Shown: positions 1-32,035 of the stretch, in pieces
Layout of the letters: each line of letters opens with the position of its first letter
Numbering within the stretch: the stretch's first letter is position 1
From: a virus
Length of the DNA: 32,035 nt
Virus record (IMG/VR): IMGVR_UViG_3300030108_002666
Span: 1 to 32,035 of that record
Reading direction: 5' to 3' (one strand)
Translations under genes and position numbers: made by a program
Notes under the pieces: model-generated
What the model saw: only the letters and a program-made list of their open reading frames with translations
What the model was told of the DNA's origin: nothing
The model's database searches: none

Positions 1-599
1 ACATTCTTTTCACCAATCAAATTAACCTTTAATCTACATTCTATTCTCTTACCATAATTACCATATTCATCTTCTAAGTAGAAGTAATAAGGCGCTCTGT
101 TTTCTAGTGCGTAAGAAACGTTCTCTGGAATATGAATATGTTTATACAAGAACTTCTCTAGTTCTACTGTATCATCAGTAAAACAAGATTTGAATATAGT
201 TCTTGCTAATGCGGCAAGAAGAACGGATTTGTTGCCCATAATTCCATTAACATAATATCTAGTTTTTACTTTATTGAAGTGGACCATATATCCTTCTTCT
301 CCAATGTAAATATTATATGCAAATTGCTCTCCTTCTTTAATATCATCTTTCGGTTGTTCCCAAGATGGAGTATAGTATCCTCTACTTCTACGATATGTAT
401 TTCTATACATATTTCTCCTAGATATTTTTAGTTTGCTACTAAGCCAACTTTTTACTGCTTCAATCATAGGATTGTTAGCATTTCTAAAACTTCTAGGGTT
501 TATATTAACAGTATTGTATTCTTCATCTTCTGAAAATCTTACTATTGTTGAATCGTATTCCCTCGAATCATCGGGTCTTTGTATTAATAATTCTGTCAT
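1..599 (-). CDS. Hypothetical protein, 3' end outside window
   Basis: The reading frame starts at ATG 599-597 and stays open to the window edge, about 199 codons, so the C-terminus is missing. A GGTGAT Shine-Dalgarno sits just upstream and overlaps the stop of the preceding gene, so translation is probably coupled. The N-terminal quarter is acidic. An Arg/Tyr-rich stretch follows near residues 58-75, then a mixed alpha/beta region with no motif I recognise. No membrane segment or signal peptide is visible. It is the last visible member of the leftward operon. Function unknown; the frame itself is well supported. Confidence 0.75.
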   Translation of the reverse strand, partial: MTELLIQRPDDSREYDSTIVRFSEDEEYNTVNINPRSFRNANNPMIEAVKSWLSSKLKISRRNMYRNTYRRSRGYYTPSWEQPKDDIKEGEQFAYNIYIGEEGYMVHFNKVKTRYYVNGIMGNKSVLLAALARTIFKSCFTDDTVELEKFLYKHIHIPENVSYALENRAPYYFYLEDEYGNYGKRIECRLKVNLIGEKN

Positions 600-603
600 T
601 TTA

Positions 604-756
604 TCACCTTAATTTACTCTTATAATTTTGTACACATTTAGGGTGTACTTCCTCTTTAATGTCTTTTGGATGGGTTAGTTGACCACCACAAATTCGACAA
701 CTTGTTGCTATATTATTGCCCTTTCTATCTTTTGTATATTTAGGATTCTTTGTCAT
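604..756 (-). CDS. Small zinc-ribbon-like protein, 50 aa
   Basis: Fifty codons from ATG 756 to TGA 606-604. The protein is basic at its N-terminus. It has a C-x2-C pair (residues 20-23, CRIC followed by GG) and a later HPKC (Cys41), which could bind one zinc ion. A GTGAT Shine-Dalgarno lies upstream. The stop codon overlaps the Shine-Dalgarno of the next gene and the start lies within the end of the previous one, a typical coupled mini-gene arrangement. Zinc binding is inferred from Cys spacing only; function unknown. Confidence 0.6.
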   Translation of the reverse strand: MTKNPKYTKDRKGNNIATSCRICGGQLTHPKDIKEEVHPKCVQNYKSKLR

Positions 757-904
757 CTTTAATCACTCTCTGTCGTGATACTAATAGATGTGGATGTTTA
801 AGAAGTAACTCTTTTAGAGCATCTGAGACAGATTGAATATCTTCATATTCTTCCATCCAAACGCTACCGTTTTGTTTACATATGCTTATTCGGAATTTAT
901 CCAA
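740..904 (-). CDS. Hypothetical small protein, 54 aa
   Basis: Open frame filling the gap between its neighbours. The most upstream plausible start is TTG 904-902 behind a GAGAGGGA purine run; an internal ATG at about 857 would give 38 residues. It overlaps the upstream gene's end by 19 nt and the next gene's start by 17 nt, as expected for this packed operon. The sequence is acidic then Leu-rich (EEYEDIQSVSDALKELLLKH), probably helical. No family recognised. The existence of the gene is likely but its start is uncertain. Confidence 0.45.
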   Translation of the reverse strand: MDKFRISICKQNGSVWMEEYEDIQSVSDALKELLLKHPHLLVSRQRVIKDDKES

Positions 905-1179
905 TTGGATTCCCTCTCAATATAAGCCATTAATTCCCTATAGTTATTCCTTTCGTCTATTAGCCAATCTTTGAATGTATAACTTTTAGTTATATTGTTT
1001 TTTAGTATAAAATGTCTTATCCATTTTACACATAAATGCTGTTTATTTATATCATCTAAATCATAAGTCTTAGAATTATCTATTCTTTGTAATAACTCTA
1101 TATAATCATCGTGAGATAATATTTCTCCCCATTCCATAACACAGTTTTTTAATTCATTTATATCTTTAAATATTGTCAT
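886..1179 (-). CDS. Hypothetical protein, 97 aa
   Basis: Starts at ATG 1179, overlapping the preceding stop as ATGA, with a GATGATT Shine-Dalgarno-like sequence upstream. The protein is mostly helical and charged, with several Trp residues and an acidic C-terminus. No catalytic motif, Cys pair or membrane segment is visible. Its tight coupling on both sides places it in the same leftward transcript as its neighbours. I do not recognise the family. Confidence 0.7.
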   Translation of the reverse strand: MTIFKDINELKNCVMEWGEILSHDDYIELLQRIDNSKTYDLDDINKQHLCVKWIRHFILKNNITKSYTFKDWLIDERNNYRELMAYIERESNWINSE

Positions 1180-1505
1180 TTAATCATCTCTAATTTTATA
1201 AAATCATGATTTAATTTATAGGAATATGATTCATAAGTTGAACCATGTACTCCTTTAATAGTAGTAGTATCTACTACATGTATGAATTTTTCACCTCTCA
1301 TTATGTTACCTAATTTTTGGTAACTAGCAGTATCGGATACAACTTTACTTCCGTTAGTTGTAATTATATCCATTAATGTATGAATTGTACTTAGTGGAGA
1401 ATTCCATAATGCTTCAACTAAAGCCCTTTTTATGGCTACGTTCTTAGGTTTAGTTTCGAATGTTATTTTATAATTATCTATTTTAATTGTATATTCTTTC
1501 TTCAT
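1176..1505 (-). CDS. Hypothetical protein, 109 aa
   Basis: ATG start at 1505 behind a GGAAGTGAAG purine-rich site. The protein opens with two predicted beta strands rich in Lys/Ile, then a helical Ala/Leu stretch (AIKRALVEALW), then a Thr/Ser-rich middle. It overlaps the next gene by 4 nt (ATGA). No known motif is visible; nucleic-acid binding is possible from its basic charge but unsupported. A short hairpin lies immediately upstream of its ribosome-binding site. Confidence 0.7.
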   Translation of the reverse strand: MKKEYTIKIDNYKITFETKPKNVAIKRALVEALWNSPLSTIHTLMDIITTNGSKVVSDTASYQKLGNIMRGEKFIHVVDTTTIKGVHGSTYESYSYKLNHDFIKLEMIK

Positions 1506-1518
1506 ATCTTCACTTCCT

Positions 1519-1533
1519 TCTCTATTATAGAGA
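1519..1533. repeat. Short inverted repeat upstream of the 1176-1505 gene
   Basis: TCTCTA-TTA-TAGAGA, a perfect 6-bp stem with a 3-nt loop. It sits 14 nt upstream of the start codon of the 1176-1505 gene, within a 63-nt intergenic gap. It has no adjacent T-run, so a terminator is unlikely; it could be a protein site or an mRNA hairpin next to the ribosome-binding site. The TCTATAGA-like core resembles the dyads near 6.4-6.6 kb. Confidence 0.35.
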
Positions 1534-1568
1534 GGTAAAATTAATCTTTAATTTCGTCTATATTAATG

Positions 1569-1775
1569 TTAACCTAAATTCGGTTTAGGTTTATAACGCT
1601 TAAGTATTTTCTTACCTAGATAATAACTTAATCCAGACCAAAATAATATTTCTACTGTTATTAGTATAACTCCAACGGTATTACCGAATTTCCAAATATC
1701 TCCATTTAGACATCCTTCAAACTCCATACAGAAATCGGAGAATTTCATATCCATTTCATAATCTGGAACATTCAT
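1569..1775 (-). CDS. Small membrane protein, 68 aa
   Basis: ATG start at 1775. The N-terminal half is acidic and contains two Cys residues (FCMEFEGC). A single hydrophobic segment at about residues 34-54 is long enough to span a membrane. It is followed by a positively charged tail (KKILKRYKPKP), which by the positive-inside rule predicts an outside N-terminus. It lies beside another small membrane protein (1777-1947), so the two may work together at the host membrane. Family and function unknown. Confidence 0.65.
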   Translation of the reverse strand: MNVPDYEMDMKFSDFCMEFEGCLNGDIWKFGNTVGVILITVEILFWSGLSYYLGKKILKRYKPKPNLG

Positions 1776-1776
1776 A

Positions 1777-1947
1777 TTATCTTCCGTAATTTCTCAATCC
1801 GTTTGTAAAATCTTTATTCATTTGTTCTACTTCTGTTTCAGTAAATGATATTTCGCCTACTTCAAAAGTAACCGCTTGATAAACAACATACCATGCTACT
1901 GATAACAGCGTTAATGCAATTGTTCCCGCTATAATTAATGTGGACAT
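1777..1947 (-). CDS. Small membrane protein, 56 aa
   Basis: ATG 1947 to TAA 1779-1777, 56 residues. It begins with a hydrophobic segment (residues 4-24), then an acidic soluble tail, so it is probably a membrane-anchored protein with the C-terminus exposed. The stop is 1 nt from the start of the next small membrane gene. No clear Shine-Dalgarno is seen, and the upstream 165 nt hold a hairpin-rich noncoding segment, so this gene may be transcribed separately from those to its right. Function unknown. Confidence 0.55.
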   Translation of the reverse strand: MSTLIIAGTIALTLLSVAWYVVYQAVTFEVGEISFTETEVEQMNKDFTNGLRNYGR

Positions 1948-1973
1948 AACTAGCCCATAACGGTTTAAAAAAT

Positions 1974-2112
1974 AAACTTAGTGGAAAAACCAAGGAGCGA
2001 AGACCCCTTTTCCTAGTCCGCAAGGGAATTGCTGAAATTAAGATTTAGTTTTATTACTTGGAAAAACCACTGAGTTTTGGTGAGACACGTAAAGTGTCGA
2101 GTTTTATTTTAT
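1974..2112 (+). ncRNA. Candidate structured noncoding RNA between two leftward genes
   Basis: An 11-bp stem pairs 1974-1984 (AAACTTAGTGG) with 2067-2077 (CCACTGAGTTT). It continues across a symmetrical A5/A5 internal loop into CCAA/TTGG. One pair is U-G if the plus strand is transcribed and A-C if the minus strand is, which favours the plus strand. A second hairpin, GACAC-GTAAA-GTGTC (2084-2098), is followed by T-rich sequence. No ORF covers the segment. A TATA-like TTTAAAAAATAA lies at about 1960-1972, but its distance to the stem is short, so the promoter is not established. Confidence 0.45.
2084..2112 (+). terminator. Hairpin plus T-rich tract
   Basis: GACAC-GTAAA-GTGTC (2084-2098) followed on the plus strand by GAG and then TTTTATTTTATTT. 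It could end the candidate plus-strand RNA. On the minus strand it lies just downstream of the stop of the 2113-2313 gene, but there it is not followed by a U-run. Confidence 0.4.
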
Positions 2113-2313
2113 TTAATTCCCGCCAACGATTGCGGGAACTAATTCTACATCTGAAACATCATCCCAGTTTACAGCATTGATGTCACTACGATTAATCATT
2201 TCACCATCAACAAACACCCAATGTGTTGCGTGTTCATTTATGTGGTCCATAATTTCAGTAGTGGCTACTGATATTTCTGTGTGTCCTGTTTCATTTAATA
2301 TTCTTAGTTTCAT
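2113..2313 (-). CDS. Ubiquitin-like (ThiS/MoaD/tail-protein-I-like) small protein
   Basis: About 66 residues. The pattern is a beta hairpin, a helix (TEIMDHINEH), a strand plus turn (WVFVDGEMINR), and a last strand ending VELVPAIVGG-N. The final segment closely resembles the end of ThiS/MoaD sulfur carriers and of lambda-type tail assembly protein I, all beta-grasp folds with a diglycine. Here one Asn follows the GG, so exposing the GG would need trimming. No E1 or JAB protease gene is in the window. I prefer ATG 2313 (GGTTGAT upstream); TTG 2319 is also possible. The fold call is an inference from sequence pattern. Confidence 0.6.
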   Translation of the reverse strand: MKLRILNETGHTEISVATTEIMDHINEHATHWVFVDGEMINRSDINAVNWDDVSDVELVPAIVGGN

Positions 2314-2315
2314 AT

Positions 2316-2552
2316 TCAATCAACCCTCCTATTTATTTCACTGTTTTGTTCGTTTATAAGCGTACCCTTTTCTTGTAATCTTTTACCCATTACTAATATT
2401 GTTTTCTCGTAATGTTCTACGATAGCCCCTACTTCTTGCATTTTAGTCTGTAACTGTTTAGCATATAAAGTAAGGGTTTGGTTGTTTTGTTCAAGATTAG
2501 AGTTTAACGCCTCTAGTTCTTCTATTCTTATTTTCATATCTTTTTTTAACAT
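2316..2552 (-). CDS. Coiled-coil protein, 78 aa
   Basis: Start chosen at ATG 2552, which overlaps the stop of the upstream gene (ATGTTAA) and follows AGAGGAAATA; an in-frame ATG at 2582 would add ten residues. Nearly the whole protein is a predicted coiled coil with heptad-spaced Leu/Ile (IEELEALNSNLEQNNQTL onward). It contains no Cys. Its stop lies 5 nt before the ubiquitin-like gene. A structural or oligomerisation role is plausible, but nothing more specific can be said. Confidence 0.65.
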   Translation of the reverse strand: MLKKDMKIRIEELEALNSNLEQNNQTLTLYAKQLQTKMQEVGAIVEHYEKTILVMGKRLQEKGTLINEQNSEINRRVD

Positions 2553-2701
2553 ATTATTTCCTCTTTTATATTCAATTTGCATCCTATTGGATTTTTATTT
2601 CTAAATATTTCCATACATTTCTTAGAACACATGACTCTACCGAATATTGCATATCTTTTTTCGGCCCACTCAATATTACGTTTACAAATGTAACAGTTCA
2701 T
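2546..2701 (-). CDS. Zinc-finger mini-protein, 51 aa
   Basis: ATG 2701 to TAA 2548-2546. It carries C3-x2-C6 at the N-terminus and C25-x3-C29 (MCSKKC) about twenty residues later, a spacing compatible with a treble-clef or FCS-type zinc site. The aromatic/basic residues between them fit a small beta hairpin (RYAIFGRV). The gene overlaps the start of the coiled-coil gene. Zinc binding is inferred; function unknown. It is one of several short Cys-pair proteins in this operon. Confidence 0.6.
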   Translation of the reverse strand: MNCYICKRNIEWAEKRYAIFGRVMCSKKCMEIFRNKNPIGCKLNIKEEIIC

Positions 2702-2731
2702 GCATCCAAGTTATAATATAGACTTTTAACT

Positions 2732-4144
2732 TTATTCTTCTCCTCCCGTTTCAGTTTCACTTTTGGGAAGATTTTTCAATCTTTCAATCTCTCTACTTGC
2801 TTCTCTCTTAGTCCAATTTTTATTGGGTTCACCGCCTAAACTTCTTACATATGCAAGTTGTTTTTCTGTAGCAGGTTCGGAAACTCGGTTAACAATTTTA
2901 ACAACTCTTGATATTTGTTTTGTAGACATTGGCCTTAAGTTATTTATCTTACGAATCATATCTCTCAAGAAGGTTTTCTCCCAATTATTTTCTCCATAAT
3001 CAGTGTTAAAGAGAGGAAGGTCATTCTGATTACAGAATAAATCGAATGCTTCATCTAATTTCTTTTGATGTTCTATTTGTTCTAGTCTTCTTTTCTCTCT
3101 ACGAATGGCCTCTCTAGCCTCGTATTCCTCTTGTTCCTTACGTCTTCTCTCTGCTTGTTCTTCTCTCTCTTTAACAACAAAGGCAACTCTCTCTGCTCTT
3201 TCTTCATCTTTAGCCGCAAGTATTCCTTTTTGTCTTTCTAAATCAAAGAAGAAAATCTGTAAGTCATTCCATAATCTTTGATTAGGCCATCCTCTTGTAT
3301 CTTTTTGTGCAACACTTTCTTGTTCATCGCCTCTTGAATAATTCCACCTTTCGGAATAACCTAATTCTTGATATTTAGATTTCTTAATTCTTTCTCCTGT
3401 TTCATCATGATAATAAAACCATTTTTTGTTATCGGGATGATTCCATCTCCAAACAATAGAAGCCATAGCATAATCAGGTTCACCCATTTGACTTACAGCC
3501 TTTTTACGAATTAACTGTTGATGCTCATATCTGTTAGTATCGCTATCCCAATAGGATTCGCCATTTCTAACATTAACTCGTAAATCTGTTTCCTTAACAG
3601 CATTGAACCATTCTTCGAATTGTTCTCCCCATTGATTCCACCACCATTCTGCCTTCATAGTTTTCACTGATTCCTTAATCCATTCTCCGATTCTTTCTTG
3701 AGTAATCATATCGGCAGGTACATTCAAATCGGCTAATAGATGTCTTGCAACCATCCAAAAACCAATATGTTCACTGCCTACTATTTCTCTTATATTGTTT
3801 TCAGTATTTACTATCTCAAAATGCCAAGCGATTTTATGCCCACAAACACATTCATGTGGGTGTTTCTCTTGATGGATAGCAGGTAATATATCATCGGCTG
3901 ATTCCCTCATTGGAACATACCAAATATTACCAGTTGCTTTCCATTCAAGTTTTGCTTCTGCCCAATCATCTGATACAGATAGATTAGTTAGTCTTTCCTT
4001 CAATGCAATGTTATATGCACCAGTAGGATTAACCCACTTCTCATCTACCACATCTCTAAGTATTTGACCTACATCTATGTGGTCATTTGCTCCAACTCTT
4101 TCTGCTATTCCTCTTAATTCATTTAATTCATTTTCTGCTGTCAT
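2732..4144 (-). CDS. Large multidomain phage-type protein, 470 aa, function unknown
   Basis: ATG 4144 behind GGAGTGAT. Three parts are visible. A first domain contains ECVCGHKIAWHFEIVN and later GSEHIGFWM, a layout seen in phage proteins with a small Cys/His metal site (ECVCGH). A strongly charged Arg/Glu coiled coil follows, about residues 310-365. A C-terminal motif, ATEKQLAYVRSLGG followed by TKREASREIERL, resembles a short helical module common at the ends of phage proteins. The middle is unusually rich in Trp. It is the largest gene of the leftward block. Function unknown; possibly linked to nucleic-acid metabolism. Confidence 0.75.
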   Translation of the reverse strand: MTAENELNELRGIAERVGANDHIDVGQILRDVVDEKWVNPTGAYNIALKERLTNLSVSDDWAEAKLEWKATGNIWYVPMRESADDILPAIHQEKHPHECVCGHKIAWHFEIVNTENNIREIVGSEHIGFWMVARHLLADLNVPADMITQERIGEWIKESVKTMKAEWWWNQWGEQFEEWFNAVKETDLRVNVRNGESYWDSDTNRYEHQQLIRKKAVSQMGEPDYAMASIVWRWNHPDNKKWFYYHDETGERIKKSKYQELGYSERWNYSRGDEQESVAQKDTRGWPNQRLWNDLQIFFFDLERQKGILAAKDEERAERVAFVVKEREEQAERRRKEQEEYEAREAIRREKRRLEQIEHQKKLDEAFDLFCNQNDLPLFNTDYGENNWEKTFLRDMIRKINNLRPMSTKQISRVVKIVNRVSEPATEKQLAYVRSLGGEPNKNWTKREASREIERLKNLPKSETETGGEE

Positions 4145-4440
4145 ATTATCACTCCTAATATTAATCCTGTTAATGGTATGTAAGGTAATGCTGACAATAC
4201 CAAGTTTAGGTATTTTTGTTGTTTTCTTTGTTTTTTATATTCTAATTCTTCTGATACTTTTGTAAGATAATTATCCATAAAATCTTTATCTCTACTGGCT
4301 TCTATTATATCGTAAGGCTCTGGTGTATTAAAGTCCCAATATAATCTATATCCTTCGAGATATAAATGTGGTAATAATTCTACTTTCTTTTTAGTAAAGG
4401 GTTTTACATATTTACCCTTTCTATCATCCCATTGCATCAT
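4141..4440 (-). CDS. Tail-anchored membrane protein, 99 aa
   Basis: Starts ATG 4440 (a second ATG follows at once) and overlaps both neighbours. The first 75 residues are soluble and charged. The last 22 (YLNLVLSALPYIPLTGLIL and on) form one hydrophobic segment reaching the C-terminus, so the protein is probably tail-anchored with its bulk in the cytoplasm. No catalytic motif is seen and the family is not recognised. Confidence 0.65.
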   Translation of the reverse strand: MMQWDDRKGKYVKPFTKKKVELLPHLYLEGYRLYWDFNTPEPYDIIEASRDKDFMDNYLTKVSEELEYKKQRKQQKYLNLVLSALPYIPLTGLILGVII

Positions 4441-4787
4441 TCATCCACTTCCCAAGTTAATCCGCCATCTTCTGACCAAGAACCATCTTTTATTACAAAG
4501 TCACCTTCATATTTTTTATATTCATCTTTTTCTCTATGTAAAAAGAATTTATCAGTTGGTATATCACCAGTTACTTCTAATCCACAGTTTTCACATTTTA
4601 ACCATACTCTAAAATGAAAACCACTTTTGAAGGAACTGCTTGCTTCTAAGTCTAGTGAAACAACTCTAAATTTATGTGGTTCGTTCCAAGAGTATTTACC
4701 CTTTTTACATCCAGCCCATCCTTTATTTCTTTCAACGGTTCTTTTACCATCGTCATCATAAGTTATTGTTATTGTATCATCAGTCAT
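4437..4787 (-). CDS. Hypothetical protein with one CxxC, 116 aa
   Basis: ATG 4787 overlaps the previous stop (ATGA). Beta-rich acidic/basic mix with the sequence LKCENCGLEVTGDIP in the middle and an acidic C-terminus. A single Cys pair plus nearby His residues could form half of a metal site. It is placed between two mini-genes in the coupled operon. Function unknown. Confidence 0.7.
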   Translation of the reverse strand: MTDDTITITYDDDGKRTVERNKGWAGCKKGKYSWNEPHKFRVVSLDLEASSSFKSGFHFRVWLKCENCGLEVTGDIPTDKFFLHREKDEYKKYEGDFVIKDGSWSEDGGLTWEVDE

Positions 4788-4924
4788 TCTTCTTCAACTC
4801 CTTTTGGAATCATCATTATATGTTCGGGCCAATCTTGACAACTATTACAAACAGTTGCGCCGTAATAACATAGTTCTTCACAACCTGCTTTTTCACATTC
4901 TATTGCATACATATTTTTACCCAT
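4784..4924 (-). CDS. Cys-rich mini-protein, 46 aa
   Basis: ATG 4924 to TGA 4786-4784. Five Cys residues (10, 15, 19, 26, 29) within 20 residues, including VCNSCQDWP, strongly suggest a small zinc-binding knuckle. The start overlaps the upstream stop as TAATG and the stop overlaps the next start as ATGA. Function unknown. Confidence 0.65.
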   Translation of the reverse strand: MGKNMYAIECEKAGCEELCYYGATVCNSCQDWPEHIMMIPKGVEEE

Positions 4925-5067
4925 TACTTAATCACCACTAATCTAATATCATCATCTAAGTATCCTAATAACTTTTGAATTAATGCATCTTTATTTCTGA
5001 ACATATAAACATGCGGCCCATCATCTTCATCGCATCCTTTCCAATCTGTTAGTATATATTTAGCCAT
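4924..5067 (-). CDS. Hypothetical protein, 47 aa
   Basis: ATG 5067 to TAA 4926-4924, linked to both neighbours by TAATG overlaps. It begins AKYILTDWKGCDEDDGPHVYMF, an alternating beta-strand/acidic-loop pattern, then a helix and a basic last strand. It is too short to assign, but the perfect stop-start linkage on both sides supports a real gene. Confidence 0.6.
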   Translation of the reverse strand: MAKYILTDWKGCDEDDGPHVYMFRNKDALIQKLLGYLDDDIRLVVIK

Positions 5068-5318
5068 TAAACATCATCTCCATATTCATTATCCATTACA
5101 TGAAATGCGTGTTGGTCTGATAAGTAAGCATCTAGTAACTCATCTATTTTATCATAAAGGCTTTTAGCCACACCACCAATCATTTTTCTTTTCCAACCCA
5201 TCCATATTTTATGATGTGAGTTAAGTATTACTTTTGGTTCTAAGTCATCTCCAATGGTAATAACTATTGGAGGCATATCTGCTTCATCTATTAATCTAAA
5301 TTCTATTTGTCTTTCCAT
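5067..5318 (-). CDS. Hypothetical protein, 83 aa
   Basis: I chose ATG 5318, which has GGTGA seven nt upstream; a GTG nine nt earlier would place the Shine-Dalgarno on top of the start. The first half is beta-rich (IEFRLIDEADMPPIVITIGDD), the second half helical, ending in an acidic tail with Asp-Val. No recognised motif. It is transcribed with its neighbours, with TAATG overlap downstream. Confidence 0.65.
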   Translation of the reverse strand: MERQIEFRLIDEADMPPIVITIGDDLEPKVILNSHHKIWMGWKRKMIGGVAKSLYDKIDELLDAYLSDQHAFHVMDNEYGDDV

Positions 5319-5319
5319 T

Positions 5320-5514
5320 TTATTCACCTGTTAATTTTTTACTTAATTCGTGTTTTGCTCTATTCATTCTATTTATTTCTGCTATTGTTGGTTCTCTATG
5401 TTGAGCATCATATCCTAATTCTTCTTTTATAATATATTCTGAATCAAAAGCATCTGAATAAAGATATGCCGCTAATCTATATTTTAGTATTTCTTTCATA
5501 TGTCTTAAATTCAT
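5320..5514 (-). CDS. Hypothetical helical protein, 64 aa
   Basis: ATG 5514 follows a textbook GGGTGATTAA leader. Highly helical, Tyr-rich in the middle, basic at both ends; no Cys. The C-terminal half (IAEINRMNRAKHELSKKL) resembles a short amphipathic helix. No family assigned. Confidence 0.65.
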   Translation of the reverse strand: MNLRHMKEILKYRLAAYLYSDAFDSEYIIKEELGYDAQHREPTIAEINRMNRAKHELSKKLTGE

Positions 5515-5518
5515 TTAA

Positions 5519-5758
5519 TCACCCAAACAATTGTGAATTATCCATTGGTCTATCACCATTAAACTTACCACTCATAATTCTGTGTAAGTTACCTGATGCT
5601 GTTGGATGAACTGTTTTAACGCAATCCATTATTGCACCTGCTGATAAAAGAACGGCCTCCCATTCTTTATCGTTTACAGCATTCACCATGTTTTCTGCTA
5701 GTCGTTGTATCATGGAATTAAGTTCCATTTCTATATTCTCAAAGTATTCTTGTTTCAT
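5519..5758 (-). CDS. Hypothetical helical protein, 79 aa
   Basis: ATG 5758 overlaps the stop of the 213-aa gene (ATGA). It is helical with an acidic N-terminus and a Gly/Asn-rich, probably flexible C-terminus (MSGKFNGDRPMDNSQLFG). It is likely translated in step with the conserved upstream gene. Function unknown. Confidence 0.65.
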   Translation of the reverse strand: MKQEYFENIEMELNSMIQRLAENMVNAVNDKEWEAVLLSAGAIMDCVKTVHPTASGNLHRIMSGKFNGDRPMDNSQLFG

Positions 5759-6396
5759 TTTAATCTCTCCTTTTGTATTTGTTTTAATCTTTCATTTTCT
5801 AAATGTAATTTGTTTTGTCTTTCTATTAGTTTATTGAACTTATGTCCTTTAGGCCACCAACTAGGTTCTCTCGATTGAGGCCATTCAGCAAACTCCCATT
5901 TACCCTCTAAGTAGTAGTGCCTGTAAGAGTCTATCACATACTCCCAACAGTGACTATCATAGTTATTAGGTATTCTGTATTTATCTAACATTGCTATGTT
6001 AACTGGAGTTGCTTCATGTATGTTACCACTTACTAACTTAGATATATCTTGTATTCTTTTTTCACTCCCATGAACTTTATTATATCTAAAAGTAAACTCT
6101 TCACATAAAGCCATACCATGCTCATATAACCACTTAGTATTGTGATTACTTTCTCTAGCCCATATAGTACTAGGATGATTGAGCATTGCTGGTTTCATCA
6201 ATGAAGAATCTATATCTGTATGATATTGTTTTAATTGTCTTAATGATGGTTCTTCACCAAACTTATCTACATATTCGTTAAACAACGCATTCGTATGTAA
6301 CATCTGACAAGTCTCTGTTGGCATTTTAACCACATGTTTATTCAGCATTTCTTTAGCCGCTTTTACTGGATTTTCCGATAGTGCAAATATATTCAT
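5755..6396 (-). CDS. Conserved phage-family protein ('NPxxAA...KHVVKM' family), 213 aa
   Basis: The start MNIFALSENPVKAAKEML, then KHVVKMPTETCQML, and a central WARESNHNTKWLYEHG with EFTFRYNKVHG match a protein family I know from many aquatic phages. Some members are loosely annotated as pyrimidine-dimer glycosylase-like, but I see no evidence for that activity here. The conserved His/Lys, Glu and Trp/Arg residues suggest an enzyme. It is the first gene of the sub-block below the 6397-6617 control region. Family membership is fairly sure; function is not. Confidence 0.7.
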   Translation of the reverse strand: MNIFALSENPVKAAKEMLNKHVVKMPTETCQMLHTNALFNEYVDKFGEEPSLRQLKQYHTDIDSSLMKPAMLNHPSTIWARESNHNTKWLYEHGMALCEEFTFRYNKVHGSEKRIQDISKLVSGNIHEATPVNIAMLDKYRIPNNYDSHCWEYVIDSYRHYYLEGKWEFAEWPQSREPSWWPKGHKFNKLIERQNKLHLENERLKQIQKERLK

Positions 6397-6617
6397 TTTG
6401 TCTCACCTTTTTCTATAGAAGTTAATACCGCCCTTTCATGCAGAGGTCCAATTGGTCAACCAAAAGGTTTTAGGTGCAATCAAGATTATCTATTCCTAAA
6501 CAATAGTTTTGTACCTTATCTATAGAATGTTTCACTGCTATTCATTACTCGGTTTTAACGCCTTTCAATCCTTTTCCGTTACTCGTTCTATAGATAAGTG
6601 GTGGCATAACTTATTCT
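6397..6617. promoter_or_regulatory. Intergenic control region with TCTATAGA dyads and a long inverted repeat
   Basis: A noncoding gap of 221 nt. It contains TTCTATAGAA (6411-6420) just before the 5755-6396 gene. It also has a perfect 13-bp inverted repeat, CTTATCTATAGAA (6515-6527) with TTCTATAGATAAG (6586-6598), enclosing 58 nt. A TTGGTCAACCAA hairpin lies near 6455. The repeated CTATAG cores look like operator half-sites, or arms of a large hairpin RNA. One more TTCTATAGAA lies inside the next gene (6687-6696). Confidence 0.5.
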
Positions 6618-6881
6618 TTAACCTCTAATCGCTATTAGTAATAATACCAAATAGCCTATTAAATCTAATATAACATCCTCATCACTTTCTATAGAATCGT
6701 CACCTTGTAACAACCTATTCAACTTATCATCAATTCTTATTCGGATTAAATCCTCTGCTGAACCCTTAGCAAATATACCAGTTGGGTTTAGCGCCGAATC
6801 GCCATATTGTTTGTTTTTAGCGATAAGTAAGTCTAATACTTCTTTCATTGTTTTTCTAATTTTATCTTGTGTTTCTTTCAT
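6618..6881 (-). CDS. DUF1599/NMAD1-like (MazG-like helical) protein, 87 aa
   Basis: The sequence KNKQYGDSALNPTGIFAKG, then RIRIDDKLNRL and SDEDVILDLIGYLVLL, matches the small all-alpha family called DUF1599 or nucleotide-modification-associated domain 1. It is common in phages and distantly related to MazG/dUTPase-type NTP pyrophosphatases. Acidic residues E43, D44, D51, D52, D67 and D68 are placed as expected for metal binding. The likely role is handling a noncanonical or excess nucleotide. It overlaps the upstream gene by ATGA. Family call good; substrate unknown. Confidence 0.75.
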   Translation of the reverse strand: MKETQDKIRKTMKEVLDLLIAKNKQYGDSALNPTGIFAKGSAEDLIRIRIDDKLNRLLQGDDSIESDEDVILDLIGYLVLLLIAIRG

Positions 6882-7207
6882 ATTATTGTCTCCTTTATAG
6901 GTTTCTTTTCTGTATATTTTTCATATTCTTCATAGAATTCTAAAGTAGTTTCATAACCCACCCATTTAATCATAAATTGTTTAAGATGAGTTTCTTTTTG
7001 TTTCATTAATTTTTCTTGTTCTTTTTTCCATTCAATCCAACTTACTTTATTATGAGGCTTTGATAATGCCCCTCTTAGTTGCTTGTAAGTTATATTATAT
7101 CGGTCTTTTAATTTTCTGAATTTTAATTCTAAATCAAGCACTTGTTCTTTCCATTCATTGTTTTCTCTTTCGAGGTTTACAATTTGTTCTTTTAGACTTT
7201 CTTTCAT
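6878..7207 (-). CDS. Coiled-coil protein, 109 aa; first gene of leftward block
   Basis: The start is set at ATG 7207 because GGTGATTAAT lies immediately upstream; longer frames run into the structured leader. The first 55 residues form a coiled coil (LKEQIVNLERENNEWKEQV), then a basic linker and an acidic/aromatic C-terminal helix. It is the gene nearest the noncoding control region, so its leader probably carries the hairpins at 7225-7382. Function unknown. Confidence 0.7.
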   Translation of the reverse strand: MKESLKEQIVNLERENNEWKEQVLDLELKFRKLKDRYNITYKQLRGALSKPHNKVSWIEWKKEQEKLMKQKETHLKQFMIKWVGYETTLEFYEEYEKYTEKKPIKETII

Positions 7208-7224
7208 ATTAATCACCTGTAGGT

Positions 7225-7402
7225 GGGAAGGTAGGGATGACGACCTAATTAACATCTCATGGTGTTAACCAAGTAACAACCCCTTAATTTACTACCCTAC
7301 CTCCCCTGTAAATTAAGGAATGTAAAGTGGAATGTGGGGAGTCCGAAGGCAAATAGTAGAAGCCTATCCACACTCTCCCCACACTCCGTTGTGTATAAAA
7401 AC
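7225..7402 (-). promoter_or_regulatory. Hairpin-rich leader of the leftward block
   Basis: Four pairings lie upstream of the 7207 start. CCTTAATTTAC (7282-7292) pairs with GTAAATTAAGG (7308-7318). GTGGGGAG (7334-7341) pairs with CTCCCCAC (7375-7382), enclosing AGGC/GCCT. TTAACA/TGTTAA pair at 7249-7268. GGGAAGGTAGGG (7225-7236) can pair with CCCTACCTCCC (7295-7305), which is the loop of the first hairpin, so a pseudoknot is possible. A TATA-like TTTTTATA reads leftward at 7395-7402. No ORF is present. Confidence 0.55.
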
Positions 7403-7450
7403 CAGTGTGGACTGTAATATCTTATAATTGATGGTTAATAAAGTTGGGGT

Positions 7451-7547
7451 GGTATCACGACATGAATTCTGTAATGCCTCAAACACATCATACCGCACAT
7501 AGATAAACGGGGAGTAATAGCCCCAAGGCATTTCTACGGGTGATACC
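7451..7547 (-). ncRNA. Tandem structured RNA motif, copy 1
   Basis: Outer stem P1: 7451-7458 with 7540-7547 (GGTATCAC/GTGATACC). Inner stem P2: 7473-7478 with 7527-7532 (AATGCC/GGCATT). Apical GC stem: 7509-7512 with 7521-7524. The joining segments GACATGAATTCTGT, CATCATACCGCA and TCTACGG are identical in copy 2, while the stems differ but still pair. That compensatory change is direct evidence for an RNA structure. The minus strand is favoured because of a U-G pair in copy 2. I recognise no known riboswitch or ribozyme. Confidence 0.65.
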
Positions 7548-7624
7548 GAATTACCTAGTAATCTATCTTGCAACATTAATAGATATACTAGAACCCTTGA
7601 ATATAACCAATAAGGAAAAGGGAA

Positions 7625-7720
7625 AGAACCAATGACATGAATTCTGTAATGTCGCCAACTCATCATACCGCATTTACAATAAAGGCTCCCACCTTTACGA
7701 CATTTCTACGGATTAGTTCT
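7625..7720 (-). ncRNA. Tandem structured RNA motif, copy 2
   Basis: P1: 7625-7633 with 7712-7720 (AGAACCAAT/ATTAGTTCT), complete only if read on the minus strand, where the odd pair is U-G; on the plus strand it is C-A. P2: 7648-7653 with 7699-7704 (AATGTC/GACATT). Apical stem: 7680-7685 with 7692-7697 (TAAAGG/CCTTTA). The conserved joining segments are the same as in copy 1, 77 nt away. The tandem layout recalls double riboswitches or duplicated ribozymes. Confidence 0.65.
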
Positions 7721-7782
7721 CTGCTTGAAAGGAGATGTTCTCCCTTTATTACTTTGCAAACCTTATTGAAATATAATTTATT

Positions 7783-8050
7783 ATTCTCAGACGTTTCTCA
7801 CATCTTTCTCAAAACTTTTCACCGATTATGTTTGAAATTTCAACACAATCAAATGTTTCTCACTTATTCTCATTATTATCATTATTCTCACTTCTCACTC
7901 TATATATACAGTGTAATAGAAGTATAGTATGTAATATAATAATAATAAATATATAATAATAATAATAATAATGATAATAATAAAAAAATCATACTATATG
8001 ACTCAGAATCGCAATGATAATTCTCAAACGCATTGAGAATAATTGAGAAT
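7783..8050. other. Candidate replication origin: TTCTCA iterons and AT-rich unwinding tract
   Basis: Seven direct copies of TTCTCA (starting 7784, 7795, 7806, 7857, 7867, 7885, 7892; several as ATTCTCA) lie left of an (AAT)n tract. On its right are an inverted pair ATTCTCAA/TTGAGAAT (8020-8040) and another TGAGAAT (8044-8050). The AAT tract is bracketed by TATAGTATG (7923-7931) and CATACTATA (7990-7998). Iterons plus an easily melted tract between opposite gene blocks is the classic appearance of an origin. No replication protein is in the window to support it. Confidence 0.5.
7923..7998. repeat. (AAT)n tract flanked by a 9-bp inverted repeat
   Basis: TATAGTATG at 7923-7931 and its exact complement CATACTATA at 7990-7998 enclose almost pure A/T sequence with repeated AAT units. 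It is part of the candidate origin. Confidence 0.6.
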
Positions 8051-8381
8051 AATACGAATCTTATGAATATTTTATACTAGATACTAATATCTATATTAAT
8101 ATAATATATTATATAATATATAACCAATTGAATTTGATATAGTAAAATGGCTAACTATTTAGGTAGGTATAACTATTACCATTTTGGGTGGTAGTAATTA
8201 TATTTGTGTTAGGTTTTACTTAGATAAAAGAGGTCACTCTCCATGTGAGATATACTGTAATGGATAATCATTTCTTTTGTCTACCTACGGGATATTGAAT
8301 TGCTTATAAAGAGGCCGCATGGCAAAATTTGCGAAATTTATAACTTTAATGAAAAATCCATTCAAGTTTAACTGCGTAACA
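8051..8381. other. Noncoding stretch, little structure seen
   Basis: A/T-rich with ATATTAATATAATATATTATATA-type sequence near 8090-8122, then mixed sequence up to the first CCATATGG promoter. I see no convincing ORF, tRNA or Shine-Dalgarno. A TATA-like CTTATAAAGAGG occurs near 8302. Confidence 0.4.
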
Positions 8382-8421
8382 ACCATATGGTACGAGTTAC
8401 TTTGTTAAGGAGAACCTTAAC
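8382..8421 (+). promoter_or_regulatory. CCATATGG promoter unit 1
   Basis: ACCATATGGT (8382-8391), ACTTTG eight nt further, and ACCTTAAC (8414-8421). ATGs follow 20 and 23 nt downstream. Unlike other copies it also has a perfect hairpin GTTAAGG-AGAA-CCTTAAC (8405-8422) that contains the TATA-like box. It probably drives the 8442-8878 gene pair. Confidence 0.6.
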
Positions 8422-8441
8422 TGATTTTGCTTACCATAGAT

Positions 8442-8708
8442 ATGATGATTTATTGGACATTAGCAACAGATGAAAACACAAACAGACAACAAATAATTTT
8501 AGGCACTAGTGAGACAGCAGTTATATGCAGTGCTAGAAATAGAAATTTATTCATTATGGGTCATATTGATTATACAAGTTATAGTGACTTATTGGATTTC
8601 TCAATTGAAGAAACCTTTGAGCATTTTTGTGAAAATGAAGATATGTCGGATGATGATGAAAGAACTTTATGGGCTAAAGCAACTGCAATTTGTGGAGGTG
8701 GGTTTTAA
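8442..8708 (+). CDS. Hypothetical acidic protein, 88 aa
   Basis: Start taken as ATG 8442 (or the adjacent ATG 8445) because the TATA-like box lies 20-23 nt upstream and no Shine-Dalgarno is seen, fitting a leaderless transcript; a TTG at 8427 is possible but unattractive. The N-terminal half is beta-rich, the C-terminal half very acidic (CENEDMSDDDERTLW) with three Cys in total. The stop overlaps the next start (TAATG). Function unknown. Confidence 0.65.
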   Translation: MMIYWTLATDENTNRQQIILGTSETAVICSARNRNLFIMGHIDYTSYSDLLDFSIEETFEHFCENEDMSDDDERTLWAKATAICGGGF

Positions 8709-8878
8709 TGTTTCAAAGAAGACATTATACTAAAATCGCTGAAGTTTTAGCAGAAACTAAACCTGATAGCACCACTTTAGAATATTTAATGCAAATGTTC
8801 GAAAAAGATAACCCTAATTTCAATAGGGGTCGTTTTCTGAAAGCCTGTAAGGTGGAAAATGACGAAGTTGCGGGGTAA
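8708..8878 (+). CDS. Hypothetical small protein, 56 aa
   Basis: ATG 8708 has a strong GGAGGTG Shine-Dalgarno 7 nt upstream and overlaps the preceding stop, so it is the second gene of a two-gene unit. It is helical, basic at the N-terminus (FQRRHYTKIAEVLAETK), with a C-terminal NRGRFLKAC patch. No family recognised. Confidence 0.65.
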   Translation: MFQRRHYTKIAEVLAETKPDSTTLEYLMQMFEKDNPNFNRGRFLKACKVENDEVAG

Positions 8879-8933
8879 TACTCGCTTCACTTCTTTCTTG
8901 CAAAGCCCTCATTTAGTGAAACGAAAATGTATT

Positions 8934-8969
8934 ACCATATGGTTTGGCACTTTGTCCGCAGACCTTAAT
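8934..8969 (+). promoter_or_regulatory. CCATATGG promoter unit 2
   Basis: ACCATATGGT (8934-8943), N6, ACTTTG (8950-8955), then ACCTTAAT (8962-8969). By the 22-nt rule seen at other units, transcription would start near 8992, far upstream of the next gene (ATG 9247), so the transcript has a leader of about 255 nt or a separate RNA. Confidence 0.6.
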
Positions 8970-8991
8970 ACTAATTTGAATTCCAATGGAT

Positions 8992-9246
8992 AGTCAAGTG
9001 GTGATTGAACCTTCGGGGAATATCATCATGCGATTAGAGCAGGGTAAACGAAATTAACCAATGCGACACGATGTATCACAGGGTGAACCGTAAGATTGCT
9101 ATAATTTTCCTAGGAAGTTATGGATGCACTTTCGAGAAGGCAACAGACTTGTAGAGCCGTCCCTCCGATTGCGATTAAAAGTAAGTTACTAAGGATAGAT
9201 GCGCATAAACCTAAACTGTTCGGCTTAAACTCAACAGGTGAAAAAT
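8992..9246 (+). ncRNA. Long leader or noncoding RNA upstream of the 9247 gene
   Basis: A region of 255 nt with no convincing ORF except a 23-codon frame from ATG 8985. Its base composition is more balanced than the AT-rich genes. Local pairings include TTCCTAGGAA and a TGC-A-CTT/AAG-G-CA stem with a TCGAG loop near 9130-9146. It lies downstream of a promoter that at other sites drives leaderless genes, so this long untranslated segment is probably functional. I cannot match it to tmRNA, RNase P, SRP or an intron. Confidence 0.4.
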
Positions 9247-9450
9247 ATGAAATGGTTTAACAGAAAAAATACAGTTGAAGAAGTAGTTACAAACACAGAA
9301 CAAAGATTTGTTATTGAGGTTGGTCATAACCGTAATAATGAATTAATCATCAAGAAGATGAGAGTAAGTGGTGATGACTTAGAACAATGTATTACCGATT
9401 TACAGTTAGCCCTGCAAGATTTCAAAGTCTTAAGGGCAACAGAACAATGA
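9247..9450 (+). CDS. Hypothetical protein, 67 aa
   Basis: ATG 9247 with AGGTGA ten nt upstream; the GTG at 9238 lies inside that site and is rejected. Begins KWFNRKN, then beta strands (QRFVIEVGHN, NELIIKKMRVSG) and an acidic/hydrophobic helix (DDLEQCITDLQLALQDF). A small alpha/beta protein; function unknown. A UUCG-type hairpin follows the stop. Confidence 0.65.
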   Translation: MKWFNRKNTVEEVVTNTEQRFVIEVGHNRNNELIIKKMRVSGDDLEQCITDLQLALQDFKVLRATEQ

Positions 9451-9455
9451 CCCCA

Positions 9456-9463
9456 CCTTCGGG
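9456..9463 (+). terminator. UUCG-tetraloop mini-hairpin after the 9247-9450 gene
   Basis: CC-TTCG-GG six nt after the stop codon, the same element seen behind at least four other genes in this region. The stem is short, so it is a 3'-end mark rather than a proven terminator. Confidence 0.4.
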
Positions 9464-9497
9464 CGAGTTCTGTTATGTAAGGTTCGGGCAAAGCGCA

Positions 9498-9534
9498 ACC
9501 ATATGGTAAGGCACTTTGTCAGTCGCACCTTATA
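9498..9534 (+). promoter_or_regulatory. CCATATGG promoter unit 3
   Basis: ACCATATGGT (9498-9507), N6, ACTTTG (9514-9519), ACCTTATA (9527-9534). Predicted start near 9557, giving a leader of about 47 nt with a GGAG Shine-Dalgarno before ATG 9604. CAAAG on the left (9489-9493) completes the nested dyad. Confidence 0.6.
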
Positions 9535-9603
9535 ACCAATTAGACTTGCAATGAGTGGAGGTCAAACAAGTTGAATTAACTTAATTGACAGGAGATGAAA
9601 AAT

Positions 9604-10128
9604 ATGGCAGATTATACAATGGACGAAGAAAAATGGAATGCCCGAGTTGCCCTAATCGAGAATGATTTATCAATCAACGATAGAGGTAGCATGGAAGCAG
9701 TTCTAAGATGGAATTTAGAAACAGGTACTACTGATGTAGAAAACCGTAAAAGATATTGGACTAATGTTTCCAATCTTTACGCTACTGTTGACAACTCACC
9801 GATTAAATTTGGTAAGCAATCAACACTCCCCCAAGTAGTACAGGATTCACTTGCAACATTAAAGGCAATTTATGCCGAAGGTCACTCTGCACTTTTTGCG
9901 ACTCACCCACTCTTTGGTGAGTACGAATCAAAAAGAGGTGCTTACTCAACACCATACGGTGACAGTGAATCATACGTGAGTGCAATGGTATCATTATTCG
10001 CTGATTCGATGACACAAATGTATAAGAATCACAGAGATAATGTTACAGATAAAAAACAATGGGATGGTACTCTAAATAAAAACGGATTACCAACAATTGT
10101 AATACCAACTAAGGAGGTCGAAGGTTAA
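9604..10128 (+). CDS. Hypothetical protein, 174 aa
   Basis: ATG 9604 is preferred: GGAG lies nine nt upstream, whereas the in-frame ATG 9595 abuts it. Mostly helical with a Trp/Arg-rich first third (RWNLETGTTDVENRKRYW) and a Gly/Ser/Tyr-rich middle. The C-terminus is a short beta segment, GLPTIVIPTKEVEG. No metal site or known motif. It has its own promoter and is followed by a CCCC/GGGG hairpin. Function unknown. Confidence 0.65.
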   Translation: MADYTMDEEKWNARVALIENDLSINDRGSMEAVLRWNLETGTTDVENRKRYWTNVSNLYATVDNSPIKFGKQSTLPQVVQDSLATLKAIYAEGHSALFATHPLFGEYESKRGAYSTPYGDSESYVSAMVSLFADSMTQMYKNHRDNVTDKKQWDGTLNKNGLPTIVIPTKEVEG

Positions 10129-10147
10129 ACCTAACGGTTTGGCCTCC

Positions 10148-10163
10148 ACCCCTTATATGGGGT
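10148..10163 (+). terminator. GC hairpin after the 9604-10128 gene
   Basis: ACCCC-TTATAT-GGGGT, followed by TCT. It is located 20 nt after the stop, where other units have the UUCG hairpin, so it likely marks the transcript end. Confidence 0.4.
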
Positions 10164-10177
10164 TCTGACAAAGTGCA

Positions 10178-10216
10178 ACCATATGGTAATGAATACTTTG
10201 GAGTAATTACCCTATA
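10178..10216 (+). promoter_or_regulatory. CCATATGG promoter unit 4 (no gene downstream)
   Basis: ACCATATGGT (10178-10187), N8, ACTTTG, and ACCCTATA (10209-10216) running into AAAATAATAG, the most TATA-like box of the set. CAAAG lies on the left. No rightward ORF follows; the next genes are leftward. It therefore probably drives a noncoding RNA. Confidence 0.55.
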
Positions 10217-10238
10217 AAATAATAGCAGAAAGACATAG

Positions 10239-10378
10239 GGGCTCCCCCCTATATCTCCCCACATTTAGGATATTACAACATAGTTAACATTCAAGTTAGC
10301 GTGAGAACCCTGCCTATGTGTTTTGCCCGTCCATCTCGGCGGTCCATGACTTGAGTAAGGTCACAGTCCGTCTTTTCC
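10239..10378 (+). ncRNA. Candidate noncoding RNA from promoter unit 4
   Basis: By the 22-nt rule the transcript starts near 10239. The segment has no ORF of note. It contains ATAGGGG-CTCC-CCCCTAT at its start, a possible longer pairing of ACATAGG (10233-10239) with CCTATGT (10313-10319), and a hairpin around TGACTT-GAG-TAAGGTCA. It ends in a CCGTCTTTT-like T-run near 10378, just before the convergent gene ending at 10382. The promoter plus terminator-like end make an RNA gene plausible; no known class recognised. Confidence 0.45.
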
Positions 10379-10381
10379 ATG

Positions 10382-10486
10382 TTAGACCCAATTCCACCAA
10401 AATTCAATCCAATTTATATTTTTGGATTTTCTTATTTCTCTTAATAGTTCTTCGTCTTCTCTTTCTTGTCTTTCTTCTTTATTCAT
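10382..10486 (-). CDS. Hypothetical mini-protein, 34 aa
   Basis: ATG 10486 directly follows the TAA of the upstream gene and has GGAGG thirteen nt upstream. Very acidic/basic helical N-terminus (NKEERQEREDEELLREIRK), then a Trp-rich end (WIEFWWNWV). The strong Shine-Dalgarno and stop-start adjacency support it despite its length. The Trp-rich tail could touch a membrane or a partner protein. Confidence 0.55.
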   Translation of the reverse strand: MNKEERQEREDEELLREIRKSKNINWIEFWWNWV

Positions 10487-10690
10487 TTATTCCAACCTCC
10501 TTACGATGTCACTCACATATACTGAGCCCATTTCATCATAGAAACCAATATCAGAACCGAAGACATGCATTAAAACTACAGTCTTAAACCCTCGTCCCTG
10601 TTTTGGACTTTCTAATAGTTGCGCTCTTAAGTCATAACCAAAGTTATTGATTACATACCATTCTCCCTTTACCAAATCACTTGCGTTCAT
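10487..10690 (-). CDS. Hypothetical SH3-like small protein, 67 aa
   Basis: ATG 10690 lies exactly 22 nt from the TATA-like box, so the transcript is probably leaderless. The opening NASDLVKGEWYVINNFGYDLRAQLLES resembles the start of small beta-barrel (SH3-like) proteins, and the strands VVLMHVFG and GSVYVSDIV continue the pattern. This fold suggestion is weak. It is followed at once by the 34-aa gene. Confidence 0.65.
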   Translation of the reverse strand: MNASDLVKGEWYVINNFGYDLRAQLLESPKQGRGFKTVVLMHVFGSDIGFYDEMGSVYVSDIVRRLE

Positions 10691-10712
10691 ACCATTTGTA
10701 AACTAAGTTATA

Positions 10713-10747
10713 CATAAGGTAGTTCTCAAAGTTCCCTACCATATGGT
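10713..10747 (-). promoter_or_regulatory. CCATATGG promoter unit 5 (leftward)
   Basis: Read leftward: ACCATATGGT (10747-10738), N6, ACTTTG, N6, ACCTTATG (10720-10713), then 22 nt to ATG 10690. Confidence 0.65.
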
Positions 10748-10832
10748 TCGTGAAAAATGTAGTGAATATCTGGTTTTCTGTAACATGTGACAATTAATGT
10801 TGAAAAGTTAGTAATAACTACAAATGTTCATT

Positions 10833-10842
10833 ACCATATGGT
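10833..10842. repeat. CCATATGG box without a clear promoter context
   Basis: ACCATATGGT with ACTTTG on the right but only ACATTTG on the left, and no ACCTYATA on either side. The 85 nt between this copy and unit 5 hold no ORF. It may be a remnant of a lost unit or a pure regulator site. Confidence 0.5.
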
Positions 10843-10860
10843 CTTAACTTTGTAAAAATG

Positions 10861-10872
10861 GCCCCGAAGGGC
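10861..10872 (-). terminator. UUCG hairpin plus U-run after the 10881-11363 gene
   Basis: On the minus strand GCCC-TTCG-GGGC followed by CATTTTT: a tetraloop stem plus short U-run, the best terminator candidate of the set, eight nt beyond the stop codon. Confidence 0.55.
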
Positions 10873-10880
10873 GCTATCGA

Positions 10881-11363
10881 TTAGGAGTAATCGTATTTTG
10901 CCTCTTGTCTGCAAAATATCATCCATCCTGAATCCATCTTTTTAACCCAAAACCCTGCATCTTTGATAGTTTGTTTTTCTGCCTTCCAAAAATCCCAAAA
11001 AGCAGAAGTAGCATGAGCCCACATGACTTTACCAGATTTAGCAGTTTTGAATTCTGCTCCAAATGCATTCCATTTGTTATATTTCATTCTAGGGGTTTCA
11101 TGGTATTGAATTGAAACCGCATCCCAAAAGTTACTTTCAACTAACTGGTTAAATGTATCTGTAGCCTTTTCAAGAGCATCAGTTAAGGAATGTGCTAAGT
11201 TCTGTCGGAAGTCGCAGAAACCATTAGTACCAAATTCTCTTTTAATTACTCCTTCATGATACAATGTATAAAACTGTTCTTTTTTACCAGTTCTACAAAC
11301 ATGCAAAACACTAATATTGTTTATTTGTTCTTTATCGCTAACATAACTAGGTAGTTCGTCCAT
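10881..11363 (-). CDS. Hypothetical protein, 160 aa
   Basis: ATG 11363 is chosen because it lies exactly 22 nt from the ACCTTATA box; the longer frame to 11414 would run through the promoter. The protein is alpha/beta, rich in aromatic residues, with clustered Trp near the C-terminus (MWAHATSAFWDFWKAE). Three Cys are scattered and form no metal motif. No family recognised. It is the sole gene of its transcription unit. Confidence 0.65.
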   Translation of the reverse strand: MDELPSYVSDKEQINNISVLHVCRTGKKEQFYTLYHEGVIKREFGTNGFCDFRQNLAHSLTDALEKATDTFNQLVESNFWDAVSIQYHETPRMKYNKWNAFGAEFKTAKSGKVMWAHATSAFWDFWKAEKQTIKDAGFWVKKMDSGWMIFCRQEAKYDYS

Positions 11364-11385
11364 GTTAATATTAGTAACTAGTGCA

Positions 11386-11424
11386 TATAAGGTATATAAG
11401 TTACAAAGTATCATACCATATGGT
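11386..11424 (-). promoter_or_regulatory. CCATATGG promoter unit 6 (leftward)
   Basis: Leftward: ACCATATGGT (11424-11415), N6, ACTTTG, N10, ACCTTATA (11393-11386), 22 nt to ATG 11363. Confidence 0.65.
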
Positions 11425-11442
11425 CATAACTTTGAGATTATT

Positions 11443-11454
11443 GACCCGAAGGCC
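11443..11454 (-). terminator. UUCG hairpin after the 11456-11686 gene
   Basis: Minus strand GGCC-TTCG-GGTC directly after the stop. One pair is G-U only on the minus strand (A-C on plus), which fits leftward transcription. Confidence 0.5.
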
Positions 11455-11455
11455 G

Positions 11456-11686
11456 TTAATTTAATTGGTCAAAATACCACCTTCCATTAACCATTAATTT
11501 ATCTAATGGTATTCCTGTAACGATTGATAATTGGCAACAAGGGGTGCAGTATTTTGGTCCGTAAAAACCTTCAGGGTGTCTACTATCCATCGTAAGGTTA
11601 TTACATACATCACATACTGTAAATTCATCTAATGCGTCTTCTTTTCCTCTTTTATATCCATTCCAAAACATCTTTGCTTCTGTCAT
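11456..11686 (-). CDS. Zinc-finger-like protein, 76 aa
   Basis: ATG 11686 lies 22 nt from ACCTTATA, so the longer frame to 11740 is rejected. After a basic helix (WNGYKRGKEDALDEF) it has CDVC, then CTPCC about twenty-five residues later: a four-Cys site likely to bind zinc. The C-terminal third (IPLDKLMVNGRWYFDQ) is a compact alpha/beta piece. DNA/RNA binding or adaptor function is possible but not shown. Confidence 0.65.
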   Translation of the reverse strand: MTEAKMFWNGYKRGKEDALDEFTVCDVCNNLTMDSRHPEGFYGPKYCTPCCQLSIVTGIPLDKLMVNGRWYFDQLN

Positions 11687-11708
11687 GATTATAGTAATTA
11701 TGAGTAAG

Positions 11709-11745
11709 TATAAGGTGTAGCATCCAAAGTTACACACCATATGGT
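11709..11745 (-). promoter_or_regulatory. CCATATGG promoter unit 7 (leftward)
   Basis: Leftward: ACCATATGGT (11745-11736), N6, ACTTTG, N8, ACCTTATA (11716-11709), 22 nt to ATG 11686. Confidence 0.65.
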
Positions 11746-11763
11746 CATAACTTTGTTGTTAGT

Positions 11764-11775
11764 GACCCGAAGGCC
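11764..11775 (-). terminator. UUCG hairpin after the 11777-11905 gene
   Basis: Minus strand GGCC-TTCG-GGTC one nt beyond the stop, identical to the hairpin at 11443-11454. Confidence 0.5.
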
Positions 11776-11776
11776 T

Positions 11777-11905
11777 TTATTCTTCTTCCTCTTTTTTCTT
11801 TTCTGCGTCTATTCTTGCCCAATATGCTTTCCATAAGGGACTTTCAAACCCATTGTTATCAAACATTCTGCGTCCTTTCTTAGCCATATATTGCTTCTTC
11901 TTCAT
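11777..11905 (-). CDS. Hypothetical basic/acidic mini-protein, 42 aa
   Basis: ATG 11905 overlaps the stop of the 41-aa gene (ATGA). Lys-rich start (MKKKQYMAKKGRRMF), then an aromatic centre (PLWKAYWARI) and an all-charged C-terminus (EKKKEEEE). It may bind nucleic acid, on charge alone. It is the second gene of a two-gene leaderless unit. Confidence 0.6.
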   Translation of the reverse strand: MKKKQYMAKKGRRMFDNNGFESPLWKAYWARIDAEKKKEEEE

Positions 11906-12027
11906 TCTACCACCTCACATCGAGGGCATCTGCATCCGTTCCTCATTCCCATTAATTCAAACATTCTTCTTTCACATCCATCAAATTCATTCAATGCTAT
12001 CTCTGCTAATACTACTCCTACGTGCAT
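11902..12027 (-). CDS. Cys-rich mini-protein, 41 aa
   Basis: ATG 12027 lies 22 nt from ACCTTATA, which makes the gene and its start credible despite the length. Helical N-terminal half with one Cys, then GCRCPRCEVVE: four Cys in total, compatible with one zinc ion. Function unknown. Confidence 0.6.
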   Translation of the reverse strand: MHVGVVLAEIALNEFDGCERRMFELMGMRNGCRCPRCEVVE

Positions 12028-12049
12028 ATTAGTATAATCAGTTAATCCC

Positions 12050-12110
12050 TATAAGGTGTCTTTACAAAGTATAACACCATATGGTATGATACTTTGTGGA
12101 ATACCTCATA
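12050..12110. promoter_or_regulatory. Bidirectional CCATATGG promoter (units 8 and 9)
   Basis: The most symmetrical copy. ACCATATGGT (12076-12085) is flanked on both sides by N6 and ACTTTG reading outward, then ACCTCATA rightward (12103-12110) and ACCTTATA leftward (12057-12050). Each TATA-like box is exactly 22 nt from a start codon, ATG 12133 to the right and ATG 12027 to the left. This is the clearest proof that the palindrome works in both directions. Confidence 0.75.
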
Positions 12111-12132
12111 GAGAACTAATCAATAATAGAGT

Positions 12133-12393
12133 ATGACTAATTATGAACACTGGGAAGATATGGTTAAAGAATATAAGAAACAATATGATGACGAAGACGG
12201 AATACCTGAATTTATTGATGGTTTAGTGCCTGTTTATTATAATGAGATATTAGAGGTTTTTAATGATATGACCGAATTAATAACGGCTGATGATGTGGGC
12301 CTTTCTATTTGGCAAGTAATGACTAAACACATTTACAATAGTTATTATGAGTCATTCATGGGTGAATGGGACGGCTTCGATGAAGAAGAATAA
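12133..12393 (+). CDS. Hypothetical very acidic protein, 86 aa
   Basis: ATG 12133 lies 22 nt from ACCTCATA with no Shine-Dalgarno, so it is probably leaderless. Rich in Asp/Glu, Tyr and Trp throughout with an acidic C-terminus (GEWDGFDEEE), giving it the look of a DNA-mimic-type protein. That is only a charge-based suggestion. No motif recognised. Confidence 0.65.
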   Translation: MTNYEHWEDMVKEYKKQYDDEDGIPEFIDGLVPVYYNEILEVFNDMTELITADDVGLSIWQVMTKHIYNSYYESFMGEWDGFDEEE

Positions 12394-12394
12394 C

Positions 12395-12404
12395 GCCTTC
12401 GGGC
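12395..12404 (+). terminator. UUCG hairpin after the 12133-12393 gene
   Basis: GCC-TTCG-GGC two nt beyond the stop codon on the plus strand. Confidence 0.45.
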
Positions 12405-12425
12405 AATACCCGCAAAGCATGTATT

Positions 12426-12435
12426 ACCATATGGT
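12426..12435. repeat. CCATATGG box between convergent genes
   Basis: ACCATATGGT with ACTTTG only four nt to the right and CAAAGCAT to the left. It lies between the ends of two convergent genes, so it cannot be a normal promoter for either neighbour. No ACCTYATA box is present. Confidence 0.5.
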
Positions 12436-12461
12436 AGTACTTTGGCGACTACCCCAATGGA

Positions 12462-12680
12462 TTACTCCAAAGGGTGGTCAACGTCCTTATCACCTAAAAC
12501 CCATCGAAGCGATTTAATTACTCCTTCTAAGGCTTTAAATTGACGCATATGAAATATACGTTCTTTTTTAGGTAGATTCTTACTCATTTCGATTGAGTGA
12601 AAGTTTTGTTTCCTTTCTGCCTTGTCTAACATGTTTTCTATCTGTTCCCAATTCCTATCATAAGTGAAATGTCCATTCAT
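12462..12680 (-). CDS. Hypothetical protein, 72 aa
   Basis: ATG 12680 overlaps the stop of the preceding gene. Charged, helical (WEQIENMLDKAERKQNFHSIEM), followed by a basic stretch and a helix (QFKALEGVIKSLRWVLG). Last gene of a three-gene leftward unit. Function unknown. Confidence 0.65.
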   Translation of the reverse strand: MNGHFTYDRNWEQIENMLDKAERKQNFHSIEMSKNLPKKERIFHMRQFKALEGVIKSLRWVLGDKDVDHPLE

Positions 12681-12937
12681 TCTGTTTCCCCCATTATTTG
12701 ATTATATTCCTCTTGTGTTATATAGCCGAATTCTAATGCTATTTCAAGATGTTCTTCTACCCAAAACCCTAAAGGCCATTCTGTAGTTTCAGAACGACAA
12801 CATTCTGAACCTTCACATTCGAACCATTCAGTTGATATTCTACCATGACCGTAACAGACTTCTTCACTATCTTTCCAAGTTATCAGTTCTGTTGGCTCAT
12901 TACATGAGTCACATATAGTTACTAATTCATCACTCAT
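12677..12937 (-). CDS. Cys-rich acidic protein, 86 aa
   Basis: ATG 12937, ATGA-linked upstream. Contains CDSCNEP near the N-terminus and further Cys (CYGHG, FECEGSECC) in the next forty residues, likely one or two zinc sites. The C-terminal half (GFWVEEHLEIALEFGYITQEEYNQIMG) is a helical pair. Family not recognised. Confidence 0.65.
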   Translation of the reverse strand: MSDELVTICDSCNEPTELITWKDSEEVCYGHGRISTEWFECEGSECCRSETTEWPLGFWVEEHLEIALEFGYITQEEYNQIMGETE

Positions 12938-13146
12938 TCTTCTTCACCACCTTCAACCATATATCTTTCAAACTCAACATATCTAGTTATTTCTATCCTT
13001 AAATTATGAAAAACTGCTATGTGTTTCTCACTCATTGTTTCTCTAAAGTCTAACAATTCAGTTAAACTATCAAAGTAGTATGTTGTTTTTTTCGTTATTT
13101 CTCCACTCTCAAAGACCATATCTCCGTATGTATTTTCTATTCGCAT
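12934..13146 (-). CDS. Hypothetical protein, 70 aa
   Basis: ATG 13146 lies 22 nt from ACCTCATA, so it is a leaderless first gene of a three-gene unit. Beta-rich start (MRIENTYGDMVFESG), central helix (DSLTELLDFRETM), further strands and an acidic tail. Function unknown. Confidence 0.65.
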   Translation of the reverse strand: MRIENTYGDMVFESGEITKKTTYYFDSLTELLDFRETMSEKHIAVFHNLRIEITRYVEFERYMVEGGEEE

Positions 13147-13168
13147 ATCTACAGGATTCTAATTGTGT

Positions 13169-13204
13169 TATGAGGTCGTGTGGGCAAAGCACACAACCAT
13201 ATGG
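13169..13204 (-). promoter_or_regulatory. CCATATGG promoter unit 10 (leftward)
   Basis: Leftward: CCATATGGT (13204-13196), N6, GCTTTG, N8, ACCTCATA (13176-13169), 22 nt to ATG 13146. This is the rightmost copy in the window. Confidence 0.65.
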
Positions 13205-13328
13205 CTTTGCATAAATTTTTTATTTTATGGTAAAACGACTAACTGAGTGCTTTAAACGTTAAAAGTAACACTTTATACGGTATATCTATTAATTAAACCA
13301 CTCTGCATACCTCTCAACAGGTTATCTT

Positions 13329-13541
13329 ATGGCTATTAATAATTTACTTGACATAAAGAAAAATATCTTAAACGCTACGGCTAAAACTAACAGAAAAGGC
13401 TTGCTTTTAACGCTAAAAGATATACATAATGTTGCCCCTGTAAGTTATAATGAATGCTCTGCTAGTACTTTAAAGTCTAAAGTACTAAGCGAGTTATTTA
13501 CGAAGGAAGATATACTGCTATTGATGGAGGATAAGAGTTAA
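13329..13541 (+). CDS. Hypothetical small protein, 70 aa
   Basis: ATG 13329 after CAACAGGTTATCTT. Helical and basic (LLDIKKNILNATAKTNRKGLLL), ending in an acidic helix (LFTKEDILLLMEDKS). The helix spacing would suit a small DNA-binding protein, but no HTH consensus is clear. It stands alone between the promoter mosaic and the late operon, a position often held by a regulator of late genes; that role is speculative. Confidence 0.6.
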   Translation: MAINNLLDIKKNILNATAKTNRKGLLLTLKDIHNVAPVSYNECSASTLKSKVLSELFTKEDILLLMEDKS

Positions 13542-13563
13542 ACGGGTATTGGCTGGAAATAGA

Positions 13564-13587
13564 TTTAAACGGCCAAAAAATTTTTTG
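13564..13587 (+). promoter_or_regulatory. Probable late-operon promoter with a 14-bp palindrome
   Basis: TTTAAA at 13564-13569 (in AGATTTAAAC) lies about 70 nt before the first late gene. The perfect palindrome CAAAAAATTTTTTG (13574-13587) follows at once and would overlap the transcription start region. It could be an operator, or a terminator for the 13329 gene. The CCATATGG element is absent here, so late genes are probably under separate control. Confidence 0.45.
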
Positions 13588-13638
13588 CTAGTCCCACACA
13601 AATTACCGCCCATTTTTTGAAAAAGTTAGGTGATAGAA

Positions 13639-14469
13639 ATGACCCCCATAAGTATTTACGAAGTTGGACCTAGAGATGGGTTGCAAAATTGGAAAGGAAG
13701 TTTAACTACTGATGAAAAAATTAGTCTGATAAATGATTTATATGATGCAGGGCTAACTGAAATTGAAATTACATCGTTTGTTCATCCAAAAAGAGTTCCT
13801 AACTTAGCGGATGCTGAGAATGTAGTTGCTGGAACTAAGGGTTTGGCGGATTTCGGAGTTCTTGTGCCGAATCTAAAAGGATTTGAAAGAGCAAAAGATG
13901 TTGGGGCTACTAGGTTTAATGTGTGTTTTTCTCCTTCTGAAGAATTTAATGTTAGGAATTGGGGGAAGCGTTTAGATGTGCTTTATGCCGAATATATTGA
14001 GATGTTGGATGGGGTCGATAAAGAGAATGTTAGAGTTTATGTTTCTTGTGCGTTTGGTTGTCCGTATGAAGGGCTTCCAAATGAGTATAAGATGCTAAGG
14101 GTTCTAAAGATGGCTTCTAAATTAGGCAATACGGTTGTTTTGTGTGATACGGTTGGAGCATGTTATCCAAGTAAGTTGTTACAGACGTTGGAGTTGACTA
14201 GGGGTTTACCTGTTGAGATTGCATTGCATTTACATGAGGGTGCTAATGATATGTTTCGAAATGTAGAGGCGGCAATAGAATGGGGTGTAACTACTTTTGA
14301 TGCGAGTGTTGGTGGATTGGGAGGATGTCCCTTTATGCCAAATAGCGGAAATAACCTTTCAACGAATAGATTAATTGAGTGGGCTCATAGTCGTGGGTAT
14401 CAGACAGGAGTTAATTTAGCGGAATTAACTCGGCTGGCTAATTGGTTGGAGAACAAGGTGGAAGCGTGA
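13639..14469 (+). CDS. Hydroxymethylglutaryl-CoA lyase (HMG-CoA lyase)
   Basis: Cleaves HMG-CoA to acetyl-CoA and acetoacetate. DRE-TIM-barrel signatures run in order: EVGPRDGLQN (Arg/Asp), IEITSFVHPKRVPNLADAE, SCAFGCPYEG, CDTVG, HLHE (two metal His), and GGLGGCPFMPNSGNN with the lyase-specific Cys and the SGN Asn. All usual catalytic and metal residues appear present, so it should be active. At 276 aa it is slightly short. ATG 13639 is chosen because GGTGAT ends four nt upstream. It lacks the MSW..ILK tag and is GTGA-linked to the next gene. I know of no such enzyme as a standard viral gene; it is probably host-derived. Confidence 0.88.
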   Translation: MTPISIYEVGPRDGLQNWKGSLTTDEKISLINDLYDAGLTEIEITSFVHPKRVPNLADAENVVAGTKGLADFGVLVPNLKGFERAKDVGATRFNVCFSPSEEFNVRNWGKRLDVLYAEYIEMLDGVDKENVRVYVSCAFGCPYEGLPNEYKMLRVLKMASKLGNTVVLCDTVGACYPSKLLQTLELTRGLPVEIALHLHEGANDMFRNVEAAIEWGVTTFDASVGGLGGCPFMPNSGNNLSTNRLIEWAHSRGYQTGVNLAELTRLANWLENKVEA

Positions 14470-15356
14470 GTTGGAAAGATATTCTTAAATTGTTGCCTCC
14501 AAAAGATTATGAAGGTTTTGCATATCAAGAAACTAGTGATAAAACGTTTAAAGAAGTAAAGGTTGAAGGAGAAGTTTGGGGTAGGTTTACTGGTGCTATA
14601 AATGAAGATAAAACAATTTTTACTAGACCTCATTATTTATGGGCTGTTACTAATAGAAGTCCAGAAAGGGGTAAATCTCCTAGAAACGAAATAGAAAATC
14701 TTGCTTCTAAAATTACAGATAGAAGAAAATCTAAAGGATGGGTTTGGAGATTCCCCGATGTTAAAAATATAGAAATGATTTCTTTTTCTTATTCGGGCGG
14801 GAGAGTTACCTTCAATACTTATTTAGGAAAAAACCAAAATAGGAGTTTTCCATTGAAAGATTTTGTAAATATTTGGGGAGAACCTGTTAGTGAAGCAGTT
14901 AAGAGAAACCGAGGATGGAATACAACATTAGAAGATAACTCTGCATATAGAGGACAAGAATTGAATAGGGTGGACACTCATCTCAAAAATGTATTTAAAA
15001 AAAGTATTAGTTATTCTGCTGTTGTTCTTGATGAGAAATCCAGAAATAAATTGTTAGAATTAGTTCCCGAAGGATGGAAACCTATTGCTCATCATATGAC
15101 AATTAAACTTGGACCGTTGCGAGATTCAAAATATAAGGTGGGAGATAAAGTTTCAATGAATATTACTGCTATTGGTATTGATGATAGGGCAATGGCTGTT
15201 AAAGTAGATGCTGAGAGAGATGATGATAAGTTTGCTCATGTAACGATTGCAACTAGCCCTGATGGTGGTAAACCATTTCATTCGAATCAGATTGAGAATT
15301 TTAAAAAATACAGTGGTAAGTTAAGTGGGGTTGTGGAAGAAGTTCCTAATAGGTGA
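14466..15356 (+). CDS. MSW-tagged 2H-phosphoesterase-like RNA end-processing protein
   Basis: GTG 14466 overlaps the lyase stop (GTGA) and gives the tag MSWKDILKLL. An unassigned N-terminal domain follows. From about residue 180 there is a domain with two H-x-T motifs, HHMTIKLG (about 209) and HVTIATSP (about 258), with GGKPFHSNQI after the second. Paired HxT motifs define the 2H phosphoesterase superfamily, whose members open 2',3'-cyclic phosphates during RNA and tRNA repair. Position directly before a CCA-adding enzyme supports an RNA-repair role. The fold call is from motifs only; 296 aa. Confidence 0.65.
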   Translation: MSWKDILKLLPPKDYEGFAYQETSDKTFKEVKVEGEVWGRFTGAINEDKTIFTRPHYLWAVTNRSPERGKSPRNEIENLASKITDRRKSKGWVWRFPDVKNIEMISFSYSGGRVTFNTYLGKNQNRSFPLKDFVNIWGEPVSEAVKRNRGWNTTLEDNSAYRGQELNRVDTHLKNVFKKSISYSAVVLDEKSRNKLLELVPEGWKPIAHHMTIKLGPLRDSKYKVGDKVSMNITAIGIDDRAMAVKVDAERDDDKFAHVTIATSPDGGKPFHSNQIENFKKYSGKLSGVVEEVPNR

Positions 15357-15360
15357 TATT

Positions 15361-16611
15361 GTGGGATGGATGCAAATTTTAAAGGCTTCATTAGATATAA
15401 TCACTAGTGAGTTGCGCCAAGATGTAAAATCTATGGGCGGTAAAATATATCAAATTGGTGGAGCAGTTAGAGATGAGTTTCTAGGTAAAGTGTCAAAGGA
15501 TTTAGATTTGATAATTACTGGTATAGACATAGAAGATTTACAAGAATTGTTGAATAAACATGGTAAAGTCAATTTAGTTGGTAAAAGTTTTGGAGTGTTA
15601 AAATTTAATCCTACTGGTGAGAAAGGAGAGCCTGTAGATATTGTTGTTCCTAGAATAGAAGTAAGTACTGGGGAAGGTCACAAGGATTTTGAAGTTAAGT
15701 TGGGTAAAGATATTACTTTAGAAGAAGAACAATTGCGTAGAGATTTTTGGATGAATGCAATTGCTAAGGATATTGAAACTGGAGAACTAGTAGATATTGA
15801 AGGTAGAGGTCAACTTGATATAAAAAACAAACAAATTTCTGTAATTAATCCAAAAGCGTTTGAAGATGACCCATTAAGGATGTTAAGGGCTGTTCAATTT
15901 GCGGCTAGATTTGAGTTTAAAATAGAAGAAGAAACAATGAAAGAAATAAAGAAAAATGCTCAAAAAATTAAAACTGTTTCTAATGAACGATTCCAAGAAG
16001 AATTTCGAAAAATGTTCGAAAAATCCCTGAAGCCCACCATAGGAGTTAAACTTTTAGTCGAGACTGGATTAATGAAGCATATACTTAGTAATGGAAAAGT
16101 TAATCCTTTAATGGATAAATTGGATAAAAATGCTTTTCCAGCGTTTTTGGCGTTATTTGGTGAAGATTCAAGTAGTGAGAAGTTACAAGATTTAATGAAA
16201 TTATCTAATAAAGATGCTAAAATAGTTAAAGCAGTTATGGATTTTCAAAAACTAGATGTAAATGACCTTAATATTGTTAGATTTTTATCTAAAATGACTG
16301 ATAAAAGTGATATTATTCGTAATATTGATGCATTACAGAAAGCCAAAAACCAAAAAACGCTAAGTGAACAACTAAAATCAATGAAAAGTGAAGGAAAACC
16401 AACAAATTTGAAAGAATTGGCTGTCTCTGGACAAGACCTTTTAGATAAGGGATTGAGTGGAAGAAAAGTTGGAGAAATTTTAGACTTTTTGTTAGAATTA
16501 GCAGTTAAAACTGGTAAGAATGATGAGGATTTCTTACTTGAACGAGCGAAGTCTAAATTTAGCGGAGAATTGTGGAAAAGTATATTAAAGAAACAATATA
16601 ATATTAAATGA
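15361..16611 (+). CDS. MSW-tagged class II CCA-adding enzyme / tRNA nucleotidyltransferase
   Basis: GTG 15361, with GGTGAT nearby, gives MGWMQILKAS, the conserved tag. Next comes IGGAVRDEFLGKVSKDLDLII (class II motif with catalytic DLD), then RRDFWMNAIA, DDPLRMLRAVQFAARF and ERFQEEF, all in the order of class II CCA transferases. The second half is an unassigned helical region ending GELWKSILKKQY, a second tag-like element. 416 aa is a normal size. The known cellular archaeal enzyme is class I, so a class II enzyme in an archaeal virus would point to bacterial or phage origin. It could also be a related poly(A) polymerase. Confidence 0.85.
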   Translation: MGWMQILKASLDIITSELRQDVKSMGGKIYQIGGAVRDEFLGKVSKDLDLIITGIDIEDLQELLNKHGKVNLVGKSFGVLKFNPTGEKGEPVDIVVPRIEVSTGEGHKDFEVKLGKDITLEEEQLRRDFWMNAIAKDIETGELVDIEGRGQLDIKNKQISVINPKAFEDDPLRMLRAVQFAARFEFKIEEETMKEIKKNAQKIKTVSNERFQEEFRKMFEKSLKPTIGVKLLVETGLMKHILSNGKVNPLMDKLDKNAFPAFLALFGEDSSSEKLQDLMKLSNKDAKIVKAVMDFQKLDVNDLNIVRFLSKMTDKSDIIRNIDALQKAKNQKTLSEQLKSMKSEGKPTNLKELAVSGQDLLDKGLSGRKVGEILDFLLELAVKTGKNDEDFLLERAKSKFSGELWKSILKKQYNIK

Positions 16612-16643
16612 GATATAGTTACGGTTAGACATTGGGTGGTATT

Positions 16644-16847
16644 ATGACATGGACAGAGTTACTTAGAAATACTGAAGACTCTATCTATAAAAGAAAAACT
16701 CAATACTCTGGAACATGTCCTAAATGTAAAGAATTTATTGCTACTTTAACTGGTTTTTGTCCATTAAAGTTACCAGCGGAAGGAGAAACATCAGCACCTC
16801 CTTATTGTCCAATGAAAGTTCCAAAATATATGGGTGATGGCGCATGA
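16644..16847 (+). CDS. MSW-tagged zinc-knuckle protein, 67 aa
   Basis: ATG 16644 with GGGTGGT just upstream gives MTWTELLRNT. Then CPKCKE, GFCPLK and PYCPMK: four Cys with Pro at each, a plausible single zinc site. Otherwise Pro/Lys-rich and probably extended. The stop overlaps the next start (ATGA). No family name. Confidence 0.7.
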   Translation: MTWTELLRNTEDSIYKRKTQYSGTCPKCKEFIATLTGFCPLKLPAEGETSAPPYCPMKVPKYMGDGA

Positions 16848-16948
16848 GTTGGGAAGAAGTATTAAAAAAGAAACCTGTAAAAATAAAAGAGGAAAAGAAA
16901 AATAAAAGAAAGAAGCACAGAAAAAGTGCATTTACGCAGGTGGATTAA
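16844..16948 (+). CDS. MSW-tagged basic mini-protein, 34 aa
   Basis: ATG 16844 overlaps the previous stop and has GGTGATGG upstream. The peptide is the tag MSWEEVLKKK followed almost only by Lys/Arg/Glu and a short AFTQVD end. It ends directly before ATG 16949. Its content, essentially tag plus a basic tail, supports the idea that the tag itself matters; it may be a packaged DNA-condensing peptide. Confidence 0.65.
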   Translation: MSWEEVLKKKPVKIKEEKKNKRKKHRKSAFTQVD

Positions 16949-17245
16949 ATGTTTGAGTTAAATAAGGCTATTATTGAAACAGAATTTGTTAGAGATTATC
17001 CACAATACGTTAGTGAAATGAAAGAGGAAATGAAATTTAGAAATATGGACCAACCCGAAGCAGAACTTAAAGTTGCTAAGAAATACCGTTTACCTATTTT
17101 GGATAAGTTAGCAGGTAAACAAGGAACTGGTCGTTGGACTAGAATGTTAAAACTTGCAGGTGCAGTTACTAGTACAACTGCTGGAATTGAAAGTAAACCC
17201 ATATACGGAAAAAAGAAAAAGAAAAAGGAGGAAGATGAAGAATGA
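16949..17245 (+). CDS. Hypothetical protein, 98 aa, no tag
   Basis: ATG 16949 abuts the preceding stop. Acidic helical first half (FELNKAIIETEF, YVSEMKEEMKF), then a Gly/Lys-rich part and a Lys6-Glu/Asp tail. Its ATGA overlap with the 430-aa gene suggests cotranslation with it. It lacks the MSW element. Unknown function. Confidence 0.65.
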   Translation: MFELNKAIIETEFVRDYPQYVSEMKEEMKFRNMDQPEAELKVAKKYRLPILDKLAGKQGTGRWTRMLKLAGAVTSTTAGIESKPIYGKKKKKKEEDEE

Positions 17246-18534
17246 GTTGGACAAGTCAACTATGGAAAAGAGAACCAATTTTAAAGGCTAAAAAGAAACC
17301 AGTAAAGAAAAAACAGTTAGTTAGGTTTAAAGGACCAGATGGGGTAATTTCTTTTATAGACCAAGATGTAGGAGAAATACATTCTAAATTAAAAGCGGAT
17401 TTTGCTAAATGGACTGACACCTGTAAAGGATTAAGTAATGAAGATATTGGAGTTGTTGGTTCTGCGGCAACTGGGAGTAAAGGCACACCTAAAGGTAAAA
17501 AATATTTTGATACTTTATATGAGCATTTAGACAACCATGTAACTTCTGCCGCTTCTCGTAAAGGACAAGAAAAGCGTTTATTTAAAGAACAATTAGCCGA
17601 TTTCGAAAGAATATTGGGAGGGGAAGATGGGTTAATTACAGAAGAAGATGCAGAAGATATGAAAGAATTCACAGAAAAAATAAGAGGATTTGCTGGTGGT
17701 AAAAATGACCCTAAAAATATTCCTTTTACAGTTCCCGCTTCTATATCAGCAAAAGAAGGTGGAGGTTTTGAAGTTGATGAAAAGACAGTTGTTTATGGTC
17801 ATTACAGAACACCCAAATATGTTGAGATGAGAACAAAAGTTAAAGAATCTGAGAATGAAATGGGCGCTGTTCCTTCTTCTTGGTATGGTGCGGAAAACGG
17901 TAATCAAACTCCACCAATGCATCAAGCCATGTTTGCTAATTCAAGTGTGTCTAAAAAAGGAACGCTAATTACAACTGGTTTATTGGGATTATTGGAGACA
18001 TTCGATAAACAAATAGAAGGTGCGGTAATAGATGAAGTAATTATTGATTTTGCTACAAGTGGTGGTGGGATTAATATGGAGAAAAAGGCACAACAATTAG
18101 CAGACTGGAAATTGTTCGCTAATTATGTAAGAAGAATAATGAAATCTACTGGAACTTATGGGACTGGTAATGCTTCCAACAAAGTCATTTATAGTGGAGG
18201 CCCAAGTAGGATATTAGATAATATAAATGCTAAAGCGTTTAATGTTAATAGATTAAGTTCTAAATTTATAACCGCTATTGGTGGTTTTCAAGATATAGTA
18301 GGTCATGAAAATATTAAAAAGTTTAGAATTAAAATTACACGTCCTTTATTATTTAGAGTTATCAATAAAGTTATGAGAGAAAGAGGCGATTTCGAAGCAC
18401 CCGATGGTAGATTATTTTATACTCCCGATGACGGTGGTGTAAAGGGAGTATTAAGAAATTGGAGTAATAAAATTCCAGAGAAATTAAAACCAAAACCAGT
18501 TAAGAAAAGTTGGGTCGCTAGTTTATGGAGTTGA
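17242..18534 (+). CDS. MSW-tagged unknown protein, 430 aa
   Basis: Begins MSWTSQLWKR and ends KKSWVASLWS, so tag-like elements stand at both ends, each next to a Lys/Pro-rich linker (KAKKKPVKKK and KPKPVKK). The middle is a globular alpha/beta region with YGHYRTPKYVEMRTK and many Gly loops. I see no known catalytic motif. By size and position it could be a structural or internal virion protein. ATGA-linked upstream. Confidence 0.7.
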   Translation: MSWTSQLWKREPILKAKKKPVKKKQLVRFKGPDGVISFIDQDVGEIHSKLKADFAKWTDTCKGLSNEDIGVVGSAATGSKGTPKGKKYFDTLYEHLDNHVTSAASRKGQEKRLFKEQLADFERILGGEDGLITEEDAEDMKEFTEKIRGFAGGKNDPKNIPFTVPASISAKEGGGFEVDEKTVVYGHYRTPKYVEMRTKVKESENEMGAVPSSWYGAENGNQTPPMHQAMFANSSVSKKGTLITTGLLGLLETFDKQIEGAVIDEVIIDFATSGGGINMEKKAQQLADWKLFANYVRRIMKSTGTYGTGNASNKVIYSGGPSRILDNINAKAFNVNRLSSKFITAIGGFQDIVGHENIKKFRIKITRPLLFRVINKVMRERGDFEAPDGRLFYTPDDGGVKGVLRNWSNKIPEKLKPKPVKKSWVASLWS

Positions 18535-18538
18535 TTAA

Positions 18539-18955
18539 ATGACATGGGAAGATATATTAAAACAGAAAAAAGAATATAGGGTTTATTTTGAATTTTATAT
18601 GAATAGCGGACAAAGAGCGCCCAGTTTTGACGTAGATATTAAATTTACAGGAACGCTAAAAGAGGCTACTGAATTTGCAAAAAATAAAGTAGGGGAATTA
18701 ATGGAAAAACACCTTAAAGAACACAGTGATGCTATGACAGAAACAACTGCAATGGATATTGCTAGAGGATATTTTAAATGGTATGTGACATATGAGAGTC
18801 TTTGGCAAGAATTAGAGGAGACGGTCGTTCCTGATTTTACTATAGCAGAAGGCACTTGGCGAGATGGGTTTGTTGCTGGTTCCACTTTACCACTCGGCGA
18901 CATTACAGACCCGATTGATTTAAACGCTCGGAATTTAGGAGAAAGAAGATTATAA
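18539..18955 (+). CDS. MSW-tagged unknown protein, 138 aa
   Basis: ATG 18539, TGATTAA four nt upstream. Tag MTWEDILKQK, then beta strands (EYRVYFEFYMNSG, SFDVDIKFTG), a helix (EATEFAKNKVGELMEKHL) and an acidic aromatic C-terminal half. Small alpha/beta protein of unknown function, probably virion-associated because of the tag. Confidence 0.7.
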   Translation: MTWEDILKQKKEYRVYFEFYMNSGQRAPSFDVDIKFTGTLKEATEFAKNKVGELMEKHLKEHSDAMTETTAMDIARGYFKWYVTYESLWQELEETVVPDFTIAEGTWRDGFVAGSTLPLGDITDPIDLNARNLGERRL

Positions 18956-18969
18956 AACAGGGTGATTAA

Positions 18970-19632
18970 TTGGCTAAAACAAGAAAACGCTGTAGGCTCT
19001 GTCAACATCCTGATAGGGAGCAATTAGAAGAAAGATTAACTTCTTTGCAAATTACTCCCGATGAACTAGATGTTGAAATGGGATGGCCTAGCGGTGTTTC
19101 TTCAAGGCATTTAAGAAATCACATGGACACAGAATATACCGACCAGTCAAACCCTAGATGTGCATTATGCACTAGCCCGCAAAGACAAGAATTAGAGTTA
19201 GCCATTCATGAAGGAGAAATATCTCCTACAACTGTTGCGGCAGATTTAGGAATAACTCGTCAACAAGTAATGAAACATATGAGTAAACATTTGAAACCTA
19301 TTGTGCAAAAGTCTGCGGCAATGGAAATAGCAAAAAGAGAATTAAATGAAGTAGATATGCTTGCTGATAATATCCATAGATTAGAAGATAAAATAGAAAT
19401 GTTGTTTGATGAAGATGACTTAAACCCAAAATACATTGACAGTCTAACCAAACTCGCTAAAGAAATACGTGAGTCATTAAAATACATGTTGGAGTTTAAA
19501 GGCCAACTTGTTCATAAAAGACAGGACACCATTATTGTCGCTCAAATGCAGGTAGTCCAAGAAGTATTAGCACAGCAACACCCCCAAGTTTGGTTGGACA
19601 TCAAATCTAAATTACAGGAGCAATTACAATGA
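18970..19632 (+). CDS. Putative terminase small subunit (tandem CxxC-HTH-HxxxH repeats)
   Basis: TTG 18970 behind GGTGATTAA. Two similar units are seen: CRLC (8-11)...GVSSRHLRNH and CALC (64-67)...ITRQQVMKHMSKH. Each has a CxxC pair, an HTH-like helix set and an HxxxH that could complete a zinc site. Coiled-coil helices follow, then a Gln-rich end (QEVLAQQHPQVW). DNA-binding repeats plus an oligomerising tail fit a small terminase. It lies eight genes before TerL and lacks the tag, as TerL does. Other DNA-binding roles are possible. Confidence 0.6.
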   Translation: MAKTRKRCRLCQHPDREQLEERLTSLQITPDELDVEMGWPSGVSSRHLRNHMDTEYTDQSNPRCALCTSPQRQELELAIHEGEISPTTVAADLGITRQQVMKHMSKHLKPIVQKSAAMEIAKRELNEVDMLADNIHRLEDKIEMLFDEDDLNPKYIDSLTKLAKEIRESLKYMLEFKGQLVHKRQDTIIVAQMQVVQEVLAQQHPQVWLDIKSKLQEQLQ

Positions 19633-21914
19633 GTTGGTCTTTACTTCTTCTTAAACAAGTTCCTAAAAACTGGACTACTCAGTTACCAGCGGATGACCCT
19701 ATACAATGGGCTCAACTCATTAGATTTCATAGTCTCACTCAAGATAAAGAAGGTAATAAAAATATACCTTTAGATAATGATGCATTCATTAACGATATAA
19801 AAAGTGGGTCATATCCACAAAAGGGTATTAGAGGAACTATTAAACAACTGGAAGAATGGAAAGAAAATCCTAATGCTTGGGATACAACTGTAATTGGTAG
19901 TTTGGCTTCAGGGCGTAATCCAGTTACTAGACCAAAACATATCCGTACTATAATTGGTAGATTTGTTAAAGAGGTTTTGCCAATATTGGAAAAAAATTAC
20001 AAAGGGGGCAAAAGAGAAGCGGGGGCTAAAACTCAATTTAAACGCAAAACAGATTGGAATAACACTGAGTCTGCTATTAAGGCTTTAACAGGTATAACTG
20101 AATTATCTAAAGAAGAACAATTAAAACTCTTAGAGGAATTCAATTCTAATCTTAGAGATAAGGTTAAAGTAAATGATAAACTGCAAAGTTTCGGACTAAA
20201 ACTTAAACCTAATATTAGAACTATTCTTTCTAATGTAGGTCTGCTAAATCAAATAACTATTACTATATCTAATCAAGGAATGTCTGATGAAGAATGGAGT
20301 AGAGTAAGATTAGATTCAATAGGAGATGTTACCTTTAAAAGAGATGGAACTAGTATTTTTTCTAGTCGTTTGGAAAAAGAAAAATTAGGTGACATAAGAG
20401 AAAAAATTATGGAGAGACTTAAAACTAGGAATATAAAAATCAAACCAGAGCAACTACCAGTTGTTAGGGCTTTTGGTGTTGGTAAATTAATTACAGCGCA
20501 AACAGAAGAAGATTATAAAACAACGCCAAAGAAAGAAGGAACTAGATTATCTCAAGCAGAATTATTACAACAACAAGAGAAAGAATTTGAAAAATATAAG
20601 GTAAATCCGAATTTTACTTTTGACCATGCTCAATACTATTATGGGTATATAGTTCGTAAAGGTGCTAAGTTTGTACCAGAGCGATTAAAGGGTTCTCAAT
20701 TAATAACTGGAACATCGGGAACAAAAAGTCCTAAAGGGGCTAATCCTATTGTGTTGCAATTATTAGATGATGAGTATTCTGATACTTCTACTCTGTATTC
20801 TGATTTTATGACGAATACCACACAACAACTCTATAAAAATAGAAATGCTGTTATGAATTACTATATTGAGAGAATAATAGAATCGGGTGGAAAAGATTTT
20901 AAAAGTTTGTTTGGGAAAGATGTTGGTAGACTTTCAGATATAGAATTGAGCGAATTTCAATCAAAAAATGATAAAGAAAAAAGATTATATCTAAAACAAC
21001 AGTTTACTAATCCTGATTCTTCTCTTTATCCTTTTTTAAATAAAATGGTAGATGATGATAGAAAAGTAACTCCTTATCTTTCTTTATCTCTTTCAGATGT
21101 AGAATTAAAATTTGTTGAGAAATTAAAGGACTATGATAAGACAATAGAAAAAATAGAGGAAGAAACTACAGATGAAGGTGGAGTAGAGGATTTTCAAATA
21201 TTAAGACCTCTTTTTGTTAATCCTGTTAAAGAAACATCTGGAATAAAACATTTTACTACTAAAGGTAATCGAGATAGGTTAGATGAATTTATTGCTAATA
21301 TTAAAGTCTTAGACACTATACAACAAGTAAGAGATAGATTTGGTGACACTTATGCTAGAATGATAAATTCACTTAGAAAGAAAGCAAAACCAAAAGTTAC
21401 AATAATGCCACAAATACAATCAGTTATGAAAGAAAGAACCGAAGGATTAAATCCAAAAGAAAGAGATGTTGCACTTGTTGTGTTTTCAGCACTTGATAAT
21501 AAAAAGGATTTTAAAGATGTTTTAAGGTTTCAATCTTCAAGTGCAAGCGCACCATCATTTGGTGAGTTATTTGCTATTTTAACTAAATTAGGTAGAGCGT
21601 TTACCACTCAATTAGGTGTTAACAATTATACTGAATTCATAGACGATTTGAAGTATGATAAAGAAAACCCAAAATCCGATGCTGAAGTAAAAAGTATAGT
21701 GAAGGATTTAGTAGCGGCTGTAGAACAAGATATACCTAAAGTTAGAAACTTTTTGAAAGAAGAAGCGGAAAAGAAAGTAAAAGAGATACTAGAAAACCCC
21801 GCTAAACATTTAGATAAAGAAACTAGACGAAAAGCCCTTGCTGGTAAAACTAAAGGTAAAACTAGTATTATAAATTTATTAGTGAGACAAAAAATAATAG
21901 TGGAGGATAAATAA
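19629..21914 (+). CDS. MSW-tagged large unknown protein, 761 aa
   Basis: Overlaps the previous stop (ATGA) and starts MSWSLLLLKQ. Mostly helical, Lys/Glu-rich, with a Thr/Gly-rich segment near residues 360-375 and no Cys of note. No polymerase, protease or helicase motifs are visible. Position before the basic-protein cluster and the tag suggest a large internal or injected virion protein. Overlaps the next gene by one nt. Confidence 0.7.
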   Translation: MSWSLLLLKQVPKNWTTQLPADDPIQWAQLIRFHSLTQDKEGNKNIPLDNDAFINDIKSGSYPQKGIRGTIKQLEEWKENPNAWDTTVIGSLASGRNPVTRPKHIRTIIGRFVKEVLPILEKNYKGGKREAGAKTQFKRKTDWNNTESAIKALTGITELSKEEQLKLLEEFNSNLRDKVKVNDKLQSFGLKLKPNIRTILSNVGLLNQITITISNQGMSDEEWSRVRLDSIGDVTFKRDGTSIFSSRLEKEKLGDIREKIMERLKTRNIKIKPEQLPVVRAFGVGKLITAQTEEDYKTTPKKEGTRLSQAELLQQQEKEFEKYKVNPNFTFDHAQYYYGYIVRKGAKFVPERLKGSQLITGTSGTKSPKGANPIVLQLLDDEYSDTSTLYSDFMTNTTQQLYKNRNAVMNYYIERIIESGGKDFKSLFGKDVGRLSDIELSEFQSKNDKEKRLYLKQQFTNPDSSLYPFLNKMVDDDRKVTPYLSLSLSDVELKFVEKLKDYDKTIEKIEEETTDEGGVEDFQILRPLFVNPVKETSGIKHFTTKGNRDRLDEFIANIKVLDTIQQVRDRFGDTYARMINSLRKKAKPKVTIMPQIQSVMKERTEGLNPKERDVALVVFSALDNKKDFKDVLRFQSSSASAPSFGELFAILTKLGRAFTTQLGVNNYTEFIDDLKYDKENPKSDAEVKSIVKDLVAAVEQDIPKVRNFLKEEAEKKVKEILENPAKHLDKETRRKALAGKTKGKTSIINLLVRQKIIVEDK

Positions 21915-24616
21915 TGATAACTGAAGATTGGAAAGAAAAAGCAAAAGAAGCGTGGAATAACCAACAATGGAATAATTTTTCAGATGACTTATTTGACCAT
22001 TTAGAAACAACTAATCCTGATGCAACTGATGAAGAAATAGATAAAGAGATTAATGAACTGAGAGATGAACTGGCTACTCAACTTCCAGAGGGAAAAACAA
22101 AAGATAAAAACCCATTCGAAGAATTCAATAAAGAAGTAAGTAAATATTTTAATTGGAGAGATAAGAAAAGAGCCGTTAATTATGAAGACTTATTTGTTTC
22201 AGGTTTTGATTTAGATAATGTTAAAGTTAAAACTAAAGTCGATAATGAAAGAGAGATTGAACAAGTTAAGAATATACTAACAGATTTGTCACAATCTGGT
22301 CATCCAGCAGTTAAAGATGATGCTCAGAAAAGAGATATAAATAATAATATTAATTCACTAAAAAAATTATTAGATAAAAGAAAGTTAAAGTTAGAACAGG
22401 CTAGAGTTAAAGATACAAGGAAAAAAATAGATTTAGGCTGGATAGAAGAAATTGGTAATTTACCTTTTGGTAGATGGGAAACTAGAGAAAGGATATACGA
22501 TTACTGGGAAGGAATACATAAAAAACACGATAAAGTTATCACTGCTTTTGATAAATTCAATAAAGATGCAAACGCATTACTTGATGACAAGAAAAGAAAT
22601 GGTGAAGATGATGAAACTTTAAAAGAGGCATTAAGTGAAGTTCGAGAATTATATCAGAAAAAATATCTACAAGGAGATATAATTATACCTAACTATGTTT
22701 TAAAATTAAATAGTTTTTCTATGGAGATAGAAGAAGGACTTCCACTTGCTCTAAAGTTAATTGGTAAGTTTATGGAGTTAAAAGGTATATCCGAAGATGA
22801 AGATATAAGTGGCGCAGAAGTGGAAGTTGCTGGTAAAGAAGATGAAAGACTAGGTGAAAATTTAGAATATGAAGATAAGGAACCAGTTGACGAGGACCGT
22901 CCTAAGTTTGTAGAAACTGCTTCTATGAATCCAGCAGTGCAAGAAGTAGTTGATGAAACTGAAAAGATAAAATTAACTGCTAAGAAATCTAAAGCCTTAC
23001 CAGTTGACCCTATCTTTTGGTACAAATACAGTGATGAGTATGAAGACATGCCCATACCTATAGGGGATTTAAGAAAACTTAGAAATTTACTTATTGGTGG
23101 TGGAGAATACAGGTCTTTATTATCAATGATGCCTATATTTAAAGAAAACCAACAATTAACTGATGAGTTTATTTCTAAATTCAATGAGTGGGAAAATAAC
23201 ATATCTATGACTAGGAAAAAGGCTCCCTATCATTTACCTATATCTCCATTTATAGAAGATGAATATTACGCAAGGCAACAACCTAAAGAACTTATAGAAT
23301 TCAGTACCACTGTAGATGAAAAATCCAAATTAAAAGACGTACTTGAAGTAAGACAAACTTCTACTAAATTACCAAAAGATACTGGGCTTTTCTTTCAAGA
23401 ATTCACTAGAGGTAAAAAGGGTAAAAAACAACGAAAGGCTATTAATCAAGAATATCTTGATGAAGTTAATGAGATGACTGAAGATTTCTTAGAAGTTCTT
23501 ACTATATTCGGGAAAGAAATTAGAGATGCGTTTGATGTTTATAATGAAAAAATATCAGAAAAGGACCAAGGAGATAGTGCATTAGGTGGCACTTTTGGTG
23601 CTATAAAACAAATAGCCTCTCAAGGTATTAATAGAAAATTACCAGCCGAACTAACTAAATCTTGGAATAATTTAATGGATGCCATGTATGAATATTATAT
23701 TGAGCCTTTATCTGGAAAATTTTATGTTCAGGCAAAAGAAAGACCAAGATGGTCAACAGGGAGTGCTTGGTTAAATTTATCTAAAATGGTTAGAGATAAA
23801 CAAGGACAATTAGTAAGCCCTATTGGTTCTTTATTAGAGAAAGGAATGGATGATATAAGAAAGAAAGATGTTGAGGCGTTAATCGCTTTCATGCGTTTAG
23901 CAACAAGGGGAACTTTAGTAGATGATGAAAGTAGTTTATTCAAAGCCGCTAGAAGGGCTTCCAAAGCATTAAATGAAATATTTGGTCAACAGTTTGATAA
24001 AAAGAATAAAGTTTCTGTTCTGAATGTAATCAAAGGTGCTATGCCCACCGCTGATATAAAAAATCAAACAAAAGCAATGCAAAGATTTTTTGGTGATTTA
24101 AAACCCGATAAAGATAGAAGAGGTAAAAATTACCCAATAGATATGTTAAGACATGCTATTAATCTTCCAGAGTTTACGGCCTTCTTTGGTATTAGTAGTT
24201 ATAGAGCGGGTGCGCCAAAACGTGACCCCGATGTATTTGGTGAAGGGGGTTCATTACCTAGAGCAGAAAAAAAATTAGCCGCTGGAATGGATGAAGATTT
24301 ATATGAATCTTTATTACGGTTAGATAGATTATTTGATGAGTTCCATAAAATGGATGAAATAAATGAATCTTTATTATATGCTCATGATACTATTAGAAAA
24401 ATGGAAAATAAACCTATTGTTAAATCTTATCTATCATTAACGGATGTAGACCAAATGGGTTTAGTTATCAATAAAATACACAAAGAACATAGGATGGATT
24501 TAACTGCCACTGAAATTGATAGAATAGTTAAGGCGGTTTCCTCTTATGAATCTATTTCAAGAAATTATGGAATAAATGAAGAAGTAGTTTATACAATTAA
24601 AGCAATGTTTAGGTGA
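21914..24616 (+). CDS. Large unknown protein, 900 aa
   Basis: Begins MITEDWKEKAKEAWNNQQW, a Trp/Lys start only loosely like the tag. Long, charged, helical, with a very acidic stretch near residues 295-330. The first 250 residues look like coiled coil. Same general character as the 761-aa protein upstream, and the two overlap by one base, so they are probably partners. Candidates are internal head proteins or ejection proteins. I find no motif that proves this. Confidence 0.7.
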   Translation: MITEDWKEKAKEAWNNQQWNNFSDDLFDHLETTNPDATDEEIDKEINELRDELATQLPEGKTKDKNPFEEFNKEVSKYFNWRDKKRAVNYEDLFVSGFDLDNVKVKTKVDNEREIEQVKNILTDLSQSGHPAVKDDAQKRDINNNINSLKKLLDKRKLKLEQARVKDTRKKIDLGWIEEIGNLPFGRWETRERIYDYWEGIHKKHDKVITAFDKFNKDANALLDDKKRNGEDDETLKEALSEVRELYQKKYLQGDIIIPNYVLKLNSFSMEIEEGLPLALKLIGKFMELKGISEDEDISGAEVEVAGKEDERLGENLEYEDKEPVDEDRPKFVETASMNPAVQEVVDETEKIKLTAKKSKALPVDPIFWYKYSDEYEDMPIPIGDLRKLRNLLIGGGEYRSLLSMMPIFKENQQLTDEFISKFNEWENNISMTRKKAPYHLPISPFIEDEYYARQQPKELIEFSTTVDEKSKLKDVLEVRQTSTKLPKDTGLFFQEFTRGKKGKKQRKAINQEYLDEVNEMTEDFLEVLTIFGKEIRDAFDVYNEKISEKDQGDSALGGTFGAIKQIASQGINRKLPAELTKSWNNLMDAMYEYYIEPLSGKFYVQAKERPRWSTGSAWLNLSKMVRDKQGQLVSPIGSLLEKGMDDIRKKDVEALIAFMRLATRGTLVDDESSLFKAARRASKALNEIFGQQFDKKNKVSVLNVIKGAMPTADIKNQTKAMQRFFGDLKPDKDRRGKNYPIDMLRHAINLPEFTAFFGISSYRAGAPKRDPDVFGEGGSLPRAEKKLAAGMDEDLYESLLRLDRLFDEFHKMDEINESLLYAHDTIRKMENKPIVKSYLSLTDVDQMGLVINKIHKEHRMDLTATEIDRIVKAVSSYESISRNYGINEEVVYTIKAMFR

Positions 24617-24620
24617 TAAA

Positions 24621-24824
24621 ATGAACTGGGAAGAAGTATTAAAGAAAAAGAAAAAATCTACTGTTAATCAGGCTGGTAACTATACTAAACCTACTATGCG
24701 TAAAAGAATTTTTAATCGCATAAAGGCAGGTAGTAAAGGTGGCCCTGCTGGTAAATGGTCTGCAAGAAAAGCACAAATGTTGGCTCAAGCCTACAAAAAA
24801 GCGGGTGGCGGCTATCGTGATTAA
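24621..24824 (+). CDS. MSW-tagged small basic protein (DUF5872-like), 67 aa
   Basis: GGTGATAAA lies just before ATG 24621. Tag MNWEEVLKKK, then RKRIFNRIKAGSKGG and KWSARKAQMLAQAYKKAGGGY. The 'GG..G.WSARKAQ..A..Y...GGGY' pattern is a small basic domain I know from many aquatic phages and large DNA viruses. It is thought to bind DNA or be virion-linked, but has no proven role. First of a run of basic proteins. Confidence 0.75.
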   Translation: MNWEEVLKKKKKSTVNQAGNYTKPTMRKRIFNRIKAGSKGGPAGKWSARKAQMLAQAYKKAGGGYRD

Positions 24825-25089
24825 ATGGCAAGAAGTCTTGAAAGCCAAAACAAAAAGGCAACAAGACTTATCCACTTGGACTGATGAAGAGTGGGGTAGC
24901 CAAGAACAACATAGAGCGAAAGCCAAAGGGAAAAAGGCGCCTTCTAAAACAAAGGGAAGATATATGCCAAAAGCAACATATCAAAGAACTCCTAAAAAGA
25001 CTTTAGATTATCAAGATAGAAAGAAAAGAAAAGGAAGAAAACAAGGTAAACAACATATACCAACAGGGAAGAAATTTAGCCAAAAGTGA
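24817..25089 (+). CDS. MSW-tagged small basic protein, 90 aa
   Basis: GTG 24817 overlaps the previous gene's end and gives MIKWQEVLKAK, a tag with Ile-Lys before Trp; GGTGG is upstream. Then LSTWTDEEWGSQEQ, GRYMPKATYQ and a basic RKKRKGRKQGKQ tail. The 'WT.EEW...RY.P' order is another basic domain shared with aquatic phages (often joined to the preceding type). The longer frame from 24739 overlaps too much to be likely. Probably DNA-binding. Confidence 0.65.
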   Translation: MIKWQEVLKAKTKRQQDLSTWTDEEWGSQEQHRAKAKGKKAPSKTKGRYMPKATYQRTPKKTLDYQDRKKRKGRKQGKQHIPTGKKFSQK

Positions 25090-25094
25090 TTAAG

Positions 25095-25550
25095 ATGCCT
25101 ATAACTAAAAGAAAGAATGGATATTACTGGGGTTCTAAGGGTCCATTCAAAACTAAGAAAAAGGCACAAGAAGTTGCTCAAGCGGCTTATGCTAGTGGTT
25201 ATGTTAAGAAAGGTTGGAAAACTATTCTAAAAAAAGAACCAAGAAAAGGTACAGGAAAAAAACCTCAAGGTTCTACTAGAAGGTTATATACTGATGAGAA
25301 TCCAAAAGATACTGTACCTGTAAAATTTAGAACAGCGCAAGATGTTAGAGAAACGTTTTCTAGTTCTGCGTTTAAGAATAAACCACATAAAAGACAATCA
25401 CAAATCATTAACTTAGTAGAGCAAAGAGCGAGAGTTGCGGCTAAAAGGGCTAAAGACCCTGAAGCGAAAAAGAGATTAAATGCGGCTCATAAGGTTGCTC
25501 TATCCCGAAAGGAGTCTAGTAAGAGAAAAACGCAGAGGATGAAAGCATGA
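25095..25550 (+). CDS. Small basic phage-type protein with internal tag-like element, 151 aa
   Basis: ATG 25095 is preferred over GTG 25086, which lies in the GTGATT Shine-Dalgarno. N-terminal domain GYYWGSKGPFKTKKKAQEVAQAAYASG is a widespread phage module. It is followed by KKGWKTILKKEP, which matches the W-x2-I-L-K element internally. The rest, including TRRLYTDENPKDTV and a Lys/Arg-rich end, also resembles basic aquatic-virus proteins. Likely packaged with DNA, inferred from charge and company. Confidence 0.75.
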   Translation: MPITKRKNGYYWGSKGPFKTKKKAQEVAQAAYASGYVKKGWKTILKKEPRKGTGKKPQGSTRRLYTDENPKDTVPVKFRTAQDVRETFSSSAFKNKPHKRQSQIINLVEQRARVAAKRAKDPEAKKRLNAAHKVALSRKESSKRKTQRMKA

Positions 25551-25948
25551 GTTGGGAAATAATATTAAAAGAAATGGCTTGTCCTAGAGCAACTCAAGAT
25601 TTAGAGTTAAACACTAAAAATAGAGATAGTGCAGTTAAAGCCGAACATATTCAATATGGTCCTTTAAACTTAGATGATGAAGAATACTGGGAAAGGTATG
25701 CGGCAAGGTGGAATACTACTGCTGAAGTAGCAAAGAAATCTAACTGTAGTAACTGTGTTGCATTTGATATTTCTCCTAGAATGGAAAAATGTATGCCGTT
25801 AGAATTAGATGATGATGGTCGTCTAGGTTATTGCTGGATGCACCATTTCAAATGCCATTCCGCTAGAACATGTTATACATGGGCTAAGGGTGGGCCAATT
25901 ACAGACGATAAGCGCTCAAAGGAAAATCAAGAAAGAGGTGAACAATAA
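25547..25948 (+). CDS. MSW-tagged Cys-rich protein, 133 aa
   Basis: Tag MSWEIILKEM after an ATGA overlap. From residue 65: NCSNCVAFD, KCMPLELDDDG, GYCWMHHFKCHSARTCYTW. The order CxxC...C...CWxHxFxCxxxRxC is a compact site for zinc or an Fe-S cluster, and I have seen the same layout in marine phage proteins. Acidic overall. Function unknown; the Cys arrangement is exact in the sequence while the metal is inferred. Confidence 0.7.
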   Translation: MSWEIILKEMACPRATQDLELNTKNRDSAVKAEHIQYGPLNLDDEEYWERYAARWNTTAEVAKKSNCSNCVAFDISPRMEKCMPLELDDDGRLGYCWMHHFKCHSARTCYTWAKGGPITDDKRSKENQERGEQ

Positions 25949-26287
25949 ATGACATGGGAAGATGTATTGAAGATACACTGTGGAACACACAAGGTAGATG
26001 ATGAAGACGAGGAAGAAACGAAAGCATTGGTCGGCAACCAAAAAAGAATAGATGCTGATGGTGATGGTAAAATAACTGGAGAAGACTTTAGACAACTAAG
26101 AGAGAAAAAGGCTGACCCAAAACCAATTATCATTAGAACTCTAAAGAAAGAAGGTGGGGCCGCTGGATTAGATGTTTTATGTAAAGCGACTGGGTTATCT
26201 AAAAAAGAATGTAAAGCAGTACTTGATTCAATGGATAATGTAAAAACACATAAAGATGGAGATATTATTTTAATGGACGGACTGTGA
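25949..26287 (+). CDS. MSW-tagged EF-hand plus winged-helix-like protein, 112 aa
   Basis: Tag MTWEDVLKIH starting right after the previous stop. Residues 35-46 (DADGDGKITGED) form a textbook twelve-residue EF-hand calcium loop with Asp at 1, 3, 5 and 12, Gly at 6 and Ile at 8. The C-terminal half (GAAGLDVLCKATGLSKKECKAVLDSM) resembles a winged helix. A calcium sensor joined to a DNA-binding-like domain with a virion tag is unusual. No family name. Confidence 0.7.
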   Translation: MTWEDVLKIHCGTHKVDDEDEEETKALVGNQKRIDADGDGKITGEDFRQLREKKADPKPIIIRTLKKEGGAAGLDVLCKATGLSKKECKAVLDSMDNVKTHKDGDIILMDGL

Positions 26288-26291
26288 TATT

Positions 26292-26579
26292 GTGGATTGG
26301 TTTGACTTACTTAAAAAAGATAAAAAGGATATGAGAGTAGGTCGAGTTTATCCTAGTGATAGAGCAGGTAAAAAAATTATGATGTTAACACATGAAGGTA
26401 AAAAGATTCATGCTGGTGCAAAGGGCTATGGTAATTATAAACGTAAAGGTAAAAATCGTGGCGGCGGAACTCATAGAAGTAGTAAGCGTAGAGCCAATTT
26501 TAGAGCAAGGCATAACTGCGACCAATGTAAAGGTAAAATCACAACTCCTAAATGTTTAGCATGTAAGAAGTTGTGGTGA
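26292..26579 (+). CDS. MSW-tagged small basic zinc protein (DUF5754-like), 95 aa
   Basis: GTG 26292, GTGATATT before it. Tag MDWFDLLKKD. Then KKIHAGAKGYGNYKRKG, HRSSKRRANFRARHNC and CDQCKGKI, CLACKKLW. The order 'ihaGakGy...Rr..f.aRHnC....tp.c.aCk.LW' matches a small basic protein family shared by phages and giant viruses. Two Cys pairs likely bind zinc. Role unknown, probably nucleic-acid binding. Confidence 0.7.
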   Translation: MDWFDLLKKDKKDMRVGRVYPSDRAGKKIMMLTHEGKKIHAGAKGYGNYKRKGKNRGGGTHRSSKRRANFRARHNCDQCKGKITTPKCLACKKLW

Positions 26580-26584
26580 TTAAT

Positions 26585-27136
26585 TTGGATTGGTTTGACA
26601 CTTTAAAGTTTCATGATAGATTAAAGGAACTTTTGGGTAATCAGGAAGAAGTTGTTATTGATTTGGGACCGAGTGAAAGTAAAGTCCAAGAAATGTGGAA
26701 TGCCAGTAATCCCGACCAACCATATATAATGCGTAATGTTAGAAACGAAGGTACTTCTAAGTACCCAGTTGAAAATTGGTATGGTGTAATTATTAATGAA
26801 AATGGTAAAGCACGATTAGTTGCTATAAGTGGGTTTGCAGTTAGACAAGGTAAAGATGGAAAAGAGTTTGCATATAAGGGAGGAACTTGGACTGTAATTA
26901 CTGGTAAGGGGTATGGTAAAGACGCTAGGGATAAAGCCTTAGAAAATAAACCCAAAGTTCCTACTATTGCTGGTTATACAGCCGCAGGTAGTAAGTTATT
27001 TAACCCTAGACCAAGATTTACTCCTTCAGAACATGAAGTAATTCCCGATGAAGTTATTCAGCACTTTAAGGATAATTATGAAGGGGGAGGAAAAAGTTGG
27101 TCAATTTCTAAATGGATGAAAATTTTGCGTGATTAA
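26585..27136 (+). CDS. MSW-tagged unknown protein with C-terminal tag copy, 183 aa
   Basis: TTG 26585 gives MDWFDTLKFH and has GGTGAT six nt upstream; the GTG 26573 start would overlap that site and the prior stop. Central beta-rich domain (YGVIINENGKARLVAISG, FAYKGGTWTVITGKGYG). Ends SISKWMKILRD, matching W-x-x-[I/L]-L again, so the element stands at both ends. Unknown fold. Located immediately upstream of TerL. Confidence 0.7.
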   Translation: MDWFDTLKFHDRLKELLGNQEEVVIDLGPSESKVQEMWNASNPDQPYIMRNVRNEGTSKYPVENWYGVIINENGKARLVAISGFAVRQGKDGKEFAYKGGTWTVITGKGYGKDARDKALENKPKVPTIAGYTAAGSKLFNPRPRFTPSEHEVIPDEVIQHFKDNYEGGGKSWSISKWMKILRD

Positions 27137-27137
27137 T

Positions 27138-28589
27138 ATGGAAATAAAAAACTTAGACTTTAGTAGAAATATGGATTTAGAGTTATCTAAAAACTCCTTT
27201 CCTTATTTCTTTACAGAAGTTCTAGGTTTTGAGTTTACTGCTTTTCATCAAGAATGGTTAGACCTAATGAATACAACTGATAGAACTGTTGTTATCTGTA
27301 GTCGTGACCATGGAAAATCCGTATTCATGCATTCGTGGGCAGTATGGCAGTTATGTTTTCAACCTGCTCCTTATCAGATGTTATACATTTCTTCTAACCA
27401 TAAACAGACTATGGTTCATATGAGAGATATAGATAAACTGTTTAACAATCCAACTATTGCTCATTTTAGACCATCAAGAGGATGGGCTGTAGGAAACATT
27501 ACTCTCACTAACGGTAATTCAATTTTAGAACGCTCAGTAGGTTCTCAGATTAGAGGGCTTCATCCACAAGAAATAATTATTGATGACCCTCTAAAAGAAT
27601 TCAGTTTAACTGCTATTAAAAAAGTTACAGATTGGTTTTTTGGTGATATGATTCCTACACTTCACCATACTGCTAGTCTTAGAATGATTGGAACTCCTTT
27701 TACTTATACAGATATTTTTAGTTTATTAGCCAGTGAGGAATATTCAGAAGTTTATACTGTTAGAAACTATCCTTGTCTTAATCAGAACAATGAACCTTTA
27801 TGGCCCTCTCGTTGGGATTATGACTCTTTAATGCAAAGAAAAAAAGAAGTAGGTTCATTAAAATTTACAAGAGAATATCTATGTATCCCTATATCTACTG
27901 GAACTGCTTTATTCGCTCAAGAACATATAGATGCATGTAAAGAAGCAGGTAAAAAAGATATTCTACGGTTAAGACATAGAAAGGATTCGGGATATAATTA
28001 CTATGTAGGCGTTGACCCTGCTATTTCTACTGACGGGGATTATAATGTTATTATGGTTTTAGAAGTAGATGAACAAAGAAATAAAAGAATCATTTATGTT
28101 GATAGACAAAAGAATGTAGAGTTTAGAGATAACATAAATAAAATAAAGATGGTTGCTCAATTATTTGAACCCGATGTAATCTATTTTGAAACAAATACAT
28201 TTGCTAAATCTTTTACTCAAGAGTTGCGTAATGAAACCGATTTAAATATTAGAGATGTTACTATGACTCGTAGGAAGAAAGAGGAAATTATTCTTAATTT
28301 ACAAATGAATATAGAAAACGCTAAGATTATATTTCCTAGAGGAAATGATGAATCGAGAAAAGTGACTGATAATATTATAGAGGAATTATCTATGTTTAGT
28401 ATTACTGACAGTGGAAAGTTTGAAGGGGTGGGTGCGCACGATGACTTAGTTATGGGACTCGCTCTTGCTAATTCCGCTACACATGATATGTTAGAATCAA
28501 TTATATTATTAGATGACATGGCAATATTTGATAATGAGCAACCACAGGCCACTGTTATAGGAGGGGGAGCATTTGGACTTAATTTCTAA
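27138..28589 (+). CDS. terL: Terminase large subunit (TerL)
   Basis: ATP-driven DNA packaging motor with nuclease. ATPase: Walker A CSRDHGKS (about 54-61), Walker B EIIIDD (145-150), coupling motif MIGTP (183-187). RNase H-like nuclease: GVDPA Asp (about 293), FETN Glu (351), GAHDDLVMGLA Asp (about 434-435). All key residues are present and 483 aa is usual for the family. ATG 27138 is chosen with GTGATTAAT upstream. It has no MSW tag, as expected for a protein that leaves the virion. Confidence 0.95.
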   Translation: MEIKNLDFSRNMDLELSKNSFPYFFTEVLGFEFTAFHQEWLDLMNTTDRTVVICSRDHGKSVFMHSWAVWQLCFQPAPYQMLYISSNHKQTMVHMRDIDKLFNNPTIAHFRPSRGWAVGNITLTNGNSILERSVGSQIRGLHPQEIIIDDPLKEFSLTAIKKVTDWFFGDMIPTLHHTASLRMIGTPFTYTDIFSLLASEEYSEVYTVRNYPCLNQNNEPLWPSRWDYDSLMQRKKEVGSLKFTREYLCIPISTGTALFAQEHIDACKEAGKKDILRLRHRKDSGYNYYVGVDPAISTDGDYNVIMVLEVDEQRNKRIIYVDRQKNVEFRDNINKIKMVAQLFEPDVIYFETNTFAKSFTQELRNETDLNIRDVTMTRRKKEEIILNLQMNIENAKIIFPRGNDESRKVTDNIIEELSMFSITDSGKFEGVGAHDDLVMGLALANSATHDMLESIILLDDMAIFDNEQPQATVIGGGAFGLNF

Positions 28590-29928
28590 AAGTGAAGAAG
28601 GGGATAAACTTCGAGAAGAAGCACAAAGAGTTAGTGAATTAGCAGAATTAAAAGATAGAGAACAAGAAATAAAAGACCAATTAGAAACAGTTGATAAATG
28701 GATTTCGACTTTACCTCTTATGAGTGATTATGAAGTAGCAATGAGTGTTTCTAAGAGATATAATATGAATATAACAGAGGCAAAATCTCAGTTAGATTCT
28801 TTTCCAAAACAATATACAATAGAAAATAAATCAATTCCAGAAGTTGTTAAAGATTTAAAAAAACATAGACGAAAATTAAAAGGAGACAATAAATTAGAAT
28901 TCACTAAAGGAATAGAAAATTTAATTGTTGCTTATTCTAATCATCTATCTGACTGTATAAAATCTATTTATTGGTTAGCACCATATGAAACTCCCCTTAG
29001 ACAAATGAGATATACAGAAAATGATTTAAAGAAAATTCACTCTATTAAAGATGAAGGAACTAGAAGAGATATTATAGAAAGTTTGTGTAAATTTTGGGAG
29101 GCAGAATTACATAGAGGTAATGAGTATAATTCTAATTATTCTTCCTTAACTAAAACGATGACTAATTCTAAAAGGGAGTTTAGAAAAATAATAACTGATA
29201 TTCCTAATCAAGTTATTAAGACTAATGTTTCTAAACAATTAGATGATTTTGTTTTAAAATCAGTATGTAATGAACAAGGAATATCTGCTAGACAAATATA
29301 TGATAGATTACCAACTAAATTACATAGAAGGGCTTCTCCACAAATTATCTGTAAAATAGCAGATAAAATGAATATCACTAATATAGATGGGGAATATTAT
29401 AAATTACCTATGGAAATTAAAAAAGACCTTTATGCTTATACTGCGGCCTTTATAGATTCAGATGGTTACATAACTATGGATAGAAATTATAATCCTAGAA
29501 TTGGAATTATTGCTACGGGTAATAGGGGTAAAGCATTCGTAACTGAATTACATAAAGAACTAGGATTTGGTAAATTACATTTAGACCAAAAATCCCCACA
29601 AGCAACTAGGGCTGTTCAAAGGTTAAACTTTTATTCTCAAGATGATATTACTAAGTTGATTTCGAAAACTAGACCACACTATAGAATGAAAGGAGATAAT
29701 GCTGACATCCTTACAGAGTTAATTCGTATAAAGAAAAATCACAAAAAACAATCTTGGGCCAAAGAAAGAATGCAAGAATTATTTAAGTTGATGAAATGGG
29801 CCAACCACGCAGACCATGTTAATTACGACTTTTCAAAGGATGGTATAGACGTGGAGAATATTGCTAAATATAAGGAGAATAATAAAATGAGTGTTATGGA
29901 TAAATTAGAAACAGGAGTAGTGGTATAA
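28573..29928 (+). CDS. LAGLIDADG-domain protein between TerL and portal, 451 aa
   Basis: TTG 28573 overlaps the TerL end by 17 nt. The N-terminal 220 residues are helical and charged. Residues about 225-280 look like a winged helix (ARQIYDRLPTKL, ISARQ). AAFIDSDGYITMD (about 290-303) is a LAGLIDADG motif followed by the expected alpha/beta homing-endonuclease fold pattern (LGFGKLHLDQ, PHYRMKGDNADI). Only one motif is seen, so it would act as a dimer. No intein splice motifs. It may be a homing endonuclease or a domesticated DNA-binding protein. Confidence 0.7.
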   Translation: MDLISKSEEGDKLREEAQRVSELAELKDREQEIKDQLETVDKWISTLPLMSDYEVAMSVSKRYNMNITEAKSQLDSFPKQYTIENKSIPEVVKDLKKHRRKLKGDNKLEFTKGIENLIVAYSNHLSDCIKSIYWLAPYETPLRQMRYTENDLKKIHSIKDEGTRRDIIESLCKFWEAELHRGNEYNSNYSSLTKTMTNSKREFRKIITDIPNQVIKTNVSKQLDDFVLKSVCNEQGISARQIYDRLPTKLHRRASPQIICKIADKMNITNIDGEYYKLPMEIKKDLYAYTAAFIDSDGYITMDRNYNPRIGIIATGNRGKAFVTELHKELGFGKLHLDQKSPQATRAVQRLNFYSQDDITKLISKTRPHYRMKGDNADILTELIRIKKNHKKQSWAKERMQELFKLMKWANHADHVNYDFSKDGIDVENIAKYKENNKMSVMDKLETGVVV

Positions 29929-31574
29929 TGCCTGAAGAAAAAAGAAGATTTTCTATTGTTAATTTTTTTAGAAAATCAACTCCTGTTCCCGCTGATAGAG
30001 AAGTATATCAGATGGGAATACAGGAAAGACATCATCCTTTAATGATGACTGGCCCTATAGTCTATCATGTTGCAGATAGTTCAGTTATTCTTAGAACTTG
30101 TATAACTCAATTAAAAAATGAAATATTTAGACGAGGATATGAATGGGCTCCTAAGTTTGCTGTTAAGTGTAAAGATTGTGGCAAAGAACATGACCAGCCA
30201 GTAAAACAATGTGCAGAATGTGATTCTACTAATCTTATTAAACCTAATAAAGACCAAAAGAAATACGCTGATAGTTTTATGAATCATGCTTATGTTAATG
30301 AATCAGAACAAATGTTTATTGATGTTTTAAAAGAATTAGAAGATGATTTGAATATAATGGATGATGCTTATTTAGTATTAGTTAAAGAATATTTTATTGA
30401 TGGTAATAGTAACATTAGAGCGCATAAAATCAAACAAGTATATAGGGCAGACCCAGTAACTATGGCTATCGTTTGTGATGATGAAGGAAATAAGGGAGGT
30501 GACACATACACTTGTATTCACCATAGAGAAGTTACCACTAGTGACCCTCATGAAAAATGCCCTGAATGTGGTGGAGATACTTATCCAGTTCATTACACTA
30601 ACAGAGCGCATGGTTATCAGCAAAATTTCATAAAGGGAGAGGTGCTTCATTTCAGTAAGTATTCACCAAGTAGATTATATGGAACAAGTCCTGTTATAAC
30701 TTTATGGAATCACTTAACAACTTTAATTGCTATGGAGAATTATATTAATCAAGCATATACAAAAGCGAGAATGCCAAAAGGATTATTGGCTGTTCAAACT
30801 AGAAATATAGAGTCAATGAAAACTTTCTGGAGGGGAGTAAAAGAAAAGATGGAGCAAGATGCTCACTTTATTCCTGTTATGGGAATAGAAGCAGAGAATG
30901 GTAGAGGCTCTGTAGAGTGGGTTAAGTTCATGGATAGTTTAAAAGAAATGGATTACATTTCAGTTAAAGAAGATTTGAGAGATAGAGTTGCGGCTTTCTA
31001 TGGTGTAAGTAAAATCTTTATGGCGGATAATTCTGCTAGTGGTGGGTTAAATAATGAAGGTATGCAAATACTTGTAACTAATCGTGCAGTAGAGATGGCT
31101 CAAAATGTTTGGAATAAATATGTATTTCCGTTTATAGTTGAGCAATTTGGTATAACTGATTGGAAGTTAATTTTACCTCCTTCGGAAGAAGAAGATGAAA
31201 TAGCAGTTATGCGTAAAAGAGAAATTGAAGTTAATATTGCTGGTCAAATTAAAAACCTAGGATTTGAAGTTGATATGGATGAAAATGGTAAGTTTATATT
31301 TAGTAAACCAGAACCACAACAACAAGAGGGCCAAGAAGGAGAAGAAGATAAACCAATTGAATCTGACCCTTATGCTGGAACTGATATTGACCAGTCACAA
31401 CTTGGACAAATGATGGAAGCGGGAACTAGACCTACAATGGCAGAAGCGGGAAAGCCCGCTGAAGTAAAGTCTAAACCTAAGATGAGTGTAGGGCCACCTA
31501 ATCGTAGTAAAGGTTTACCAAGAGATGCCGCTAATAATAATGTAGATAGAAGAACTGAAAGAGGTGGGATATAA
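29928..31574 (+). CDS. Portal protein with two zinc-ribbon insertions, 548 aa
   Basis: Forms the ring at the capsid vertex through which DNA passes. Portal-type features: RLYGTSPVITLWNHLTTLIAMENYIN followed by ARMPKGLLAVQ, then AAFYGVSKIFMADNSASGGLNNEGMQI and FPFIVEQFG. Two Cys clusters are inserted, C81/C84/C95/C98 and C196/H199/C211/C214, each likely to bind zinc; such inserts are unusual for portals. Its place after TerL supports the call. C-terminus is Gln/Glu/Pro-rich and flexible. Untagged. Confidence 0.85.
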   Translation: MPEEKRRFSIVNFFRKSTPVPADREVYQMGIQERHHPLMMTGPIVYHVADSSVILRTCITQLKNEIFRRGYEWAPKFAVKCKDCGKEHDQPVKQCAECDSTNLIKPNKDQKKYADSFMNHAYVNESEQMFIDVLKELEDDLNIMDDAYLVLVKEYFIDGNSNIRAHKIKQVYRADPVTMAIVCDDEGNKGGDTYTCIHHREVTTSDPHEKCPECGGDTYPVHYTNRAHGYQQNFIKGEVLHFSKYSPSRLYGTSPVITLWNHLTTLIAMENYINQAYTKARMPKGLLAVQTRNIESMKTFWRGVKEKMEQDAHFIPVMGIEAENGRGSVEWVKFMDSLKEMDYISVKEDLRDRVAAFYGVSKIFMADNSASGGLNNEGMQILVTNRAVEMAQNVWNKYVFPFIVEQFGITDWKLILPPSEEEDEIAVMRKREIEVNIAGQIKNLGFEVDMDENGKFIFSKPEPQQQEGQEGEEDKPIESDPYAGTDIDQSQLGQMMEAGTRPTMAEAGKPAEVKSKPKMSVGPPNRSKGLPRDAANNNVDRRTERGGI

Positions 31575-31957
31575 TGAGTTGGCAAGATATACTAAAACAG
31601 AATTTACAACCATTTATTGATTCCGTTCTTGCTCCTAAGTTTAAAAGGTTGCAAAAAATTGTAAGGGTTATTGTAATAACTGACCAACAAAAATATTCCC
31701 AACAAAAAAGGGGCGGCCAATATGTTACAATAGAATTACAAGAGGGTTCTCCTGAAGCACAACAATTACAGAGTTTAACTAATAGACCAGTGGAAGTAGG
31801 AACTTTTGCAAGAGATATGCAACAACCACAAAAAGTAACAGGGAAAAAGGGTAGAGAATTTCCTGAAAATGGTTTTAAAGTTTATATTTTTGAATTAGAA
31901 ATGCCTAGACGACCACAAGAACCTCAACAAATAACACAATATGTAAGGAGAGGATAA
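31574..31957 (+). CDS. MSW-tagged unknown protein, 127 aa
   Basis: ATG 31574 overlaps the portal stop by one nt, with GGTGGGAT before it. Tag MSWQDILKQN, then a beta-rich centre (VRVIVITDQQKY, GQYVTIELQEG, FKVYIFELEMP) and a Gln/Pro/Arg-rich end. By position a head or connector-associated protein. No family recognised. Confidence 0.7.
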   Translation: MSWQDILKQNLQPFIDSVLAPKFKRLQKIVRVIVITDQQKYSQQKRGGQYVTIELQEGSPEAQQLQSLTNRPVEVGTFARDMQQPQKVTGKKGREFPENGFKVYIFELEMPRRPQEPQQITQYVRRG

Positions 31958-31958
31958 T

Positions 31959-32035
31959 ATGAGTTGGGTTTCAGTTTTAAAATTAGGGGAAATGGGTTCT
32001 AGGAAAACATTCAATGATTATGATAAAGCAAGAAG
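31959..32035 (+). CDS. MSW-tagged protein, 5' end only
   Basis: ATG 31959 follows GGAGAGGATAAT and opens MSWVSVLKLG, then GEMGSRKTFNDYDKAR to the window edge. The tag and Shine-Dalgarno make it a real start; nothing further can be said. Confidence 0.7.
   Translation, partial: MSWVSVLKLGEMGSRKTFNDYDKAR

Follow-up and report, generated by a model that had tools for sequence, protein, structure and literature searches.

Integrons gain, lose and reorder small cassettes held in arrays, and shufflons invert such cassettes. In T4-type phages, a repeated intergenic regulatory element called PeSL (promoter early stem-loop) carries a promoter, lies between small genes and is reported to mediate modular shuffling (PMC4503421, which cites Arbiol 2010 and Comeau 2014). 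Among archaeal tailed viruses, many ORFs of halovirus HGTV-1 are preceded by a conserved motif that combines a TATA-like box with an inverted repeat and for which roles in transcription regulation and gene shuffling have been proposed (PMC3950731); the repeated intergenic elements of haloviruses HF1 and HF2 are described as having promoter activity (PMC7230728). We have analysed a stretch of 32,035 nucleotides (the window) of a 43-kb viral record, in which one DNA element appears both to control genes and to serve as the joint for their rearrangement. We consider it fairly probable that this region belongs to a magrovirus-like tailed virus of marine archaea and forms a cassette array, with one to three small genes and a promoter of its own in each cassette and with the composite element CAAAG-N(3-10)-A-CCATATGG-T-N(3-10)-CTTTG at the cassette boundaries. 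The core of this element, CCATATGG, would be the joint for the gain, loss, movement and inversion of cassettes among related viruses.

The shuffling cassette of T4 is the nearest known analogue. As with PeSL, the promoter lies within a repeated intergenic element and relatives exchange modules at this element; unlike PeSL, it has as its shared core an 8-bp palindrome instead of a promoter-terminator stem-loop. Terminator hairpins are not part of the conserved element but separate from it, and one third of the 3'-facing sides have one nearby. Further differences are the inversion of cassettes, the archaeal, leaderless promoter and the restriction of the array to one locus of about 4 kb. Small cassettes are gained, lost, reordered and inverted here as in integrons and shufflons, but no tyrosine or serine recombinase was detected in 35 genomes, the arms lie at varying distances and, in contrast to integrons, an attC-like fold was not found. 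HGTV-1 shares with our locus the inverted-repeat/TATA motif of an archaeal tailed virus; what is repeated there, however, is a long stem-loop (CTCCTCGTGGCACGAGGAG type), its 144 kb contain CCATATGG only 4 times and cassette permutation is not shown in PMC3950731. The repeats of HF1 and HF2 differ in being long, AT-rich and at strategic positions relative to transcripts, and the passages on them in PMC7230728 describe neither a palindromic core nor a cassette array.

The first-pass annotation had listed eleven copies of ACCATATGG between 8382 and 13204 and none elsewhere in the window. Every copy was recovered at its position (Table 1), the 21 strand matches comparing with a mean of 0.31 and a maximum of 3 in shuffled sequence, and no other was found in the rest of the window or in the other 11 kb of the record. 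The full palindrome ACCATATGGT is present at ten of the eleven sites and the variant ACCATATGGC at 13196; the 8-bp palindromic core inside the element is CCATATGG. A flanking ACTTTG had been placed 6 or 8 nt away at nine sites: the flanking itself is real, on at least one side at ten sites, but the eleventh has GCTTTG, and ACTTTG is separated from ACCATATGGT by 3-7 nt. CTTTG stands on both sides at 9498, 10178, 11415, 11736, 12076 and 12426, promoter-less sides included. A literature search with the element sequence gave only unrelated papers among the matches listed.

Table 1. Elements and cassette genes of the array (window coordinates; + and - denote strand or side)
Feature	Position	Strand	Palindrome	CTTTG	Box and start codon	Remarks
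Element 1	8382..8391		ACCATATGGT	+ side	ACCTTATA-like box ACCTTAA, + side; ATG 21-24 nt on	promoter of + strand pair 8442-8878
Element 2	8934..8943		ACCATATGGT	+ side	ACCTTAAT, + side; leader different or longer	L055 homology switch at core
Element 3	9498..9507		ACCATATGGT	both sides	ACCTTATA, + side; leader different or longer	upstream of c0 gene
Element 4	10178..10187		ACCATATGGT	both sides	ACCCTATA, + side; leader different or longer	
Element 5	10738..10747		ACCATATGGT	- side	ACCTTATG, - side; ATG 21-24 nt on	gene 10487-10690
Element 6	10833..10842		ACCATATGGT	+ side		95 bp from element 5; CTTTG adjoins hairpin at 3' end of gene 10881-11414
Element 7	11415..11424		ACCATATGGT	both sides	ACCTTATA, - side; ATG 21-24 nt on	gene 10881-11414; edge of cassette missing from L055
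Element 8	11736..11745		ACCATATGGT	both sides	ACCTTATA, - side; ATG 21-24 nt on	gene 11456-11740; other edge of cassette missing from L055
Element 9	12076..12085		ACCATATGGT	both sides	ACCTCATA (+), ACCTTATA (-); ATG 22 nt after each	divergent promoter; L055 homology switch at core
Element 10	12426..12435		ACCATATGGT	both sides		
Element 11	13196..13205		ACCATATGGC (variant)	both sides	ACCTCATA, - side; ATG 21-24 nt on	operon 13146-12462
Cassette 1	8442..8878	+				two small genes without known family; exchanged in L055
c1-family gene	9250..9450	+				c1 in 27 of 55 arrays
c0-family gene	9595..10128	+				new all-helical family
c100-family gene	10487..10690	-				no known family
c41-family gene	10881..11414	-				DUF2063 match weak, below cut-off
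Cassette gene	11456..11740	-				not at this site in L055: a cassette gained or lost precisely
c14-family gene	12133..12393	+				another cassette in its place in L055
Three-gene operon c99, c49, c13	12462..13146	-				transcription from element 11

Across the arrays, the distance between the palindrome and an array-specific ACCYTATA box is mostly 13-22 bp, and ATG codons peak 21-26 nt after the box. Matches to the box number 50 over 273 array genes as against 3 over 482 genes outside arrays, and TATA is found on 56% of the gene-facing sides but on only 12% of the other sides. This is the layout of an archaeal leaderless promoter, with a TATA-type box about 22-27 nt before the start codon, and it supports the view that the element contributes the upstream portion of an archaeal promoter specific to the arrays. 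The first-pass annotation was right to propose a promoter box, in that a TATA-type box and a leaderless ATG occur on the gene-facing side, and to propose independent units on both strands, the motif marking separate transcription units in both directions. A protein, probably encoded by the virus, would bind the symmetric element, which might be used as activator site or operator, and the ACCYTATA box would set the start of transcription at or near the ATG about 22 nt downstream.

Two other parts of the proposed anatomy did not survive. CTTTG was thought to read toward a transcript; it occurs on 82% of the sides that face a gene and on 87% of the others and, being equally frequent on the non-promoter side, is not a promoter arrow. 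A nested hairpin is likewise unsupported, since the arm-core spacers (3-10 bp) differ in length and do not pair; the arms are unequal and without covariation, and a hairpin or attC-like fold was rejected. Structured RNA gave zero Rfam matches over 7200-13700, the folding of 8975-9240 is no better than that of shuffled sequence and a UUCG hairpin, outside the conserved core, stands near only 34% of the 3'-facing sides.

The motif is common to magrovirus-like viruses of marine archaea, a widespread group. The motif search in related genomes that had been suggested at the outset found it conserved in 23 of 25 terminase-selected records of at least 60 kb (165 sites, against one match to a reversed control), and 267 sites were counted in 40 records, with the reversed pattern at zero. 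Among the records listed, each genome has one cluster, of 2-8 kb. The Magrovirales marks that we took for comparison from PMC10768690 are a split family-B DNA polymerase, a viral TFB, an HMG-CoA lyase (HMGL) gene and two opposed gene blocks; the array-bearing group agrees with them, with PolB matches in 21 of 25 records, mostly split in two, and TFB matches in 8. Of these marks, the window itself has only HMGL and the opposed gene blocks, and PolB and TFB had no match in its 43-kb record, which may be a fragment or a smaller relative. Motif clusters were absent from 84,980 cellular genomes, one viral-looking contig excepted, and the two-sided pattern had 17 matches in GTDB genomes, scattered singles save on one contig; this contig, filed under Altibacter, is probably a misbinned virus fragment because it bears c0 genes and five elements. 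Cellular matches being otherwise single and scattered, a host motif was rejected. The idea of a regulon under a viral or host factor holds in part: the units are independent and the motif is specific to viruses, not hosts, but "regulon" names only half of the role, because the core is also a point of exchange and inversion between viruses. The restriction of the elements to one locus per virus, like the exchange at the core, had been overlooked.

Comparison of related viruses locates the rearrangements. Between the window and L055, blocks that are 88% identical give way at cores to cassettes without any relation, and one cassette of the window is missing, with clean edges, from L055. Between L040 and L120, a flank of 4.6 kb is collinear and the array is permuted and inverted, with CCATATGG at nearly all block ends; inverted cassettes end at CCATATGG, as in shufflon-type inversion at a short site that is present in inverted copies. 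One core, TCCATATGGA, is a chimera of TCCATATGGT and ACCATATGGA. Over 17 arrays we counted 38 recombinant junctions at the core, 14 of them of mixed orientation, although independent events are fewer than 38 because a few related groups contribute several of the junctions. This rate, 38 per 128 intact pairs, compares with 8 per 732 for 60 other frequent 8-mers that offer 7.7 times more sites than the core, with 2 per 74 for five 8-mers containing CTTTG and with 0 per 16 for the terminator hairpin CCCGAAGG. Because the core is symmetric, a cassette could join in either orientation and keep its own promoter arm.

Two genes drew attention as possible actors. The c0 family, present in 23 of 25 complete arrays (typically 1-2 copies, maximum 3), had no match in PHROG, phage or PDB searches and a single, nameless viral model match at 55% identity. 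Beside the array, c6 was set aside as array regulator, its sequence resembling what we take to be an all-alpha nucleotide pyrophosphatase.

The sequences themselves show the anatomy of the promoter, the conservation of the element and the junctions at its core; the choice between an enzyme active there and ordinary recombination plus selection is a matter of inference. Selection for intact gene-plus-promoter units could alone enrich junctions between genes, and a little short of an even chance goes to the reading that the elements are promoter operators only, general or microhomology recombination during co-infection leaving as survivors the joints between such units, with no enzyme at the core. 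The clear promoter context agrees with it, as do the core being the longest sequence common to all cassettes, breakpoints off the core (homology between the window and L336 ends 52 bp from a core) and the recombinase searches: tyrosine recombinases (PF00589), found in 14 of 14 control genomes, were absent from the 35 genomes, where divergent enzymes or partial records may escape, and serine recombinases (PF00239) were absent from the same 35. It fits poorly with the far lower use of other repeated 8-mers of the same intergenic regions, such as CCCGAAGG and those with CTTTG, and with recombined parent sites that share only 8-15 bp, not above random site pairs. It is tempting, if tentative, to suppose instead a virus-encoded site-specific recombination system of a type not recognised so far, in which CCATATGG would be the crossover site, CAAAG/CTTTG the protein-binding arms and c0 a possible participant. 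Joints that are base-exact at the core in both orientations and independent of homology length, arms that flank both sides regardless of promoter context and the near-constant presence of c0 would all suit such a system, but an arm-core distance of 3 to 10 bp is unlike known recombinase sites and c0 has no recognisable conserved catalytic signature or match to a known fold. Magroviruses would then possess, with doubt on our part, a recombination system without tyrosine or serine recombinase, in which an 8-bp palindrome in an archaeal promoter element reorders and flips promoter-bearing cassettes, an integron or shufflon analogue of archaeal viruses whose every joint is transcriptionally competent both ways.

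Far less credible is that the elements are replication-origin iterons or a partition site, clustered where two genome arms diverge: there is one cluster per genome and that of the window sits between leftward and rightward gene blocks, but the sites occupy promoter positions and cassette joints, at whole-gene spacing and with array-specific boxes. Least credible of all, and already contradicted, is a folded single-strand attC-like site for an integrase, as might be suggested by ORFan cassettes that bear promoters, stand in an array and are bounded by inverted repeats; non-complementary spacers and unequal arm lengths leave no conserved stem, a tyrosine recombinase was not found in the 35 genomes and the cassettes lie in both orientations.

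Magroviruses are reported to be ubiquitous in the surface ocean, and to our knowledge none has been cultured. We found no earlier report of promoter elements or gene-shuffling joints in them. Under the explanation that we prefer, a promoter-bearing cassette array jointed at the core, the element would define the promoter of the magrovirus variable gene region and explain the unit-wise exchange of small genes without known relatives; it predicts crossover at CCATATGG, in either orientation. An enzyme at the core, if there is one, would amount to a new system of recombination and might serve as a tool.

The first-pass annotation had read the repeated palindrome of the window as the reused promoter of one regulon, in which CTTTG reads toward the transcripts. 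All eleven positions proposed for ACCATATGG proved correct, and the word was found nowhere else in the 43,474-bp viral record that contains the window (21 strand hits in the window versus 0.31 expected). The palindrome is perfect, ACCATATGGT, in ten of the eleven copies. Most of the eleven have CTTTG at a distance of 3-9 bp, while at 13196 it abuts one side, and on the gene-facing sides ACCTTATA-like boxes come next. The direction ascribed to CTTTG did not survive a comparison of palindrome sides facing gene starts with those facing gene ends, made with our own simple and crude gene calls: it occurs on 82% of start-facing versus 87% of end-facing sides and is therefore no promoter arrow but part of a symmetric element, independent of the promoter side. 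TATA is found on 56% of start-facing versus 12% of end-facing sides, and UUCG-type hairpin sequence near 6% versus 34%. Fitting a motif to the sides that face genes gave ACC[CT][TC]A[TA]A; the distance from the palindrome to its start is in most cases 13-22 bp, and the ATG most commonly follows it by 21-26 nt (by 22 nt at six promoters of the window). Such spacing is that of leaderless transcription in archaea, and the box is specific to the array (50 matches in 273 array genes versus 3 in 482 genes lying >800 bp outside). A conserved hairpin was also considered for the element and rejected, because the spacers that separate the core from CTTTG differ in length (3 to 10 bp) and show no complementarity across the core.

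The palindromes delimit cassettes of one to three small genes, which in the window have almost no match to known families. Across 55 arrays the cassette gene families recur in differing order and orientation, and complete arrays have medians of 8 cores and 471 bp spacing, with a span of about 3.9 kb. Of 25 complete arrays, 23 contain the family c0, usually in one or two copies and at most in three, its gene usually starting 60-100 bp past a core; no relative of c0 turned up among PHROG, phage or PDB entries, and its mainly helical AlphaFold2 model (mean pLDDT 87, pTM 0.56) gave no fold match. Upstream of the gene of another family, c1, a stretch of roughly 250 bp devoid of any long ORF is still conserved (89% identity over 217 bp in the record L320); it matched nothing in Rfam and showed no stable folding.

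Features of the window discussed in the text
Feature	Position	Strand
Conserved stretch upstream of c1	8985-9237	+
c1 gene	9250-9450	+
c0 gene	9595-10128	+
Cassette present or absent relative to L055	11415-11736	
Array edge compared with L336	12025-14540	
Proteins with N-terminal motif (starts)	14466, 15361, 18539, 19629, 24621, 25547, 25949, 26292, 31574	+
451-aa ORF	28573-29928	+

The joints of rearrangement coincide with the 8-bp core and occur in either orientation. Between the window and its relative L055 (terminase 98% identical, array blocks 88%), identity at 8382, 8934 and 12076 runs to the core, past which the cassettes are unrelated, and the cassette between 11415 and 11736 is found in one of the two viruses and cleanly missing from the other. 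Two other array-bearing records, L040 and L120, are collinear over a 4.6-kb flank and have permuted arrays, with blocks reordered, three of them inverted, and boundaries nearly all at CCATATGG. One core of L040, TCCATATGGA, agrees with L120's TCCATATGGT in its left base and with L120's ACCATATGGA in its right base, which places a crossover within the 8-bp CCATATGG. A second repeated word, ACTAAGCGT with its complement, occurs near cassette 3' ends in both arrays and was the site of none of the junctions examined. Defining a recombinant junction as a core of one virus whose two arms belong to separate cores in a second virus, and taking related viruses into the counts, we found 38 among 96 non-redundant arrays (635 cores); they fall on 30 cores of 17 arrays, with mixed orientations in 14. 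Of 275 site pairs with homology in one arm only, 160 are homologous to within 2 bp of the 8-mer and 220 to within 9 bp. Sixty further 8-mers that are frequent in these arrays (4,898 sites) served as control and gave 8 junctions per 732 intact pairs, versus 38 per 128 for CCATATGG, and several of these eight concern 8-mers touching or flanking the core. Thirteen of 15 non-collinear junctions within arrays, all five inversions included, lie within 20 bp of a core. At the window's array edge identity to the virus L336 is 92%, and over the next 14 kb it is 97-98%; judging from this difference, recombination or evolution seems to be faster in the array region than in the virion block.

Assembly error is an unlikely source of the permuted arrays since assembly words are much longer than the cores. 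Homologous recombination usually needs longer identity than 8-15 bp, which is all the uninterrupted identity that parent cores share, no more than random core pairs do (P = 0.10); a looser count, of flank bases that match, gave a slight excess (P = 0.02). A search of 35 records that bear arrays or are close relatives found neither a Phage_integrase nor a Resolvase domain, and according to PMC10768690 no integrase or transposase is identifiable in Aoguangviridae. As agents of the rearrangement we give roughly equal weight to an unrecognised enzyme and to general end-joining or recombination combined with selection for intact units. The nearest described kinds are the PeSL element of T4-type phages, cited as a mediator of modular shuffling (PMC4503421), and a motif of halovirus HGTV-1 with an inverted repeat and TATA, a stem-loop of unlike sequence for which such shuffling has likewise been suggested (PMC3950731); haloviruses HF1/HF2 also have intergenic repeats bearing promoters (PMC7230728). 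The present element differs in that its palindromic 8-bp joint is apart from the terminator, its cassettes are inverted and it is restricted to one array per genome. It also fails the tests for an integron, having neither an integrase nor an attC-like fold.

The pattern ACCATATGGT-N(2-8)-ACTTTG occurs in at least 120 viral-contig stretches, with at most 10 matches per locus, and in 40 pattern-bearing records the bare palindrome was counted 267 times versus 0 for its reversed control. In records with listed positions the copies form one cluster of a few kb, except in a 184-kb record (G010) whose two clusters, 94 kb apart, are consistent with a tandemly assembled genome. The conservation in relatives that the regulon proposal looked to was borne out in a second set, chosen through relatives of the window's terminase against the circularity of a motif-based choice: the palindrome is present in 23 of 25 such records of at least 60 kb (165 copies versus 1 for the control). 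Among 84,980 cellular genomes the two-sided pattern was found at 17 loci, one alone clustered. This is a 14.7-kb contig (L121, NZTP01000027.1) deposited under an Altibacter MAG, with a palindrome array, c0 genes and the same viral gene families as the array viruses, and probably represents part of a magrovirus that was wrongly binned with a bacterial genome; the other loci are about as many as chance would give (10-25 by our estimate).

The array carriers are magrovirus-like. A family-B DNA polymerase, split in most, was found in 21 of 25 records and a viral TFB in 8 of 25, an HMG-CoA-lyase-like gene adjoins the window's array, and the genes of the carriers are arranged in two opposed blocks, an organisation described for Aoguangviridae (PMC10768690). 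From this resemblance to magroviruses we infer Poseidoniales as hosts. Neither PolB nor TFB had a match in the window's own 43-kb record, which may therefore be a fragment or a smaller relative. In the window's virion block, at least nine otherwise unrelated proteins share the N-terminal motif M/V-x-W-x-x-[IVL]-L-K (e.g., MTWEDILK, MSWQDILK), also seen in the relatives L120 and L040; the motif may serve these proteins as a common tag for targeting, for example as a signal for prohead entry. An ORF with no Pfam match lies between the terminase and portal genes, whose and the C-terminal part of this ORF reads, by its sequence, like a LAGLIDADG homing endonuclease. The viral TFB is a candidate for recognising the special ACC-TATA box, although just a third of the searched records had it, and a putative protein bound to the symmetric element would activate or repress the array promoters.
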